From Burkholderia diffusa (lineage in GTDB: Bacteria > Pseudomonadota > Gammaproteobacteria > Burkholderiales > Burkholderiaceae): DNA of 64,000 nucleotides. The notes under the pieces are model-generated. The model worked only from the letters and a program-made list of their open reading frames with translations. It ran no database searches and was not told the DNA's origin. The DNA lies in the NCBI RefSeq assembly GCF_001718315.1, contig NZ_CP013362.1, positions 1,054,001 to 1,118,000 on the forward strand, given 5' to 3'. Below, in pieces: positions 1 to 64,000 of this stretch (position 1 is its first letter; each line of letters begins with the position of its first letter). Both the position numbers and the translations under genes were made by a program.

Positions 1-1
1 C

Positions 2-529
2 CGCCAGGGCGTGCTGCAGAACCTCGGTGTGAATCGCGTGCTCGGCGGCATCGTGAACGCGGTGCGCTCGACGCCGTTCATCATCCTGCTGGTCGCGGTC
101 ATTCCGTTCACGCGGCTCGTCACGGGGTCGTCGATCGGCACGGCCGCGGCGGTTGTGCCGCTGACGCTCGCGGCCGCGCCGTTCGTCGCGCGGCTGGTCG
201 AGACCGCGCTGCGCGAAGTCGATCGAGGGCTGATCGAGGCCGCGCAGTCGATGGGCGCGACGACGTCGCAGATCGTCTTCAAGGTGCTGCTGCCCGAATC
301 GCTGCCCGGCATCGTCGCGGGCCTGACGATCACGTTCGTGTCGCTCGTCGGCTACTCGGCGATGGCCGGTGCAATCGGCGGCGGCGGGCTCGGCGATCTC
401 GGGATCCGTTACGGCTACCAGCGTTATCTGCCGGAAGTAATGTGGACGGTCGTCGCGATCCTGATCGTGTTCGTGCAGATCGTGCAATCGTTCGGCGACT
501 GGCTCGTGCGCCGGCTGAGCCACAAGTAA
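2..529 (+). CDS. metI: D-methionine ABC transporter permease MetI (5' end outside window)
   Basis: This is the inner-membrane permease of the MetNIQ methionine importer. Only the last 176 residues are present, because the reading frame is already open at base 2. It has several hydrophobic segments and the cytoplasmic EAA loop (EAAQSMGAT) that contacts the ATPase, followed by the conserved glycine-rich GAIGGGGLGDLGIRYGY stretch typical of MetI. It ends in a TAA 27 bases before metQ, so the two form one operon. The ATPase gene metN is expected just upstream, outside the window. The family assignment is secure; substrate stereochemistry is inferred from the family. Confidence 0.95.
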   Translation, partial: RQGVLQNLGVNRVLGGIVNAVRSTPFIILLVAVIPFTRLVTGSSIGTAAAVVPLTLAAAPFVARLVETALREVDRGLIEAAQSMGATTSQIVFKVLLPESLPGIVAGLTITFVSLVGYSAMAGAIGGGGLGDLGIRYGYQRYLPEVMWTVVAILIVFVQIVQSFGDWLVRRLSHK

Positions 530-556
530 AAACGACATTCACAGGTAGGGGAGACG

Positions 557-1351
557 ATGCAACGACGTTTCATGCTGAAATTCGCGGCCGCGCTCGGCGC
601 GGTCGCGCTGTGCGCCAGCGCGCACGCGCAGGCCGAAACCATCAAGGTGGGCGTGACGGGCGGCCCGCACGCGCAGATCATGGACGTGGTGAAGAAGGTC
701 GCGGCCAAGAGCGGCCTCGACATTCGCATCGTCGAATTCTCCGATTACGTGCAGCCGAACGCGGCGCTCGCGTCGGGCGATCTCGACGCGAACAGCTACC
801 AGCACGATCCTTATCTGCAGGCGCAGGTGAGGGATCGCGGCTACAAGCTGATCAAGGTCGCGGATACCGTCACGTTTCCGATGGGCATCTATTCGAAGCG
901 GGTGAAGTCGCTGGCCGAGTTGAAGCCCGGCGCGCGCATCGCGGTGCCGAACGATCCGACCAATGGCGGCCGCGCGCTGCTGTTGCTGCAGAAGCAGGGG
1001 CTGCTGAAGCTGCGTGCGGACGCAGGGCTGAAGGCGACGCCGCTCGACATCGTCGACAATCCGCGCAAGCTGAAGATCGTCGAACTTGATGCGGCACAGA
1101 TTCCGCGCTCGCTCGGCGACGTCGACGCTGCGGCTATCAACACCAACTACGCGATGGAAGCTGGGTTGAAGCCGAAACAGGACGCGATCGCGATCGAGGG
1201 CCCGAACGGTCCTTACGCGAACATTCTCGCGATTCGCGAGGCTGACCGGGGCAAGCCGTGGGTCGCGAAGCTGGTCGCGGCCTACCACTCCGCGGATGTG
1301 AAGCAGTTCATCGAACAGAAGTTTGGCGGCGCGGTCATCGCCGCCTGGTAA
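557..1351 (+). CDS. metQ: Methionine-binding periplasmic protein MetQ (NlpA family)
   Basis: This is the substrate-binding component that delivers methionine to MetNI. The 264-residue protein starts with a positively charged, hydrophobic signal sequence (residues 1-26), followed by the family opening ETIKVGVTGGPHAQIMDVVK. The segments LASGDLDANSYQHDPYL and VPNDPTNGGRALLLLQ match the NlpA fold. The leader has a Cys in VALCAS but lacks a canonical small residue before it. Cleavage after AHA to give a soluble periplasmic protein therefore looks as likely as lipidation. A GGGGAG ribosome site precedes the ATG, and a strong terminator follows. Confidence 0.95.
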   Translation: MQRRFMLKFAAALGAVALCASAHAQAETIKVGVTGGPHAQIMDVVKKVAAKSGLDIRIVEFSDYVQPNAALASGDLDANSYQHDPYLQAQVRDRGYKLIKVADTVTFPMGIYSKRVKSLAELKPGARIAVPNDPTNGGRALLLLQKQGLLKLRADAGLKATPLDIVDNPRKLKIVELDAAQIPRSLGDVDAAAINTNYAMEAGLKPKQDAIAIEGPNGPYANILAIREADRGKPWVAKLVAAYHSADVKQFIEQKFGGAVIAAW

Positions 1352-1396
1352 CACGTGGTGCTGGGCGCGCCCGGTGACGATTAGAGTCGATGATCG

Positions 1397-1430
1397 AAAA
1401 CCCGGGCTTTGCGTCCGGGTTTTTTCTCTT
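1397..1430 (+). terminator. Rho-independent terminator after metQ
   Basis: A perfect 9-bp stem (AAAACCCGG at 1397-1405, CCGGGTTTT at 1415-1423) with a 9-base loop runs into a T-rich tract. It closes the metIQ operon. Confidence 0.9.
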
Positions 1431-1580
1431 TTAAAATAGAACGACCGTTCGCTATTGCCGGCGCGCCGCAGAGGAGCGCTATCCTCGATAGCCACGATGG
1501 ATTGGTCCGCTTGGCCGCGCAGTCATGAGGCCTCGCTATAGAATGGCCTCTGGTCGTATTCGTAACTTTGGAGCGTGTGC

Positions 1581-2330
1581 ATGAAAATCCTGGTGCCAGT
1601 GAAAAGAGTGGTCGATTACAACGTGAAGGTCCGCGTGAAGTCGGACAACACGGGCGTCGACATCGCGAACGTGAAGATGTCGATGAACCCGTTTGACGAA
1701 ATCGCCGTTGAAGAAGCCGTGCGCCTGAAGGAAGCGGGTGTGGCGACCGAAGTGATCGCCGTGTCGGTCGGCGTTGCACAGGCGCAGGAAACGCTGCGCA
1801 CGGCGCTGGCGATCGGCGCGGATCGCGCGATCCTCGTCGAGTCGAACGACGGCGTCGAGCCGCTGGCCGTCGCGAAGATCCTGAAGGCGCTGGTCGACAA
1901 GGAGCAGCCGCAACTCGTGATCCTCGGCAAGCAGGCAATCGACGACGATTCGAACCAGACGGGCCAGATGCTGGCCGCGCTGGCGGGTCTGCCGCAAGCG
2001 ACGTTCGCATCGAAGGTCACGATCGCCGACGGTAAGGCCACGGTCGCACGTGAAGTCGACGGCGGCGCGGAAACGCTGTCGCTTCAACTGCCGGCGGTCG
2101 TCACGACGGATCTGCGCCTGAACGAGCCGCGCTACGTGACGCTGCCGAACATCATGAAGGCGAAGAAGAAGCCGCTGGAAACGGTGAAGCCGGAAGACCT
2201 GGGCGTGGACGTCGCGCCGCGTCTGAAGACGCTGAAGGTGGCCGAGCCGCCGAAGCGCGCGGCCGGCGTGAAGGTGCCGGACGTGAAGACGCTGGTCGAG
2301 AAGCTGAAGACCGAAGCCAAGGTGCTGTAA
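1581..2330 (+). CDS. etfB: Electron transfer flavoprotein beta subunit
   Basis: This is the small subunit of the soluble FAD/AMP-containing electron carrier that takes electrons from acyl-CoA and other dehydrogenases and passes them to ETF:quinone oxidoreductase. The 249 residues begin [17 protein letters not shown], the usual start of the family. The ETF-beta signature lies around [21 protein letters not shown] chose the ATG at 1581 because the GTG six bases upstream adds only two non-conserved residues. The gene is 16 bases upstream of etfA, in the usual etfBA pair. Confidence 0.98.
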
Positions 2331-2346
2331 GAGGGAGCGGAAAGAA

Positions 2347-3282
2347 ATGACGATTCTGGTGATTGCAGAACATGACAACGCGTCGATCAAGGCCGCGACG
2401 CTGAACACGGTGGCGGCGGCTGCGAAGATCGGCGGTGACGTTCACGTGCTGGTCGCGGGGCACAACGCGCAGGGCGCGGCCGATGCGGCAGCGAAGATCG
2501 CAGGTGTTACGAAGGTGCTGCTGGCCGACGCGCCGCAACTGGCCGAAGGCCTGGCGGAAAACGTCGAGGCGACCGCGCTGAACATCGCGAAGGACTACTC
2601 GCACATCCTCGCGCCGGCAACCGCCTATGGCAAGAACGTCGCGCCGCGCATCGCGGCGAAGCTCGACGTCGCGCAGATCTCGGACATCACGGCGGTCGAT
2701 TCGGCCGATACGTTCGAACGTCCGATCTACGCAGGCAACGCGATCGCGACGGTGCAGTCGAGCGATCCGATCAAGGTGATCACGGTGCGCGCGACGGGTT
2801 TCGATCCGGTTGCGGCCGAAGGCGGCAGTGCAGCGGTCGAGAAGATCGAAGCCGCGGCCGATGCCGGCAAATCGCAGTTCGTCAGCCGTGAAGTGACGAA
2901 GCTGGACCGTCCGGAGCTGACCAGCGCGAGCATCATCGTGTCGGGCGGTCGCGGTCTGGGCAGCGGCGAGAACTACACGAAGGTTCTCGAGCCGCTGGCC
3001 GACAAGCTGAGCGCGGCGCTGGGCGCATCGCGCGCGGCAGTCGACGCGGGCTACGTGCCGAACGACTACCAGGTCGGCCAGACCGGCAAGATCGTCGCGC
3101 CGCAGCTGTATATCGCGGTCGGCATCTCGGGTGCGATCCAGCACCTGGCCGGCATGAAGGATTCGAAGGTAATCGTCGCGATCAACAAGGATCCGGAAGC
3201 GCCGATCTTCAGCGTGGCCGACTATGGCCTCGTCGGCGATCTGTTCTCGCTCGTGCCGGAACTGGTCAACGAACTCGGCTGA
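2347..3282 (+). CDS. etfA: Electron transfer flavoprotein alpha subunit
   Basis: This is the FAD-binding large subunit of ETF, 311 residues. The C-terminal FAD domain carries the ETF-alpha signature, starting [20 protein letters not shown] and ending in the VAIN motif. The segment [15 protein letters not shown] just before it contacts the flavin in known structures. It is translated from an ATG behind a purine-rich GAGGGAGCGGAAAG leader, directly after etfB, and is followed by a terminator. Beta-oxidation and amino-acid dehydrogenases elsewhere in the genome are the expected electron donors. Confidence 0.98.
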
Positions 3283-3324
3283 CACGGCGTGACTTGACGC
3301 TTCGGCGGCAAGTACGCAACACGA

Positions 3325-3349
3325 GGGGCGCGATGAGCGCCCCTTTTTT
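3325..3349 (+). terminator. Rho-independent terminator after etfA
   Basis: A 7-bp perfect stem GGGGCGC/GCGCCCC with a short loop is followed by six T residues. It ends the etfBA transcript. Confidence 0.9.
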
Positions 3350-3587
3350 GTGCAATGACGGAAGAGGGCGCGGTGTTTTGGCGGGCGGCGAGCCCTGCTC
3401 GCTCGATGTCGCAAGGAACATGTCGTCGTAAGGGCGGGTGGGCCGGAAGCGTCGATCGTCAACCATGCGCGAGTTGGCGGAAGCCTGTATCGGGCCCGCA
3501 ACGCACCCGCTGTAATGAAAAAGGCGCCCCCGAGGGCGCCTTTTTCGTTGATGCGGACCGGCCTGCGTTGCGGCGGGCCGATCCGAC
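3350..3587. other. Intergenic spacer between convergent etfA and dadA
   Basis: Apart from the dadA terminator at 3518-3545, no gene or recognisable signal is seen. Open frames here have no family features and no ribosome site. Confidence 0.6.
3518..3545 (-). terminator. Terminator downstream of dadA
   Basis: AAAAAGGCGCCC pairs with GGGCGCCTTTTT around a short loop. The run of A residues on the plus strand gives a U tract on the minus-strand transcript, and the hairpin is symmetric enough to act in both directions. It lies 43 bases beyond the dadA stop codon. Confidence 0.88.
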
Positions 3588-4874
3588 TCATGCGTATGCC
3601 GGGCGCGTCTGGCCGGCCACGTCCTTCAGGTAGCGATGCACCGACAGGTCGTCGGCCTGGATGGCCGGCTTCTTGCCCGAGATCAGGTCTGCGAGCAGCT
3701 GGCCCGACCCGCACGACATCGTCCACCCGAGCGTGCCGTGGCCGGTGTTCATAAACAGGTTCGAGACCGGCGTGCGGCCGACGATCGGCGTGCCGTCCGG
3801 CGTCATCGGACGCAGGCCTGTCCAGAACGTTGCCTTCGACGTGTCGCCGCCACCCGGGAACAGGTCGTTCACGCACATTTCAAGCGTCTCGCGACGGGCG
3901 GCACGCAGGTTCTTGTCGAAGCCGACGATCTCCGCCATGCCGCCGACGCGGATGCGCTGGTCGAAACGCGTGATCGCGATCTTGTAGGTTTCGTCCAGCA
4001 CCGTCGACACGGGCGCGGCCGTCTCGTCGACGATCGGCGCGGTGATCGAATAGCCCTTCAGCGGGTAGACGGGGATCTTCATCAGATTCGAGACGAAGCT
4101 GGTCGAGTACGACCCGAGCGCGACGACATACGCATCCGCACGCACCGTCTCGCTGCCGCACTGCACGCCGGCGATCCTGCCGCCCGCGATCGCCAGTGCA
4201 TCGATGGGCGTGTTGTAGCGGAATTTCACGCCGAGCGATTCCGCGAGCGCCGCGAGGCGCGTCGTGAACAGCTGGCAATCACCCGTTTCATCGCCCGGCA
4301 GGCGCAGGCCGCCCGTCAGCTTGTGCGACACGGCGGCGAGCGCCGGTTCGGCATTCTTGAGCTCGGCCGGCGACAGCAGTTCGAACGGTACGTTCGCTTC
4401 CTGCAGCACCGCGATGTCCTTGGCCGCGCCGTCGAGTTGCTGCTGCGTGCGGAACAGCTGCAGCGTGCCGCCCGTGCGGCCTTCGTACTGGATGCCCGTG
4501 TCGGCACGCAGCGCCTGCAGGCAATCGCGGCTGTATTCGGCGAGGCGGACCATGCGGCCCTTGTTGACTGCATAGCGCTCTGCCGTGCAGTTGCGCAGCA
4601 TCTGCCACATCCACTGGAGCTGGAAACGCGTGCCGTCAAGGCGGATCGCGAGCGGCGCGTGCTTCTCGAACATCCATTTGACGGCCTTCAGCGGCACGCC
4701 GGGCGCCGCCCACGGCGCCGCATAACCGGGCGAGATCTGACCTGCGTTCGCGAAGCTCGTCTCGAGCGCCGGGCCGGCTTCCCGGTCGATCACCGTGACT
4801 TCATGGCCGGCGCGCGCGAGGTAATACGCGCTTGCCACGCCCACCACACCGCTGCCCAGAATGACGACTCGCAT
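3588..4874 (-). CDS. dadA: D-amino acid dehydrogenase (DadA)
   Basis: This FAD enzyme at the inner membrane oxidises D-amino acids, classically D-alanine, to 2-oxo acids and feeds electrons to the respiratory chain. The protein has 428 residues, close to the family norm of about 432. It opens with the dinucleotide-binding motif [17 protein letters not shown] and ends with the DAO-family segment [17 protein letters not shown] and [25 protein letters not shown] ribosome site precedes the ATG. It is divergent from an Lrp-type gene across an AT-rich 144-base gap, the arrangement expected if that regulator controls it. Confidence 0.97.
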
Positions 4875-4964
4875 AGCTGCTCCAGATGGAAGGATCAGGG
4901 CGAGGCCGGGCGCACATGCGTCTCCGTGTAACCTCTAGCTGATCTAGTTTTTTGCGCTATGGTA

Positions 4965-4992
4965 TTGTCGAATGTGTAGGTTTTGTTATCGT
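4965..4992 (+). promoter_or_regulatory. Candidate promoter for the Lrp-type gene in an AT-rich divergent region
   Basis: TTGTCG (4965-4970) and TATCGT (4987-4992) are separated by 16 bases, a weak sigma-70 match. The surrounding 4930-5018 region is much richer in A and T than the neighbourhood, as expected for Lrp binding between dadA and its regulator. Confidence 0.35.
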
Positions 4993-5018
4993 ATTTTTCA
5001 GGTTTTCAGCATAAACAA

Positions 5019-5507
5019 ATGAGAACGCAACGTCAGCCAGTACGCTCGCTCGACAAGCTCGACCGCCGCATCCTCAAACTGCTCCAGGACGACGGCCGGA
5101 TGGCGATGAAGGACCTCGCGGAGCAGGTCGGGCTGACCGTCACGCCCTGCATCGAACGCGTGCGGCGCATGGAGCGCGACGGTGTCATCACCGGTTATCA
5201 CGCACGGGTCGATCCGGGACAGCTCGGCGCCGCGCTGTTGGTGTTCGTCGAGATCACGCTTGGCCACAAGGGCGGCAACATGTTCGAGCAGTTCCGGCGC
5301 GAAGTGATGAAGATCGACGAGGTGCTCGAATGCCATCTCGTGTCCGGCGACTTCGACTACCTGATCAAGGCGCGGATTGGTGAAATGGCCGACTATCGCA
5401 AGCTGCTGGGCGACATCCTGCTGCAGCTGCCCGGCGCGGTACAGTCGAAGAGCTATGTCGTGATGGAAGAAATCAAGGAGACGCTGACGATCTCGGTCGG
5501 CGAATGA
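5019..5507 (+). CDS. lrp: Lrp/AsnC-family transcriptional regulator
   Basis: This is a DNA-binding regulator that responds to amino acids. The 162-residue protein has an N-terminal winged helix-turn-helix (DKLDRRILKLLQDDGRMAMK, then LAEQVGLTVTPCIERVRRME) and a C-terminal RAM effector domain (GGNMFEQFRREV, VLECHLVSGDFDYLIKAR). I chose the ATG at 5019 because the conserved region begins shortly after it; an upstream GTG would add 12 unconserved residues. Divergence from dadA suggests it regulates D-alanine or L-amino-acid catabolism. That target is inferred from position only. Confidence 0.95.
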   Translation: MRTQRQPVRSLDKLDRRILKLLQDDGRMAMKDLAEQVGLTVTPCIERVRRMERDGVITGYHARVDPGQLGAALLVFVEITLGHKGGNMFEQFRREVMKIDEVLECHLVSGDFDYLIKARIGEMADYRKLLGDILLQLPGAVQSKSYVVMEEIKETLTISVGE

Positions 5508-5564
5508 CCGTGGCTGCGGCCCGCAGTCCGCCCCTCTATCTCACCCTTGGCATGATGCACCCAA

Positions 5565-5584
5565 TACTGTATAAATGTACAGTA
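5565..5584 (+). promoter_or_regulatory. LexA-type SOS box upstream of the radical SAM gene
   Basis: TACTGTATAAATGTACAGTA contains CTGT-N8-ACAG (5567-5582), the consensus for LexA operators in proteobacteria. It sits at the centre of a larger perfect inverted repeat: 16-base arms at 5556-5571 and 5578-5593 around a 6-base spacer. It lies 15 bases upstream of the ATG at 5599, in a position to block transcription. Confidence 0.85.
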
Positions 5585-5598
5585 TTGGGTGCAGGCGA

Positions 5599-6777
5599 AT
5601 GGGTGAGCGCATGGACGGCCGGTCCGACAACGAATTTCCGATAGCGCCGCCGGCGCCCCGCAAGGGGCGCGGTGCGGTCGACAACCTCCAGGGGCGATAC
5701 GAAACGGCGCTGCGCGAAGCGGTCGACGACGGCTGGACGCACGAATCGGACGATGCCGATCTACCCGCTCCACTGCGCACGCAGGTGTTCGAGGAGCGTG
5801 CGAAGAGCATCCTGACGCACAACCAGTCGCCGGACATACCGTTCAGCGTGTCGCTCAATCCGTATCGCGGTTGCGAGCATGGCTGCATTTACTGTTTTGC
5901 GCGGCCGACCCACAGTTATCTCGGTCTGTCCCCGGGCCTCGATTTCGAGAGCCGCATCTATGCGAAGGTCAACGCGGCCGAATTGCTCGAGCGCGAGATT
6001 TCGCGCAAGCGCTACGTGCCGGAGCCGATCGCGCTCGGCGTCAACACCGACGCATACCAGCCGGTCGAGCGCGATCTGCGCATCACGCGCAGCGTGATCC
6101 AGGTGATGCACGATCACGGGCTGCCGTTCGCCGCGATCACAAAATCATCGCTGATCGAGCGCGACCTGGACCTGCTGGCTCCGATGGCCGAGCGCGGCCA
6201 GGTGATGGCCGCGGTCACGATCACGACGCTCGATGCCGATCTCGCGCGCACGCTCGAGCCACGCGCGGCGACGCCGGCGCGCCGGCTGCGCACGATCCGC
6301 GCATTGCGCGACGCGGGCGTGCCGGTGGGCGTCAGCATTGCGCCGATCATCCCGTTCGTCACCGAGCCGGACATGGAGCGCGTGCTGGAAGCCTGTGCGG
6401 AAGCCGGCGCGACACACGCGAGTTACATCATCCTGCGGCTGCCGTGGGAGGTCGCGCCGCTGTTCAAGAACTGGCTTGCCGTGCATTTCCCCGATCGCGC
6501 GGAGCGCGTGATGAACCGCGTGCGCGACATGCGCGGCGGGAAGGACTACGACTCGGATTTCTCGAAGCGGATGAAGGGCGAGGGAATCTGGGCCGACCTG
6601 TTGCGGCAGCGGTTCCGTCAGGCCGTCAAGCGGCTCGGGCTGAACGAGCGCGCGAACGGCATTCTGGATCTCTCGCAGTTTCGCGGTGCGCCGCAGACTG
6701 GGGCGGCAGCGCAGCGCGTGGCGGCGGGCGCGAACGGCGCGAAGTCGCGTGACGACGTTCAGCTGAGTTTGTTCTGA
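5599..6777 (+). CDS. PA0069-family radical SAM protein (SplB-like)
   Basis: This is a radical S-adenosylmethionine enzyme of the PA0069/SplB-related group, related to spore photoproduct lyase; the reaction is not established. From the ATG at 5599 it is 392 residues. The [4Fe-4S] motif is CEHGCIYC (Cys92, Cys96, Cys99), preceded by SVSLNPYRG. Later segments include GVNTDAYQPVERD, FAAITKSSLIERDLDLL and GVSIAPIIPFVTEPDME. An ATG at 5611 has a better ribosome site (GGGTGAG) and is an alternative start. An ATG at 5575 lies inside the operator and is unlikely. The upstream LexA-type box implies induction by DNA damage, consistent with a repair or nucleic-acid role. Confidence 0.9.
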   Translation: MGERMDGRSDNEFPIAPPAPRKGRGAVDNLQGRYETALREAVDDGWTHESDDADLPAPLRTQVFEERAKSILTHNQSPDIPFSVSLNPYRGCEHGCIYCFARPTHSYLGLSPGLDFESRIYAKVNAAELLEREISRKRYVPEPIALGVNTDAYQPVERDLRITRSVIQVMHDHGLPFAAITKSSLIERDLDLLAPMAERGQVMAAVTITTLDADLARTLEPRAATPARRLRTIRALRDAGVPVGVSIAPIIPFVTEPDMERVLEACAEAGATHASYIILRLPWEVAPLFKNWLAVHFPDRAERVMNRVRDMRGGKDYDSDFSKRMKGEGIWADLLRQRFRQAVKRLGLNERANGILDLSQFRGAPQTGAAAQRVAAGANGAKSRDDVQLSLF

Positions 6778-6799
6778 TCTGGCCGACGTATGTCGGCAC

Positions 6800-7267
6800 T
6801 TACTGCGAGATTTGCTTCGCCGCTTCGACTTGCGATTCGAAGTACGTCTGGAACGACAGCGCGAGTGCGGTCATCAGCAGGAACGCGCCGATCAGCAGCG
6901 AGAAGATCACGATGAAGATCACCGTCCAGCCTGACCGGCTGTGCTTGCCGGTGTCAGCATTGAATTGCGCGTCCCATTTCTCGTCGGGGCGCAGGCCGTA
7001 GACGAGCGCGGCGAGGAACGCGGCGAGAAGCGAGATCGCACCCGGCACGGCGAGCCACCAGCCGAGGCTGGCACTGCGCTGGGTGGCGGCGAGCAGCAGG
7101 AACCCCGGGATCCCGACGATCGTCGCGAGCAGGTGCGCCCAGCCGTACACGTCGCGAAAGCCGTACAGGTAGAAGCGGTGCGCACCGAGCGAACCGATGA
7201 GGAATGCGAGGGCTGCGGTGAGCGTCTTGGAGCGGAAGCGGCGGGGCGATGCGGTGCTGCTGGACAT
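6800..7267 (-). CDS. TM2-domain membrane protein
   Basis: This is a 155-residue integral membrane protein of unknown function. After a basic N-terminus (MSSSTASPRRFRSKTLTAAL) it has the TM2 signature FLIGSLGAHRFYLYGFRDV. Further hydrophobic segments are LLATIVGIPGFLLLA, AISLLAAFLAALVYGL and a C-terminal one, VIFIVIFSLLIGAFLLM. The ATG at 7267 starts the conserved part; the longer frame upstream is arginine-rich and looks non-coding. It runs opposite to the radical SAM gene, with only 22 bases between the two stop codons. No function can be derived from context. Confidence 0.85.
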   Translation of the reverse strand: MSSSTASPRRFRSKTLTAALAFLIGSLGAHRFYLYGFRDVYGWAHLLATIVGIPGFLLLAATQRSASLGWWLAVPGAISLLAAFLAALVYGLRPDEKWDAQFNADTGKHSRSGWTVIFIVIFSLLIGAFLLMTALALSFQTYFESQVEAAKQISQ

Positions 7268-7377
7268 GGATGGCGGCGGATTGTCGTTGGCATGGGTGGC
7301 CGGCAGGCCGGCGCGGGGCGCTCGGCCCGGCTCGCATTCTACGATGCTCGGTCGGGCCCGGTCACCCCTTGCCTGCG

Positions 7378-8517
7378 TCAAGGTGCCGCATAGGTGATGC
7401 GGTAGATGGTGCCTGCGTAGTCGTCGCTGACGAGCAGCGAGCCGTCCGGTAGCGGCAGTACGTCGGCCGGGCGCCCCCACACGGTGCCGTCCGCGCGCAG
7501 CCAGCCCGTGATGAACGGGGTCTGGCTTGCGTGGCTGCCGTCGGCCGACACGACCACGCGCATCACGCGGTAGCCGACCTTCGTGCTGCGATTCCACGAA
7601 CCGTGCTCGGCAATGAAGATGTTGTTGCGATATGACGCCGGAAACATCGGCCCCGTATAGAAGCGCATGCCGAGTGCCGCGACGTGCGCGCCGAGTTTCA
7701 GCACGGGCGGCGCGTAGCGGCGGCACACGTCGGTGCTCCCGAATTCAGGGTCGGGCGTGTCGCCGCCGTGGCAGTATGGAAAGCCGAAATCGAGGCCGGC
7801 GCGCGGCGCACGGTTCAGCTTGTCGTCGGGCGTGTCGTCGCCCATCAGGTCGCGCCCGTTGTCGGTGAACCACAGCTCGCGCGAATCGGGATGCCAGGCG
7901 AAGCCGACGGTATTGCGCACGCCGCGGGCAAACACTTCTCGGCCGCTGCCGTCCGCGTTCATGCGTGCGATGATTGCGTATCGACCGCGATCGGCTAGGC
8001 ACACGTTGCACGGTGCGCCGGTCGGCACGTAGAGCTTGCCGTCGGGGCCGAATGCGATGAATTTCCAGCCGTGGTTGTGATCGGTCGGTAGCGCGTCCGT
8101 CACGACTGCTGGCGCCGGAGGCTTGGCAAGCCGGTCGTCGATGTGGTCGAGCCGCAGAATGCGCGACACGGCAGAGATATAGAGTGCTCCATCGCGATAC
8201 GCGACGCCGACGGGCATGTCGAGCCCCGATGCGATCACGTGGCGGGCCGTGATCCGGCCCCCCTGCATCACAAATGCATGCACGCGGCCTTCCCGCGAGC
8301 CGACATATAGGATTCCGCGCGGCGACCATGCCATTTCGCGGGCGGTCGGCACGGCGTCGGTCAGCACGTCGACGTGGAAGCCAGGTGGCACGACGAGTTT
8401 GTCCACCGGCGGCGCGGCGCGGGCCGCGGTGGCTGCAAGACAGGTGACGAAGGCGGTCAGCAGGCCCGCGAGGCGGCGCGGCGCGCGGCGCACCGGGGTG
8501 ACGCGGAATAGCGGCAT
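7378..8517 (-). CDS. Exported PQQ-type sugar (sorbosone) dehydrogenase-like beta-propeller
   Basis: This 379-residue periplasmic protein has a signal peptide ending near ATAARAAPP. It belongs to the soluble glucose/sorbosone dehydrogenase propeller family, whose members use PQQ to oxidise sugars or aldehydes. Recognisable segments are [81 protein letters not shown] and [19 protein letters not shown]. The paired cysteines in [11 protein letters not shown] are shared by this subgroup. No cytochrome domain is fused. The true substrate is unknown. The ATG at 8517 is chosen because it opens the signal peptide. Confidence 0.88.
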
Positions 8518-8595
8518 GGCGGCGGTGAGCGTCGTGGATACGGCGATTGTATGCCCGGCCCGCAGCGCGTCCGTGGAATTTTTGCGCGTAAGTGT

Positions 8596-8624
8596 TTGTT
8601 GTGGCTTTGGTTTCCGGCTATAAT
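8596..8624 (+). promoter_or_regulatory. Sigma-70 promoter for rpsP-rimM-trmD-rplS
   Basis: TTGTTG (8596-8601), a 17-base spacer and a perfect TATAAT (8619-8624) place the transcription start near 8631, about 40 bases ahead of rpsP. Confidence 0.8.
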
Positions 8625-8670
8625 CGCACGTTTCAGTAGTTTCGAACCCGGTTTTCCCGAAGGATTTCAT

Positions 8671-8925
8671 ATGGTTATCATCCGTCTGGCTCGCGGCGGC
8701 TCGAAGAAGCGCCCGTTCTACAACATCGTTGCTACCGATTCGCGCAACCGTCGTGACGGCCGCTTCATCGAGCGCGTCGGCTTCTACAACCCGGTCGCTA
8801 CGAAGGGCGAATCGCTGCGTATCGCTCAGGACCGCCTGACGTACTGGCAAGGCGTTGGCGCGCAACTGTCGCCGACCGTCCAGCGTCTCGTGAAGGAAGC
8901 GCAAAAGGCGCAACCGGCTGCCTAA
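8671..8925 (+). CDS. rpsP: 30S ribosomal protein S16
   Basis: This small-subunit protein of 84 residues begins [20 protein letters not shown], and the family pattern [13 protein letters not shown] follows. The ATG at 8671 directly follows a GAAGGA ribosome site; upstream codons in the same frame are not S16-like. It is the first gene of the conserved rpsP-rimM-trmD-rplS operon, which couples ribosomal proteins to ribosome maturation and tRNA modification. Confidence 0.99.
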
Positions 8926-8967
8926 CATGGCGCGGTGTGCCGGTCGTGCCGGCTGCAAGGAGCATTA

Positions 8968-9645
8968 ATGTCCGGTCACGATTCCGGTAACGCAAGGCGC
9001 GGGCGAGCGTCGTTTGGCGCATTCGTCCGCAAGCCGGTCGAACGCGACACAGTCGCGAGCGCTGGTGTGGCTGCCGAGCAGGGCAGTCTCGAAGCGGCGC
9101 AGGCCTGGCCCGATGATGCTGTCGAGGTCGGGGCGGTAGTCGACGCCTACGGCCTGAAAGGCTGGGTCAAGGTGGCGACGCATGCCGACGCCGGTCGCGG
9201 CGGCGATGCACTGCTCAAGGCGCGCCGCTGGTGGCTGGAACGGGGTGGGGAGCGGTTGTCCGCCCGCATCCTGCAGTCGAAGACGCACGGCGACACCGTC
9301 GTTGCGCACACCGCGGGTGTCAGCGACCGCGATGCCGCACTTGCTTTGCGCGGTTTTCGCGTGTTCGTGCGCCGGGAAGATTTCCCGGCATTGGCCGCGG
9401 ACGAATTCTATTGGGTCGACCTGATCGGCCTCGAGGTGGTCAACGAGCAATCGGTGGCGCTCGGGACGGTGAGCGGGATGATCGACAACGGCGTGCATTC
9501 GATCATGCGCGTCGAGTATCCGGCAGTCGGCAAGGACGGTCGGCCGACCACCGACGAACGGCTGATTCCGTTCGTCGGCGTCTACGTCAAAACGGTGGAT
9601 CAGGCGGCACGTCGCATCGTCGTCGACTGGGAAGCCGATTACTAA
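8968..9645 (+). CDS. rimM: 16S rRNA processing / 30S maturation factor RimM
   Basis: RimM binds S19 and helps the 30S head mature. The protein is 225 residues, longer than the roughly 180 of E. coli. The extra 45 or so residues are at the N-terminus, before the RimM core that starts [17 protein letters not shown]. The C-terminal PRC-barrel has [11 protein letters not shown] and ends [15 protein letters not shown]. The ATG at 8968 has an AAGGAG site seven bases upstream, supporting the long form. Its TAA overlaps the trmD ATG by one base, indicating translational coupling. Confidence 0.97.
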
Positions 9646-10439
9646 TGAACCAGGTTACGGAGAGCGCGGTGCAGTTCGACGTCGTCACGCTCTTTCCCGA
9701 AATGTTCCGCGCGCTGACCGACTGGGGAATCACCAGCCGGGCCGTGAAGCAGGGGCGCTTCGGGTTGCGTACCTGGAATCCGCGTGATTTCACGACGGAC
9801 AACTACCGTACGGTCGACGATCGTCCGTACGGCGGCGGTCCGGGCATGGTGATGCTGGCCAGGCCGCTCGAGGCCGCGATCGGTGCTGCGAAGGCAGCGC
9901 AGGCGGAGCAGGGCGTCGCGAGCACGCGTGTGGTGATGATGTCGCCGCAAGGCGCGCCGTTCACGCACGAACGCGCGGTGCGGATGGCGCAGGAACCCGG
10001 CGTCATCGTGCTGTGCGGTCGCTACGAGGCGATCGATCAGCGTCTGCTCGACCGTTGCGTCGACGAGGAAATCAGCCTCGGCGATTTCGTTCTGTCCGGT
10101 GGCGAACTGCCGGCGATGGCGATGATGGATGCCGTCGTGCGCCTGCTGCCAGGGGTGCTGAACGATGCGCAGTCGGCCGTGCAGGACAGCTTCGCCGACG
10201 GGCTGCTCGATTGTCCGCATTACACGCGCCCCGAGGAGTACGAGGGGATGCGCGTGCCGGACGTGCTGCTCGGCGGCCATCATGCCGAGATCGAGCGGTG
10301 GCGGCGCCAGGAAGCATTGAGAAATACGTTGCGGAAGCGACCGGACCTGATTGTCCGGGCGCGCCGCGAGAAGTTGTTGAGCCGTGCCGACGAGGCGTGG
10401 CTCGCGAACCTCGCACGCGAAGCGAAGAACGCCTCCTGA
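9645..10439 (+). CDS. trmD: tRNA (guanine-N1)-methyltransferase TrmD
   Basis: TrmD methylates G37 next to the anticodon and prevents frameshifting. It is a knotted SPOUT enzyme that works as a dimer. The 264-residue protein has the family motifs [38 protein letters not shown] and [17 protein letters not shown], which form the trefoil-knot SAM site. The ATG shares its A with the stop codon of rimM. The C-terminal helical domain extends to the TGA at 10437-10439. Confidence 0.99.
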
Positions 10440-10572
10440 GGCGGTGTCGCGGGCGGGAAATGGCGGTGCCGTGCATGCGTGCGCGGTGCCTGATGTGAAT
10501 CCATCCTCTATCGGGGCCAGGCCTGGAAGCAGGCGGGTGCAAACGCCGACAAGATGGCTTTAGGAGTCAGTG

Positions 10573-10965
10573 ATGAATCTGATTGCAAAACTTGAGCAGG
10601 AAGAGATCGAGCGCGCGCTCGCCGGCAAGACGATCCCCGAATTCGCCCCGGGCGACACGGTGATCGTGAACGTGAACGTGGTTGAAGGTAACCGCAAGCG
10701 CGTTCAGGCGTACGAAGGCGTCGTGATCGCGATTCGCAACCGTGGCCTGAACTCGAACTTCATCGTCCGCAAGATCTCGTCGGGCGAAGGCGTCGAGCGT
10801 ACGTTCCAGACCTACTCGCCGCTGCTGGCGAGCATCGTCGTGAAGCGTCGCGGTGATGTGCGTCGTGCGAAGCTGTACTACCTGCGCGAGCGTTCGGGCA
10901 AGTCGGCTCGAATCAAGGAAAAGCTGGTGTCGAAGGATCGCGCCGCAGCAGCTTCCCAAGAGTAA
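10573..10965 (+). CDS. rplS: 50S ribosomal protein L19
   Basis: This large-subunit protein sits at the 30S-50S interface. The 130 residues start [20 protein letters not shown]. Conserved segments are [20 protein letters not shown] and [18 protein letters not shown]. The ATG at 10573 follows TAGGAG; a GTG three bases earlier is the only close alternative. A 133-base gap separates it from trmD. It is the last gene of the operon, and a strong terminator follows. Confidence 0.98.
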
Positions 10966-10976
10966 GAGCTGTAAGG

Positions 10977-11003
10977 AAAAAGCACCCTCCCGGGTGCTTT
11001 TTT
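10977..11003 (+). terminator. Rho-independent terminator after rplS
   Basis: AAAAAGCACCC (10977-10987) pairs with GGGTGCTTTTTT (10992-11003) around a 4-base loop, ending in a T run. Confidence 0.92.
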
Positions 11004-11052
11004 CATTCTGGCGCGACAATATGCTCGATACGTCACGAACTCGAGACCGCCA

Positions 11053-11739
11053 TTGAATCGCCGCCCCATCATTGATCCCGAAGTATTGCCGGTCGAAGGC
11101 ACCGGCGCCGGCCTGCCGTCCATCGAATCCCGCCTGATGACGCCGCCCGGGCTGCGCGAGCGTTTCGCGCGCACGCTCGAATGGAGCGTCGAGCCCGCGG
11201 AGGTGCGGCTGCAGGAGGGCGTCGACCCGCGCAGCGCCGCTGTCCTCATCCCGCTCGTCGTTCGCGAGAGCGGCCTTACCGTGCTACTGACGCAGCGCGC
11301 CGATCACTTGAACGACCATGCCGGGCAGATCAGCTTCCCCGGTGGACGTCGCGAGCCGTTCGATCGCGATGCGACGGCGACCGCGCTGCGAGAGGCGAAG
11401 GAAGAAATCGGACTGGCCGCCGAGCCGGTGGAGGTTCTCGGCGCGCTGCCCGACTACCTGACGGGGACCGGCTTCTGCGTGACGCCCGTCGTGGGGCTTG
11501 TGCATCCGCCGTTCACCGTGCAGGCCGACACGTTTGAAGTTGCCGAGATTTTCGAGGTGCCGCTCGCGTTCCTGATGAGTCCGGCGAACCATCAGGTGCG
11601 CGTGTTCCGCTGGGAAGGCGGCGAGCGTCGTTTTTTTGCGATGCCTTATCCGAACGGCGAATCGGCCGGGCATTACTTCATCTGGGGCGCAACTGCCGGC
11701 ATGTTGCGCAATTTGTACCGCTTCTTGGCAGCCGGATAG
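11053..11739 (+). CDS. CoA pyrophosphatase-type Nudix hydrolase
   Basis: This 228-residue Nudix enzyme is of the NudL/PCD1 class that cleaves CoA and its derivatives. It carries the CoA-specific motif LLTQRADHLNDHAGQISFPG directly before the Nudix box, whose end is ALREAKEEIGL with the metal-binding glutamates. The start is a TTG at 11053; no ATG with conserved downstream sequence exists. The N-terminal region IIDPEVLPVEGTGAG reads as real protein. It follows the L19 terminator and probably has its own promoter. CoA specificity is inferred from the motif. Confidence 0.9.
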   Translation: MNRRPIIDPEVLPVEGTGAGLPSIESRLMTPPGLRERFARTLEWSVEPAEVRLQEGVDPRSAAVLIPLVVRESGLTVLLTQRADHLNDHAGQISFPGGRREPFDRDATATALREAKEEIGLAAEPVEVLGALPDYLTGTGFCVTPVVGLVHPPFTVQADTFEVAEIFEVPLAFLMSPANHQVRVFRWEGGERRFFAMPYPNGESAGHYFIWGATAGMLRNLYRFLAAG

Positions 11740-11859
11740 CATCCCACCTGAACCTGCGTACGCGGCCGGCTGCCGGCCCGTCGCGTCGGCAGCCATGCGC
11801 CGCTTACGCTGTGCTATCGTTATGCAAAAAATGACATAACTCCGAAGACGGCGCCACGC

Positions 11860-12798
11860 ATGACTTTCTTTTCGGTTCTCCTCGCCCTCATCATCGAACA
11901 GGTCCGCGCGTTGTCGCCGAACAATCCGGTGTTCGCGCTGTTCCAGTTTCACTCGGAAACCGTCGCGCATGGCCTCGACGCCGGCAAGCAAAAGCACGGC
12001 GTGCTCGCATGGCTCGCAGTCGTGCTGCCGTGGGTATTGGTCGTCGCGGTGATCTATTTCCTGCTGTTCAAGGTGAGCTTCGTGCTCGCGTTCATCTGGA
12101 ACGTCGTCGTCGTGTATTTCACGCTCGGCTTCCGTCAGTTCAGCCACTACTTCACCGATATCCATCTCGCGCTCAACAACGACGACGTGCCGCGCGCGCG
12201 TGAAATCCTGCACGAGTGGACGGGCGTCGACACGGTCGACATGCCGGTCGGCGAAATCGTCCGTCATACGCTGATTCATGCAGTCGTTGCGTCGCATCGC
12301 CACGTGTTCGGCGTGTTCTTCTGGTACGTGCTGCCGCTCGGTCCTGCCGGCGCCGTGCTGTACCGCATCTCCGAATATCTCGCGCGCAGCTGGTCGACGC
12401 CGGGCGACGATCGCACGGCTGCGTTCTCGACATTCGCGCAGCGCGCGTTCTTCGTAATCGACTGGATTCCGTCGCGACTGACCGCGCTCGGCTTCGCGAT
12501 CGTCGGCAACTTCGAGGATGCGATCTACGCGTGGCGCAATCACACGCGCCAGTGGCCCGACCCGAACGACGGCGTGCTGCTCGCGGCGGGCAGCGGCGCG
12601 CTCGGGGCGCGCCTTGCAGGGCCGCTCGCGGAACCGTCGAGTCTCGACGCGTTGGCGGTCGGCGACAGCGGCCCGTTGACGGTCGGTGATGATTGCACGC
12701 CGCGCACGCTGCAGTCGGCGGTCGGTCTGGTATGGCGCGCCGTGATTCTGTGGATGATCCTGCTGTTGATGCTGACGCTGGCCGTCTGGGTATCGTGA
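11860..12798 (+). CDS. CobD/CbiB-family membrane protein
   Basis: This 312-residue protein has several transmembrane segments, for example VVLPWVLVVAVIYFLLFKV, AFIWNVVVVYFTLGFRQF, and a C-terminal one before WVS. The pattern ALNNDDVPRAREIL and the central region HRHVFGVFFWYVLPLGPAGA place it with the CobD/CbiB/AmpE-like membrane proteins. True CbiB enzymes attach aminopropanol to the corrin ring, but no cobalamin genes are nearby. A role in cobalamin synthesis is therefore not supported by context. The ATG at 11860 precedes a hydrophobic N-terminus. Confidence 0.8.
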   Translation: MTFFSVLLALIIEQVRALSPNNPVFALFQFHSETVAHGLDAGKQKHGVLAWLAVVLPWVLVVAVIYFLLFKVSFVLAFIWNVVVVYFTLGFRQFSHYFTDIHLALNNDDVPRAREILHEWTGVDTVDMPVGEIVRHTLIHAVVASHRHVFGVFFWYVLPLGPAGAVLYRISEYLARSWSTPGDDRTAAFSTFAQRAFFVIDWIPSRLTALGFAIVGNFEDAIYAWRNHTRQWPDPNDGVLLAAGSGALGARLAGPLAEPSSLDALAVGDSGPLTVGDDCTPRTLQSAVGLVWRAVILWMILLLMLTLAVWVS

Positions 12799-12823
12799 TG
12801 AGGCAGCGTAGTGCGCGATGAAA

Positions 12824-12854
12824 CGAAAAGGCCGGCTGCATGCCGGCCTTTTCG
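12824..12854. terminator. Bidirectional terminator between convergent genes
   Basis: CGAAAAGGCCGGC pairs with GCCGGCCTTTTCG around TGCAT. It can stop the CobD/CbiB-family gene on the plus strand and the DUF2007-rsgA operon on the minus strand. Confidence 0.88.
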
Positions 12855-12877
12855 CTGCGCATCTGGTCGGTCTCCGC

Positions 12878-13195
12878 TCAGTCGTCGAGCGGATCGCGTA
12901 CGGCGCCGCATTGCCAGCAGGCGGTGAACTGGGCCTCGAGCGCCTCGCCGCACTGGCGGCAGCGCCACGGAGCTGCGCCCGCCGACGGGCCGTGCGACGC
13001 CGCATCGAGGAGCCGCCGAGCAAGTGCATCGTCGCGCTCGTCGTCAAGCCAAAGCTCGGGCGCGCAAGCGTCGGCGGGCAGGCCGCCGAGCGCGCCGGTC
13101 GCGTAGCAGTTGTGCAGTTCGCAACCGATGCCGGCCACTTGCAGCACATTCGCCCAATGCTGCGCAGTGGCGAGATCGGGGGCCTTGAAGCGCAT
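12878..13195 (-). CDS. DUF2007-type protein with C-terminal zinc ribbon
   Basis: This 105-residue protein has an N-terminal DUF2007-like ferredoxin fold (APDLATAQHWANVLQVAGI, then ELWLDDERDDALARRLL). DUF2007 proteins are annotated as putative signal transducers without a known role. The C-terminus holds two CxxC pairs, CRQCGEALEAQFTACWQCG, forming a probable zinc ribbon. The ATG at 13195 starts the conserved domain; upstream codons in the frame are arginine-rich. It is 58 bases downstream of rsgA on the same strand, so co-expression is likely. Confidence 0.85.
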   Translation of the reverse strand: MRFKAPDLATAQHWANVLQVAGIGCELHNCYATGALGGLPADACAPELWLDDERDDALARRLLDAASHGPSAGAAPWRCRQCGEALEAQFTACWQCGAVRDPLDD

Positions 13196-13253
13196 CGCGG
13201 CTCCTCTCGGTGTAGGCCGGGCCATTCCCGGCCGTCTCGTGTCTGCCGTGCGG

Positions 13254-14195
13254 TCAGCGGACGATCTGGCTCGCCTCGTGCACGAGCTGTGCGTAAAGCG
13301 CATGTCGCGACGGTGAAATGCGGCCGTCGGCGACGGCTTCGAGAATCGCGCAGCCCGGCTCGTGCAGATGATGGCAATTATAGAAACGGCAGTCCGCGAG
13401 CAGTGGGCGGAATTCCGGGAACGCGCGCTCGAGGCGGCCTTCCGTCAGGTGGTAGAGGCCGAATTCCTGGAAACCCGGCGAATCGATCAGCGCGCCGCCG
13501 CCTTCGAGCGGGTAGAGGCGCGTGAACGTCGTCGTGTGGCGGCCGCTGTTGAGCGCTGCCGAGATTTCGCGGGTCGCGGCTTCGGCATCAGGCACGAGCA
13601 GGTTCACGAGCGTCGACTTGCCCATCCCGGACTGGCCGAGCAGGATCGTCGAATGCCCGGCGAGGTGCGGCATCAGTTGCGCACGCGCATCGTCGGGTGC
13701 ACCCTTCACCGACAGCTCGAGCACGTCGTAGCCAAGCGCACGGTAGGGCGCGAGGCGCTCGCGGGCGACCGGCAGTGCGGCCTCGACGTCGATCTTGTTC
13801 AGCACGACGAGCGGCTTCAGTTCGTTGGCTTCGGCCGCGATCAGCGCGCGGCCGAGTAGATCCTCGCTGAAATAGGGTTCGGTCGCGAGCACGATCAGCA
13901 ACTGGTCGAGGTTCGCCGCGAACAGCTTCGACTTGAACTGGTCGGAACGGTACAGCAGGTTGCGCCGCTCGCCGATCTCGACGATCACGCCCTGGTCGGC
14001 CGACGCCTGTTCGTACACGACGCGGTCGCCGACCGCGATCTCGCTTTTCTTGCCGCGCGGGAAGCATTGCAGCATCGGGCCGCCGTCGTCGGGCGCGACG
14101 ATGTAGTGGCGGCCGTGCGCCGCGATCACACGGCCTTCGACACGCGGCGCGTTCGATGCGCGCGGAGCCGGCTTGCGGGAGGTCGGCCGGCTCAT
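13254..14195 (-). CDS. rsgA: Small ribosomal subunit biogenesis GTPase RsgA
   Basis: RsgA (YjeQ) checks late 30S maturation. The 313-residue protein has an OB-fold N-terminus ([16 protein letters not shown]) and a circularly permuted GTPase: the G4 motif NKID comes before G1 (GQSGMGKST) and G3 (DSPG). A zinc-binding region [14 protein letters not shown] ends the protein. The permuted motif order is diagnostic. Its start codon overlaps the stop of the M48 protease gene by four bases, so the two are translationally coupled. Confidence 0.98.
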
Positions 14196-15451
14196 GCGTG
14201 TTGCATCAGGCGGTCGATCCGCTGCGACGCGGGCGGATGCGAATAGTAGAAGGCCGTGTAGACGGGGTCCGGCGTGAGGGTCGACGCGTTGTCCTCGTAA
14301 AGCTTCACGAGCGCGCTGACGAGATCCTGCGCATCGGTTTGGCTGGCCGCGAACGCGTCGGCCTCGAATTCATGCTTGCGCGACGTGAGGCTGCTGAACG
14401 GCGTCGCGAAGAACAGGAAAACGGGGATCACGAGGAAGAACAGCACGAGCGCGGCGCCCGCGTTGCTCGTGTCGAGCGACGGCGTGACGCCGAGCCCCGT
14501 ATAGAACCACGTGCGCTGCGCGAGCCAGCCGAGCAGCGCGAGCAGCACGAGGCTCAGCACGAACGATACGAGCATCCGCTTCATGACGTGGCGGCGCTTG
14601 AAGTGCCCGAGTTCGTGTGCGAGCACGGCCTCGATTTCCTGACCGGACAGCCGCGCGAGCAGCGTGTCGAAGAATACGATCCGCTTCGACGCACCGAAGC
14701 CCGTGAAGTACGCGTTGCCGTGCGCGGAACGGCGGCTGCCGTCCATCACGAACAGGCCTTTCGCCGCAAAGCCGCACCGTTTCATCAGCGACTCGATGCG
14801 CGTGCGCAGCGCTTCGTCCTTCAGCGGCTCGAACTTGTTGAAGATCGGCGCAATGAAAGTCGGGTAGATCAGCAGCACGAGCATCTGGAATGCGACCCAG
14901 ACGATCCAGGTCCACAGCCACCACAGGCTGCCGGCCTGATTCATCAGCCACAGCACGACGAACAGCAACGGCAGGCCGAGCACGGCGCCGAGCAGCGTGT
15001 TCTTCAGCATGTCGGTGAAGAACAGGCGCTTGGTCATGCGGTTGAAGCCGAACCGCTGTTCGATCCCGAACTGGCGGTAATACTCGAACGGCACGTCGAT
15101 CACGCTCGTGATCGCGAGCACGGCGGCGACCAGCGCGACCTGCTGCCCGTAACCGCGGCCGAACCAGCCCGTCAGCAGCGTGTCGAGGGCGCCGACGCCG
15201 CCGAGCAGCGTGAGGCCGACCAGCACGGCCGCGCTGACGACGATTTCAAACATCGCCAACCGGGTGCGTTCGACCGTGTAGTCGGCCGCGCGCTGGTGGG
15301 CGGACAGCGGAATGGTGGCGCTGAACTGCGCGGGCACGCCGTTGCGGTGGGCTGCGACGAAGCGGATCTGCCGCGACGCGAGCCACAGCTTGGTGACGAC
15401 CATCGCGAGCACGGCGATCGCGAACAGCAGGGTGAACGAAAAGGGTGACAT
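14192..15451 (-). CDS. M48-family (Ste24-like) membrane metallopeptidase
   Basis: This 419-residue inner-membrane zinc protease resembles CAAX prenyl protease 1/Ste24. The zinc motif is [11 protein letters not shown], and the third ligand region is [13 protein letters not shown]. Multiple membrane segments flank the catalytic domain, including [15 protein letters not shown]. In bacteria such enzymes act in membrane-protein quality control; no substrate is indicated here. The ATG at 15451 follows a purine-rich site and opens the first hydrophobic segment. A TTG 12 bases upstream is less likely. The gene is divergent from orn. Confidence 0.93.
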
Positions 15452-15565
15452 CGAAGGCGCCAAAGGGTTCTATGCGAGAATTATATGTTCTTGCGGACCG
15501 GGCCCGCTCACGCGATGCCGGCCGCCCGGGCGGCGCCACGCGCCGTCCGCCATTTTCCAGGATGA

Positions 15566-16189
<624 letters not shown>

Positions 16190-16205
16190 GCGGGCCGGCA
16201 CGCGC

Positions 16206-16823
16206 TCAGCGCGGCGTGCGTTGTGCGCTCTTCGGCCGGAACGCCGCGACCACCGCGGCGTCGGTCTCGATGTACGGGCCGCCGATCAGGTCGATGCAGT
16301 AGGGTACCGCTGCGAAGATGCCCGGCACGGTCGACTTGCCGTCGGCGTCGCGCAGCCCTTCGAGCGTTTCCCGGATCGACTTCGGCTGGCCGGGCAGGTT
16401 GATGATCAGCGCCGCATGATCGACCGTCTCGCGGATCACCGCGACCTGCCGCGACAGGATCGCGGTCGGCACGAAATTCAGGCTGATCTGCCGCATCTGT
16501 TCGCCGAATCCCGGCATTTCCTTCGTCGCAACGGCCAGCGTGGCTTCCGGCGTCACGTCGCGTCGTGCGGGGCCGGTGCCGCCGGTTGTCAGCACCAGAT
16601 CGCAGCCCGCGACGTCGACGAGTTCTGCCAGCGTGGCGGAGATCGTCGGCGCGTCGTCCTGGATCAGCCGGGTTTCGGCGCGCCACGGCGAGCGCAATGC
16701 GCCGGCGAGCCATTCCTGCAGCGCCGGGATGCCCTTGTCCTCGTAGACGCCCGTGCTGGCGCGGTCGCTGATCGACACGAGGCCGACCACGAGTTCGTCC
16801 GGGTGGTTACGCTTCGTCGTCAT
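16206..16823 (-). CDS. mog: Molybdopterin adenylyltransferase
   Basis: This enzyme adenylates molybdopterin before molybdenum insertion by MoeA. The 205-residue protein has the MogA/MoaB fold with [20 protein letters not shown] at the start, the MPT-binding loop [18 protein letters not shown], and [17 protein letters not shown]. It overlaps the upstream darP gene by 17 bases on the same strand. The other Mo-cofactor genes (moaA, mobA, moeA) lie about 28 kb away in this window. Confidence 0.95.
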
Positions 16824-17412
16824 GGTCGTCTCCGGCTTCGTCCGGCGCTTCGTCTGCGTCGTTCTCGTCCGTGCCGCTCGCGGTCTTGATCCACTGGAAC
16901 AGCTCGCGGAAATAGCGCGGCGGCTTGCCTTGCTGCGCTTCCTTGCGCGCGTTGCGGATCAGCGTGCGGCCTTCCTGGATATCGGCTTCGGGATGCTGGC
17001 GGAGGAATTCGGTCAGTGCGTCGTCGCTGGCGAGCAACTGTTCGCGCGTGCGTTCGATCCAGTGCAGGCGGGCGGTCGCGGCCTTGTTCACGCCTCGCTG
17101 GGCGTCCAGCGCGGTGCGCAACGCCGCCGTTTCCTCGTCGGTCAGCGAGCGCATCACGCGGCCGACGTACTGGAGCTGGCGGCGCTTGCCCTCGTGATCG
17201 GTGATCCGGCGCGCCTCGCGCACGGCATCCGCCAGGTCCTCGGGCATCGGCATGCGCTTGAGCGCGTCCTTCGGCAGGTCGACCAGAGCCTGGCCGAGCT
17301 CCTGCAGCGCGTGCATCTCGCGTTTCAACTGGGATTTGCTGGGGCGATCGTAGCCATTGCCGGTGTCGTCGTCGGCATGCTCGATCGGCTGGATTCGGGT
17401 TTTGCGTGTCAT
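16807..17412 (-). CDS. darP: Ribosome-associated protein DarP (YjgA)
   Basis: DarP/YjgA is a late 50S assembly factor. The 201-residue protein has the family core [36 protein letters not shown] and [20 protein letters not shown], then [20 protein letters not shown]. It has an acidic tail ending [11 protein letters not shown]. Starts at 17412 (MTRKTR) and 17421 are both possible; neither has a clear ribosome site. Its 3' end overlaps mog by 17 bases. It is divergent from pmbA. Confidence 0.93.
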
Positions 17413-17540
17413 GGGCGGCATTGTATCGCGGCGCGGACACCCCAAGCTTGTCGGTATGTGGCCCCGGACCTTGCTATGATCGCGGGATACGCAACATTTT
17501 GAACATGCGGGCGGCTCGCCCGCCACCGGATATCACGACG

Positions 17541-18911
17541 ATGGCAGCCAATCTCGACGTACAAGCGCGCTATTTCCCGCACACGCAGGACCAGCTCAAA
17601 GAAATTGCCTCGGACATCCTTCGTCATGCGAAGGCCCTCGGCGCGACGGACGCCGCGACCGAAATCTCCGAAGGCGACGGCCTGTCGGTGTCGGTGCGCC
17701 GCGGCGAGGTCGAGACGATCGAACACAACCGCGACAAGATGGTCGGCGTGACGGTGTTCATCGGCAAGAAGCGCGGCAACGCGAGCACGTCGGACTTCTC
17801 GCCGGCCGCGATCAAGGATACCGTCGCCGCCGCGTACAACATCGCGCGGTTCACGGCCGAGGACGACGCGGCCGGCCTTGCCGAGGCCGAGCTGCTCGAA
17901 ACCGACCCGCGCGACCTCGATCTCTACCACCCGTGGGCGCTGACGGCCGACGACGCCGTCGAGCTCGCCCGCCGCGCGGAAGACGCCGCGTTCGCGGTCA
18001 GCCCGCAGATCCGCAACTCGGAAGGCGCGAGCGTGTCGGCGCAGCATTCGCAGTTCGTGCTCGCGACGTCGCGCGGATTCCTCGCCGGCTACCCGTACTC
18101 GCGCCACTACATCGCGTGCGCGCCGATCGCGGGAACCGGCCGCCACATGCAGCGCGACGACTGGTATTCGTCGAAGCGCAGCGCGGTCGATCTCGCGGCG
18201 CCGGAAGCCGTCGGGCGCTATGCGGCCGAGCGTGCGCTGGCGCGGATGGGCGCGCGTCGTCTCGATACCCGCAAGGTGCCCGTGCTGTTCGAGGCGCCGC
18301 TCGCGGCCGGCCTGCTCGGCGCATTCGTGCAGGCGGTCAGCGGCGGCGCGCTGTACCGCAAGACGTCGTTTCTCGTCGACAGCCTTGGCAAACCGGTGTT
18401 CGCACCGCACGTGCAGGTCGTCGAGGATCCGCACGTGCCGCGCGCGATGGGCAGCGCGCCGTTCGACGAGGAAGGCGTGCGCACGCGTGCGCGCAGCGTC
18501 GTCAACGACGGTGTCGTCGAAGGCTACTTCCTGTCGACCTATTCTGCGCGCAAGCTCGGTACGCAGACGACCGGCAATGCGGGCGGCTCGCACAACCTCG
18601 CGCTGCGCAGTTCGAAAACGCAGCCGGGCGACGATTTCGATGCGATGCTGAAGAAGCTCGGCACGGGCCTGCTGTTGACCGAGCTGATGGGGCAGGGCGT
18701 GAACTACGTGACCGGCGACTATTCGCGCGGCGCGGCCGGCTTCTGGGTCGAGAACGGCGTGATCCAGTATCCGGTCGAGGAAATCACGGTCGCGAGCACG
18801 TTGCAGGAGATGTTCCGGCATATCGTTGCGATCGGCGCGGATTCGATCGTGCGCGGTACGAAGGAAACGGGCTCGGTGCTGATCGAGCAGATGACGATCG
18901 CCGGGCAGTAA
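17541..18911 (+). CDS. pmbA: Metalloprotease PmbA (TldE)
   Basis: PmbA partners with TldD in the TldD/E protease, which processes peptides such as modified microcins and the CcdA antitoxin in E. coli. The 456-residue protein includes the N-terminal segment ATEISEGDGLSVSVRRGEVE and the C-terminal NAGGSHNLALRSS, then GDYSRGAAGFWVENGVIQYP and VEEITVASTLQEM, as in known PmbA proteins. Sequence in front of the ATG at 17541 is not conserved. A tldD partner is not in the window. It ends at a strong terminator. Confidence 0.96.
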   Translation: MAANLDVQARYFPHTQDQLKEIASDILRHAKALGATDAATEISEGDGLSVSVRRGEVETIEHNRDKMVGVTVFIGKKRGNASTSDFSPAAIKDTVAAAYNIARFTAEDDAAGLAEAELLETDPRDLDLYHPWALTADDAVELARRAEDAAFAVSPQIRNSEGASVSAQHSQFVLATSRGFLAGYPYSRHYIACAPIAGTGRHMQRDDWYSSKRSAVDLAAPEAVGRYAAERALARMGARRLDTRKVPVLFEAPLAAGLLGAFVQAVSGGALYRKTSFLVDSLGKPVFAPHVQVVEDPHVPRAMGSAPFDEEGVRTRARSVVNDGVVEGYFLSTYSARKLGTQTTGNAGGSHNLALRSSKTQPGDDFDAMLKKLGTGLLLTELMGQGVNYVTGDYSRGAAGFWVENGVIQYPVEEITVASTLQEMFRHIVAIGADSIVRGTKETGSVLIEQMTIAGQ

Positions 18912-18940
18912 GCGGCGCGGCATTGGCCGCCAGGAAACGT

Positions 18941-18979
18941 AAAAGCCCGACCGGCGCGCTTACGCCGGTCGGGCTTTTT
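18941..18979. terminator. Bidirectional terminator between pmbA and folA
   Basis: A perfect 16-bp stem, AAAAGCCCGACCGGCG with CGCCGGTCGGGCTTTT, surrounds a 6-base loop. It is flanked by A and T runs and serves both convergent genes. Confidence 0.93.
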
Positions 18980-18994
18980 GTCGTGTGCCGGGTG

Positions 18995-19495
18995 TCAGCG
19001 GCGTTTGCGCGCGTAGACGACGAACGCATAGCCGAATGTGTTCGGCGCGGCGGCCTGGTGCGGCTCGCGCGACACTTCTTGCCAGTGCGCGGGATCGGGC
19101 GCAGGGAACGACGCATCGCCGTCGAAGTCCGCATCGATTTCGGTGACGACCAGCTTGTCGGCGAGTTCCAGGCCTTCCGCATAGAGCTGTGCACCGCCGA
19201 TCAGGAATGCTTCGGGCACGCCATCGCGCGCGGCGAGCGCGAGCGCATCGGCGAGCGACGTGACAGTGTCGCAGCCGTCGAAGCGGCGCGCTGCGTCGCG
19301 CGTGACGACGATATTGCGGCGGCCCGGCAGCGGCCGGCCGATCGACTCGTGGGTCTTGCGGCCCATCACGATCGGCGCGCCCATCGTCGTGCGTTTGAAG
19401 AACGCGAGGTCCTCGGGGAGTTTCCAGGGCAACTGGTTGTCGCGGCCGATGATGCCGTTGCGGGCGCGCGCGACGATCAGGGTCAATGTCGTCAT
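18995..19495 (-). CDS. folA: Dihydrofolate reductase
   Basis: This enzyme reduces dihydrofolate with NADPH, regenerating the folate consumed by thymidylate synthase. The 166-residue protein has the catalytic loop [20 protein letters not shown] with the active-site Asp, then [20 protein letters not shown] and the nucleotide-binding segment [14 protein letters not shown]. The ATG at 19495 starts the conserved region. In many proteobacteria folA directly follows thyA. Here it is about 2.5 kb away, on the opposite strand. Confidence 0.98.
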
Positions 19496-19781
19496 GAAGG
19501 TCGGGAAAGAGGGGAACCGGAATGGCGCCGATTCTACCGGAATGGCGGCGCGCGCCCGCATCGATGCGGGCGCACTGGTGGTTTCCGGTCGGCCGCACCG
19601 CGTCGGCGATGACGACGAGATGCGGCCTTGCGCCGCGATGTCCTGAATAAAAAGAGTGCCCGCCGGGGGACGGACACAAAAACGGTTCGCGTCGCGATAT
19701 CGACGCTGCATGAAACGGCCTCACTCATCCCGCTCAGTTGGTATTCCTCAACGATTGAGCGGCATGTGGGTCGTGTGCGGA
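19496..19781. other. Spacer between the small exported-protein gene and folA, with an imperfect inverted repeat
   Basis: No gene is seen. At 19730-19762 CCGCTCAGTTG can pair with CAAC and TGAGCGG across a 3-base bulge, forming a hairpin. It lies about 20 bases beyond the stop codon of the minus-strand small gene, so it may protect or terminate that transcript, though there is no T run. Confidence 0.45.
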
Positions 19782-20108
19782 TTATTGATGGATGCGGTTT
19801 CCGGCGTTTCCCTCCATCGCATGCTGCGCGCTGCCGGGAAGCGGAACAGGATTCGGTATCGGCACCGGAGCAGGCGGGGCGAGCTCGTCCCACAGCGTCA
19901 CCCGTGTCTGGCCTGAAGAACTCGGTTGCGGGGCGGCGACCGGCACGATACCGATGCGGTTGTCCAGTTGCATGCGCGGTGCATTATCGGCAAGCAGTAT
20001 CGCGCGTCCGGGCCGCGCGCCTTCTTCCGAGCGTGCCGGCATGAACGGGCACGCGAGCGCAAATGCAATCGTCAGTTGCACGCAAGACCGTGAAAAAAGT
20101 GTTCGCAT
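19782..20108 (-). CDS. Small exported protein of unknown function
   Basis: This 108-residue protein has a signal peptide (MRTLFSRSCVQLTIAFALAC, cleavage likely after PARS) and a mature part of about 80 residues. The mature part contains LLADNAPRMQLDNRIGIVPV, SSSGQTRVTLWDELAPP and a proline-rich stretch. I do not recognise the family. The ATG at 20108 has a strong GGAGAAGG site six bases upstream, which supports it as a real gene. It is divergent from a sigma-54 activator and lies just downstream of a sigma-54-like promoter, so it may be that regulator's direct target. Confidence 0.7.
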   Translation of the reverse strand: MRTLFSRSCVQLTIAFALACPFMPARSEEGARPGRAILLADNAPRMQLDNRIGIVPVAAPQPSSSGQTRVTLWDELAPPAPVPIPNPVPLPGSAQHAMEGNAGNRIHQ

Positions 20109-20137
20109 GGCTGCCTTCTCCGATCTACTGCACATTC

Positions 20138-20153
20138 AGCGAAATGCATGCCA
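20138..20153 (-). promoter_or_regulatory. Candidate sigma-54 (-24/-12) promoter for the small exported protein
   Basis: On the minus strand the sequence is TGGCATGCATTTCGCT. It matches TGGCACG-N4-TTGCT at all but two positions and keeps the diagnostic GG-N10-GC spacing. The predicted start, near 20127, lies just before the ribosome site of the small gene. Confidence 0.6.
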
Positions 20154-20609
20154 TCGGGCGAAGAGCGTTGTCGCGTCTGCAATCGGTGAGGGCGCATTGT
20201 GAATCGCAATCGAAAACGCCGGGAAATGTTTCAGGCGTGAAACGACGGGGCTCGGGAATACTGCGGATTCAATCGATTCGCTTCAAGGATGAAAATCTGC
20301 GCGTGTGTCGATGCAGGCACGCGTCGCTGCGCATTTGATATGTGCAGATGATTGATAAACGTCGACCATTGAGCGATTCGGCCGCTCGCCCGTTTGCGCT
20401 GCAACTGGTTTGTCGTATTCAGCGCCTATAACTAAGCCGTCGTGGCCAAAAAAATAACTGGACGCGAGATAAGCGCCATCATGCGAGGCCAGTCATTGCC
20501 GCGCATCGGCATGGCGAATCGAGCCGCTTCGGCTGACCCGGTTCGATCCTTTTGCACGCGACTTGGCGTGTGCGGCAATCGTTAGACGGTTGATGAACGG
20601 GGTGGGCAT
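20154..20609. other. Divergent regulatory spacer between the small gene and the sigma-54 activator
   Basis: About 450 bases without a convincing gene, less GC-rich than the surroundings. Activator-binding sites for the sigma-54 promoter would be expected here. I see only a short palindrome, AATCGATT, near 20271 and cannot assign a site. Confidence 0.45.
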
Positions 20610-22007
20610 ATGGAAGCCGAGCAGCGGCATGTGATCTATTTCTCGCGCGAGCCGAACGATGCATTGCGCGGGCATTTCGACGAATGCGGGTGGCGCGTCG
20701 ATCTTGCGGAAAGCGCACGCGACGTGCGGCGGGTCGTGCAGCACGGCGTGGCAACCGCGGGCCTGCTCGATTTCTCGCCGGGTTTTCGGCCCGCGGACTT
20801 GCGCGAACTCGAAACGTGTCTGAGCATCCAGCACATCGGCTGGATCGCGGCAACCCGGCGTGGGCAGTTGCAGGACGCCACGCTGCGGCATCTCATTCGC
20901 GACTACTGCTTCGACTACGTGACGATGCCGTATGAGGCGTCGCGCATCGTCGAGACCGTTGGCCATGCGCACGGCATGGTCGCGCTGACCGACCCGGTGG
21001 CGTCGCCCGTCGGCGCCGGGCGCGCCGAAGGCGAGATGGTCGGCACCTGCGACGCGATGCTCGGGCTCTTCAGGACGATCCGGCGCGTCGCCACAACCGA
21101 TGCACCGGTGTTCATCTCCGGCGAATCGGGTACCGGCAAGGAGCTGACGGCCGTTGCGATCCACGAGCGCTCGGCGCGCGCGCAGGCGCCGTTCGTCGCG
21201 ATCAATTGCGGTGCGATTCCGTCGACGCTGCTGCAAGCCGAACTGTTCGGCTATGAGCGCGGTGCCTTTACTGGTGCGAACCAGCGCAAGATCGGCCGTG
21301 TCGAGGCCGCGAACGGCGGCACGCTGTTTCTCGACGAGATCGGCGACCTGCCGCTCGAGAGCCAGGCGAGCCTGCTGCGATTCCTGCAGGAAGGCAAGAT
21401 CGAGCGGCTCGGCGCGCATGTATCGGTGCCGGTCGACGTGCGCGTGATCTGCGCGACGCATGTGGACATGGAAGCGGCGCTGCGCGACGGGCGGTTTCGC
21501 GAGGACCTGTTCCATCGGCTGTGCGTGCTGAAGATCGAGGAGCCGCCGCTGCGCGCGCGCGGCAAGGATATCGAACTGCTGGCGCGTCACATGCTCGAGC
21601 GTTTCAAGGGCGATGCGCATCGCCGCCTGCGCGGCTTTTCCCCGGATGCGATCGCCGCGCTGTACGGCTATCCGTGGCCGGGCAACGTGCGCGAACTGAT
21701 CAATCGCGTGCGCCGGGCGATCGTGATGTCGGAGGGCCGGATGATTACCGCGGCCGATCTCGAACTCAACGAATTCGCGATCCTGGCGCCCGTCTCGCTC
21801 ACCGAGGCGCGGGAAGCGGCCGAACGGCAGGCGATCGAGCAGGCGCTGCTGCGCCACCGTGGCCGTTTTGCCGATGCGGCGCGCGAACTCGGCGTGTCGC
21901 GCGTCACGCTGTACAGGCTGATGTGCGCGCATGGGATGCGCGATCGCAGCGAGCCGCTCGGAGGGTTTTCGGCGCCGTTACCGGAGGTTCCGCATCACGC
22001 TTGCTAA
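20610..22007 (+). CDS. Sigma-54-dependent transcriptional activator, VpsR-like
   Basis: This 465-residue enhancer-binding protein has a degenerate receiver-like N-terminal domain (about 1-125). An AAA+ ATPase follows, with Walker A GESGTGKE (171-178), the sigma-54-contacting GAFTGA (218-223) and Walker B LFLDEIGD (239-246). A C-terminal Fis-type helix-turn-helix (GRFADAARELGVSRVTLYRL) ends the protein. In the receiver, Asp54 (GLLDFS) sits where phosphorylation would occur. The usual acidic pair is absent, and MP replaces the Lys-Pro after strand 5, so phosphorylation control is doubtful. The layout matches VpsR/BerB-type regulators of biofilm polysaccharides, which bind c-di-GMP. That function is an inference. 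Confidence 0.9.
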   Translation: MEAEQRHVIYFSREPNDALRGHFDECGWRVDLAESARDVRRVVQHGVATAGLLDFSPGFRPADLRELETCLSIQHIGWIAATRRGQLQDATLRHLIRDYCFDYVTMPYEASRIVETVGHAHGMVALTDPVASPVGAGRAEGEMVGTCDAMLGLFRTIRRVATTDAPVFISGESGTGKELTAVAIHERSARAQAPFVAINCGAIPSTLLQAELFGYERGAFTGANQRKIGRVEAANGGTLFLDEIGDLPLESQASLLRFLQEGKIERLGAHVSVPVDVRVICATHVDMEAALRDGRFREDLFHRLCVLKIEEPPLRARGKDIELLARHMLERFKGDAHRRLRGFSPDAIAALYGYPWPGNVRELINRVRRAIVMSEGRMITAADLELNEFAILAPVSLTEAREAAERQAIEQALLRHRGRFADAARELGVSRVTLYRLMCAHGMRDRSEPLGGFSAPLPEVPHHAC

Positions 22008-22020
22008 AATTGGCGGGTGA

Positions 22021-22038
22021 CGGCCGCCCTCGCGGCCG
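22021..22038 (+). promoter_or_regulatory. Hairpin in the thyA leader
   Basis: CGGCCGC (22021-22027) pairs perfectly with GCGGCCG (22032-22038) around CCTC, directly before the AAGGAA ribosome site of thyA. It could affect translation initiation. Confidence 0.5.
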
Positions 22039-22049
22039 AAGGAACCCGC

Positions 22050-23021
22050 ATGAAACAGTACCTCGACCTCGTTCGCACCATCCTCGACACCGGCACCTGG
22101 CAGGAGAACCGCACGGGCATCCGCACCATCAGCATGCCCGGTGCGATGCTGCGGTTCGACCTGCAGCAAGGTTTCCCGGCCGTGACGACCAAGAAGCTCG
22201 CGTTCAAGTCCGCGATTGGCGAACTGGTCGGCTTCCTGCGGGCATCGCGCAGCGCGGCTGATTTCCGCGCGCTTGGCTGCAAGGTGTGGGACGCGAACGC
22301 GAACGACAATGCGCAGTGGCTCGCGAACCCGTACCGCCAAGGCGCCGACGACCTGGGCGACGTGTACGGCGTGCAATGGCGCCAGTGGCCCGGCTACAAG
22401 GTGCTCGACGCGGGCGCCGACGCGCAGATCGCCGATGCGACGCGCCGCGGGTTCCGAATCGTCACCCGCTTCGACGAGGACGGTGCGCCGAAGGTGCTGC
22501 TGTACAAGGCGATCGACCAGTTGCGCCAGTGTCTCGACACGATCATGGAGAACCCGGCCGATCGCCGCATCCTGTTTCACGCGTGGAATCCGGCCGTGCT
22601 CGACCAGATCGCGCTGCCCGCGTGCCATCTGCTGTATCAGTTCCTGCCGAACGTCACGAAGCGCGAGATTTCGCTGTGCCTGTACATCCGCAGCAACGAC
22701 GTCGGGCTCGGCACGCCGTTCAACCTGACGGAAGGCGCCGCACTGCTGTCGCTCGTCGGCCGGCTGACGGGTTATACGCCGCGCTGGTTCACGTACTTCA
22801 TCGGCGACGCGCACATCTACGAGAACCAGCTCGACATGCTGCGGCAGCAACTCACGCGCGAACCGTACGAGAGCCCGCGGCTCGAGATTGCCGAGCGCGT
22901 GCCGGACTACGCGAAGACGGGCGTTTATGCGCCCGAATGGCTCGAGCAGATCGAGCCGTCCGACTTCTCGCTCGTCGGCTACCGGCACCATGAGCCGCTG
23001 ACCGCGCCGATGGCGGTCTGA
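22050..23021 (+). CDS. thyA: Thymidylate synthase (long form)
   Basis: This enzyme converts dUMP to dTMP using methylene-tetrahydrofolate. The protein has 323 residues against 264 in E. coli, with most of the extra length in the region after the N-terminal domain. It keeps [20 protein letters not shown], the catalytic cysteine in [11 protein letters not shown], the nucleotide site [12 protein letters not shown] and [12 protein letters not shown]. The sequence before the cysteine is PACH rather than the usual PPCH. The ATG at 22050 follows AAGGAA and starts the conserved [12 protein letters not shown]. It is followed by a terminator. Confidence 0.97.
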
Positions 23022-23073
23022 CCCCCGGCGTTCGACGGCGGCGTGGGATATACGACCCGCGCCAGGCAGAATG

Positions 23074-23113
23074 GAAAAGGACCGACCGGCATTCGCCGGT
23101 CGGTCCTTTTCGT
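23074..23113. terminator. Bidirectional terminator between thyA and the FecR-domain gene
   Basis: GAAAAGGACCGACCGGC pairs with GCCGGTCGGTCCTTTTC around ATTC, an almost perfect 17-bp stem flanked by A and T runs. Confidence 0.92.
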
Positions 23114-23127
23114 TTCATCGGGTGCGG

Positions 23128-25632
23128 TTACTGGCGATGCCGCTCGTCGTGGCCGCCGGGCGGCGGGTTGCTCGGGCGCGGCGCCTCGACGTGCGGTGCC
23201 GGTTGCGGCCGCGGTTCCATGCGTGGCGCGGGCATCGACGGCCGCGGCTCCATGCGCGGAGCCTGCGGTTGCGGTCGCGGCATTTCATGCACGGCCGGCG
23301 CGGGCGGGCGATACTCGTTCACGCGCGGCGGTGCGACTTCGCGCCGTGGTGCCGGTTGTGCGAATTCGGGGCGCGGTTGCGGTGCCGGCGCGGCGCGCTC
23401 GGGTCGCGGCTGTGCATGCTGGGCCGGTGCCGTGAAATCGGGGCGCGGACGTGGCTGCGGAATCTGCGCGGTCGTATCGGGTCGTGGTTGCGGCAACGCG
23501 CGCGGCGTTTCCTGCCGCCCGCCGGGTTGCGCGCCGGGCGCCGCTTCCGGATGCGGGACCGGCGCCGCGCCGCGCACGGGCGGCAGTGCATTCTGTCCTG
23601 CTGCGTGGAGTGCCGTCGGCGGCGTCGGGCGCTGACGCTCCATCGGCGTGTGCGGCTGCATCCACACGGGCGCCGCGGCTGCATGCGTGCTGTCGCGCGC
23701 GGTCGGTGCGTTGGCGGCCGTCGGCGGGTGCGGGACGCCATTTCCGGCGCCGAGCGCCTGATGCGGGGCCGGATTGCCCGGTGCCGGCGGCGTGGCGCCG
23801 TTCGCGAAGCGCGGCGCGTTGGGGGCTTCGCCGTTCGTCGGTCGCGCGCCATTCGGCATGATCGGCATCGGTGCACCGGGCCGTGCAGTCAGTGCCTGTG
23901 CCGGGGCTGGCTGCCCGTCGCGCGGCGCGTGCGCCGGTTGCACGACGGGGCCGTGCGGATTCACGAGCTGCACGTTGCGCATCGCCCATGCACCGGCTTT
24001 CGGGTTGCCCGGCACGCGGACCGGGCGAGCCGCATAGTCGGCCGGCACGTTTGTCCTCGCGACGGGCGCGCCTGCGCCCGGCACGCGCCCGCCTTGCCGG
24101 GCGAGGTGCGCGGCCGCCTGGTCGCGATACGCTGCCGGCACCGCCGGATTGCGCGTCGCGACGAACGTGTGCTGTCCGATCGCTGCCGGCGGCCGGTAGC
24201 TGGCCGTGCGCAGTCCGCCGGTAAAGCTCTGGCGCACCGGCGCAATGCCGGGGGTGCCGGGCATCACGTGCGCGTTGCGCCATTGTTGCGGATCGACGTG
24301 CTGCGAGAAGTGCGCGACCGGCTGACCGTGCACGAACGCGGACGCCGGCACGGCAGTGATCGCGTGCGGCGCGCGGAAGTTCACGTACGTCTTGTTGATG
24401 TTCGTGATGTTGGTGATGTTCGTCACGTTCACGGTCTTGTTGACCGTCACGTTGTTGACCACGATGTTCCGGTTCACGCGATCGTAGTAATGCGGGCTCC
24501 AGCCACCCCAGCCGGGATGCCACGGTTCGCCCGGGCCGAGTGCGAACCACGCGCAACCGGCCGCGGCGACACCGCCGACCGTCAGCGCGACGCTCCAGTC
24601 GGGCCCGCCGCCGCCGCCCACGAACGCGACGAGTGCCGGCGCGTAGACAGGCGGCTCGCTGACGACCATCGGGCCGGGCACCCATGCCCAGCTGTCGTCG
24701 ACATAGGCCCAGCGGCCGTAGTGATAGGGCGCGAAGCCCCACGGGGCATCGTCGACCCACGTCCATCCCCATGGCGCCTGCCAGATCCAGTGACCGTCGT
24801 GATACGGCGCCCAGTCGGCCGGCGTGTCGTTCGGCACCCAGACCTCGCCGTAATTCGGGGTTTCGCGCCACGTACCATTCGCGTCGAGATCCTGATAACC
24901 GGGAACGTCGCGCGATACGTAGCGGGCCGATACCGAGCGCTGCTCCGCCGCATCGCGGCTGGCGGCCCACTGGTCGAGCGCGTCGGGGGCCGGCGCGGCC
25001 GATTGCTGTGCGACCTGCAGGTCGGTGCCGGTGAACACGACCTGTTGCCCGGGCGACAGCGGATACTGCCCGTTGCTGCCGTAGACGGTCGCGCTGCCGT
25101 TGCGGACGGTGACCGTCGTGGTCGCGCCGTTCGGCGCGACATCGACGCGATAGTCGCCGGGGCCCGTGATGCCGAGCGCGAGATTGGGTGTGTCGATTTC
25201 GTAGGTCCCGCCGGACGGCAGATCGCGCACGTGCGTCGATACGGTGCCGAGCCCGACCTTCAGCTGCGTCGTGTTGTCGTCGAGGTTCAGGACCGACAGG
25301 CTCGTCGATTCGCCAAGTCGCACCGCCGTCGAGCCGATGTGCAGCTCCGAGCGTGCGCCGGCGTCGTTCCACAGCTGGTCGCCGGTCGTCAGCGGCCGGT
25401 TCACGGCGGCGTACGACCACGTGTCGGTGCCGGCGGGCTCCGTCGTCACGGCACCCGACATGTAGTTGAGCCGGGCGACGCGGCTCGGCGGGTCACCGCC
25501 CGGCTGTCGGGCGGCGGCCGCATACGCCGCGGCCTGTGTCGCTTGCGCGAATGCGGAGGGCAGGATCGCCAGCGTGGCGAACGCGAGCAGCGTGCAGCGG
25601 GCGGTTCGCTTGAGCGTGAACAGGGAGGCCAT
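23128..25632 (-). CDS. Exported FecR-domain / DUF6600-like protein with proline-rich tail
   Basis: This 834-residue protein has a signal peptide (residues 1-29, ending SAFAQA). A FecR-like beta domain follows (RVARLNYMSGAVTTEPAG, LTTGDQLWNDAGARSEL, VRNGSATVYGSN). Next are tandem Tyr/Trp-rich modules of the DUF6600 type (YGEVWVPNDTPADWAPYHDG, GWTWVDDAPWGFAPYHYGRW). An Asn/Thr-rich stretch NKTVNVTNITNITNINKTYV precedes a tail of some 400 residues rich in Pro, Ala, Arg and Gln. There is no membrane segment after the signal, so it is probably periplasmic or surface-exposed, not a classical FecR anti-sigma regulator. No sigma-factor or TonB receptor gene is adjacent. Function unknown. Confidence 0.87.
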   Translation of the reverse strand: MASLFTLKRTARCTLLAFATLAILPSAFAQATQAAAYAAAARQPGGDPPSRVARLNYMSGAVTTEPAGTDTWSYAAVNRPLTTGDQLWNDAGARSELHIGSTAVRLGESTSLSVLNLDDNTTQLKVGLGTVSTHVRDLPSGGTYEIDTPNLALGITGPGDYRVDVAPNGATTTVTVRNGSATVYGSNGQYPLSPGQQVVFTGTDLQVAQQSAAPAPDALDQWAASRDAAEQRSVSARYVSRDVPGYQDLDANGTWRETPNYGEVWVPNDTPADWAPYHDGHWIWQAPWGWTWVDDAPWGFAPYHYGRWAYVDDSWAWVPGPMVVSEPPVYAPALVAFVGGGGGPDWSVALTVGGVAAAGCAWFALGPGEPWHPGWGGWSPHYYDRVNRNIVVNNVTVNKTVNVTNITNITNINKTYVNFRAPHAITAVPASAFVHGQPVAHFSQHVDPQQWRNAHVMPGTPGIAPVRQSFTGGLRTASYRPPAAIGQHTFVATRNPAVPAAYRDQAAAHLARQGGRVPGAGAPVARTNVPADYAARPVRVPGNPKAGAWAMRNVQLVNPHGPVVQPAHAPRDGQPAPAQALTARPGAPMPIMPNGARPTNGEAPNAPRFANGATPPAPGNPAPHQALGAGNGVPHPPTAANAPTARDSTHAAAAPVWMQPHTPMERQRPTPPTALHAAGQNALPPVRGAAPVPHPEAAPGAQPGGRQETPRALPQPRPDTTAQIPQPRPRPDFTAPAQHAQPRPERAAPAPQPRPEFAQPAPRREVAPPRVNEYRPPAPAVHEMPRPQPQAPRMEPRPSMPAPRMEPRPQPAPHVEAPRPSNPPPGGHDERHRQ

Positions 25633-25794
25633 GATGAGCGTCTTCGTCGTTATCGCGGCGCGTCGATTCGTGCCGTTGAGTTCACAATATCCGCTCGGCC
25701 TGTTTCAGTGCTCGGTGTTTTGTAAGTCGAATGGCACGCGATGTAACAAAACCTGTCCATCGCGCGTCGTTGTCGTCGGGCCGCAATGCGCGCG

Positions 25795-26505
25795 TCAAGC
25801 GGACGTAAGCCAGTCGTCGAAAATCTGTTGCCCGGGCACGGTGACGCGCAGCACGCGCGGACGCGCGGTGCGCTCAATCCAGCCGTGCGCGCAGAAGCTG
25901 TCGAGCAGCGCCGCGCCCAGCGCGCCGCCGAGATGCGGGCGACGCTCGCTCCAGTCGAGGCAGCCGCATGCGAAACGGCGGCGGCGCGTGCGCTGCTGTG
26001 CTACGTCGATGCCCCACTGCGCGAGCGCATGCGTGCCCAGTTCCGTGGCTTCGATCGCATCGCCGTCCGCCTGCAGCCAGCCGCGTGCGGTGAGCCCGTC
26101 GAAGATGCGGACCGCGAGTTCGCCGGCCATGTGGTCATAGCAGGTGCGCGCATAGCGCAGTTCGGCCGGCACCGTGCGTGACGGCGGCGGCACCGGGCGG
26201 TTCGGCGCGGCCGCGCGTGCCACGTTCGCGAGTGCCTCGAGCGATGCAGCGATGTCGGCAGACGCGAGCCGGTAGTAGCGGTGCCGGCCGCGCACGTCGA
26301 GCGCAAGCAGGCCACCTTCGGTCAGGCGCGCGAGGTGCGCGCTCGCCGCGGATGGCGACAGCCCCGCGATCATCGTCAGCTCGCCGGCCGGCCGTGCGCT
26401 GCCGTCCATCAGCACCCACAGCATCGCGGCGCGCCCGGGATCGGCGATCAGTGCGCCGATTCGGCTCAGGCCTGGAAAGTGGTGGTCGTCTTGATCGGTC
26501 ATCAT
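25795..26505 (-). CDS. ArsR-type helix-turn-helix regulator
   Basis: This 236-residue protein has an N-terminal winged-helix domain (ARPAGELTMIAGLSPSAASA, then LARLTEGGLLALDVRGRHRYYRLAS). A C-terminal region of similar size carries RRRFACGCLDWSERRPHLGG, a motif shared by this long ArsR subgroup. The recognition-helix cysteines that bind metal in ArsR or SmtB are absent, so metal sensing through that site is unlikely. The start could be either of two adjacent ATG codons (26505 or 26502). It is divergent from a small lipoprotein gene, which is a possible target. Confidence 0.85.
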   Translation of the reverse strand: MMTDQDDHHFPGLSRIGALIADPGRAAMLWVLMDGSARPAGELTMIAGLSPSAASAHLARLTEGGLLALDVRGRHRYYRLASADIAASLEALANVARAAAPNRPVPPPSRTVPAELRYARTCYDHMAGELAVRIFDGLTARGWLQADGDAIEATELGTHALAQWGIDVAQQRTRRRRFACGCLDWSERRPHLGGALGAALLDSFCAHGWIERTARPRVLRVTVPGQQIFDDWLTSA

Positions 26506-26681
26506 CGTGTGTCGTCAGGCGGAATGACTGCAGTGTAGGCGCTCGCGCACATTCGATGTTTCGCGTTCGGATGAAATGTCGGATGCGGCGAGGCGGTGCG
26601 CGACCCGCGGTCGTAGGCGGCGCGCGCGTAGAATGGCCGGACGTGGCGGCAGTGGGCCGCCGGATGCGACACGATGCAACG

Positions 26682-26819
26682 ATGAAGACGATTTTCTGCC
26701 TGTTGGCGGCCGCGTTGCTCTGCGCGGCCTGTGCGCAGGGCGGCGCGGGCGCCGGCGAGCGGGGCGGCAGCCTCGAGATGTACGGGACGATCGACCAGGG
26801 CATCACGGTGCGCCGCTGA
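26682..26819 (+). CDS. Small predicted lipoprotein
   Basis: This is a 45-residue protein beginning MKTIFCLLAAALLCAACAQG. The N-terminus is a typical lipoprotein signal with lipobox LCAAC, so only about 30 residues would remain after processing (GAGERGGSLEMYGTIDQGIT and VRR). It is not a known family to me, but the clean lipobox and the complete short frame make it likely real. It sits between an ArsR-type regulator on the other strand and a thioesterase gene. Coding status is inferred. Confidence 0.65.
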   Translation: MKTIFCLLAAALLCAACAQGGAGAGERGGSLEMYGTIDQGITVRR

Positions 26820-26963
26820 CGGGCGCCGATTTCCGATGCCGACGCCGGCTCGGCGCGCAGGCGGGCTTGCCGCCGCTGCCGCGCGGCGGGCGCCGCGACG
26901 TGTTGCCGCAGTGCAACGTATAATGCGCCGATTGCAGTGCCCCCGCCGCCTGGAGCTATCACG

Positions 26964-27476
26964 ATGTCCCAACCGTCCCCCGTACCGGCCGCCCTCGACC
27001 GCACCGAAACCGTATTCCGCTTCCTCGCCGAGCCGTCGTCCGTGAACTTCGGCGGCAAGGTGCATGGCGGCGCGCTGATGAAGTGGATCGACGAGGTCGC
27101 GTATGCGTGTGCGGCGGTCTGGTCGAGCCGTTATTGCGTGACGGTCAGCGTCGGCAACATCCGCTTCCAGCGTCCGATCCTCGTCGGCAACCTGGTCGAG
27201 CTGAAGGCGCGCGTCGTCGCGACGGGGCGCACCAGCATGCACATCCACGTGTCCGTGCACGCCGGCGATCCGAAGGGCGGCGTGCTGCGCCAGACGACCG
27301 ACTGCCTCGTCGTGTTCGTCGCGGTCGACGAGAACGGCAACCCGGTGCCGGTGCCGCCGTTCGTGCCCGAGACCGACGAGCAGAAGGTGCTCGCAAAATA
27401 TGCGGCCGACGTGCGCGCCGCGCTCGACAAGATCGTCGAGATGAAGCCCGAGGAAGTGGCGAAGGGCACCGTCTGA
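26964..27476 (+). CDS. Acyl-CoA thioesterase (YciA-type hotdog fold)
   Basis: This enzyme hydrolyses acyl-CoA to free acid and CoA. The 170-residue protein carries the hotdog signature NFGGKVHGGALMKWIDEVAY and CVTVSVGNIRFQRPILVGNL, then VELKARVVATGRTSMHIHVS, as in YciA and related broad-range thioesterases. The ATG at 26964 has a GGAG site and begins MSQPSPVPAALDRT. The 3' end runs head-to-head with fumC, 57 bases apart. The precise acyl chain preference is unknown. Confidence 0.93.
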   Translation: MSQPSPVPAALDRTETVFRFLAEPSSVNFGGKVHGGALMKWIDEVAYACAAVWSSRYCVTVSVGNIRFQRPILVGNLVELKARVVATGRTSMHIHVSVHAGDPKGGVLRQTTDCLVVFVAVDENGNPVPVPPFVPETDEQKVLAKYAADVRAALDKIVEMKPEEVAKGTV

Positions 27477-27533
27477 CGGCAACGGGCGCCGCGTACGCGG
27501 CTCGCCCGCCCCGTCATTGCGTCGACTGCGCGA

Positions 27534-28928
27534 TTACCGCGACCCGATCATCTGCTCGGGCCGCACCCACGCATCGAATTCCGCCTCGGTCAGGTAGCCG
27601 AGCGCGAGCGCGGCGGCCTTCAGCGTGGTGCCTTCCTTGTGCGCCTTCTTCGCGATCTGCGCGGCCTTGTCGTAGCCGATGTGCGGGTTGAGCGCCGTCA
27701 CGAGCATCAGCGATTCGTTCAGCAGCAGGTCGATGCGCGCGCGGTTCGGCTCGATGCCCGCCGCGCAGTGATCGTTGAAGCTCTGCGCGCCGTCGGCGAG
27801 CAGCCGCACCGACTGCAGCACGTTGTGCGCGATCATCGGGCGGAACACGTTGAGCTCGAAATTGCCGCTGGCGCCGCCGACGTTGACCGCGACGTCGTTG
27901 CCGAACACCTGGCAGCACAGCATCGTCACGGCTTCCGACTGCGTCGGGTTCACCTTGCCCGGCATGATCGAGCTGCCCGGCTCGTTTTCCGGAATCGACA
28001 GTTCGCCGAGCCCGCAGCGCGGCCCGCTTGCAAGCCAGCGGACGTCGTTGGCGATCTTCATCAGGCCGGCCGCGACCGTCTTCAGCGCCCCGTGCGCGAA
28101 CACCAGCGCGTCGGCGGCGGCCATCACCTCGAACTTGCTCGGCGCGGTCACGAACGGCAGCTTCGTCAGCCGGCCGATCTCGTCGGCCACGCGCACCGCG
28201 AATTCCGGATGCGCGTTCAGCCCGGTGCCGACCGCGGTGCCGCCGAGCGCGAGTTCGTACAGGTGCGGCAGCGCCGATTCGACGTGCCGGACGCCCTGGT
28301 CGAGCTGCGCGACGTAGCCGGAAAATTCCTGCCCGAGCGTGAGCGGCGTCGCGTCCTGCAGGTGCGTGCGGCCGATCTTCACGATGTCGGCGAAGGCCTT
28401 CGACTTCGCGTCGAGCGTCGCGCGCAGCGTGCGCAGCGCGGGCAGCAAGTGGTTGACGATCGCGTAGGCGGCCGCGACATGCATCGCGGTCGGGAACACG
28501 TCGTTCGACGACTGGCCGCGATTCACGTCGTCGTTCGGGTGGACTTTGCGTGCTTCGCCGCGCTCGCCGCCGAGCAGCTCGCTCGCCCGGTTCGCGATCA
28601 CCTCGTTGAGGTTCATGTTGGTCTGCGTGCCCGAGCCCGTCTGCCAGACCGCGAGCGGGAATTCGCGCGGATGCTTGCCCGCGATGATCTCGTCGGCAGC
28701 GTCGATGATCGCGCGTGCCTTGTCGTCGGCCAGCACGCCGAGCGACTGGTTCACGGCGGCCGCGGCGCGCTTGACGATCGCGAGCGCGTGGATCAGCTCG
28801 GGCGACTGCTTTTCCGTCGAGATCCGGAAATTCTGCAGCGAGCGTTCCGTTTGCGCGCCCCAGAGCCGGTTGGCCGGCACGGCGATTTCGCCGAACGTGT
28901 CGCGTTCCATCCGAACTGCTTCGTTCAT
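27534..28928 (-). CDS. fumC: Class II fumarate hydratase
   Basis: This iron-independent fumarase interconverts fumarate and L-malate in the TCA cycle. The 464-residue protein has [57 protein letters not shown] and the family signature [13 protein letters not shown]. The ATG at 28928 lies behind AGGAGG; the longer frame upstream is not conserved. An Fe-S fumarase, if present, is elsewhere. The oxygen-stable form usually supports growth under iron limitation or oxidative stress. Confidence 0.98.
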
Positions 28929-29069
28929 GATGCACTCCTCCTGGGAAGGGGAAAGGCCGCGGGTCGCGCGGCATCTGGCGTATCGTGAGGCAGTCGCGCC
29001 GCTGGCGCGGCGTCTTGGGTCTTCAACCGACAAGCATAGCGCCGGGCGCGATTTTGCGTCGTGCCGAAC

Positions 29070-30458
29070 TCAACGCGTCGACGCGACGAGCGACGAGGTC
29101 TTCCGGTGAAAGCGCCAGGCCATCAGCACGGCGACGCTTGCGAGGCCGGCCGCGAGTCCCCACCACAGGCCGCGAGCGCCGAGGCCGGCATGGAACGCCA
29201 GCCAGTAGCCGGTCGGGAAACCGATGCCCCAGTAGCCGAAGGTCGCCGCGAGCATCGGGATGCGCGTGTCCCGCAGTCCGCGCAGCGCGCCCGACCCGAC
29301 GGTCTGCATGCCGTCGACGATCTGGAACACCGCGGCGATGCCGAGCAGCGAAGCGGCAAGCGAAACGGTCGCCGCGTTGGCGGGGTCGTCGAGTTGCAGA
29401 TACAGGCCGACGATCGCATGCGGCGCGACGATCAGCACGAGACCCGACAACGACATGAACGCGACGCCCAGGCCGAGCGCGACGAAGCCCGCATGCCGCG
29501 CGGCGACTGGCTGGCCGGCGCCGACCCAGTAGCCGACCCGCACGTTGGCCGCCTGGCCGATCGCGAGCGGCACCATGAATGCGACCGACGCGACGTTCAG
29601 CGCGATCTGGTGCGCGGCAAGCGACGTCGCGCCGAGCACGCCGATGGTGAGACCCGTGGCGAGAAAGAGCGTGGATTCGACCCCGTACGTGATCGCCACC
29701 GGCCAGCCGATGCCGATCAGCTCGCCCAACAAGGGCAGTTTCGGGCGGGCGGCGGTTACGAAATGGCGGAACCGCTGGCGGCCATGCAGCAGCCAGATCA
29801 GCGCGAGCGCGGTGAGCCAGATGGTGATGGTCGTCGCGACCGCCGAACCGAGGAAGCCGAGCCGCGGCAAGCCGAATGCGCCATGGATCAGCCCGTAGTT
29901 CAGCACGCCGTTGACGCCGACGCCGCCGATCGACACCCACAGCAGGCGCCGTGCGGCGCCGATCGCCGGCAGGAACGCGCGCATCAGACCGACGCCGATC
30001 AGGCTGCCGAGCGCCGCGAACCGCAGGATGCCGGTGTACTCGCCGACGTGATGCGCGAGCGTCGGCGGCTCGTGGAACATCAGCAGGATCGGTTCGGACA
30101 GCGACAGCGCGACGATCGCCGGAATCGCGAGCAGCAGGGACAGCGCGAAGCCGGTCCAATAGATGTGCGGCACGCGATGTTCCGCCTGCGCGCCGCGCGC
30201 ATGCGCGACGCTCACGCTGACGGATGACAGCACGCCCTGCAGCACGGTCACGATGACGAAGAAGAAGTTCGCACCGAGGCCGCCCGCCGCGAGCGAATCG
30301 GGGCCGAGCGAGCCGAGCAGCACCGTGTCGGTGACGCTCATCGCCATCTGCGAGAGCTGCGCGATCGCGAGCGGCGCGGCGAGGCGCGCGGTATCGGCGG
30401 CATGACTGGACAGGGACGGCGGCGCGGCGGCCGTCCGCGTAAGACCGGAATGCGACAT
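29070..30458 (-). CDS. MATE-family efflux transporter
   Basis: This 462-residue cation-coupled exporter has about twelve hydrophobic segments in two halves. Typical MATE patterns are IAQLSQMAMSVTDTVLLGSL near the N-terminus, and IGIGWPVAITYGVESTLFLA and SLAAHQIALNVASVAFMVPL, starting the second half. It resembles the NorM group that exports cationic drugs and dyes, but substrate cannot be read from the sequence. It lies 141 bases upstream of fumC on the same strand and is probably transcribed separately. Confidence 0.94.
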   Translation of the reverse strand: MSHSGLTRTAAAPPSLSSHAADTARLAAPLAIAQLSQMAMSVTDTVLLGSLGPDSLAAGGLGANFFFVIVTVLQGVLSSVSVSVAHARGAQAEHRVPHIYWTGFALSLLLAIPAIVALSLSEPILLMFHEPPTLAHHVGEYTGILRFAALGSLIGVGLMRAFLPAIGAARRLLWVSIGGVGVNGVLNYGLIHGAFGLPRLGFLGSAVATTITIWLTALALIWLLHGRQRFRHFVTAARPKLPLLGELIGIGWPVAITYGVESTLFLATGLTIGVLGATSLAAHQIALNVASVAFMVPLAIGQAANVRVGYWVGAGQPVAARHAGFVALGLGVAFMSLSGLVLIVAPHAIVGLYLQLDDPANAATVSLAASLLGIAAVFQIVDGMQTVGSGALRGLRDTRIPMLAATFGYWGIGFPTGYWLAFHAGLGARGLWWGLAAGLASVAVLMAWRFHRKTSSLVASTR

Positions 30459-30587
30459 GGGATGAGCGCTCGCGCGGGTGCAGGCCCGCGCTGTCTGTAT
30501 TTATTTTGAGAGACGGCTAGCTTACGGCTTTATTCGAACGGTGTCGAACGCGCGCGCCGATGGCCATGTCGCGGTCAGGGGCAACCG

Positions 30588-30806
30588 CTACGCGTCGTGA
30601 ACCGCGATCCGCGTGTCGCCGAACAGCACCACCTGACCCGCGCGGATCTTGCAGGTCTTGCGCAGTTCGACCACGCCGTCGACTTTCACCGCGCCGGACG
30701 CGACGAACATCTTCGCGGTGCCGCCGCTGTCCGCGAGGCCGGTGATCTTGAGAAGGTTGTGCAGCTCGACGTATTCGCCGGTCAGCGTGAAATCCAGGTT
30801 GGGCAT
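30588..30806 (-). CDS. S4-domain RNA-binding protein (YbcJ-like)
   Basis: This 72-residue protein is essentially one S4 RNA-binding fold: FTLTGEYVELHNLLKITGLA, then SGAVKVDGVVELRKTCKIRA and GQVVLFGDTRIAV. It resembles E. coli YbcJ, whose RNA target is unclear. The ATG at 30806 opens the domain; the 15 codons before it are unconserved. It is followed at 129 bases by the MATE gene. Confidence 0.87.
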   Translation of the reverse strand: MPNLDFTLTGEYVELHNLLKITGLADSGGTAKMFVASGAVKVDGVVELRKTCKIRAGQVVLFGDTRIAVHDA

Positions 30807-31086
30807 GACGAAGGGGGCGCGCGATGCGCGGGAGGAATCGCCCCGCATCATACGGCACCGGGGGCCGCCGCGCGAGTGCGCACGCGCGTGCAGGCCCGCG
30901 CGCCGCAGTTGTTAAGGACTGTGAGCGATTCGTCAGCAAATGAAACGGTGGGTAACAGTCTGAGAGATTCGCGAACCGGACGTGCGGCCGGCGGGTCTTT
31001 CGTCGTACCTGCTGCGTGTTGCGGCAGGGGACGCGACGGATCGCATCGAGGCGGTCCGCGCCCACAACTTCTTGAGGAGGATTGTC

Positions 31087-31497
31087 ATGTCCAAGATTCG
31101 TACGATGCTGATCGGTGCCGCGCTGACGGCGTTCGCCACTTCGGCCGCATTCGCGCAGACGGGCGTCGCGACCCAGGGCACCGCGGGTGCCGGCGTGCAG
31201 ACGCAGGCGCCGGCAGCAGGGGCCGGCGCAGGCGCAGGCATGCAGGGTGGTGCCGGTGCGAATGCGTCGGGCAATGCGGTCGGTGGCGCGACCGACTCAG
31301 CCGGTGCGGCAGCCGACGGCGCGAAGGATACGGCGTCGTCGTCGGTCCACTCGGCGAAGAAGCACGCGAAGCATGCGGCGAAGTCGGCCAAGCATCATGC
31401 TGGCACGGCAAAGTCGAAGGTAGGCGACGAGGCGGTCGAGGGTGGCGCGTCGGCCGGCGTGCAGGGCGGTGCATCGGCCTCGGGCGCCGCGCAGTAA
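31087..31497 (+). CDS. Small exported low-complexity protein (Ala/Gly- then Lys/His-rich)
   Basis: This 136-residue protein has a signal peptide (IRTMLIGAALTAFATSAAFA). The mature part is almost only Ala, Gly, Thr and Gln for about 60 residues, including GAGAGAGMQGGAGANASGNA. A strongly basic stretch SAKKHAKHAAKSAKHHAGTA follows, reminiscent of histone-tail or PhaP-like repeats, and then a short glycine-rich end. The ATG at 31087 follows TTGAGGAGGATTG, which includes a strong ribosome site. I do not recognise the family. A DNA- or polyanion-binding role for the basic part is only a guess. Confidence 0.75.
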   Translation: MSKIRTMLIGAALTAFATSAAFAQTGVATQGTAGAGVQTQAPAAGAGAGAGMQGGAGANASGNAVGGATDSAGAAADGAKDTASSSVHSAKKHAKHAAKSAKHHAGTAKSKVGDEAVEGGASAGVQGGASASGAAQ

Positions 31498-31560
31498 GCG
31501 GCTCCCCGACGTCGCGCGACGTTCGCCCCGGACGGCGCGTCGTGACGGCGATCGATCGAC

Positions 31561-31595
31561 GGCCCGGTTTGCTTTGCGCGAACCGGGCCGTTCTT
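31561..31595. terminator. Probable terminator between convergent genes
   Basis: GGCCCGGTT pairs perfectly with AACCGGGCC around an 11-base loop, followed by GTTCTT. It sits between the low-complexity exported protein and the convergent unknown gene. The T tract is weak. Confidence 0.6.
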
Positions 31596-31614
31596 CATGC
31601 GTGGACGCGTGCCG

Positions 31615-32391
31615 TCATGGCCGGTGCTGTTCCGGTCCCGGTCCGTGCGCCGGCCGTGCGGCGGACGGCGTGAATATGCTGCGTAGCCACGCGGCGAGCC
31701 GCGCGAATACGTCGTACGGCTCGTCGACGAAGATCTCGGGTTTCAGCAGCCGCAGATACTCCATGATCTGCTGCGCTTCCTGTTTCTGGAACGAACCATG
31801 CGCGAGCCCGAGCCGCAGCAGGCCGCGCAGTTCGCCGAGCTTGTCGCGCGCGGCGCTGCCGACGCTCATCTCGCACGCGAGCTTCGCCTCGTAGACGCGC
31901 TGGCGCAGCGATTCCGCGAGCCGCCATGCGGGCGTCTGCATCATTTCCTCGAGCGCCTGGATGTCGTGCACGGCGCCCTTGATCTGCGCGGCGAGCGGAT
32001 CGACGAGCGACGCTTCGCCCTGCGCTTCGGCGACAATCGCGCGGGCCCAATCGCGGCACGCCTTCGCGAGCTCGTCGGGTGTCCATTCCGAGCGCGACGC
32101 GAAGCCGAAACCGAATTCGCCGGCCTGCCGCATCAGGATCGCGACGACGTCCGGAAATTCCTTGTCGAGCGTGCGCTTCGCCCACGCGTACTGGCCGCCC
32201 TCGAGCATCCGCTGCACGGCATGCTCGGTCAGCGGCACCATGTTGTCGAGCAGCTTGGCGCGCAGGAAATCCTCGAACGACGGTGTCGCGAACTGCGGGT
32301 CGAGTTTCAGCGACACACGCACGAACGCGTCGTAGTCCTTGCGCAGGGACGCAAGCGTGTCGTCCTTGAGGGAAAGGGTGATCTGGCCCAT
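31615..32391 (-). CDS. Protein of unknown function, 258 residues
   Basis: I do not recognise this protein. It begins MGQITLSLKDDTLASLRKDY and appears soluble and mostly helical, without signal or membrane segments. Recurrent features are acidic/hydrophobic helices (FEDFLRAKLLDNMVPLTEHA, KGAVHDIQALEEMMQTPAWR) and a segment LLRLGLAHGSFQKQEAQQIM. The C-terminus is short and proline-rich. I chose the ATG at 32391 because the codons before it are Pro/Arg-rich and unlike the rest. It lies 159 bases downstream of azlD on the same strand. Confidence 0.8.
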   Translation of the reverse strand: MGQITLSLKDDTLASLRKDYDAFVRVSLKLDPQFATPSFEDFLRAKLLDNMVPLTEHAVQRMLEGGQYAWAKRTLDKEFPDVVAILMRQAGEFGFGFASRSEWTPDELAKACRDWARAIVAEAQGEASLVDPLAAQIKGAVHDIQALEEMMQTPAWRLAESLRQRVYEAKLACEMSVGSAARDKLGELRGLLRLGLAHGSFQKQEAQQIMEYLRLLKPEIFVDEPYDVFARLAAWLRSIFTPSAARPAHGPGPEQHRP

Positions 32392-32550
32392 GAATCGTCT
32401 CGATGGCGGCCCGCGCGGGCCGGCGGCCGACATCGCGCACCGGTGCGGGCGCAGCGTCGACGGACCGGTTCGCGCCGAGGCTGATGGCGGGTCTTCATAC
32501 CCGATATCGGCGCGCCGGGCGAAAACTTGAGCGCGGCCGGTGATGTTCGC

Positions 32551-32889
32551 TCAGGCCGGCAGCCAGTGCGGCATCACGATCCCTTGCCAGACAAAGAACA
32601 CCGCGAGCCCGACCGCGATCGTCACGAGCGGCCGGCGTGTCGTCGCCGACACGAGCACGGTGGCGAGCGCGCCGACGAGCTGTGGATTGCGCCAGGTCAG
32701 TTCGGCCGTGCCGCCGTGCGGCGAGACGGTCATCGGCACGATGATCGCGGTCAGCACGGTGACGGGCACGAAGCCGAGCGCGGTCCGGATGAGCGGCGGG
32801 AAGGTCAGCCGCTCGCCGAACAGGAACAGCGTCGTGCGGATCGCATAGGTGATCACGGCCATTCCGAGGATCAGCAGTGCGTAGCTCAC
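32551..32889 (-). CDS. azlD: Branched-chain amino acid exporter subunit AzlD
   Basis: This 112-residue membrane protein has four hydrophobic segments (SYALLILGMAVITYAIRTTL and LGFVPVTVLTAIIVPM near the start, then two more). It is the small AzlD subunit that pairs with AzlC to export branched-chain amino acids or their analogues. Its start overlaps the stop of azlC by four bases, as in typical azlCD operons. The AraC-type gene upstream is its likely regulator. Confidence 0.92.
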   Translation of the reverse strand: MSYALLILGMAVITYAIRTTLFLFGERLTFPPLIRTALGFVPVTVLTAIIVPMTVSPHGGTAELTWRNPQLVGALATVLVSATTRRPLVTIAVGLAVFFVWQGIVMPHWLPA

Positions 32890-33659
32890 GATGCGGTCTC
32901 CGTGCGTGATGCGGTGCGCGAGCGCTCGTGCCGCAGCGTCAGCGCGACGCCGACCACGACGCCGGCGGCGACCGCGCCCAGCAGCCCGAGCTTGTATGGC
33001 CAGCCCTGCCAGAAGTACGCGAGCGTGCCGGCTGTCGCGGCGGCCGCGAAATAGCGCAGCGTGCCGAGCTGCGGCACGACGATCGCGATGAAGGTCGCCG
33101 CCATCGCGAAATCGAGGCCAAGCGACTGGAGGCCCGGGAAGGCCGCGCCGAAGCCGATGCCCGCGAGCGTCCAGACCTGCCAGTTCAGGTACATCGCGAG
33201 GCCGGAGCCGAAGAAGTAGTGGGGGCCGATGTCACCGGCCGGGAAGTGCCGGTAGTGCGCGTAGGCGACCGCGAACACCTCGTCGGTCATCAGCGCACCG
33301 AGCGTCGCGCGCCAGCTCAGCGGCAGATGCGCGACGTACGGCGCGAGCGTCGCGCTGTACAGCAGGTGACGCAGGTTCACGATCAGCGTCGTCGCGAGCA
33401 CGACGACGAAGCTCGCGCTGCCGGCGATCAGGCCGAGCGCGATGAATTGCGCGGAGCCGGCGAACACCGCGAGCGACATCAGCGCACCGTGCCATGCGGC
33501 GAGCGGGCCGCCGCCGACCAGCGTGCCGAAGATCACGCCGAACGGCGCCGCGCCGATCATCATCGGGATCGTGTCGCGTGCGCCGTCGAGCAATTCGTTG
33601 AGCGGGCGACGGGGCGCGGGCGAGTTTGTGGGTGTGGGATTCAAGGGGCGCGTTTCCAT
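32886..33659 (-). CDS. azlC: Branched-chain amino acid exporter subunit AzlC
   Basis: This 257-residue membrane permease of the AzlC/YgaZ family includes ARDTIPMMIGAAPFGVIFGT, the segment VFAGSAQFIALGLI and LRHLLYSATLAPYVAHLPLS, then LMTDEVFAVAYAHY. The ATG at 33659 starts the conserved part. The frame stays open another 470 bases upstream into the AraC-type gene, but that is the antiphase of real coding sequence. It forms an operon with azlD. Confidence 0.93.
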   Translation of the reverse strand: METRPLNPTPTNSPAPRRPLNELLDGARDTIPMMIGAAPFGVIFGTLVGGGPLAAWHGALMSLAVFAGSAQFIALGLIAGSASFVVVLATTLIVNLRHLLYSATLAPYVAHLPLSWRATLGALMTDEVFAVAYAHYRHFPAGDIGPHYFFGSGLAMYLNWQVWTLAGIGFGAAFPGLQSLGLDFAMAATFIAIVVPQLGTLRYFAAAATAGTLAYFWQGWPYKLGLLGAVAAGVVVGVALTLRHERSRTASRTETAS

Positions 33660-33780
33660 GAAATGCAGGATAGCGGTGCGCAGCCGTGACGGCTTGTACA
33701 TTCTTGCGCACCGCGGTGCCGGCGGCGCAAGCTGCGTGCCGGATGCCGCGCATTGTCTATTGCAGGCCGCGGAGTGTGCG

Positions 33781-34686
33781 TCAGCGCGCTTGCCAGCGTC
33801 CGGGCGGCACGCCGAACATTCGTTTGAAATGCCGGGAGAAGTGACTCTGGTCGACGAAGCCGCTTGCCGCGGCGACGTCGGCGATCGGCACGCCGGCGCG
33901 CAACGGCGCAAGCGCGCGCTGCAGCCGCAACTGATTGCGCCATGCGTGCGGCGGCATTCCGATCGTGCGGGTGAACAGGCGCGCCGCGTGAAACGGCGAC
34001 AGGCCGGCGGCCTGCGCGACATCGTCGAGCGTGACCGTGCACGTGAGATCGGCGGCGAGCCGCTCGCGCATCGCGTCGACGCGCGGCTCGTCGGCCGCGA
34101 GCGCCGCCGGCTGCAGCCGCGCGTCGGCATGGCGCACGATCAGTGCCGACAACGCATCGAGCATCGCCGTTTCGGCGGCGAGCGGATCGTAGACGCGCGG
34201 CGCGGCAGCAGCCGGCGCCTCGGCGGCCGGCTGCTCCTGCGGATGAAACGGCGTCATGCACCCGCTGCCTGCCTCCATCATCCGGTGGGCCAGCGCGAGC
34301 CGCGCCGCGAGATCGGCGTCGCGGATCACGTCGGACGGGAACCATGGTGCATCTTGCGGGCGCCCCGCGATCGCGTTCGCGAGCGCGCGAATGTAGTCGA
34401 CCGGCACGTAGCTCACGCGATAGCACCAGCCTTCGTCGGTCGCACGCGAGCCCGTGTGCACTTCGCCGGGATTGATCACGGGCACGGTGCCCGTTTCGGC
34501 GACATGGCCACTGCCGCGACAGGTGTAGCGCTCTGCACCCTGGAGGATCACGGGGATCGTGTACGCATCGTGCCAGTGCGGCGCGAACGTATGGTCGCGA
34601 TAGGTAGCCGTGAGCAGGTCCGCGTTCGGCAGCAGCGGCGTGCGCCAGTAACGTGCGGAGTCCGGCAGAAGACGGGTGGCGGACAT
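33781..34686 (-). CDS. AraC-family transcriptional regulator
   Basis: This 301-residue regulator has an N-terminal cupin-like sensing domain (YRDHTFAPHWHDAYTIPVIL, then VPVINPGEVHTG). At its C-terminus are two helix-turn-helix motifs of AraC type: CTVTLDDVAQAAGLSPFHAA and PIADVAAASGFVDQSHFSRH, then FKRMFGVPPGRW. It is 121 bases upstream of azlC on the same strand and probably controls azlCD in response to an amino acid or related compound. The inducer is unknown. Confidence 0.92.
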   Translation of the reverse strand: MSATRLLPDSARYWRTPLLPNADLLTATYRDHTFAPHWHDAYTIPVILQGAERYTCRGSGHVAETGTVPVINPGEVHTGSRATDEGWCYRVSYVPVDYIRALANAIAGRPQDAPWFPSDVIRDADLAARLALAHRMMEAGSGCMTPFHPQEQPAAEAPAAAAPRVYDPLAAETAMLDALSALIVRHADARLQPAALAADEPRVDAMRERLAADLTCTVTLDDVAQAAGLSPFHAARLFTRTIGMPPHAWRNQLRLQRALAPLRAGVPIADVAAASGFVDQSHFSRHFKRMFGVPPGRWQAR

Positions 34687-34747
34687 GTTCGGGCGCGAGG
34701 GCGGTCGAATCGACAGTTTATCGCTCCGGCGCCCGGCCGGCGCGGGC

Positions 34748-35233
34748 TTACTTGACCGGAATCGTCGTGCCGGCCGGCATCGGCACCGCAGTGACGGCGT
34801 TCTTCGGGCTGCCGCTGACGATGCGGTCGCTGTAGGTCAGGTAGACGAGCGTGTTGCGCTTCTTGTCGACCACGCGCACGACGTGAAGCGTCTTGAAGAT
34901 GAACGACATCCGCTCGCTGAACACGTCGGTCTGCTGCTTGAGCGGCTCCTTGAAGCTGAGCGGGCCGACTTGCCGGCACGCGATCGACGCTTCGCTCGGA
35001 TCCTCGGCGACGCCGAGCGTGCCCTTGATCCCGCCGGTGCGCGCCCGCGACACATAGCAGGTGACGCCCGTCACGAGCGGATCATCGTACGCTTCGACGA
35101 CCACGCGATCGGAGCCCGTCACGCGGAAATGGGTGTTGACGCTGCCGACTTCCTCCGCGTGCGCGAATGGCGCGGCGGCAAGGGCGGAGAGGAGAAGGGC
35201 GAACGGCGCGGCGGAAAGGAGGCGGTGCTTCAT
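34748..35233 (-). CDS. creA: CreA-family exported protein
   Basis: This 161-residue protein has a signal peptide ending APFAHAEE. It belongs to the CreA family (catabolite-regulation protein A, no known biochemical function). Family features are EVGSVNTHFRVTGSDRVVVE, CYVSRARTGGIKGTLGVAED, two conserved cysteines and FKTLHVVRVVDKKRNTLVYL. The ATG at 35233 opens the signal; the longer frame upstream is not conserved. It is separated from the upstream tRNA genes by a terminator. Confidence 0.92.
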   Translation of the reverse strand: MKHRLLSAAPFALLLSALAAAPFAHAEEVGSVNTHFRVTGSDRVVVEAYDDPLVTGVTCYVSRARTGGIKGTLGVAEDPSEASIACRQVGPLSFKEPLKQQTDVFSERMSFIFKTLHVVRVVDKKRNTLVYLTYSDRIVSGSPKNAVTAVPMPAGTTIPVK

Positions 35234-35306
35234 CGACGGAACCGGATGCGAATACGGGACAGAGACTCTAGCATGCGCGTCGGTGACCGACGGGCGCCGG
35301 AAAAAC

Positions 35307-35335
35307 AAAAGGCCCGTCGAATGACGGGCCTTTTT
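35307..35335 (-). terminator. Terminator downstream of the tRNA-Asn pair
   Basis: AAAAGGCCCGTC pairs with GACGGGCCTTTT around GAAT, a 12-bp stem with A and T runs on both sides. Confidence 0.88.
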
Positions 35336-35340
35336 CTGTC

Positions 35341-35416
35341 TGGCTCCCCGACCTGGGCTCGAACCAGGGACCTACGGATTAACAGTCCGGCGCTCTACCG
35401 ACTGAGCTATCGGGGA
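35341..35416 (-). tRNA. tRNA-Asn(GTT), copy 2
   Basis: The minus strand folds into a complete 76-base tRNA with an encoded CCA end. It has acceptor stem TCCCCGA/TCGGGGA, the D-arm sequence AGCTCAGTCGGTAGAGC, anticodon loop CTGTTAA (anticodon GTT, asparagine) and TTCGAGC in the T arm. It is identical to the copy 77 bases upstream. I find no strong promoter between the copies. Confidence 0.97.
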
Positions 35417-35454
35417 ATAAATCGGTACATCTGCTTTGTTGTTCGGTTACCAAC

Positions 35455-35479
35455 AAAAAACCCGTCCACCTTCAACGGG
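35455..35479 (-). terminator. Short terminator between the two tRNA-Asn genes
   Basis: On the minus strand CCCGT-N9-ACGGG is followed by six T residues; wobble pairs extend the stem. It is weaker than the terminator after copy 2, so partial read-through into the second tRNA is plausible. Confidence 0.7.
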
Positions 35480-35493
35480 CTCTTGTGTTTTTT

Positions 35494-35569
35494 TGGCTCC
35501 CCGACCTGGGCTCGAACCAGGGACCTACGGATTAACAGTCCGGCGCTCTACCGACTGAGCTATCGGGGA
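35494..35569 (-). tRNA. tRNA-Asn(GTT), copy 1
   Basis: This is a complete 76-base tRNA with encoded CCA, anticodon GTT and the same sequence as copy 2. Its 5' end lies about 20 bases downstream of the start predicted from a near-perfect promoter. Confidence 0.97.
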
Positions 35570-35595
35570 ACAAACAACAACAGCAGAGAAACGAG

Positions 35596-35624
35596 ATTGT
35601 ATGGAGCGTTCGCTAACCTGTCAA
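35596..35624 (-). promoter_or_regulatory. Sigma-70 promoter for the tRNA-Asn genes
   Basis: Minus-strand TTGACA (35624-35619), a 17-base spacer and TACAAT (35601-35596) form a near-consensus promoter just upstream of tRNA-Asn copy 1. Confidence 0.88.
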
Positions 35625-35673
35625 CACTTTTGAGCGGCAGCGCACAAAAATTTTTTGCGGCGCCGCTGCGCGA

Positions 35674-35997
35674 TCAGCGCTCGAGCAGGTGCAGCTTTTC
35701 CTGCACGTCCTTCCACTCGTCCGCGTCGGCCGGCGCCGGCTTCGTCTTCGTGATCGACGGCCAGTTCTTGGCCAGCTCCGCGTTCAGAGCGGTGAACTGC
35801 TGCTGGTCGCCCGGAACGTCTTCTTCGGCATAGATCGCATTGGTCGGGCACTCGGCGACGCACACGGCGCAGTCGATGCACTCGTCCGGATCGATGGCGA
35901 GAAAGTTGGGACCTTCACGGAAGCAATCCACCGGGCACACATCCACGCAATCCGTGTATTTGCACTTGATGCAGCCTTCGGTCACAACGTGAGTCAT
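35674..35997 (-). CDS. fdxA: Seven-iron ferredoxin FdxA
   Basis: This 107-residue electron carrier closely matches Azotobacter-type ferredoxin I. The N-terminal motif [18 protein letters not shown] and the second motif [12 protein letters not shown] provide the cysteines for one [3Fe-4S] and one [4Fe-4S] cluster. The C-terminal extension ends in the family signature [10 protein letters not shown]. The ATG at 35997 is chosen because [12 protein letters not shown] aligns with the family start. It is divergent from pncB. Its redox partner is not evident here. Confidence 0.96.
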
Positions 35998-36285
35998 TAA
36001 AACGCTCCTGCTTGGCGGTATATATGGGGTGGCGTTTGCGCCAAAAGCGGCATTGTAACTGAAGCGCAAAACCCGCATCGCGTGGTCGGCTTTCCGGCTT
36101 ATATCGTTTTGTGATTAGTTTATGGCGACAACCTCGGCGTTCGCGCATGCGGCATTCGCGCGACGCGGCCGGACGACGCGCGGGCGGTTTCACGATGGTC
36201 GGGCCCGCATTCGGGTAACATGGCCAGCAGACCGGGCGGCGCGCGGTGCGCCGGGCCGTGTCACGATATTGGCGGTGCCGTAATC

Positions 36286-37485
36286 ATGATCATCACTTCG
36301 CTGCTCGACACGGATCTCTACAAGTTCACGATGATGCAGGTCGTCCTGCATCACTTTCCTGCCGCAAACGTCGAGTACCGGTTCCGGTGTCGCACGCCCG
36401 GCGTCGATCTCGTCCCGTACATCGACGAGATCCGCGACGAGGTGCGCGGCCTTTGCTCGCTGCGCTTCACCGACGTCGAACTCGACTACCTGCGGCGCAT
36501 GCGCTTCATCAAGAGCGATTTCGTCGACTTCCTCGCGCTCTTCCACCTGAACGAGAAATACATTTCGATCACGCCTTCGCCGAAGGGCAACGGCGAGATC
36601 GACATCGTGATCGAGGGGCCGTGGCTGCACACGATCCTGTTCGAGATCCCGGTGCTCGCGATCGTCAACGAAGTCTATTTCCGCAATACGCAGCGTGAGC
36701 CCGACTATCGCGAAGGTCGTGAACGGCTGCGCGAAAAGATCAAGCTGCTCGGCGCGAAGCCGGAGTTCGCAGACTGCAAGATCGCCGACTACGGCACGCG
36801 TCGGCGCTTCTCGAAGGTGTGGCACGAGGAGGTTGCACTCACGCTGCGCGACGGGCTCGGGCCGCAGTTCGCGGGCACGAGCAACGTGTTGTACGCGATG
36901 AAGCACGGTCTGACGCCGCTCGGCACGATGGCCCACGAATACCTGCAGGCCTGCCAGGCGCTTGGCCCGCGGCTGCGCGATTCGCAGACCTACGGTTTCG
37001 AGATGTGGGCGAAGGAGTATCGCGGCGACCTCGGGATCGCACTGTCGGACGTCTACGGGATGGACGCGTTCCTGAACGACTTCGACATGTACTTCTGCAA
37101 GCTGTTCGACGGCGCGCGCCACGATTCGGGCGATCCGTTCGAGTGGGGCGAGCGCATGCTGCGCCACTATGAGGCGAATCGCTGCGATCCGCGCACCAAG
37201 GTGCTCGTGTTCTCCGACGCGCTCGACATCCCGAAGGTCATGCAGCTGTACGAACGGTTCCGCGGCCGCTGCAAGCTCGCGTTCGGCGTCGGCACCAACC
37301 TCACGAACGATCTTGGCTACGTGCCGCTGCAGATCGTGATCAAGATGGTCCGCTGCAACGGACAGCCGGTCGCGAAACTGTCGGACTCGCCGGGCAAGAG
37401 CATGTGCGACGACAAGGCGTATCTAGCGTACCTGCGCCAGGTGTTCGGCATCGCGCAGCCGGTCGACGAGGACGCATCGCAGTAA
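36286..37485 (+). CDS. pncB: Nicotinate phosphoribosyltransferase
   Basis: This NAD-salvage enzyme makes nicotinate mononucleotide from nicotinate and PRPP with ATP use. The 399-residue protein has [17 protein letters not shown] at its start, [11 protein letters not shown], the GTMAHE motif with the histidine that is phosphorylated in known family members, [19 protein letters not shown] and [11 protein letters not shown]. The ATG at 36286 precedes the conserved start; codons before it are Ala/Gly/Arg-rich. It is divergent from fdxA. Confidence 0.97.
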
Positions 37486-37571
37486 GCGTCGACCATGCGG
37501 CCAGGTGCGATGCGGCGAGGGCGGCCGGTATAATCCGACGGTATCGCACGCCAACGTCACGAGGACCGTTC

Positions 37572-38234
37572 ATGGACACTTCCGCTGCCCGTCGCCAGAT
37601 CCTCGCACGCATTCGCGCGGCGCAAGGACGCGCGCCCGAACCCGATGCCGTGGAGCGCGACGGCGTCGCCGACTATCTCGCCCGTCATCCCGAAGGGCCG
37701 CGCCCGCCGATGCCGGCGGACCTCGTCGCCGCATTCGTCGAGGAAGCGGCTCGCCTGTCGACGACGGTCGATGAGGTCGCGACACTGGCCGACGCGCCGG
37801 CCGCCGCCGCCCGCTATCTTTCCGCTCACGGCCTGCCGATGCAGGCCATCGCATGGCGCACGCTGGCCGAGCTCGACTGGGCCGGCGCGGGCCTGTCGGT
37901 CGAATGCCGCAAGCCGCGCGACGGCGATCTCGTCGGCCTCACGGGCTGCTTCTGCGCAACCGCCGAAACGGGTTCGCTGGTGCTGCTGTCCGGGCCGGAC
38001 ACCTATGCATCGGCCGGGCTGCTGCCGGAGACGCACATCGCGATCGTGCCGGCGTCGCGGATCGTCGCGGCCCATGAAGACGCATTCGCTCTGATTCGCG
38101 CGGAGCGTGGCGAATTGCCGCGCGCGGTCAATTTCGTATCGGGCCCGTCGCGCACGGGCGATATCGAGCAGACCATCGTGCTGGGCGCGCATGGCCCGTA
38201 CCGCGTTCACGTGATCGTCGTACGCGGCGCATGA
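37572..38234 (+). CDS. LUD-domain protein (LutC-like)
   Basis: This 220-residue protein belongs to the LutC/YkgG group of lactate-utilisation proteins. Features are SAARRQILARIRAAQG at the N-terminus, GLTGCFCATAETGSLVLLSG and FVSGPSRTGDIEQTIVLGAH, then GPYRVHVIVV. LutC normally works with LutA and LutB, the Fe-S subunits of an L-lactate dehydrogenase, but neither is next to it. It lies 86 bases after pncB and 52 bases before an antiporter gene. The exact role in the absence of partners is open. Confidence 0.88.
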   Translation: MDTSAARRQILARIRAAQGRAPEPDAVERDGVADYLARHPEGPRPPMPADLVAAFVEEAARLSTTVDEVATLADAPAAAARYLSAHGLPMQAIAWRTLAELDWAGAGLSVECRKPRDGDLVGLTGCFCATAETGSLVLLSGPDTYASAGLLPETHIAIVPASRIVAAHEDAFALIRAERGELPRAVNFVSGPSRTGDIEQTIVLGAHGPYRVHVIVVRGA

Positions 38235-38286
38235 CGTGCACGCCTGATCCATCCTCACTCGACTCATTCGCACAAGGAAGTTCTGC

Positions 38287-39717
38287 ATGAAACGACATGC
38301 CGCCTGGGCGGGCATGGCGTTGGGAGCCGCGCTTGGCGCCGTTCCCGCGCTTGCATCGGCCGCCACGCTCGACGGTGCCACGCTGTCCGCACTCTGGGGC
38401 ATCCCGTTCGCCGGGATCCTGCTGTCCATCGCGATGTTCCCGCTCGTCGCGCCGGTGTTCTGGCATCACCACTTCGGCAAGATCGCCGCGGCGTGGGCGA
38501 TCGTGTTTCTGGTCCCGTTCGCATTCGCGTTCGGTGCCGGCACGGCGTTCGGCACGCTCGTGCACGCGCTGCTCGAGGAGTACATTCCGTTCATCGTGCT
38601 GTTGACGGCACTCTATACGGTCGCCGGCGGCATCTGCGTCAACGGCAACCTGCACGGCACGCCGAAGCTGAACACCGCGATCCTCGCGCTCGGCACGGTG
38701 CTCGCGAGCGTGATGGGCACGACCGGCGCCGCGATGCTGCTGATCCGGCCGCTCTTGCGCGCGAACGATAACCGCAAGCACGTCGTACACGTCGTGATCT
38801 TCTTCATCTTCCTCGTCGCGAACGCGGGCGGCTCGCTGTCGCCGCTCGGCGATCCGCCGCTGTTCCTCGGCTTCCTGAATGGCGTGAGCTTCTTCTGGAC
38901 GACCACGCATCTTGCGCTGCCGATGCTGTTCATCTGCGCGGTGCTGCTGACGCTGTTCTTCGCGCTCGACACGTACTTCTACCGGAAGGGCGGCGAGGAG
39001 CGGCCGGCTGCGCTCGACCCGACGCCCGACGACGCCGCGCTGACGATCGACGGCAAGATCAACTTCGTGCTGCTCGCGGCCGTGATCGGCCTCGTGCTGA
39101 TGAGCGGCATCTGGAAGCCGGATGTCACGTTCGACGTGTGGGGCACGCACGTCGCGCTGCAGAATCTCGTGCGCGACGCGGCGCTGGTCGTCGTGGCGCT
39201 CGCGTCGCTCGCGCTGACGCCGCGCTCGGCGCGCGAAGGCAACGCGTTCAACTGGGCGCCGATCGAGGAGGTCGCGAAGCTGTTCGCGGGGATCTTCGTG
39301 ACGATCGCGCCGGTGATCGTGATCCTGCGCGCGGGTGCGGACGGCGCGTTCGCACAGATCGTCCATCTGGTCACGGGGCCTGACGGCAAGCCTGTCGACG
39401 CGATGTACTTCTGGGCGACCGGCCTGCTGTCGTCGTTCCTCGACAACGCGCCGACCTACCTCGTGTTCTTCAACCTCGCGGGCGGCGATGCGCAATCGCT
39501 GATGACGACGGGCGCGACGACGCTCGCCGCGATTTCCGCGGGGGCGGTCTTCATGGGCGCGAACAGCTACATCGGCAATGCGCCGAATTTCATGGTGAAG
39601 GCGATCGCGGAATCGCGCGGCGTGAAGATGCCGAGCTTCTTCGCCTATCTCGGCTGGGCGCTCGTGATTCTGGTACCGGTATTTCTGCTGACGTCGTGGA
39701 TCTTCTTCCCGGCGTAG
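38287..39717 (+). CDS. Sodium:proton antiporter, NhaD-like (ion-transporter superfamily)
   Basis: This 476-residue membrane protein has a signal-like N-terminus and about a dozen hydrophobic segments. Typical features are ALWGIPFAGILLSIAMFPLV, FIVLLTALYTVAGGICVNGN, the motif FIFLVANAGGSLSPLGDPPL and FLDNAPTYLVFFNLAGGD, then FMGANSYIGNAPNFMVKAIA. These glycine/asparagine motifs are characteristic of NhaD and related members of the citrate-transporter superfamily. Sodium specificity is inferred from the family. Its ATG is preceded by AAGGAAG. Confidence 0.88.
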   Translation: MKRHAAWAGMALGAALGAVPALASAATLDGATLSALWGIPFAGILLSIAMFPLVAPVFWHHHFGKIAAAWAIVFLVPFAFAFGAGTAFGTLVHALLEEYIPFIVLLTALYTVAGGICVNGNLHGTPKLNTAILALGTVLASVMGTTGAAMLLIRPLLRANDNRKHVVHVVIFFIFLVANAGGSLSPLGDPPLFLGFLNGVSFFWTTTHLALPMLFICAVLLTLFFALDTYFYRKGGEERPAALDPTPDDAALTIDGKINFVLLAAVIGLVLMSGIWKPDVTFDVWGTHVALQNLVRDAALVVVALASLALTPRSAREGNAFNWAPIEEVAKLFAGIFVTIAPVIVILRAGADGAFAQIVHLVTGPDGKPVDAMYFWATGLLSSFLDNAPTYLVFFNLAGGDAQSLMTTGATTLAAISAGAVFMGANSYIGNAPNFMVKAIAESRGVKMPSFFAYLGWALVILVPVFLLTSWIFFPA

Positions 39718-39798
39718 GCTGACGATTTTCAACCAAGCGCGGACGGTTGCGGCGGCGCACGATGTGCCGCGTGCCGGCCGCGGCATGCGGAGATGGCG

Positions 39799-40788
39799 AT
39801 GCAGAAGATCCTGGTCGCACGTCCGATCTTTCCGGACGTGATCGAACGGCTCGAGCAGTATTTTGAAGTCGACTGGAACAATGGCGACGCGCTCGCCCCC
39901 GACGCGCTCGCCGCGCGCCTCGCGGACAAGGACGGTGCGCTGACGGCGGGCGACCCGGTCGGCGCGGCCGCGCTCGCGGCGGCGCCCCGCCTGCGCGTCG
40001 TGTCGAACATGGCGGTCGGCTACAACAATTTCGACATGGCCGCGTTCAACGCCGCCAACGTGCTCGGCACCAACACGCCCGACGTGCTGAACGAATCGAC
40101 CGCGGATTTCGGCTGGGCGCTGATGATGGCCGCCGCGCGGCGGATCGCCGAATCCGAGCACTGGCTGCGCGCCGGGCACTGGCAGAAGTGGGCGTACGAC
40201 GGTTTCCTCGGCAGCGACATTCACGGCTCGACGCTCGGCGTGATCGGCATGGGGCGTATCGGTCAGGCACTCGCACGGCGCGCGCGCGGCTTCGGGATGC
40301 AGGTGATTTATCACAACCGGTCGCGGGTCGCGCCCGAGATCGAAGCCGAACTGAACGCCGAATACGTGTCGAAGGATGCCTTGCTGGCGCGCGCCGATCA
40401 CGTCGTGCTCGTGCTGCCGTACACGAAGGAGAACCATCACACGATCGGCGCCGCCGAGCTCGCGAAGATGAAACCCACCGCGACGCTGACCAACATCGCG
40501 CGCGGCGGCATCGTCGACGACGCGGCGCTGGCCGCCGCGCTGCGCGACGGGACGATCGCCGCGGCCGGCCTCGACGTCTATGAAGGCGAGCCGAGCGTCC
40601 ATCCGGCGCTGCTCGAGGTACCGAACGTCGTGCTGACGCCGCACATCGCGAGCGCGACGGAGAAGACGCGCCGCGCGATGGCGAACCTCGCGGCCGACAA
40701 TCTGATCGCCGCGCTGGGCGAGGGGCCGCGCGCGGGGCAGCCGCCGAACCCGATCAACCCTGACGTAATCGGGAAGCGGCGCGCATGA
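39799..40788 (+). CDS. D-2-hydroxyacid dehydrogenase (glyoxylate/2-ketogluconate reductase type)
   Basis: This 329-residue NAD(P)-dependent enzyme reduces 2-oxo acids such as glyoxylate, hydroxypyruvate or 2-ketogluconate. The Rossmann motif is GVIGMGRIGQALARRARG. The catalytic triad residues lie in NIARGGIVDD (Arg), GLDVYEGEP (Glu) and LTPHIASATEK (His). The ATG at 39799 has GGAG six bases upstream, whereas that at 39793 is too close to the site. The gene ends in an ATGA overlap with rmuC. Substrate choice is inferred from general similarity to GhrB. Confidence 0.92.
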   Translation: MQKILVARPIFPDVIERLEQYFEVDWNNGDALAPDALAARLADKDGALTAGDPVGAAALAAAPRLRVVSNMAVGYNNFDMAAFNAANVLGTNTPDVLNESTADFGWALMMAAARRIAESEHWLRAGHWQKWAYDGFLGSDIHGSTLGVIGMGRIGQALARRARGFGMQVIYHNRSRVAPEIEAELNAEYVSKDALLARADHVVLVLPYTKENHHTIGAAELAKMKPTATLTNIARGGIVDDAALAAALRDGTIAAAGLDVYEGEPSVHPALLEVPNVVLTPHIASATEKTRRAMANLAADNLIAALGEGPRAGQPPNPINPDVIGKRRA

Positions 40789-42263
40789 CGACGATGTTGT
40801 TGCTGGCGGCGGTCGTCGTGCTGGCCGTTGCGCTCGCCGTGGCGATCGTCGCGCTCGTGCGGGGCGGCGGACGCCATGACGATGCGGCCGTGCTTGGCGA
40901 CCAGATCGAGGACGCCGCGCACGCGCAGGCGCTTGCCGTGGAGCGGCTCGAGCGCGAGCTGCGCGGCGAGATCGTCGAGAACGCGCGCGGCTCGCGTACC
41001 GAGCTGGCTGGCAGTTTCTCGCAACTTCAGCAGACGCTCGCGACCCAGCTGACGAGCATCGCGACCGTGCAGAACAATCAGATCGAGGGTTTCGCGCAAC
41101 AGCTGGGCAAGCTCGTTGCGGGCAACGCGCAGCAGTTCGACGCGATGCGCGAGAGCGTGCAGCGCCAGGCGCAGCAGGCGCGCGAAGAGCAGACGGTTGC
41201 GCTGCGGCTGTTCGGCGACACGCTGAACCGGCAGCTCACGCAGCTGACCGAGGCCAATGATCGCCGGATCGGGGAAGTGCGTGCGACGCTGGAGCAGCGG
41301 CTGAAGGAAATCGAGACGAACAATGCGGCGAAGCTTGAGGAGATGCGCCGCACCGTCGACGAGAAGCTGCATGCGACGCTCGAACAGCGGCTCGGCGAAT
41401 CGTTCAAGCTCGTGTCGGACCGTCTCGAGCAGGTACATCGCGGGCTCGGCGAGATGCAGACGCTCGCGGCCGGCGTTGGGGACCTGAAGAAGGTGCTGAC
41501 CAACGTGAAGACGCGCGGCACTTGGGGCGAGGTGCAGCTCGAGGCCTTGCTCGAGCAAATGCTCACGCCCGATCAGTACGCGAAGAACGTCGCGACGGTG
41601 CCGAAGAGCAGCGAACGCGTCGAGTTCGCGATCCGGCTGCCGGGGCGCGAAGCCGGCACGCGCGATGCGCCGCCGGTGTGGCTGCCGATCGACGCGAAAT
41701 TCCCGCGCGAGGACTACGAGCGGCTGATCGACGCGCAGGAGCGCGCCGATTCGGTGGCGGTCGAGGACGCGGCGCGTGCGCTCGAGGCGCGCGTGCGGAT
41801 GGAAGCGCGCACGATCGCCGAGAAGTACGTCGCACCGCCGCATACGACCGATTTCGCGCTGCTGTTCCTGCCGACCGAGGGGCTCTATGCGGAGATCCTG
41901 CGCCGTCCGGGGCTGACCGACCTGCTGCAGCGCGACTATCGCGTGACGGTGGCCGGGCCGACGACGCTCACCGCGCTGCTGAACAGCCTGCAGATGGGTT
42001 TCCGCACGCTCGCGATCGAGCAGCGCTCGAGCGAGGTGTGGCAGGTGCTCGGTGCGGTGAAGACCGAATTCGGCAAGTTCGGTGACGTGCTGGCGCGCAC
42101 GAAGGCGCAGCTCGAAACGGTCACGCGCTCGATCGAGGCCGCCGAGCAGCGCACCCGCGTGATGAACCGCAAGCTGAAGCAGGTCGAGGCGTTGCCGGGT
42201 GAGACGGCGGCCGGGCTGCTCGGCGCGGAAGTCGCCGACGGTGCCGATGCTGACGATGCATGA
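40785..42263 (+). CDS. rmuC: DNA recombination protein RmuC
   Basis: RmuC limits inversion at short inverted repeats and has a nuclease-related fold. The 492-residue protein has one N-terminal membrane segment (LLLAAVVVLAVALAVAIVAL) and a long coiled coil to about residue 230. The conserved domain follows: LTNVKTRGTWGEVQLEALLE, VWLPIDAKFPREDYERL, FALLFLPTEGLYAEILRRPG and TVAGPTTLTALLNSLQMGFR. Its start overlaps the preceding gene's stop (ATGA), and a terminator follows. Confidence 0.95.
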   Translation: MTTMLLLAAVVVLAVALAVAIVALVRGGGRHDDAAVLGDQIEDAAHAQALAVERLERELRGEIVENARGSRTELAGSFSQLQQTLATQLTSIATVQNNQIEGFAQQLGKLVAGNAQQFDAMRESVQRQAQQAREEQTVALRLFGDTLNRQLTQLTEANDRRIGEVRATLEQRLKEIETNNAAKLEEMRRTVDEKLHATLEQRLGESFKLVSDRLEQVHRGLGEMQTLAAGVGDLKKVLTNVKTRGTWGEVQLEALLEQMLTPDQYAKNVATVPKSSERVEFAIRLPGREAGTRDAPPVWLPIDAKFPREDYERLIDAQERADSVAVEDAARALEARVRMEARTIAEKYVAPPHTTDFALLFLPTEGLYAEILRRPGLTDLLQRDYRVTVAGPTTLTALLNSLQMGFRTLAIEQRSSEVWQVLGAVKTEFGKFGDVLARTKAQLETVTRSIEAAEQRTRVMNRKLKQVEALPGETAAGLLGAEVADGADADDA

Positions 42264-42296
42264 CGCATCATGTGTACAGCCGAAACCGGCTGGAAC

Positions 42297-42325
42297 GAAA
42301 AACGGGCGCCGTGGCGCCCGTTTTC
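42297..42325. terminator. Bidirectional terminator between rmuC and the moaA-GNAT operon
   Basis: GAAAAACGGGCGCC pairs with GGCGCCCGTTTTC with almost no loop, flanked by A and T runs. It serves both convergent transcripts. Confidence 0.87.
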
Positions 42326-42359
42326 TTTTGCAGCAGCGACCGGTTTGGCCGGTCGACGT

Positions 42360-42845
42360 TCAACGTGTGGCGAGCGTGTTCAGCGCATCTCCGGTGACGC
42401 GCACGATGCGCCATTCCGGCAGCACGGTCGCGCCCATCTTCTCGTAGAAGTCGATCGCCGGCTGGTTCCAGTCGAGCACCGACCATTCGAAGCGGGCGCA
42501 ACGGCGCTCGACGGCGAGTGCCGCGAGGTGCTGCAGCATCGCGGTGCCGAGGCCCGTGCCGCGCTGCGACGGCTGCACGTACAGATCCTCGAGATACAGG
42601 CCGCGCCGACCGAGGAACGTCGAATAATTGTGAAAGAACAGCGCATACGCGACGATCGCACCGTCGCGCTCGGCCACCAGCGCTTCGGCGGCGGGGCGCT
42701 CGCCGAACAGCGCGTCGGCCAGATCGGCATCGCTCGCGACGAACAGGTGCGTGAGCTTCTCGAATTCGGCCAGCTCGCGCATCAGCGCGAGGATCGCGCC
42801 CACGTCGCGCGTGTCGGCGGCGCGGATCAGCGGCGTGACGCTCAC
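42360..42845 (-). CDS. GNAT-family N-acetyltransferase
   Basis: This 161-residue acetyltransferase has the acetyl-CoA site VQPSQRGTGLGTAMLQHLAA preceded by GLYLEDLYV. The C-terminal WSVLDWNQPAIDFYEKMGA is typical of the diamine/spermidine (SAT-like) acetyltransferase branch. It starts with GTG at 42845, overlapping the stop of the two-TM gene (GTGA), with GGAGGAGG upstream. The substrate may be a polyamine or amino group, but this is uncertain. Confidence 0.9.
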   Translation of the reverse strand: MSVTPLIRAADTRDVGAILALMRELAEFEKLTHLFVASDADLADALFGERPAAEALVAERDGAIVAYALFFHNYSTFLGRRGLYLEDLYVQPSQRGTGLGTAMLQHLAALAVERRCARFEWSVLDWNQPAIDFYEKMGATVLPEWRIVRVTGDALNTLATR

Positions 42846-43117
42846 GCCTCCTCCGGCGGATCGGACAGCACGATCTCGATGCCGCCGAAGCGCGACGCGA
42901 CCCAGTTGTACGCGTGGCAGGCGATCCACAGCAGGACGAAACCGAGGATCGCGTTCAGCAGCAGCGCGCTCAGGATCGTGCTCAGTTCGACCATCCCGTA
43001 GCGGATGTACGCGACCAGGATGCCGAGCAGCACGATCGGCACGCTGAACGTCAGGTAGACGAGGATCAGTGCCTTCGCGGTCTGCCCCGCGGCGATCGAC
43101 GAGATTTGTTTCTTCAT
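42842..43117 (-). CDS. Two-TM membrane protein of unknown function
   Basis: This 91-residue protein begins MKKQISSIAAGQTAKALILV and has two hydrophobic segments (LVYLTFSVPIVLLGILVAYI and ILSALLLNAILGFVLLWIAC). A short acidic tail ends SDPPEEA. I do not recognise a function. It is 37 bases after moeA and overlaps the next gene by four bases, so it is part of the same operon. Confidence 0.82.
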   Translation of the reverse strand: MKKQISSIAAGQTAKALILVYLTFSVPIVLLGILVAYIRYGMVELSTILSALLLNAILGFVLLWIACHAYNWVASRFGGIEIVLSDPPEEA

Positions 43118-43154
43118 GTGCGGATTGCCCCCGTAGAGATATACCGATTGGAAT

Positions 43155-44447
43155 TCAGATCAAGCCGTCGAGCGGCAGGATGTCGACCGGGGCGCCCGCG
43201 TCGACTGTCGCGCAATCGTGGCCCAGGACGATGAAACAGTTGGCGGCCGCAAGGCCGCTCAGCGATGCGGAACTCTGCGAACCGGCCGGCGCGGCAAGCC
43301 ACTGGCCGTCAGCGTCGCGCGTCGCGATGGCGCGCAGGTATTCGGTACGGCCCGGGCGCTTTTTCAGTGCCTGCGTGCTGCGTGCCGTATACATCGCCGG
43401 CGGCGGTACATGCGCGCCGGCCAGCGTCAGCAGCGCGGGGCGCACGATCGCATGGAACGTCACGGCTGAGGCGACCGGATTGCCGGGCAACCCGAAGAAC
43501 AGCACGTGGCCGGCGCCGCCGTCACGCGCGAGCGTGCCGCACGCGAGCGGCCGGCCGGGCCGCAGCGCGAGGCTCGCGAAGGTTACGTCGCCCAGCCGCG
43601 CCATCACGTCGCGCGTGAAATCGGCTTCGCCGACCGACACACCGCCCGACGTGATCACCGCGTCGGCCTGTGCGGCGGCGGCATCGCGCAGCGCGCGTTC
43701 GAGCGCCGCCGGATCGTCGCGGACGATTCCGAGATCGAGCGCGTCGATATGCAGCCTTTCGAGCATCGCGACCAGCATCGCGCGATTGCTGTCATACAGC
43801 GTGCCGCGGGTGGGCGGCTCGCCGGGTTCGCGCAGTTCGTCGCCGGTCGAGAACACGGCGACGCGCACGCGGCGACGCACCGTGATTTCGCCCAGTCCGA
43901 ACGATGCGAGCAAGCCAAGATCGGACGGGCGCAGGATGCGGCCGGCGGCCAGCGCGCGGGCGCCGCGAGCCAGATCCTCGCCGGCCCGGCGGCAGTTTGC
44001 GCCGCGCGTGATGTCGCGCGCCGCGAAGCGGATGACGTCGCCGTCGATGCGCACGTGTTCCTGCGGGATGACCGTGTCGCATCCGGTCGGCATCTGCGCG
44101 CCGGTCATGATGCGGATGCACGCACCGGGCGCTACGGCTCCATCGAACGGATGGCCGGCCAATGCCGTACCGGCGACGGTCAGCGCGATGTCGGCGGCCG
44201 ATGCAGTCGCGTATGCGCTGCCGTCGAATGCATAGCCGTCCATCGCCGAGTTGTCGTACGCGGGAATGTCGAACGGCGCATTCACGTCGGCTGCGAGCAC
44301 TCGGTCGAGGGCGTCGTGCAGCGGCACCTTGTCGCACGCGCCGACCGGCGCCGCGAACCGGCACGCGAGCGCCTGCGCGTCGGCGAGCGACAACGGGGCA
44401 GCGGAATCGGGTGCGGTTCGGGAGGCGGGCGAGGATTGCGTGATCAT
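43155..44447 (-). CDS. moeA: Molybdopterin molybdenumtransferase
   Basis: MoeA inserts molybdenum into adenylated molybdopterin. The 430-residue protein shows the family pattern: PAYDNSAMDGYAF, IMTGAQMPTGCDTVIPQEHV, VAVFSTGDELREPGEPP, VITSGGVSVGEADFT and FFGLPGNPVASAVTF. It has a proper length for MoeA (about 410). It follows mobA by 105 bases on the same strand. Confidence 0.97.
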   Translation of the reverse strand: MITQSSPASRTAPDSAAPLSLADAQALACRFAAPVGACDKVPLHDALDRVLAADVNAPFDIPAYDNSAMDGYAFDGSAYATASAADIALTVAGTALAGHPFDGAVAPGACIRIMTGAQMPTGCDTVIPQEHVRIDGDVIRFAARDITRGANCRRAGEDLARGARALAAGRILRPSDLGLLASFGLGEITVRRRVRVAVFSTGDELREPGEPPTRGTLYDSNRAMLVAMLERLHIDALDLGIVRDDPAALERALRDAAAAQADAVITSGGVSVGEADFTRDVMARLGDVTFASLALRPGRPLACGTLARDGGAGHVLFFGLPGNPVASAVTFHAIVRPALLTLAGAHVPPPAMYTARSTQALKKRPGRTEYLRAIATRDADGQWLAAPAGSQSSASLSGLAAANCFIVLGHDCATVDAGAPVDILPLDGLI

Positions 44448-44552
44448 CAGTCTGACTGCGCCGCAAGGCGTATCGGGTTCGTGGCCGGTGGCGCGCGCAG
44501 GGCGCCGGAGCGCGAAGGCGCATGCGGCGGGCAGGAACGGATGCCGGCGCCG

Positions 44553-45170
44553 TCAGCGGCGGGCAAGCGCGGCAAGTTCCTGCCAAGAGTTGGCATTGTA
44601 AAACGCACGCTCGTCGCAAAACTCGACTTCGACCGTCTTGTGGCGTGCGTACCACGCACGCACCTTGCGCTCGCCAGCCGCGAGCCCGGCCGCGAGATCG
44701 TTGGCGAGCGACGTGCGCAGCAGGGCGAACGTCGGCTGCGGGGAACGTGCCTGTTGCGCGTCGACGGTCACCGCCATCGCGATGTCGGCCTGATGCGCGT
44801 CGAGTGCCGCGCGCAGCCGCGCGACGAGGTCGGTCGGCAAATAGGGCGTATCGCACGGCGAGCACGCGACGAGCGGTGCGCGCGCCGCGCGCATGCCGGC
44901 AAGCAGACCGGCGAGCGGGCCGGGGAAGTCGGGTGTTTCGTCCGGCACGATGCGCGCGTCGAACGGCGCACCGAGCTCGGCGTAGCGATCGGCGTTGCGA
45001 TTCGCGCTGATCAGCGTCTCGTCGACCTGCGGGGAGAGCCGGCGCAGCACGTGCAGCGCAAGCGGCGTACCGTCGAGCAGTTGCAGGCCCTTGTCGGCGC
45101 CATCCATGCGCGTCGCGCGGCCGCCCGCGAGCAGCAGGCCGGTGACGGGAGGCGAGGCGGAGGCGGACAT
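44553..45170 (-). CDS. mobA: Molybdenum cofactor guanylyltransferase
   Basis: MobA attaches GMP to Mo-molybdopterin to make the MGD cofactor of DMSO-reductase-family enzymes. The 205-residue protein has the nucleotide-binding start GLLLAGGRATRMDGADKGLQ, then DFPGPLAGLLAGMRAA and ACSPCDTPYLPTDLVARL. The consensus GG in RMGGxDKG is DG here. The ATG at 45170 is 28 bases after the moaA stop. Confidence 0.95.
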   Translation of the reverse strand: MSASASPPVTGLLLAGGRATRMDGADKGLQLLDGTPLALHVLRRLSPQVDETLISANRNADRYAELGAPFDARIVPDETPDFPGPLAGLLAGMRAARAPLVACSPCDTPYLPTDLVARLRAALDAHQADIAMAVTVDAQQARSPQPTFALLRTSLANDLAAGLAAGERKVRAWYARHKTVEVEFCDERAFYNANSWQELAALARR

Positions 45171-45198
45171 CGCGGGAAATCGGGGCGGCGGAACCGCG

Positions 45199-46311
45199 TC
45201 AGCCGCCGATGTACGACATTTCGACGCGCTTGCCGGCGCCGTCGTGTGCCGCGTCGGCGGCCGCGCTGCCGCGCAGTTGCGAATAGCGGTCGGTGCGAGC
45301 CTGCCAGGTCCGGGCGATCGCGGTCGCGATCTCGGCGTCGCTCGCGCCGCCGCGCACCAGGGCGCGCAGGTCATGGCCCGTCGACGCGAACAGGCACAGG
45401 TACAGCTTGCCTTCGGTCGACAACCGCGCGCGCGTGCAGTCGCCGCAGAATGCCTGCGTGACGCTCGAAATCACGCCGATTTCGCCGCTGCCGTCCGCAT
45501 AGCCCCAGCGCTGCGCGGTTTCCGCCGCCGTGTGCGGCTCGAGCGGCACGAGCGGGAACCGTTCGGCGATCCGTGCGACGACGTCTGCGGACGGCAGCAC
45601 TTCGGTCATGTTCCAGCCGTTCGACGTGCCGACGTCCATGTATTCGATGAAACGCAGGATCACGCCGGTGCCGCGGAAGCGCTCGGCCATCGGCAGGATT
45701 TCGCTGTCGTTGGTGCCGCGCTTCACGACCATGTTGACCTTGACCGGCGCGAGGCCCGCGGCCTGTGCTGCGAAGATCCCGTCGAGCACGTCCGCGCTCG
45801 CGAAGTCGGCGTCGTTCATGCGCTTGAACAGCGTATCGTCGAGCGCGTCGAGGCTGACCGTCACGCGCGTGAGGCCGGCGTCCTTCAGCGCGCGCGCCTT
45901 GCGCGCGAGCAGCGAGCCATTGGTGGTCAGCGTCAGGTCGAGCGGGCGGCCGTCATGGGTCGTCAGGCGCGCGAGGCGCTCGATCAGGAATTCGAGATTC
46001 TTGCGCAGCAGTGGTTCGCCGCCGGTGATCCGGATCTTTTCGACGCCGTGTGCGACGAACAGCCGCGCCACGCGCTCGATCTCCTCGTGCGTGAGCAGTG
46101 CGCTGTGCGGCAGGAACGGGTAGTTCTTGTCGAACACGTCTCGTGGCATGCAGTACACGCAACGGAAGTTGCAGCGATCCGTCACCGAGATGCGCAGGTC
46201 GCGCAGCGGCCTGGCGAACGTGTCGGCCAAGGCGCCGTCAGGGGTATGCGCGACGCCGGAGATATCCGGCATCCCGCTGACGTCGGCGAGAGGAATGATG
46301 CGTCGGGACAT
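45199..46311 (-). CDS. moaA: GTP 3',8-cyclase MoaA
   Basis: MoaA uses radical SAM chemistry on GTP in the first step of molybdopterin synthesis. The 370-residue protein has the N-terminal cluster motif CNFRCVYC, the SAM-binding segment [15 protein letters not shown] and the C-terminal cluster motif [19 protein letters not shown]. It ends in the conserved double glycine YIGG, which is needed for activity. The ATG at 46311 opens the conserved MSRRIIPL; seven upstream codons are less likely. It leads the operon moaA-mobA-moeA-two-TM-GNAT. Confidence 0.98.
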
Positions 46312-46394
46312 GTTCAAAGAAGTGCGAGCCAAGCTTCTATTCTAGCCGCAAGCGGCTGCTCGGGCCGGAGGGCGGAAACCCGCAGCGCGGAAAT

Positions 46395-46423
46395 GGAAAA
46401 GCCCGCCGGAGGCGGGCTTTTCC
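46395..46423 (-). terminator. Terminator downstream of rne
   Basis: GGAAAAGCCCGCC pairs with GGCGGGCTTTTCC around a 3-base loop. It sits 20 bases beyond the rne stop and separates it from moaA. Confidence 0.88.
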
Positions 46424-46442
46424 TGGTCGGGCGATGCGCCGC

Positions 46443-49400
46443 TTAATGTTGCGACGTTTCGACCTGCTGCATCGGGGTCGTGTCGACCGGCGGCAGCGCC
46501 TTGCGCTCGCGCGGAACGCGGACAGCGCGCGGCAGGCGCGACGCAGCTTCCTGGGCAGCGCGGAACTTGTCGGCGTCGGTGTTCACCCACACGAGACCGG
46601 CTTGTTCCAGCACGGCATCAAGGCTCGCCGAAGCTGGCGCGGCGGCCGGTTGCACGGGTGCCGGAGCCGGCGCGGCAACGGCTTCGACCGGTGCAGTTTC
46701 GACGCGCGCCGGTTCGACGTGAGTCGGTTCGACGGCGGACGGAGCCGCTTCGGCTGCGACGACCGGTGCCGGTGCGGCCTGTTCGACGGGCGCGGACTGC
46801 GGCGCTTCGACGGCAGCCGGCGCGGCCGGCACTTCGAACGCATCGGTCGGCGAAACCGCGACCGGAGCCGGGCCGGCTTCCGGAGCAGCGGCCGGTGCGA
46901 CCGGTGCCGACTCGGCTGCCGGTGCGACGACGGCGGGCTCGAGCGGCGCGACCGGCGTCGCTTCGACGCGAACCGGTGCCGGTTGCGGCTCGGCTGCGAC
47001 CGGTGCGGCTGCTTCGGCAACGGCTGCGCCGGCAGCGGCGACGGCTGCCACCGCGACCGGTGCGGCCGTATGAGCCGGCTCGGCAGCGCTCGGCGCTTCC
47101 GTCGTCACGGCCTGCACGGCGGCTTCGTCGTCCGCGCGTTGCTCGGCGTGGTCGACGACTGCGCCTTCGTCCTCGCGCTCGCGGCGGCCGCCACGGCGAC
47201 CGCGGCGGCGGCGGCGACGTTCCTCGCCGTCACGTGCACCGGCTTCCGCGTCGGCTGCGACATCGGCGCCCGGCAGGGCGGCTGCGGCCTGGTCCGTTTC
47301 CGTTTCCGGATGGTTCTCGCCTCGGGTGACGGTTTCGAGCGTCGCTGCATGTTGCGTCGGCTTGCGGCGCTCGCCGCGCTCGCGACGTTCGCCGCGTTCC
47401 TGGCGCTCGCCGCGGCCGGCTGCCTCGACGGTTTCCGGCTGCTCGGTGCGCTCGCGCGGTTCGCGGTTCTCGCGCGGTTCACGCGGCTCACGGCCCTCAC
47501 GCGGTTCGCGGCCTTCGCGCGGACCACGGCCCTCGCGACCTTCGCGACCCTCACGGCTTTCGCGCGGCTCGCGGCCTTCACGCGGTTCGCGACCCTCGCG
47601 CGGTTCACGCGGCTCGCGCGCTTCCTTGCCTTCCCGTTCCTGGCGTTGCGACTGGCCACGGCCTGCCGCTGCCTGGTCGCGGCCGCCCTGAGCCTGCTGG
47701 GCGCCGCCACGACGGTTGCGGTTGCGATCGCCGCCGCGCTGCTCGGTCTTCTCGGTCCGCTCGCGGGCCGGACGGGCGGCCTGTTCCTTTGCCGGTGCCG
47801 GTGCGACCGGCGCGGGCGCCGGAGCCGGCGACATGCCGAACAGACCCTTCAGCCAGCCGATGAAGCCGCCGCTCGCCGCGGCGACCGGTGCGGGCGCCGC
47901 AACCGGCTCGACCGGGCGCTGCGGTGCCGGGCTCGGTGCCGGACGCTCGGGCGTGATGCCCTTGACCGCGGCTTCCTGCTTCGGCTTCACGTCGGCCGCA
48001 CGCTTGCTGTAGCCGGTTTCCGACTCCAGTTCGCGGGCGGCTTCCTCCGCCATCTTCCAGGACGCACGCGGATCGTCGAGGCGCGCGTCGTCATGGCGCA
48101 GGCGCTCGAGCTTGTAGTGCGGCGTATCGAGGTGCTTGTTCGGGATCAGCACGATGCCGACCTTGAAGCGCGACTCGATCTTGTTGATTTCCTGACGCTT
48201 TTCATTGAGCAGGAAGGCGGTCACCTCGACCGGCACCTGGCAGTGGATCGCCGCGGTGTTTTCCTTCATCGCTTCTTCCTGAATGATCCGCAGGACCTGC
48301 AGCGCGGACGATTCGGTATCGCGGATGTGGCCGGTGCCGTTACAGCGCGGGCACGTCACATGGCTGCCTTCCGACAGGGCCGGACGCAGGCGCTGGCGCG
48401 ACAGTTCCATCAGGCCGAAGCGGGAGATCTTGCCCATCTGCACGCGCGCACGGTCGTGCTTGAGCGCGTCCTTCAGGCGTTGCTCGACTTCGCGCTGGCT
48501 CTTCGCCGACTCCATGTCGATGAAGTCGATCACGATCAGGCCGCCGAGGTCGCGCAGGCGCAGCTGGCGGGCCACTTCGTCCGCCGCTTCGAGGTTCGTG
48601 CGGGTCGCCGTTTCCTCGATGTCCGCACCCTTGGTCGCACGCGCCGAGTTCACGTCGATCGCGACGAGCGCTTCGGTGTGGTCGATCACGATCGCGCCGC
48701 CCGACGGCAGCGGCACCGTGCGCGAGTACGCGGTCTCGATCTGGTGCTCGATCTGGAAGCGCGAGAAGAGCGGCACGTCGTCGTGGTAGCGCTTCACCTT
48801 CGACACGTTGTCCGGCATCACGATGTCCATGAACGCACGGGCCTGATCGTAGATCTCGGTCGTGTCGATCAGGATTTCGCCGATATCGGGCTGGAAATAA
48901 TCCCGGATCGCGCGGATCACGAGGCTCGATTCCAAATAGATCAGCATCGGCTGGCCGGCGTTGCCGCTTTGCGATGCCGCTTCGATCGCGCGCCACAGCT
49001 GCAGCAGATAGTTCAGGTCCCACTGCAGTTCCTCGGCGCTGCGGCCGATGCCCGCGGTGCGGGCAATCATGCTCATGCCGTCCGGAATCTGCAGCTGCGC
49101 CATGGTTTCGCGCAGTTCCTGCCGTTCGTCGCCCTCGATCCGGCGCGACACGCCGCCGCCGCGCGGGTTGTTCGGCATCAGCACGAGGTAGCGGCCGGCG
49201 AGCGAGATGAAGGTCGTGAGGGCGGCGCCCTTGTTGCCGCGCTCCTCCTTCTCGACCTGGACGATCAGCTCCTGGCCTTCGCGCAGGGCATCCTGGATGC
49301 GCGCGGAGCGCATGTCGATGCCTTCCTTGAAGTACTGGCGGGCGACTTCCTTGAACGGCAGGAAGCCGTGGCGGTCTTCGCCGTAGTTGACGAAGCACGC

Positions 49401-49562
49401 TTCGAGCGACGGCTCGATGCGGGTCACGACACCTTTGTAGATATTGCCTTTGCGCTGTTCGCGCCCGGCCGTTTCGATGTCGATGTCGATGAGCTTTTGC
49501 CCATCGACGATGGCGACGCGCAGCTCCTCCTGCTGCGTCGCATTGAACAGCATGCGTTTCAT
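46443..49562 (-). CDS. rne: Ribonuclease E
   Basis: This endoribonuclease heads the RNA degradosome and matures rRNA and tRNA. The protein has 1,039 residues. The catalytic N-half has an S1 domain ([20 protein letters not shown]), the DNase I-like region [20 protein letters not shown] and the zinc-link CPRCNGTGH. The C-half is disordered. It has [20 protein letters not shown] and similar repeats (about residues 640-707), a basic RNA-binding patch ([17 protein letters not shown]), long Ala/Pro/Val-rich runs and a conserved short end. The ATG at 49562 begins [17 protein letters not shown], as in the family. It lies opposite rluC, as in E. coli. Confidence 0.97.
47440..47640 (-). repeat. Degenerate Glu-Pro-Arg repeat in rne
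   Basis: The codons for EGREPRE, EPRESRE and related units repeat in tandem, so the DNA also repeats (GCGCGGTTCACG and close variants). It is a potential site of replication slippage and length change between strains. Confidence 0.8.
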
Positions 49563-50286
49563 GAACGACTCCAGGCGGCTCTGCTGCCGGCGCCTCGCGG
49601 TTGTCAGTCGCGAGGGCGGGAACGACGGCAGGCCGCACCTTGTTGTGTTGTCACGAGCACGCTGGAGCGGGAAGGATGGCGGGGAGAATTGCCTGAAGAG
49701 GCGCTTGGGCCCGAAACATGGGGCCGGCGGCCAAAGGGCACCTGCGAACACGGCTTCAAAGCACGGCGTCCACACACCGCACGCTGCGAAAGCGCGCTAA
49801 GCCTGAGACCGGGGCACTGCCACGGGGCGCGCGCAATGCGTCGCGCGCGCCGACGGGCGGCAGATGCTGCGGCTTGGGCCGCAGCGGGGAGTATCGAATC
49901 CAGCCCGACTTTCCCGCCTGGGGTGTACTTCCCTGGTTTGACGTCGCCAAGCCCCGCACGCTTCGCGGGGCCAAATCGGGCGCAACGCCGTAATTTTCGC
50001 AACCGGCAGCCTGCGGGCGTACTTCACGCCGCCGGGCTGCCGATCAAATTCTTTTCAACCAACTTTCCGTTACCGCGGCGCCTTGCCGACCGAATCCGCC
50101 TGTGGGCGCGATCCTTGCCGACGGGCGGCGCCGTGCGTGCAACTTGCTGCATCTCTTTGATTAGGGGCGAGCAGCAGACCCCCGGCGCAAGTAAAATAGC
50201 AGTTTGCGCTTGCGCCTTGCCCGATTCCGTCGGAGCCGGCCTGTCAGGCCACCCTCAACGTCAGGCTGGGCAAAATTATATTCAGT
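49563..50286 (-). promoter_or_regulatory. Long structured rne leader (5' UTR) facing rluC
   Basis: A 724-base gap without a convincing gene. Three strong hairpins lie in it: 49825-49850 (9-bp stem GGCGCGCGC), 49866-49885 (8-bp stem GCTGCGGC with TTGG loop) and 49951-49971 (7-bp stem GCCCCGC). If transcription starts near 50268, the rne mRNA has a leader of about 0.7 kb. In E. coli the rne leader hairpins are bound by RNase E for autoregulation; a similar role is inferred here. Confidence 0.6.
50192..50197 (+). promoter_or_regulatory. Candidate -10 element for rluC
   Basis: TAAAAT lies about 90 bases before rluC, with no good -35 partner. Confidence 0.3.
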
Positions 50287-50303
50287 ATGAATGAGTTAGG
50301 CAA
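50275..50303 (-). promoter_or_regulatory. Sigma-70 promoter for rne, overlapping the rluC start
   Basis: Minus-strand TTGCCT (50303-50298), a 17-base spacer and a perfect TATAAT (50280-50275) form a strong promoter. It covers the rluC ATG at 50287, so rne and rluC transcription would interfere. Confidence 0.75.
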
Positions 50304-51291
50304 AATATCCCAGAATTCAGTCGCAAGCGGCCAGGTATCGATGATCCAGATCGACGAAAACTCGGCCGGTCAGCGGATCGACAACTTCCTGTTGCGCGTC
50401 TGTAAAGGCGTGCCCAAAAGCCATATTTACCGGATCCTGCGTAGCGGCGAAGTGCGCGTGAACAAGGGTCGGGTCGATGCCCAGTATCGCCTGGCGTTCG
50501 GCGACATCGTCCGCGTGCCGCCCTTGCGCGTGGCGGCGGTCGACCTTGCTCGCGCCGACACGCCGATCGTGCCGCCCGCGCAGTTCGAGGTGCTGTACGA
50601 AGACGATGCGATGCTCGTCATCAACAAGCCGGCCGGCGTCGCCGTGCACGGCGGCAGCGGCGTCGCGTTCGGCGTGATCGAGCAGATGCGCCAGGCGCAT
50701 CCGCGCGCGAAGTTCCTCGAACTCGTGCATCGGCTCGACCGTGAGACCTCCGGGATCCTGATGCTCGCGAAGAAGCGTTCGGCGCTTGTCGGCCTGCACG
50801 AGCAGATCCGCGAGAACCGCATGGACAAACGCTATTTCGCGTGCGGACATGGTGAATGGCAGCCCGACTGGGGGCGCCGCCGTGCGGTGAAGGCGCCGCT
50901 GTTCAAGTATTCGACCCCGGAAGGCGAACGGCGAGTGCGTGTGCAGGACGACGGCCTGCCGTCGCACACCGTGTTCAACCTGATCGAGCGCTGGCCGGAC
51001 TATGCACTGGTCGAAGCGGAACTGAAAACGGGTCGGACCCATCAGATCCGCGTGCACCTCGCGCATCTCGGCCTGCCGATCGCCGGCGACGCCAAGTACG
51101 GCGACTTCGCACTGAACAAGGCGCTGGCGCGCGCGAACGCGCAGCCGTCGCTCAAACGGATGTTCCTGCATGCGCACCGGCTGAAGCTCACGCATCCGCT
51201 GACCGGCGAGGCGCTGCAGTTCGACGCGCCGCTGCCGGACGAATGCCGGCGCTTCCTCGATCAACTCAGCGCTCTGCGCGATACCGCCTGA
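50287..51291 (+). CDS. rluC: 23S rRNA pseudouridine synthase RluC
   Basis: RluC makes pseudouridines at 955, 2504 and 2580 in E. coli 23S rRNA. The 334-residue protein has an N-terminal S4 domain (GQRIDNFLLRVCKGVPKSHI) and the catalytic motif LVHRLDRETSGILMLAKK with the essential Asp. The segments TGRTHQIRVHLAHLGLPIAG and HAHRLKLTHPLTGE follow. An ATG at 50341 (MIQIDENSAGQ) fits the usual family start better. The first 18 residues are therefore uncertain. Confidence 0.95.
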   Translation: MNELGKISQNSVASGQVSMIQIDENSAGQRIDNFLLRVCKGVPKSHIYRILRSGEVRVNKGRVDAQYRLAFGDIVRVPPLRVAAVDLARADTPIVPPAQFEVLYEDDAMLVINKPAGVAVHGGSGVAFGVIEQMRQAHPRAKFLELVHRLDRETSGILMLAKKRSALVGLHEQIRENRMDKRYFACGHGEWQPDWGRRRAVKAPLFKYSTPEGERRVRVQDDGLPSHTVFNLIERWPDYALVEAELKTGRTHQIRVHLAHLGLPIAGDAKYGDFALNKALARANAQPSLKRMFLHAHRLKLTHPLTGEALQFDAPLPDECRRFLDQLSALRDTA

Positions 51292-51296
51292 CTCGC

Positions 51297-51956
51297 ATGG
51301 CCCGACAGCAATTTGATCTGATCGTCTTCGACTGGGACGGCACGCTGATGGATTCGACTGCGCACATCGCGCACAGCATCCAGGCCGCGTGCCGCGATCT
51401 CGGCCTGCCCACGCCGTCGGACGAGGCGTCCCGCTACGTGATCGGCCTCGGCCTGCGCGATGCGCTGCAGATTACGGCGCCGAGCCTCGATCCGTCCGAC
51501 TATCCGCGACTGGCCGAACGGTACCGCTATCACTACTTGCTGGACGATCAGCGCATCGAACTGTTCGCCGGCGTGCGCGAACTGCTGGCGGAATTGCGCG
51601 ACACGGGTTACCTGCTCGCGGTCGCGACCGGCAAGGGGCGGGTCGGGCTGAACCGCGTGCTCGATCAGTCGAAGCTTACGAGCCTGTTCGATGCGACGCG
51701 TTGCGCGGACGAGACGTTCTCGAAGCCGCACCCGGCGATGCTGCACGAACTGTCCCGTGAATTGGGGCAGAATCTTGCGCGCACCGTGATGATCGGCGAC
51801 ACCACGCACGACCTGCAGATGGCTGCCAGTGCCGGGGCTGCCGGCATCGGGGTCTCCTACGGCGCGCACACGGCCGACGCGCTGGCCGCGCTGACGCCGC
51901 GCTTCGTCGCGCCGGACGTCGGCGCGCTCGCGGCGTGGCTGCGGGAGCACGCATGA
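51297..51956 (+). CDS. HAD-superfamily phosphatase (Gph-like)
   Basis: This 219-residue phosphatase of HAD subfamily IA has the nucleophile motif VFDWDGTLMDST (Asp12, Asp14), motif II in LAVATGKGR and motif III/IV in FSKPHPAML and MIGDTTHDLQMAASAG. It resembles phosphoglycolate phosphatase, which clears 2-phosphoglycolate from DNA repair, but the substrate is not certain. It begins 5 bases after rluC and overlaps the Rieske gene by four bases, forming one operon. Confidence 0.92.
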   Translation: MARQQFDLIVFDWDGTLMDSTAHIAHSIQAACRDLGLPTPSDEASRYVIGLGLRDALQITAPSLDPSDYPRLAERYRYHYLLDDQRIELFAGVRELLAELRDTGYLLAVATGKGRVGLNRVLDQSKLTSLFDATRCADETFSKPHPAMLHELSRELGQNLARTVMIGDTTHDLQMAASAGAAGIGVSYGAHTADALAALTPRFVAPDVGALAAWLREHA

Positions 51957-52363
51957 GCACGGCGCCGGAAGCGGTGCGCGTGTGCGCCTCGGACGCGCTG
52001 GCCGACGGCGGCGCGGGCGTGCGCGTCGACGCGTCGCTGCGCGGCGAGCAGGCGGTCGTGTTCTTCGTGCGCTACGAAGGTCGTGCGTACGGCTACCTGA
52101 ACCGCTGCGCGCACGTGCCGATGGAGCTCGACTGGGCCGAAGGGCAGTTTTTCGAGTCGTCGGGTCTGTACCTGATGTGCGCGACGCACGGCGCGATCTA
52201 CGCACCGGATACCGGCAAGTGTGTCGGCGGCCCGTGCCGCGGCGGCCGCCTGCGGCCAGTCGAAGTCGACGAGCGCGACACGCCCGACGGGCGTGCGGTA
52301 TTCTGGGTGCCGGATGCCGACCTGGGGCCCGCCTCCGCGCCTCCTTCCGCCACGACCGACTGA
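51953..52363 (+). CDS. Rieske [2Fe-2S] protein
   Basis: This 136-residue protein consists of one Rieske domain. The cluster ligands are Cys52 and His54 (CAHVP) and Cys76 and His79 (CATHGAIY), with the disulfide-type C-G-G-P-C loop of high-potential Rieske proteins absent in the usual place. It therefore looks like a dioxygenase-type ferredoxin. Its ATG overlaps the HAD stop. No oxygenase is nearby, so its partner is unknown. Confidence 0.92.
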   Translation: MSTAPEAVRVCASDALADGGAGVRVDASLRGEQAVVFFVRYEGRAYGYLNRCAHVPMELDWAEGQFFESSGLYLMCATHGAIYAPDTGKCVGGPCRGGRLRPVEVDERDTPDGRAVFWVPDADLGPASAPPSATTD

Positions 52364-52375
52364 AGACATTACTGC

Positions 52376-53368
52376 ATGGCCGACCAACCGAACATCCCCG
52401 ATTCCTCGTCCCGTCCCGACAGCCGCGAACCGAACTGGGAGCGTGCCGCGCTCGAGCGGATCGCGCTGGCGGCCGTCAAGGAGCAGCGCGCCGCGCGGCG
52501 CTGGAAGATTTTCTTCCGCTTCGCGTTCCTCGGCGTATTCGTGCTGCTCGCGTTCGCGCTGATCGATTTTTCGAGCGACTCGAAGTTCTCGTCGAGCGGG
52601 CGCCATACGGCGCTCGTGACGATCGACGGCGAAATCGCGGCGGGCACCAACGCGAATGCCGACGACATCAATACGGCGCTGGATGCCGCTTTCGACGACA
52701 GCGGCACGGCCGGCGTCGTGTTGCGGATCAACAGCCCGGGCGGCAGTCCGGTGCAGGCGGGGATGGTCTACGACGAGATCCGCCGGCTCCGCACGAAGTA
52801 TCCGGACAAGCCGTTGTACGTCGTCGTGACCGACATGTGCGCGTCGGGCGGCTATTACATTGCGTCCGCCGCCGACAAGATCTTCGTCGACAAGGCGAGC
52901 ATCGTGGGCTCGATCGGCGTGCTGATGGACGGGTTCGGCTTCACGGGCCTGATGGGCAAGCTCGGCGTCGATCGTCGGCTGCACACGTCGGGCGAAAACA
53001 AGGGTTTCTACGACCCGTTCTCGCCCGAGACGCCCAAGATGGATGCCCATGCGCAGGCGTTGCTCGACCAGGTCCATGCGCAGTTCATCAAGGCCGTGAA
53101 GGATGGCCGAGGCAAGCGGCTGCACGAAACGCCCGACATGTTCTCGGGCCTGTTCTGGACCGGCGAGAAGAGCGTCGAACTCGGGCTCGCCGACGGCTAC
53201 GGCACGACCGACACGGTCGCCCGCGATGTGCTGAAGGCGCCGGATCTCGTCGACTACACGGTGAAGGAAAGCCTGACGAATCGCGTTGCGCGCAAGTTCG
53301 GCGCGGCGGTTGGCGGTGCCGCGATGAAAGCGCTGACCGCGGGCGGCACGTCGTTCAGCCTGCGCTGA
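52376..53368 (+). CDS. S49-family signal-peptide peptidase (SppA-like)
   Basis: This 330-residue membrane-bound serine protease degrades signal peptides and membrane-protein fragments. One transmembrane segment lies at about residues 47-64. The catalytic serine is Ser157 in CASGGYYIASA, and the general-base lysine is probably Lys209 in HTSGENKGFYDP. Their 52-residue spacing equals that of Bacillus SppA. The motif RINSPGGSPVQAG precedes the serine. It is the last gene of the rluC-HAD-Rieske-SppA run. Confidence 0.94.
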   Translation: MADQPNIPDSSSRPDSREPNWERAALERIALAAVKEQRAARRWKIFFRFAFLGVFVLLAFALIDFSSDSKFSSSGRHTALVTIDGEIAAGTNANADDINTALDAAFDDSGTAGVVLRINSPGGSPVQAGMVYDEIRRLRTKYPDKPLYVVVTDMCASGGYYIASAADKIFVDKASIVGSIGVLMDGFGFTGLMGKLGVDRRLHTSGENKGFYDPFSPETPKMDAHAQALLDQVHAQFIKAVKDGRGKRLHETPDMFSGLFWTGEKSVELGLADGYGTTDTVARDVLKAPDLVDYTVKESLTNRVARKFGAAVGGAAMKALTAGGTSFSLR

Positions 53369-53440
53369 GCGGCGGCCGGCCGGCGCCGCGGCGATGGGGC
53401 AGTGCGCCCCGTGGCCGCGAGGGCGCTTCCGGTGCCGACC

Positions 53441-54163
53441 TCAGTTCGCGAGCAGCAGGAAGATGGCGGGGCGCTTGTGCAGATTCGGCGCTGGCGCCTT
53501 TTTCCAATCGGCCACCGAGCGGCTGGCGATCGTCTCCGTCTCGAGGGTCAGGTCGGCCGCGACGCAGATCTGCGTCGACGGCGCGCAGGTCGCGACGAGC
53601 GTGTCGAGCATCGCGTGGTTCCGGTACGGCGTCTCGATGAAGATCTGCGTCTGGCGCGCTTTGCGCGACAACTGCTCGAGTTCGCGCAGGCGTTTCGCGC
53701 GCGCGGCTGCATCGACCGGCAGGTAACCGTTGAACGCGAAGCTCTGACCGTTCAGGCCCGAGGCCATCAGCGCGAGCAGGATCGAACTCGGCCCGACGAG
53801 CGGCACGACCTTCACGCCGCGCTCGTGCGCGCGGCGGACCAGCAGTGCGCCAGGATCGGCAACGGCGGGGCAGCCGGCCTCGGACACGAGCCCGGCATCC
53901 GCGCCTGCCAGCACCGGCGCCAGCAGCCGGTCGATCTCGCCGGCCGGCGTATTGACGTTCAGTTCCCGGATCTCGATGTCCTGGATCGGCCTCGTCGTGC
54001 CGATCTTCTTCAGGAACGCGCGGGTCGTTTTCGCGTTTTCGCCGATGTAATAGCCAAGCGTGCCGGCGCGGGCCTGCACGGCCGCGGGCAACACGGCGGC
54101 GAGCATCGATGCGTCGCCTTCGCCGAGGGTGTTCGGGACGAGATAGAGCGTGCCGGCGGTCAT
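53441..54163 (-). CDS. RsmI-like tetrapyrrole-methylase-family methyltransferase
   Basis: This 240-residue SAM-dependent methyltransferase starts GTLYLVPNTLGEGDASML and has the family motifs AGLVSEAGCPAVADPGALLV and VPLVGPSSILLALMASGLNG. It is related to RsmI, the 16S rRNA ribose methylase, but the N-terminus differs from true RsmI, so it is probably a paralogue of unknown target. The start overlaps the yceF stop by four bases. Confidence 0.88.
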   Translation of the reverse strand: MTAGTLYLVPNTLGEGDASMLAAVLPAAVQARAGTLGYYIGENAKTTRAFLKKIGTTRPIQDIEIRELNVNTPAGEIDRLLAPVLAGADAGLVSEAGCPAVADPGALLVRRAHERGVKVVPLVGPSSILLALMASGLNGQSFAFNGYLPVDAAARAKRLRELEQLSRKARQTQIFIETPYRNHAMLDTLVATCAPSTQICVAADLTLETETIASRSVADWKKAPAPNLHKRPAIFLLLAN

Positions 54164-54789
54164 GCGCGGTCTCCGTGGGTGGCAAAGAGCGGATAGCCCG
54201 CGTCGCGCAGCATCCGCGTGAGCGCGATCAGCGGCAGGCCGACGAGCGCCGTCGGGTCGTCGGAGTCGATGGCATCCAGCAGCGCGATGCCGAGCCCCTC
54301 GGACTTCGCGCTCCCGGCGACGTCGTACGGCGTTTCCGCGCGCAGGTACGCGTCGAGCTCGGCTTCGGGCAGCGAGCGGAAGCGCACGTGCGTGACGACG
54401 TCCTCGCTCCAGGTTTCGCCCGTGCGGCTGTCATACAGGCTGAGCGCACTATGGAATTCGACGTCGCGGCCCTGCATCGACAGGAGCTGCGCGAGCGCGC
54501 GCTCGTGCGTGCCAGGCTTGCCGATCTGGCGGCCGTCGAACGTCGCGACCTGGTCCGACCCGATCACGAGCACGCCGTCCGGCGCATCGATCGTCGCGGC
54601 GACCGCGCGCGCCTTCGCGCCGGCGAGGCGCAGCGCGGTCGCGGCCGGCGTTTCGCCTGCGAGCGGGGTTTCGTCGAGGTCGGGCGACATGGCGTCGAAC
54701 GGCAGGCCGAGGCGCTCAAGCAGCGCGCGGCGGTATCGGGAACTGGAGGCGAGAATCAGCCGCGGCGGGCGGCAAACGGTATCCGGCAT
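54160..54789 (-). CDS. yceF: m7GTP pyrophosphatase YceF (Maf family)
   Basis: YceF hydrolyses m7GTP, a damaged or RNA-derived nucleotide. The 209-residue protein has the Maf start LILASSSRYRRALLERLGLP, DLDETPLAGETP, VLVIGSDQVATFDGRQIGKP and the end SEGLGIALLDAIDSDDPTAL, then VGLPLIALTRMLR. These agree better with E. coli YceF than with YhdE. The ATG at 54789 opens the family start. It is divergent from yceD, exactly as in E. coli. Confidence 0.93.
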   Translation of the reverse strand: MPDTVCRPPRLILASSSRYRRALLERLGLPFDAMSPDLDETPLAGETPAATALRLAGAKARAVAATIDAPDGVLVIGSDQVATFDGRQIGKPGTHERALAQLLSMQGRDVEFHSALSLYDSRTGETWSEDVVTHVRFRSLPEAELDAYLRAETPYDVAGSAKSEGLGIALLDAIDSDDPTALVGLPLIALTRMLRDAGYPLFATHGDRA

Positions 54790-54852
54790 GGTCGGTTGGG
54801 TCGATGAGTCGTCAGGTGTGGCGCGGTGTTGCGAGGGCGCAAGCATAAGTGA

Positions 54853-54881
54853 TTGACCGTAAAAGGTAAAACAGGTATGCT
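54853..54881 (+). promoter_or_regulatory. Sigma-70 promoter for yceD-rpmF
   Basis: TTGACC (54853-54858), a 17-base spacer and TATGCT (54876-54881) form a good promoter. It gives a leader of about 140 bases to yceD. Confidence 0.72.
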
Positions 54882-55030
54882 TTCCCGCTTTTCGTCGGCA
54901 GGCTTTCGCTGTGGTGGCGCCTGCCGGGTCTTCGGAAGTAAAGTACGTAATCGTACGCGGCGTAGATCGCGCACGTGTGCGGCGCCAGCAAGCCGGATCC
55001 CGCAAGTCAGCCTGTAGGCAGGAGCGCAAC

Positions 55031-55666
55031 ATGAACACTTCTTCTGGCAAACCTGCGGCGTCGCTTGATCCGCACGCAGTCGACCTGTTCGAATTCGCCC
55101 GCAGCGGGCGGCAGGCAGCGGGTGCCGTGCGCTTGTCGCAGCTGCCGCGCATGCTGAACGAAGTGCCGGTGGACGCGCCCGATCGCGACACGGTCTTCAC
55201 GTGGCAGGCCGAAGGGTTCACCCAGAAGGAGTTGCAGGACGACGGCGCCGATGGGCAGCAGCCGTATCTGCGCCTCGCGGTGCACGGCCATGCGTGGCTC
55301 ACGTGCCAGCGCTGCATGACCCCGTACGACCAGACGTTCGACGTCGACATGACGTACCGGATCGTTGCGACCGAAGAAGAAGCTGAAGAATTTCCGCTCG
55401 ACGACGATGAAGCCGATGTGATCGTGGGCTCACGCCAGTTCGATCTCGTCGACTTGATCGAAGAGGAGTTGCTGCTTTCGTTGCCGCTCGTGCCCAAGCA
55501 CGAGGTTTGCCCGGCAGTTCACGAAAGCCTCGTGTCGGGTGCGAGCGGTCCTTCGGAAGACGCGGACGACGAGTCCGTCGAAGACGAGGACGAAGGCAAA
55601 CGGCCGAATCCGTTCGCGGCGCTGGAAGCGCTGAAGAAGGGCGGGGACGGCGGCAAGAAACACTAA
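55031..55666 (+). CDS. yceD: YceD family protein (23S rRNA accumulation, DUF177)
   Basis: YceD supports 23S rRNA accumulation in E. coli and is widely found upstream of rpmF. The 211-residue protein has the DUF177 features: LRLAVHGHAWLTCQRCMTPY, the segment IVGSRQFDLVDLIEEELLLS and LPLVPKHEVC. Two CxxC-like cysteine sites (CQRC, and the lone C in EVCPAVH) lie in positions typical of the family. An acidic linker precedes a basic end. The ATG at 55031 has a GGAG site. Confidence 0.95.
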   Translation: MNTSSGKPAASLDPHAVDLFEFARSGRQAAGAVRLSQLPRMLNEVPVDAPDRDTVFTWQAEGFTQKELQDDGADGQQPYLRLAVHGHAWLTCQRCMTPYDQTFDVDMTYRIVATEEEAEEFPLDDDEADVIVGSRQFDLVDLIEEELLLSLPLVPKHEVCPAVHESLVSGASGPSEDADDESVEDEDEGKRPNPFAALEALKKGGDGGKKH

Positions 55667-55730
55667 GCAGTTGTGGCGCGGGAAGGCGTAAGGGCTTTGG
55701 GCCAGGGTAGTTAAGCGCCGGATCGGGCTG

Positions 55731-55739
55731 TGTTAGAAT
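55731..55739 (+). promoter_or_regulatory. Candidate extended -10 element for rpmF
   Basis: TGTTAGAAT combines a TG extension with a five-of-six -10 hexamer, about 26 bases before rpmF. It may give an additional start for L32. Confidence 0.4.
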
Positions 55740-55764
55740 CCGGAAAATTATTTAGGAGTTAGTC

Positions 55765-55944
55765 ATGGCAGTCCAGCAAAACAAGAAGTCGCCGTCGAAG
55801 CGCGGCATGCATCGTTCGCACGATTTCCTGACGGCAGCGCCGCTGGCAGTCGAGCCGAGCACGGGTGAAGTGCACCTGCGTCACCACGTCAGCCCGAACG
55901 GCTACTATCGCGGCAAGAAAGTCGTCAAGACGAAGAACGACTAA
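55765..55944 (+). CDS. rpmF: 50S ribosomal protein L32
   Basis: This 59-residue protein begins [20 protein letters not shown] and ends [14 protein letters not shown]. It lacks the paired cysteines found in zinc-binding L32 forms. It sits between yceD and plsX as in most proteobacteria. A TAGGAG site precedes the ATG. The frame is short and easily missed by length filters. Confidence 0.98.
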
Positions 55945-56030
55945 GCGTCAAGTCACGCGTTGCGCGCTACGATCGCCGTTCGCGTGACAACTGGTTCGCT
56001 TGACACTTTCCTGGCTCAACAAAAAGGCGG

Positions 56031-56052
56031 CATTCAACTGCCGCTTTTTTGT
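56031..56052 (+). terminator. Terminator between rpmF and plsX
   Basis: AAAAAGGCGGC pairs with GCCGCTTTTTT (one G-U pair) around ATTCAACT. It lies 20 bases before the plsX start, so it may only partly block transcription into the fab genes. Confidence 0.8.
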
Positions 56053-56073
56053 GCCTGAAATTCGTCGCATTCC

Positions 56074-57180
56074 ATGACCGTAAAGCTCACAATCGATTGC
56101 ATGGGAGGCGACCACGGCCCGTCCGTGACCGTTCCCGCGGCAGTCAAGTTCGTCCGCGCGCATCCCGATGCGCACCTGATGCTCGTCGGCATCGACAGCG
56201 CGATCCGCGCTCAGCTGAAAAAGCTGAAAGCCCTCGACGATCCCGCGCTGACCATCGTGCCTGCCACCGAAGTCGTGGCGATGGACGACCCTGTCGAAGT
56301 GGCGCTGCGCAAGAAGAAGGATTCTTCGATGCGTGTCGCGCTCAACCACGTCAAGGAAGGCGCGGCCCAGGCCTGTATCTCCGCCGGCAACACCGGCGCG
56401 CTGATGGCCGTTTCCCGTTATGTGCTCAAGACGCTGCCCGGCATCGAGCGGCCTGCGATCGCGTTCGCGCTGCCGAACCCGACCGGCTACACGATGATGC
56501 TGGACCTCGGCGCGAACGTCGACTGCGAGCCGCAGCACCTGCTGCAGTTCGCGGAGATGGGGCATGCGCTCGTTGCCGCGCTCGAAGGCAAGGAGCGTCC
56601 GACGATCGGCCTGCTGAACATCGGCGAAGAGGTCATCAAGGGCAACGAGACGATCAAGCGCGCAGGCGAACTGCTGCGCGCCAGCACGCTGAATTTCCGC
56701 GGCAACGTCGAAGGCAATGACATCTACAAGGGTACGGTCGACGTGATCGTCTGCGATGGCTTCGTCGGCAACGTCGCGCTGAAGACGTCCGAAGGGCTCG
56801 CACAGATGCTGTCGGACATCATCCGTGAGGAGTTCGGCCGTTCGCTGATGTCGAAGCTGATGGCGCTGCTCGCGCTGCCGGTGCTGATGCGCTTCAAGAA
56901 GCGCGTCGATCACCGCCAGTACAACGGCGCGGCGCTGCTGGGGCTGAAGAGCCTCGTGATCAAAAGCCACGGTTCGGCCGATGCCTACGCGTTTGAGTGG
57001 GCGATCAAACGCGGGTATGATGCCGTCAAAAACGGCGTGCTGGAGCGCCTTACGCGCGCGATGGCAGACAATTCGGTGTCACTCGGCGATGGCGAACACG
57101 ACGCGAGCGGCGCGGGCCAGACGAGCCCGGCCGCAGGCCATCACGCCGAACCTTCCGCTGCGCAATCCTCTAAAGCATAA
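56074..57180 (+). CDS. plsX: Phosphate acyltransferase PlsX
   Basis: PlsX makes acyl-phosphate from acyl-ACP for phospholipid synthesis. The 368-residue protein has the starting motif [38 protein letters not shown] and the C-terminal region [20 protein letters not shown]. The last 30 or so residues (after [10 protein letters not shown]) are a low-complexity tail. The stop codon is directly followed by the fabH ATG. Confidence 0.97.
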
Positions 57181-58170
57181 ATGGCCCAATCGACTCTCTA
57201 TTCCCGCGTGCTCGGCACGGGCAGCTACCTGCCGCCCGACCGCGTCACGAACCAGCAGCTCGCCGATCGTCTCGCGAAGGAAGGCATTGAGACGAGCGAT
57301 GAGTGGATTGTTGCGCGCACCGGCATCCATGCGCGTCACTTTGCCGCGCCGGACGTCACGACGAGCGATCTCGCGCTCGAAGCGTCGCGCCGTGCGATCG
57401 AGGCGGCCGACATCGATCCGCAATCGATCGACCTGATCATCGTCGCGACTTCGACCCCCGATTTCGTGTTCCCCAGCACGGCGTGCCTGCTGCAGAACAA
57501 GCTCGGCATCAAGAACGGCGGCGCGGCATTCGACGTGCAGGCCGTTTGCTCGGGCTTCGCCTATGCGATGGCGACGGCTGACAGCTTCATCCGCAGCGGC
57601 CAGCACCGCACGGCGCTCATCGTTGGCGCGGAGACGTTCTCGCGCATTCTCGACTTCAAGGACCGCACGACCTGCGTGCTGTTCGGCGATGGCGCGGGCG
57701 CGGTGATCCTGTCCGCATCGGAAGAGCCAGGCGTGCTCGGCAGCGCGCTGCACGCGGACGGCAGCTATTCGAACATCCTCTGCACGCCGGGCAACGTCAA
57801 TCGCGGCGTGATCGACGGCAGCGCGTTCCTGTACATGGACGGGCAGGCCGTGTTCAAGCTCGCGGTCAACGTACTCGAAAAGGTTGCGATCGAGGCGCTC
57901 GCCAAGGCGAATCTCGCGCCCGAGCAGATCGACTGGCTGATTCCGCATCAGGCCAACATCCGCATCATGACCAGCACCTGCCGCAAGCTCGGCCTGCCGC
58001 AGGAGCGCATGGTCGTGACGGTCGATCAGCACGGCAACACGTCGGCTGCCTCGATCCCGCTGGCGCTCGACGCCGCGGTGCGCGACGGCCGCATCCAGCG
58101 CGGTCAGCACGTGCTGATCGAAGGCGTCGGCGGCGGCTTCACGTGGGGCGCATCCGTCTTCCGCTACTGA
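57181..58170 (+). CDS. fabH: 3-oxoacyl-ACP synthase III
   Basis: FabH condenses acetyl-CoA with malonyl-ACP to start fatty-acid synthesis. The 329-residue protein has the catalytic triad Cys123 (AVCSGFAYA), His256 (LIPHQANIR) and Asn286 (DQHGNTSAA). The C-terminal [15 protein letters not shown] is standard. It begins immediately after plsX, so the two are coupled. Confidence 0.98.
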
Positions 58171-58255
58171 TCCGCGGCGCGCAATTGCTGCGCGCGGATC
58201 CCGAACCGGCGCGCCGTTCGCGCGCGCCGTCCGAATCGATTCAATTGGGGACGAT

Positions 58256-59188
58256 ATGAAATTTGCATTCGTTTTTCCGGGGCAGGGCTCGCAGTCGGTC
58301 GGCATGCTCAACGCATTCGCCGATCTGGCTGTCGTGCGCGAGACGCTCCAGGAAGCATCCGATGCACTCAATCAGGATCTCGGCAAGCTGATCGCCGAAG
58401 GCCCGGCCGAAGAACTGAATCTGACCACCAACACGCAGCCCGTGATGCTGACGGCTGCCTACGCGTGCTACCGCGCATGGCAGCAGGCCGGTGGCCCGGC
58501 GCCGTCGATCGTCGCAGGCCATAGCCTCGGCGAATACACGGCGCTCGTCGCCGCGGGCGCGATCGCGTTCAAGGATGCGGTGCCGCTCGTGCGTTTCCGC
58601 GCACAGGCGATGCAGACCGCCGTGCCGGTCGGCGAGGGCGGCATGGCCGCGATCCTCGGTCTCGATGACGACACGGTGCGCGCGGTGTGTGCCGAAGCCG
58701 CGCAAGCGGGCGTCGTCGAAGCCGTGAACTTCAACGCGCCGGCGCAGGTCGTGATCGCGGGCGCGAAGGCGGCCGTCGAGAAGGCCTGCGAGATCGCCAA
58801 GGCGAAGGGCGCGAAGCGCGCGCTGCCGCTGCCCGTGTCGGCGCCGTTCCATTCGTCGCTGCTCAAGCCGGCGTCGGACCAGCTGCGCGACTATCTCGCG
58901 AACGTCGACGTGAAGGCGCCGCAGATTCCTGTCGTCAACAACATCGACGTCGCGGTGGTCAGCGATCCGGCCGCGATCAAGGACGCGCTGGTGCGCCAGG
59001 CCGCAGGCCCGGTGCGTTGGGTCGAATGCGTGCAGCACATTGCGGGCACGGGCGTCACGCACGTGATCGAGTGCGGTCCGGGCAAGGTGCTGGCAGGCCT
59101 GACCAAGCGCATCGACGGCAACCTGGTCGGCGCATCGGTGTTCGATCCGGCTTCGCTCGACGAAGCACTGAAGCTGGCGACCGCCTGA
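58256..59188 (+). CDS. fabD: Malonyl-CoA:ACP transacylase
   Basis: FabD loads malonate on ACP. The 310-residue protein starts MKFAFVFPGQGSQSVGML. The nucleophile is Ser90 in VAGHSLGEYTAL, the malonate-binding Arg lies in VRFRAQAMQ, and the catalytic His is in PVSAPFHSSLL. A GGGGACG site precedes the ATG, 85 bases after fabH. Confidence 0.98.
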   Translation: MKFAFVFPGQGSQSVGMLNAFADLAVVRETLQEASDALNQDLGKLIAEGPAEELNLTTNTQPVMLTAAYACYRAWQQAGGPAPSIVAGHSLGEYTALVAAGAIAFKDAVPLVRFRAQAMQTAVPVGEGGMAAILGLDDDTVRAVCAEAAQAGVVEAVNFNAPAQVVIAGAKAAVEKACEIAKAKGAKRALPLPVSAPFHSSLLKPASDQLRDYLANVDVKAPQIPVVNNIDVAVVSDPAAIKDALVRQAAGPVRWVECVQHIAGTGVTHVIECGPGKVLAGLTKRIDGNLVGASVFDPASLDEALKLATA

Positions 59189-59224
59189 CGCGGCGCCTTT
59201 CCTCAAGAGACGGATATTCGATTC

Positions 59225-59974
59225 ATGGAAAAGACTCTCGATAAACAGGTTGCGATCGTGACCGGCGCATCGCGCGGCATCGGCCGGGCGATCGCGCTCG
59301 AACTCGCGCGCCTGGGCGCGACGGTGATCGGCACGGCGACGAGCGAATCGGGCGCCGCCGCGATTACCGCGGGGTTCGCGGAAGCGGGCGTGACGGGGCG
59401 CGGCGCGGTGCTGAACGTCAACGACGCGGCGGCGGCCGAAGCGCTGATCGACGCGACCGTGAAGGAATTCGGCGCACTCCACGTACTCGTCAATAACGCC
59501 GGGATCACGCAGGATCAGCTCGCGATGCGCATGAAGGACGAGGACTGGGACGCGGTGATCGACACCAACCTGAAGTCGGTGTTCCGCCTGTCGCGCGCAG
59601 TGCTGCGCCCGATGATGAAGGCCCGCGGCGGCCGCATCATCAACATCACGTCGGTGGTCGGCTCGGCCGGCAACCCGGGCCAGGCGAACTACGCGGCCGC
59701 GAAGGCCGGCGTCGCGGGCATGACGCGCGCGCTCGCGCGCGAGATCGGCAGCCGTGGCATCACGGTGAACTGCGTCGCACCGGGCTTCATCGACACCGAC
59801 ATGACGAAGACGCTGCCGGAAGAACAACAGGCCGCGCTCAAGACCCAGATTCCGCTCGGCCGCCTCGGCAGCCCGGAAGACATCGCCCATGCCGTCGCGT
59901 TCCTCGCATCGCCGCAGGCCGGTTACATCACCGGCACGACGCTGCACGTGAACGGCGGCATGTACATGTCGTAA
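59225..59974 (+). CDS. fabG: 3-oxoacyl-ACP reductase
   Basis: FabG reduces 3-ketoacyl-ACP with NADPH. The 249-residue short-chain dehydrogenase has the cofactor motif TGASRGIG (13-20), NNAG (90-93) and the catalytic Ser143, Tyr156 and Lys160 (YAAAK). The C-terminal GYITGTTLHVNGGMYMS is typical. It lies 36 bases after fabD. Confidence 0.98.
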   Translation: MEKTLDKQVAIVTGASRGIGRAIALELARLGATVIGTATSESGAAAITAGFAEAGVTGRGAVLNVNDAAAAEALIDATVKEFGALHVLVNNAGITQDQLAMRMKDEDWDAVIDTNLKSVFRLSRAVLRPMMKARGGRIINITSVVGSAGNPGQANYAAAKAGVAGMTRALAREIGSRGITVNCVAPGFIDTDMTKTLPEEQQAALKTQIPLGRLGSPEDIAHAVAFLASPQAGYITGTTLHVNGGMYMS

Positions 59975-60070
59975 CGGTTTTCGTTTACCATCCGCGCCGT
60001 ATCCCGTTTTTCAGGCGGATCGGCGCTTGATCGACCATCAAGCCAACGCGCGTTTTGGCGTCAGCAAACC

Positions 60071-60079
60071 TGATAAAAT
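60071..60079 (+). promoter_or_regulatory. Extended -10 promoter candidate for acpP
   Basis: TGATAAAAT has the TG extension and a good -10 hexamer, 40 bases before the acpP start. A separate promoter would match the known high expression of ACP. Confidence 0.6.
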
Positions 60080-60118
60080 GCGCGCACTTGTAAATCTGAA
60101 CTTTCCCTCGGAGGGGTA

Positions 60119-60358
60119 ATGGATAACATCGAACAACGTGTCAAGAAGATCGTCGCTGAGCAACTGGGCGTCGCAGAAGCCGAGATCAAGAACGAAGCAT
60201 CGTTCGTGAACGATCTGGGCGCGGACTCGCTCGACACGGTTGAACTGGTGATGGCGCTCGAAGACGAGTTCGGCATGGAAATCCCGGACGAAGAAGCAGA
60301 GAAGATCACGACCGTTCAGCAAGCGATCGACTACGCTCGCGCAAACGTCAAGGCGTAA
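60119..60358 (+). CDS. acpP: Acyl carrier protein
   Basis: This 79-residue acidic carrier holds growing acyl chains on a phosphopantetheine arm attached to Ser37 in [13 protein letters not shown]. It begins [18 protein letters not shown]. The ATG follows a strong GGAGGGG site. It lies between fabG and fabF, as in E. coli. Confidence 0.99.
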
Positions 60359-60442
60359 GCGCCTTTCGCGCTTGTCTGCCACGTCGCCGCGATCTTCGCG
60401 TTTGACGCGCCATCCTGCCGGCAACCGCGCCGGACGGACTAA

Positions 60443-60496
60443 CAGCCACAGGGCTCGCAGGGCTGGTTCCTGTGGCCACTGTGGCTTTTGCTTTTG
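60443..60496 (+). terminator. Alternative hairpins between acpP and fabF
   Basis: AGCCACAGG can pair with CCTGTGGC or with the following CTGTGGCT, giving two mutually exclusive hairpins followed by TTTTGCTTTTG. A partial terminator or attenuator would help keep ACP above FabF. Confidence 0.55.
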
Positions 60497-60520
60497 TCAT
60501 CCAATGGAAAAGAGGTTACC

Positions 60521-61753
60521 GTGAGCCGCCGTCGTGTTGTCGTTACAGGCCTGGGGCTGATTTCGCCTGTTGGCAATAATGTTGCCGACGGCTGGGCCAA
60601 TCTCGTCGCCGGCAAGTCCGGCATCGCCACCGTCACCAAGTTCGATGCGTCGAACCTCGCCTGCCATTTCGCGGGCGAAGTGAGGGGTTTCAACGCCGAG
60701 GAGTACATCCCGGCGAAGGAAGCCCGGAACATGGATACGTTCATCCATTACGGCATCGCAGCCGGCGTCCAGGCGATGCGGGACAGCGGCCTCGAAGTGA
60801 ACGAAGCCAATGCGGAACGCATCGGCGTGCTGGTCGGCTCCGGCATCGGCGGCCTGCCGATGATCGAAGACACGCACCAGACCTACGTCGATCGCGGCGC
60901 GCGCCGGATTTCGCCGTTCTTCGTGCCGGGTTCGATCATCAACATGATCTCGGGTCATCTGAGCATCATGTTCGGCCTGAAAGGCCCGAACCTCGCGGCC
61001 GTGACGGCCTGCACGACCGGTCTGCACAGCATCGGCCTCGCGGCGCGCCTGATCCAGGCCGGCGACGCCGACGTGATGGTCGCCGGCGGCGCAGAGTCGA
61101 CAGTGTCGCCGCTCGGCATCGGCGGCTTCGCGGCCGCGCGTGCGCTGTCGACCCGCAACGACGATCCGGCCACGGCGTCCCGTCCGTGGGACAAGGACCG
61201 CGACGGCTTCGTGCTGGGCGAGGGCGCAGGCGTGATGGTGCTCGAGGAATACGAGGCGGCGAAGGCACGCGGCGCGAAGATCTATGCGGAAGTCTCGGGC
61301 TTCGGCATGACCGGCGATGCGTACCACATGACCGCGCCGAACATGGACGGTCCGCGCCGCTGCATGGTCGCGGCGCTGCGCGACGCCGGCGTGAATCCGG
61401 ACGAGGTCCAGTACCTGAATGCGCACGGCACGTCGACGCCGCTCGGCGACAAGAACGAGTCCGACGCGGTGAAGGCGGCCTTCGGCGAGCACGCGTACAA
61501 GATGGTCGTGAACTCGACGAAGTCGATGACGGGTCACCTGCTCGGTGGCGCGGGCGGTCTCGAGTCGGTGTTCACGGTGCTGGCGCTGCACAACAACGTG
61601 TCGCCGCCCACCATCAACATCTTCAACCAGGACCCCGAGTGCGATCTCGATTACTGCGCGAACACCGCGCGTGACATGAAGATCGACGTTGCCGTGAAGA
61701 ACAACTTCGGCTTCGGCGGGACCAACGGCACGCTGGTGTTCAAGCGCGTCTGA
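60521..61753 (+). CDS. fabF: 3-oxoacyl-ACP synthase II
   Basis: FabF elongates acyl chains and adjusts the unsaturated-chain ratio. The 410-residue protein starts with GTG ([20 protein letters not shown]). The catalytic cysteine lies in [14 protein letters not shown], the first histidine in [11 protein letters not shown] and the second in [29 protein letters not shown] ends the protein. An ATG at 60504 is in another frame, so GTG is supported, with AGAGG upstream. Confidence 0.97.
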
Positions 61754-61765
61754 CGCTGAAATCGC

Positions 61766-62230
61766 TTGACGAGTCCATTCGATGCTCCGGCCGGGCGTCC
61801 GCAGCGCTTTGCGTTGCGGGCCTCGGCCGTGTCGTATGTCGTGCTGGCCGTGTTCGTCGCGGCGGCTGCCGCGTCCGCTTACCTGTTCTGGGCGCCGAGG
61901 GCCGGTGCGGCTGCCGGCGGGTGCGTGTCCGCGGCGACGGCGGCGCTGCTTGCCGTCTGTGCCGCGCGGGCCTGTGCCCGTCGGCTGCCGGCCGAGCTGC
62001 AGATCGATGCATTCGGGGAGATTGCGGCGTTTGGCCGCACCGGGCGCTTGCTGGCCCGGGGCCGCGTGACCGGCCATGCACACTGGAGCAGCCTGCTGCT
62101 CGTGCTGTCGGTCGGGCAGGGCGCACGGCGTGCCCGGCCGCTGCTGATTCCGGCCGATGCGCTCGACGCCGCGTCGTTCAGCGCGCTGTCCGTGCTGGCG
62201 CGTACCGCAGGCGCGGCGGGGCAGGCATGA
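61766..62230 (+). CDS. YgfX-like membrane protein
   Basis: This 154-residue protein has two transmembrane segments (ASAVSYVVLAVFVAAAAASA and AAGGCVSAATAALLAVCAAR). A cytoplasmic end contains WSSLLLVLSVGQGARRARPL and LIPADALDAASFSALSVLAR. The end resembles YgfX/CptA proteins, where the equivalent region reads with a similar 'AD-x-D' pattern. YgfX is linked to the SdhE/rpoE neighbourhood in other proteobacteria. The start is a TTG at 61766; no better in-frame start is visible. Function not established. Confidence 0.68.
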   Translation: MTSPFDAPAGRPQRFALRASAVSYVVLAVFVAAAAASAYLFWAPRAGAAAGGCVSAATAALLAVCAARACARRLPAELQIDAFGEIAAFGRTGRLLARGRVTGHAHWSSLLLVLSVGQGARRARPLLIPADALDAASFSALSVLARTAGAAGQA

Positions 62231-62321
62231 CGGCGGTGCGGTTACCGACCGTAACCAGCGGCCGGCGCCAGAACGCTACAATAACGCTCCGCGTTGCATC
62301 CCTAGTTAACGGATTTGTCAG

Positions 62322-62921
62322 GTGAGTGAAAAAGAAATCGATCAGGCTCTGGTCGAGCGCGTACAGAAGGGCGACAAGGCAGCGTTCGAACTCCTGGTCT
62401 CCAAATACCACCGCAAGATCATTCGGCTGATCTCGCGCCTCGTGCGGGATCCCGCCGAGGTCGAGGATGTGGCCCAGGACGCGTTCATCAAAGCGTATCG
62501 TGCGCTGCCGCAATTTCGCGGCGAGTCCGCGTTCTACACGTGGTTGTACCGGATTGCCGTCAATACGGCGAAGAACTACCTTGCGACGCAGGGCCGCCGG
62601 GCACCGACCTCCACCGAGGCCGATGCCGAGGAAGCGGAAACTTTCTCCGACGCAGACCAACTAAGGGATATCAACACGCCTGAGTCGATGTTGATGAGCA
62701 AGCAGATTGCCGAGACGGTCAACGCTGCAATGGCCGTTCTGCCCGAAGAGCTGCGCCAGGCGATCACGCTGCGCGAGATCGAGGGCCTGAGCTACGAAGA
62801 GATCGCGGAAATGATGGATTGTCCGATCGGGACGGTCCGGTCGCGGATCTTCCGGGCGCGCGAGGCAATCGCTGCGAAATTGCGTCCGCTGCTCGATACG
62901 CCCGAAGGCAAGCGCTGGTAA
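62322..62921 (+). CDS. rpoE: RNA polymerase sigma factor RpoE (AlgU)
   Basis: This extracytoplasmic-function sigma factor of the envelope-stress response has 199 residues. Region 2 is FELLVSKYHRKIIRLISRLV and VEDVAQDAFIKAYRALPQFR, then FYTWLYRIAVNTAKNYLA. Region 4 has the helix-turn-helix REIEGLSYEEIAEMMDCPIG with TVRSRIFRAREAI. It starts with GTG at 62322, behind GTCAGG. The cognate anti-sigma gene follows at 88 bases. It typically autoregulates, but I cannot identify its promoter. Confidence 0.97.
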   Translation: MSEKEIDQALVERVQKGDKAAFELLVSKYHRKIIRLISRLVRDPAEVEDVAQDAFIKAYRALPQFRGESAFYTWLYRIAVNTAKNYLATQGRRAPTSTEADAEEAETFSDADQLRDINTPESMLMSKQIAETVNAAMAVLPEELRQAITLREIEGLSYEEIAEMMDCPIGTVRSRIFRAREAIAAKLRPLLDTPEGKRW

Positions 62922-63009
62922 GCGCGACGGGCGCAACGACGCGGGTCGGGGTCTAGTTACGGATAGAGTCGTGAAGTCACGACGGGGTGTGTGCAAGATG
63001 GGGAGCATC

Positions 63010-63627
63010 ATGGGGTCGGTCAATACGCAGTCGCAGGCGTGCTCGCGCGGCGAGCGCCTTTCCGCTCTGGTCGACGGTGAACCGTTCGACGGCCCGGATC
63101 ACGGGCAGTTTCTGGCTGAGCTCGACCGCGCGGATCGCGCTACGTGGGCCCATTACCACCTGATCGGCGATGCGCTGCGCTCGGACGAGCTCGCGCTGTC
63201 GCCCGCGCTGAGCGTCGCGTTCACCGCGCGCATGTCGGCTGCGCTCGAAAGCGAGCCGCACCTGCTCGCGCCGGCGGCCGCGCCGGTCGCGCGCAAGCTG
63301 CTGTCGCTGCGCCGGCGTGTCGTGCCGGCGTTCGCGGTGGCCGCTGCGGCCGCCACGCTGACGTGGATCGTCGTCCCGCAGATGCAGACGGCCGGTGCGC
63401 CGGGCGCCGTTCAGGTCGCATCGGCAGGCGCACAGCAGAACGGCAACCTGCAACGCGTGACGGTTGCGCAGGCATCGGCGCAGCCGGGCCTGCAGGACGT
63501 CAACATCATCCGCGACGCAAGTCTTGACCAATATCTTGAAGCGCACCAGCAATTCGCTCAGCAGCCCGTCGTCACGGGCTCGATGCCGCTGATCCGCGCT
63601 GCCGTGACCACCACGCCAGGCCAATAA
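63010..63627 (+). CDS. mucA: Anti-sigma factor MucA/RseA family
   Basis: This membrane protein binds RpoE and releases it after proteolysis under envelope stress. From the ATG at 63010 it is 205 residues: an N-terminal sigma-binding domain (ERLSALVDGEPFDGPDHGQF, then ATWAHYHLIGDALRS), one transmembrane segment at about 104-123 and a periplasmic part. GGGGAG four bases upstream supports this start; an ATG at 62998 would add four residues. It lies between rpoE and mucB. Confidence 0.92.
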   Translation: MGSVNTQSQACSRGERLSALVDGEPFDGPDHGQFLAELDRADRATWAHYHLIGDALRSDELALSPALSVAFTARMSAALESEPHLLAPAAAPVARKLLSLRRRVVPAFAVAAAAATLTWIVVPQMQTAGAPGAVQVASAGAQQNGNLQRVTVAQASAQPGLQDVNIIRDASLDQYLEAHQQFAQQPVVTGSMPLIRAAVTTTPGQ

Positions 63628-63632
63628 ACCCG

Positions 63633-64000
63633 ATGCGGACATTGCAGTTGAATCACGCCATCTCCGGATGGAAGCGGCTGCCGGCCCTCCTGCTTTGCGC
63701 GGCCGCCCTGTTGTCCGTTCAATCCCTCCCAGCCAGCGCGCAGCAACCGGACGATCCCGTCGCGACCCGCAAGGGTGCGGCCGATTGGCTGGATCGCATC
63801 CAGCAGGCCGCGCAGCAGCAGAGCTACGAGGGTACGTTCGTCTACCAGCGCGGCGGCTATGTCCAGTCGTCGCGTATCGCGCATGTGGCGTCCCGCGACG
63901 GCGAGTTCGAGCGGATCGAGTCGCTCGACGGCAAGCCGCGCAAGGTTCTGCGGCACAACGACGAGTTGTACACGTTCGTTCCCGAGCGCAAATTGTGCGT
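63633..64000 (+). CDS. mucB: Sigma-E regulator MucB/RseB (3' end outside window)
   Basis: This periplasmic protein protects the anti-sigma factor from cleavage and senses lipid or LPS stress. The first 122 residues are present: a signal peptide (ALLLCAAALLSVQSLPASAQ), then the MucB start ADWLDRIQQAAQQQSYEGTF, VYQRGGYVQSSRIAHV and SLDGKPRKVLRHNDELYTFV. The gene starts 5 bases after mucA and runs off the right end of the window. Confidence 0.95.
   Translation, partial: MRTLQLNHAISGWKRLPALLLCAAALLSVQSLPASAQQPDDPVATRKGAADWLDRIQQAAQQQSYEGTFVYQRGGYVQSSRIAHVASRDGEFERIESLDGKPRKVLRHNDELYTFVPERKLC

What the first reader, a model, noticed from the sequence alone, without database searches (positions are those of the whole stretch)
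5556..5593. Perfect LexA-type operator upstream of a SplB-like radical SAM enzyme
CTGT-N8-ACAG inside a 38-base perfect inverted repeat sits directly before the gene. This makes the PA0069-family enzyme a likely SOS-regulated protein. I recall the Pseudomonas homologue being placed in a LexA regulon, but cannot verify that here. An enzyme related to spore photoproduct lyase under SOS control would suggest a DNA-lesion or nucleic-acid repair reaction not yet described. The 16-base arms extend well beyond the LexA core, so a second protein may also bind.
Basis: partly seen in the sequence, partly recalled or inferred. Interest (0 to 1): 0.75.

Follow-up and report, generated by a model that had tools for sequence, protein, structure and literature searches.

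The report
SOS switch nested in conserved hairpin
In Burkholderia, the on-switch of a DNA-damage-response enzyme related in shape to a bacterial DNA repair enzyme sits inside a long mirror-image DNA sequence whose pairing, but not its letters, is kept through evolution, and the enzyme ends in a tag like those that tie repair proteins to the DNA copying machine.

The parts
5019..5507 (+). lrp-type transcription regulator gene, directly upstream and in the same direction
   Evidence: Lrp/AsnC domains in Pfam; Lrp is the best NCBIfam model but at 211 of 233 bits; same neighbour in 63 of 65 Burkholderia upstream regions
5547..5552 (+). presumed -35 element TTGGCA
   Evidence: CTTGGCA invariant in the 44 distinct rows of A4; the promoter scan called none here, so inferred from conservation
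5570..5575 (+). presumed -10 element TATAAA, inside the LexA box, 17 bases after the -35
   Evidence: sequence, conservation; a start of transcription near 5582 is inferred from usual spacing (recalled)
5565..5584 (.). LexA box TACTGTATAAATGTACAGTA
5556..5571 (.). left arm of the palindrome; its outer part 5556-5564 lies in the promoter spacer
   Evidence: covariation
5578..5593 (.). right arm of the palindrome; its outer part 5585-5593 would be the start of the SOS transcript
   Evidence: covariation
5601..5607 (+). ribosome-binding-site-like GGGTGAG before ATG 5611
   Evidence: sequence; GGGT invariant and the next G in 90% or more of A4
5611..6777 (+). PA0069-family radical SAM enzyme, 388 aa from the start that relatives share; upstream ATGs at 5575 and 5599 are in frame but missing in many relatives
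5872..5895 (+). CX3CX2C radical SAM cluster motif, residues 88, 92, 95
   Evidence: invariant in 26 of 26 and 37 of 37
6760..6774 (+). C-terminal QLSLF, beta-clamp-type motif, residues 384-388
   Evidence: residues 371-381 before it have pLDDT under 50

Best explanation
This is a LexA-repressed SOS promoter for a PA0069-family radical SAM enzyme. Inferred mechanism: LexA sits over the -10 element (TATAAA lies inside the box) and blocks transcription; on DNA damage RecA-driven LexA cleavage frees it. The enzyme has a spore-photoproduct-lyase-like barrel and, through its C-terminal QLSLF, most likely docks on the replication clamp, so it probably acts on damaged DNA or on a nucleotide product near the fork; the substrate is unknown. 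In Burkholderia the operator and promoter are also nested in a long hairpin whose pairing is kept while its letters change; Paraburkholderia has long arms of other sequence at the same place. My preferred but unproven reading is that this hairpin forms in RNA running on from the lrp gene, makes the 3' end of that message and insulates the SOS gene from it. The SOS transcript itself should start inside the right arm and so cannot form the hairpin. Shown: box, its conservation, arm covariation in Burkholderia, family, fold match of the model, motif. Inferred: repression, transcription start, insulation, clamp docking, DNA substrate. My odds: LexA control 0.93; arm pairing kept by selection or by mutation bias rather than chance 0.95, by selection 0.6; insulation or 3'-end role 0.35; clamp docking 0.7.
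Against: In Burkholderia the hairpin mostly has no T-rich tail (60 of 65) and the terminator scan found none in the window; it called none in L195, and in L146 only hairpins other than the operator one. In Paraburkholderia swapped flanks pair almost as well as native ones (4.05 against 4.6 of 8 outer pairs; runs of 6 or more in 74% of swaps), so covariation is not shown there. Outside the two genera an lrp neighbour does not go with long arms (runs of 6 or more in 2 of 21 with lrp, 2 of 27 without), which weakens the insulation idea. In the outer arms (offsets 8-19) G-T and A-C mismatches are about equally common (11 and 10 cells, my sum), so no RNA strand is favoured. The box is missing in 11 of 69 family regions and 34 of 35 class regions (one of these, L058, has a weaker one-mismatch site), and in the named Stenotrophomonas, Lysobacteraceae, Rhodanobacter and Chromatiales loci. 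9 of 29 family and 5 of 30 class proteins fail the strict clamp motif, many of them ending in QGSLF. Nothing here measures binding, induction or activity.
Confidence: 0.6

Rival explanations
1. The long arms are not selected: a LexA palindrome that once became long keeps itself perfect because replication switches template between the arms and copies one into the other.
For: G-T and A-C mismatches equally common in the outer arms; several pair changes are of the C-G to G-C kind that would pass through a bad mismatch.
Against: 9 other LexA-type sites in the genome, also palindromic, have no long arms; long arms occur in two genera with different sequences.
Confidence: 0.3
2. A second sequence-specific protein binds the outer arms.
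Against: Arm letters differ between genomes while pairing is kept.
Confidence: 0.05
3. In read-through RNA the hairpin and a C-rich strand at 5540-5546 hide the ribosome-binding site GGGTGAG, so only SOS transcripts are translated, as in phage T4 lysozyme or IS10 (both recalled).
For: 94.8% of cells paired for 5540-5546 with 5601-5607; lower accessibility in read-through than in SOS RNA in 47 of 49.
Against: Shuffling the left half gives the same accessibility (0.353 against 0.367; native lower in only 20 of 49), so the effect is not specific; of 11 other genomes with the start further away it is lower in 4.
Confidence: 0.08
4. The enzyme modifies RNA, a nucleotide or a protein rather than repairing DNA lesions, and is merely SOS-induced.
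For: No invariant counterpart of the lyase cysteine (entry titles name C140 mutants; only three invariant Cys); radical SAM folds of many functions also match.
Against: Closest fold is the DNA lesion lyase, 3.5 Z units above the next family; clamp-type motif.
Confidence: 0.3

Closest known systems
[quoted passage not shown] 2012, PMC3323433; passages and section 7 read)
   Same: same kind of gene, Burkholderia included, different LexA motifs in the two classes
   Different: the text that I read does not mention extended arms, their covariation or the C-terminal motif
SplB-like radical SAM proteins in SOS operons (PMC3765255, abstract and passages read)
   Same: SplB-like radical SAM proteins tied to the SOS response
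   Different: linked there through ImuB-C and SRAP gene neighbourhoods; here lrp is the neighbour
Spore photoproduct lyase (PDB 4fhc and mutants)
   Same: closest solved fold; CX3CX2C cluster motif (in the lyase: recalled)
   Different: 12-14% identity, family model not met, no invariant fourth cysteine
Rv2578c-family radical SAM proteins (NF038135)
   Same: 238 bits to that model; a radical SAM protein is in the Gram-positive SOS core (PMC7739468, passage; which family it is I did not check)
   Different: below that model's cut-off of 430
Clamp-binding SOS proteins such as DNA polymerases II and IV (recalled)
   Same: short Q-x-x-L-F motif at the end of a flexible tail
   Different: a radical enzyme, not a polymerase; binding not tested
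Hairpins with a nested promoter in T4 lysozyme or IS10 (recalled)
   Same: promoter nested in a hairpin that only read-through RNA can form
   Different: here also a LexA operator; occlusion control negative

Membership tests
LexA/SOS regulon | lineage-type LexA box at the promoter | tested here: met
   same box type at lexA, dinB, imuA
LexA/SOS regulon | LexA binding and induction by DNA damage | not testable with these tools
   needs bench work; the B. thailandensis SOS transcriptome paper (PMC3811356) is not held
PA0069 family radical SAM (NF033668) | score over curated cut-off | tested here: met
   470 against 360 bits
Spore photoproduct lyase (TIGR04070) | score over curated cut-off | tested here: not met
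   10.9 against 400 bits, E 0.16
Spore photoproduct lyase | lyase fold | tested here: met
Spore photoproduct lyase | extra catalytic cysteine (C140; role as hydrogen donor recalled) | tested here: not met
   only C88, C92, C95 invariant in A3 and A5; judged by sequence, the site was not superposed
Beta-clamp-binding proteins | QL(S/D)LF-type motif at a flexible terminus (consensus recalled) | tested here: met
Beta-clamp-binding proteins | measured clamp binding | not testable with these tools
   none
Intrinsic terminator | stable stem followed by a T run | tested here: not met
   in the window: stem yes, T run no; T-rich stretch near the arm in 8 of 11 Paraburkholderia regions

The most novel reading that the evidence does not exclude
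PA0069-family proteins are clamp-docked SOS enzymes that undo a DNA lesion by radical chemistry without the lyase cysteine, a repair route at the replication fork not yet described; and in Burkholderia the repressor site, the promoter and a selected hairpin insulator are one and the same 38-base element.
Probability: 0.3. Interest if true: 0.8.

Novelty: new variant of a known kind. Interest (0 to 1): 0.5.

Why it matters
A radical SAM enzyme that has LexA boxes in lineages with different LexA motifs, has the fold of a DNA lesion lyase and ends in a clamp-type motif is a direct, testable candidate for an unknown repair or damage-tolerance reaction. The covarying arms also show that a repressor site can carry a second, structural constraint that ordinary motif searches miss.

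Tried and rejected
Ribosome-site occlusion in read-through RNA: looked good at first, rejected after the shuffle control. Link between long arms and an lrp neighbour across the family: suggested by whole-segment folding, not confirmed by direct arm counts outside the two genera. Second protein on the arms: rejected by covariation. Known RNA family: two matches, both far below their gathering scores. Defence-system model: none at E 0.01. Solved relatives by sequence: the best single-sequence matches are pentatricopeptide repeats, which I take as an artefact; the profile gives SkfB at 1e-4 and nothing else under 0.1. Papers: PA0069 with LexA, 0 papers; PA0069 alone, 3 papers, one read as a passage, where it marks a tagged locus; radical SAM with clamp and SOS terms, 23 papers with three of four terms, 10 listed, none of the 10 with radical SAM; operator with terminator terms, 22 papers, 15 listed, judged by listing only; LexA with spore photoproduct lyase, 11 papers, 10 listed; lyase homologues outside spore formers, 4 listed. 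Two Burkholderia SOS papers were read as passages and name no radical SAM protein. My statement that arms and clamp motif are not in print rests on these searches of an open-licence library only. The tree rests on about 480 bases of lrp, so single events are uncertain. Rows dropped: L016 and L017 from A2 (not the lrp-linked copy); identical rows counted once (A4 holds 44 distinct of 49); L224 (too little upstream sequence); L215, L223, L233, L239 and L240 from A5. The alpha group was set by me from record titles and one taxonomy look-up; it holds L236, titled Mycobacterium; without it 8 of 14.

Full report
What is there. The palindrome at 5556-5593 is real: 16 of 16 complementary bases either side of TAAATG. 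Its middle is TACTGTATAAATGTACAGTA (5565-5584). It lies between a co-directional lrp-type gene ending at 5507 and a radical SAM gene whose likely start is ATG 5611. In-frame ATGs at 5575 and 5599 exist here but are missing in many relatives. The radical SAM protein is a PA0069-family member (470 bits, cut-off 360).

Is it more than chance. The short core occurs once in the window against 0.31 expected, which alone is weak. The 12 fixed letters TACTGT-N8-ACAGTA occur three times in the 6.86 Mb genome; with up to two mismatches the matches are fewer than for the reversed control pattern (33 against 58 a strand), so only the best sites count. The same box type stands before lexA (two boxes), dinB and imuA, so it is this organism's LexA motif.

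Conservation of the box. All 65 genus genomes searched hold the family; the box is in front in 65 of 65, 56 with a perfect CTGT-N8-ACAG and 9 with CCAG. In two of the 65 (G016, G046) the gene read is a different copy without lrp. In the family 234 of 299 genomes match the family model; I read 69 of these upstream regions, the 29 best-scoring new ones and 40 picked over the genera, and 58 of 69 have a box. In the class sample 102 of 274 genomes match; of 35 upstream regions read one has a box that passes the same test. In the 79 of 80 named loci with enough upstream sequence, 43 of 64 non-alpha ones have CTGT-N8-ACAG and none GTTC-N7-GTTC; of 15 alpha-type ones 9 have GTTC-N7-GTTC and none the other; control stretches inside the genes have neither. 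So the box changes with the lineage's LexA motif, as PMC3323433 had proposed for alpha- and beta-Proteobacteria (passages and section 7 read). Named gammaproteobacterial loci mostly lack it; Marinomonas has it.

The promoter. CTTGGCA is invariant in the 44 distinct rows of A4 and TATAAA starts 17 bases later inside the box. The simple promoter scan does not call it in the window; it asks for a T at the last -10 position. In L195 and L146 it calls TCGACA-16-TATATT over the box. The expected start of transcription, near 5582, lies in the right arm.

The arms. In 63 lrp-linked Burkholderia rows (44 distinct) the outer arms take many sequences but stay paired: 93.2% of cells, 10 pairs with changes on both sides, 76 double-change cells against 16.3 in shuffles, covariation score 0.307 against 0.108. 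On a tree of the neighbouring lrp gene 38 same-branch double changes are counted at offsets 10-19, 29 from pair to pair; slid partners give 8 to 19. Pairing stops at offset 20, close to the -35 element. Nine other LexA-type sites of the genome have 2.4 of 8 outer pairs on average; Burkholderia lrp-linked sites have 7.5, and 5.9 when flanks are swapped between genomes. Paraburkholderia sites have long arms of other sequence (runs of 6 or more in 9 of 11), but swapped flanks do nearly as well, so covariation is not shown there. A T-rich stretch lies near the arm in 8 of 11 of them and in 6 of 7 named loci that I grouped with them and that partly overlap the 11. One of these, L195, titled Burkholderia sp. 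Ax-1719, reads AAAGCGTCTCGATACTG..CAGTATCGAGACGCTTTTTCG, terminator-like to the eye, though the scan did not call it. Elsewhere long arms are rare (4 of 48).

What the arms could do. A protein reading the arm letters is unlikely. Read-through RNA from lrp would carry the whole hairpin; the SOS transcript would not. Ribosome-site hiding looked promising but is not specific. A 3'-end or insulation role is my preference, with the reservation that Burkholderia mostly lacks the T tail and that mismatch types do not favour RNA over DNA. Self-perfection of a palindrome by template switching is the main rival.

Verdict. The SOS part is an already predicted member of the LexA regulon. The covarying arms and the clamp-type tail are, as far as my limited searches tell, not described, and make a new variant of a known kind.

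Noticed in passing
L270 about 469 with L016 about 2690; L274 about 7692 with L017 about 1384: In two Burkholderia genomes (G016, G046) the native PA0069 gene is interrupted inside its CX3CX2C codons by islands of about 30 and 47 kb with TTATGCGACA / GACGTATAA-like ends, a tyrosine recombinase gene within 7 kb of one end and restriction-modification cargo; at the other end each carries a complete second PA0069-family gene with its own LexA-type box.
   Followed up: partly
L020, L022, L030, L034, L037, L092, L103, L104, L105: 9 of 65 Burkholderia boxes have CCAG in place of ACAG, always the same change; parsimony on the lrp tree puts 5 changes at that column.
   Followed up: no
L204, upstream of 1501: In an Oxalobacteraceae record the box is in a long perfect hairpin that ends right before an ATG (GGCAACTCCAATATACTG..CAGTATATTGGAGTTGCCATG).
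   Followed up: no
G229:C1:77869-97961 (L275, L276): A gammaproteobacterial-class genome has a complete PA0069 gene next to an N-terminal fragment (profile 1-71) and a C-terminal fragment 18 kb further on, possibly another interrupted gene; no integrase among the four proteins checked.
   Followed up: partly
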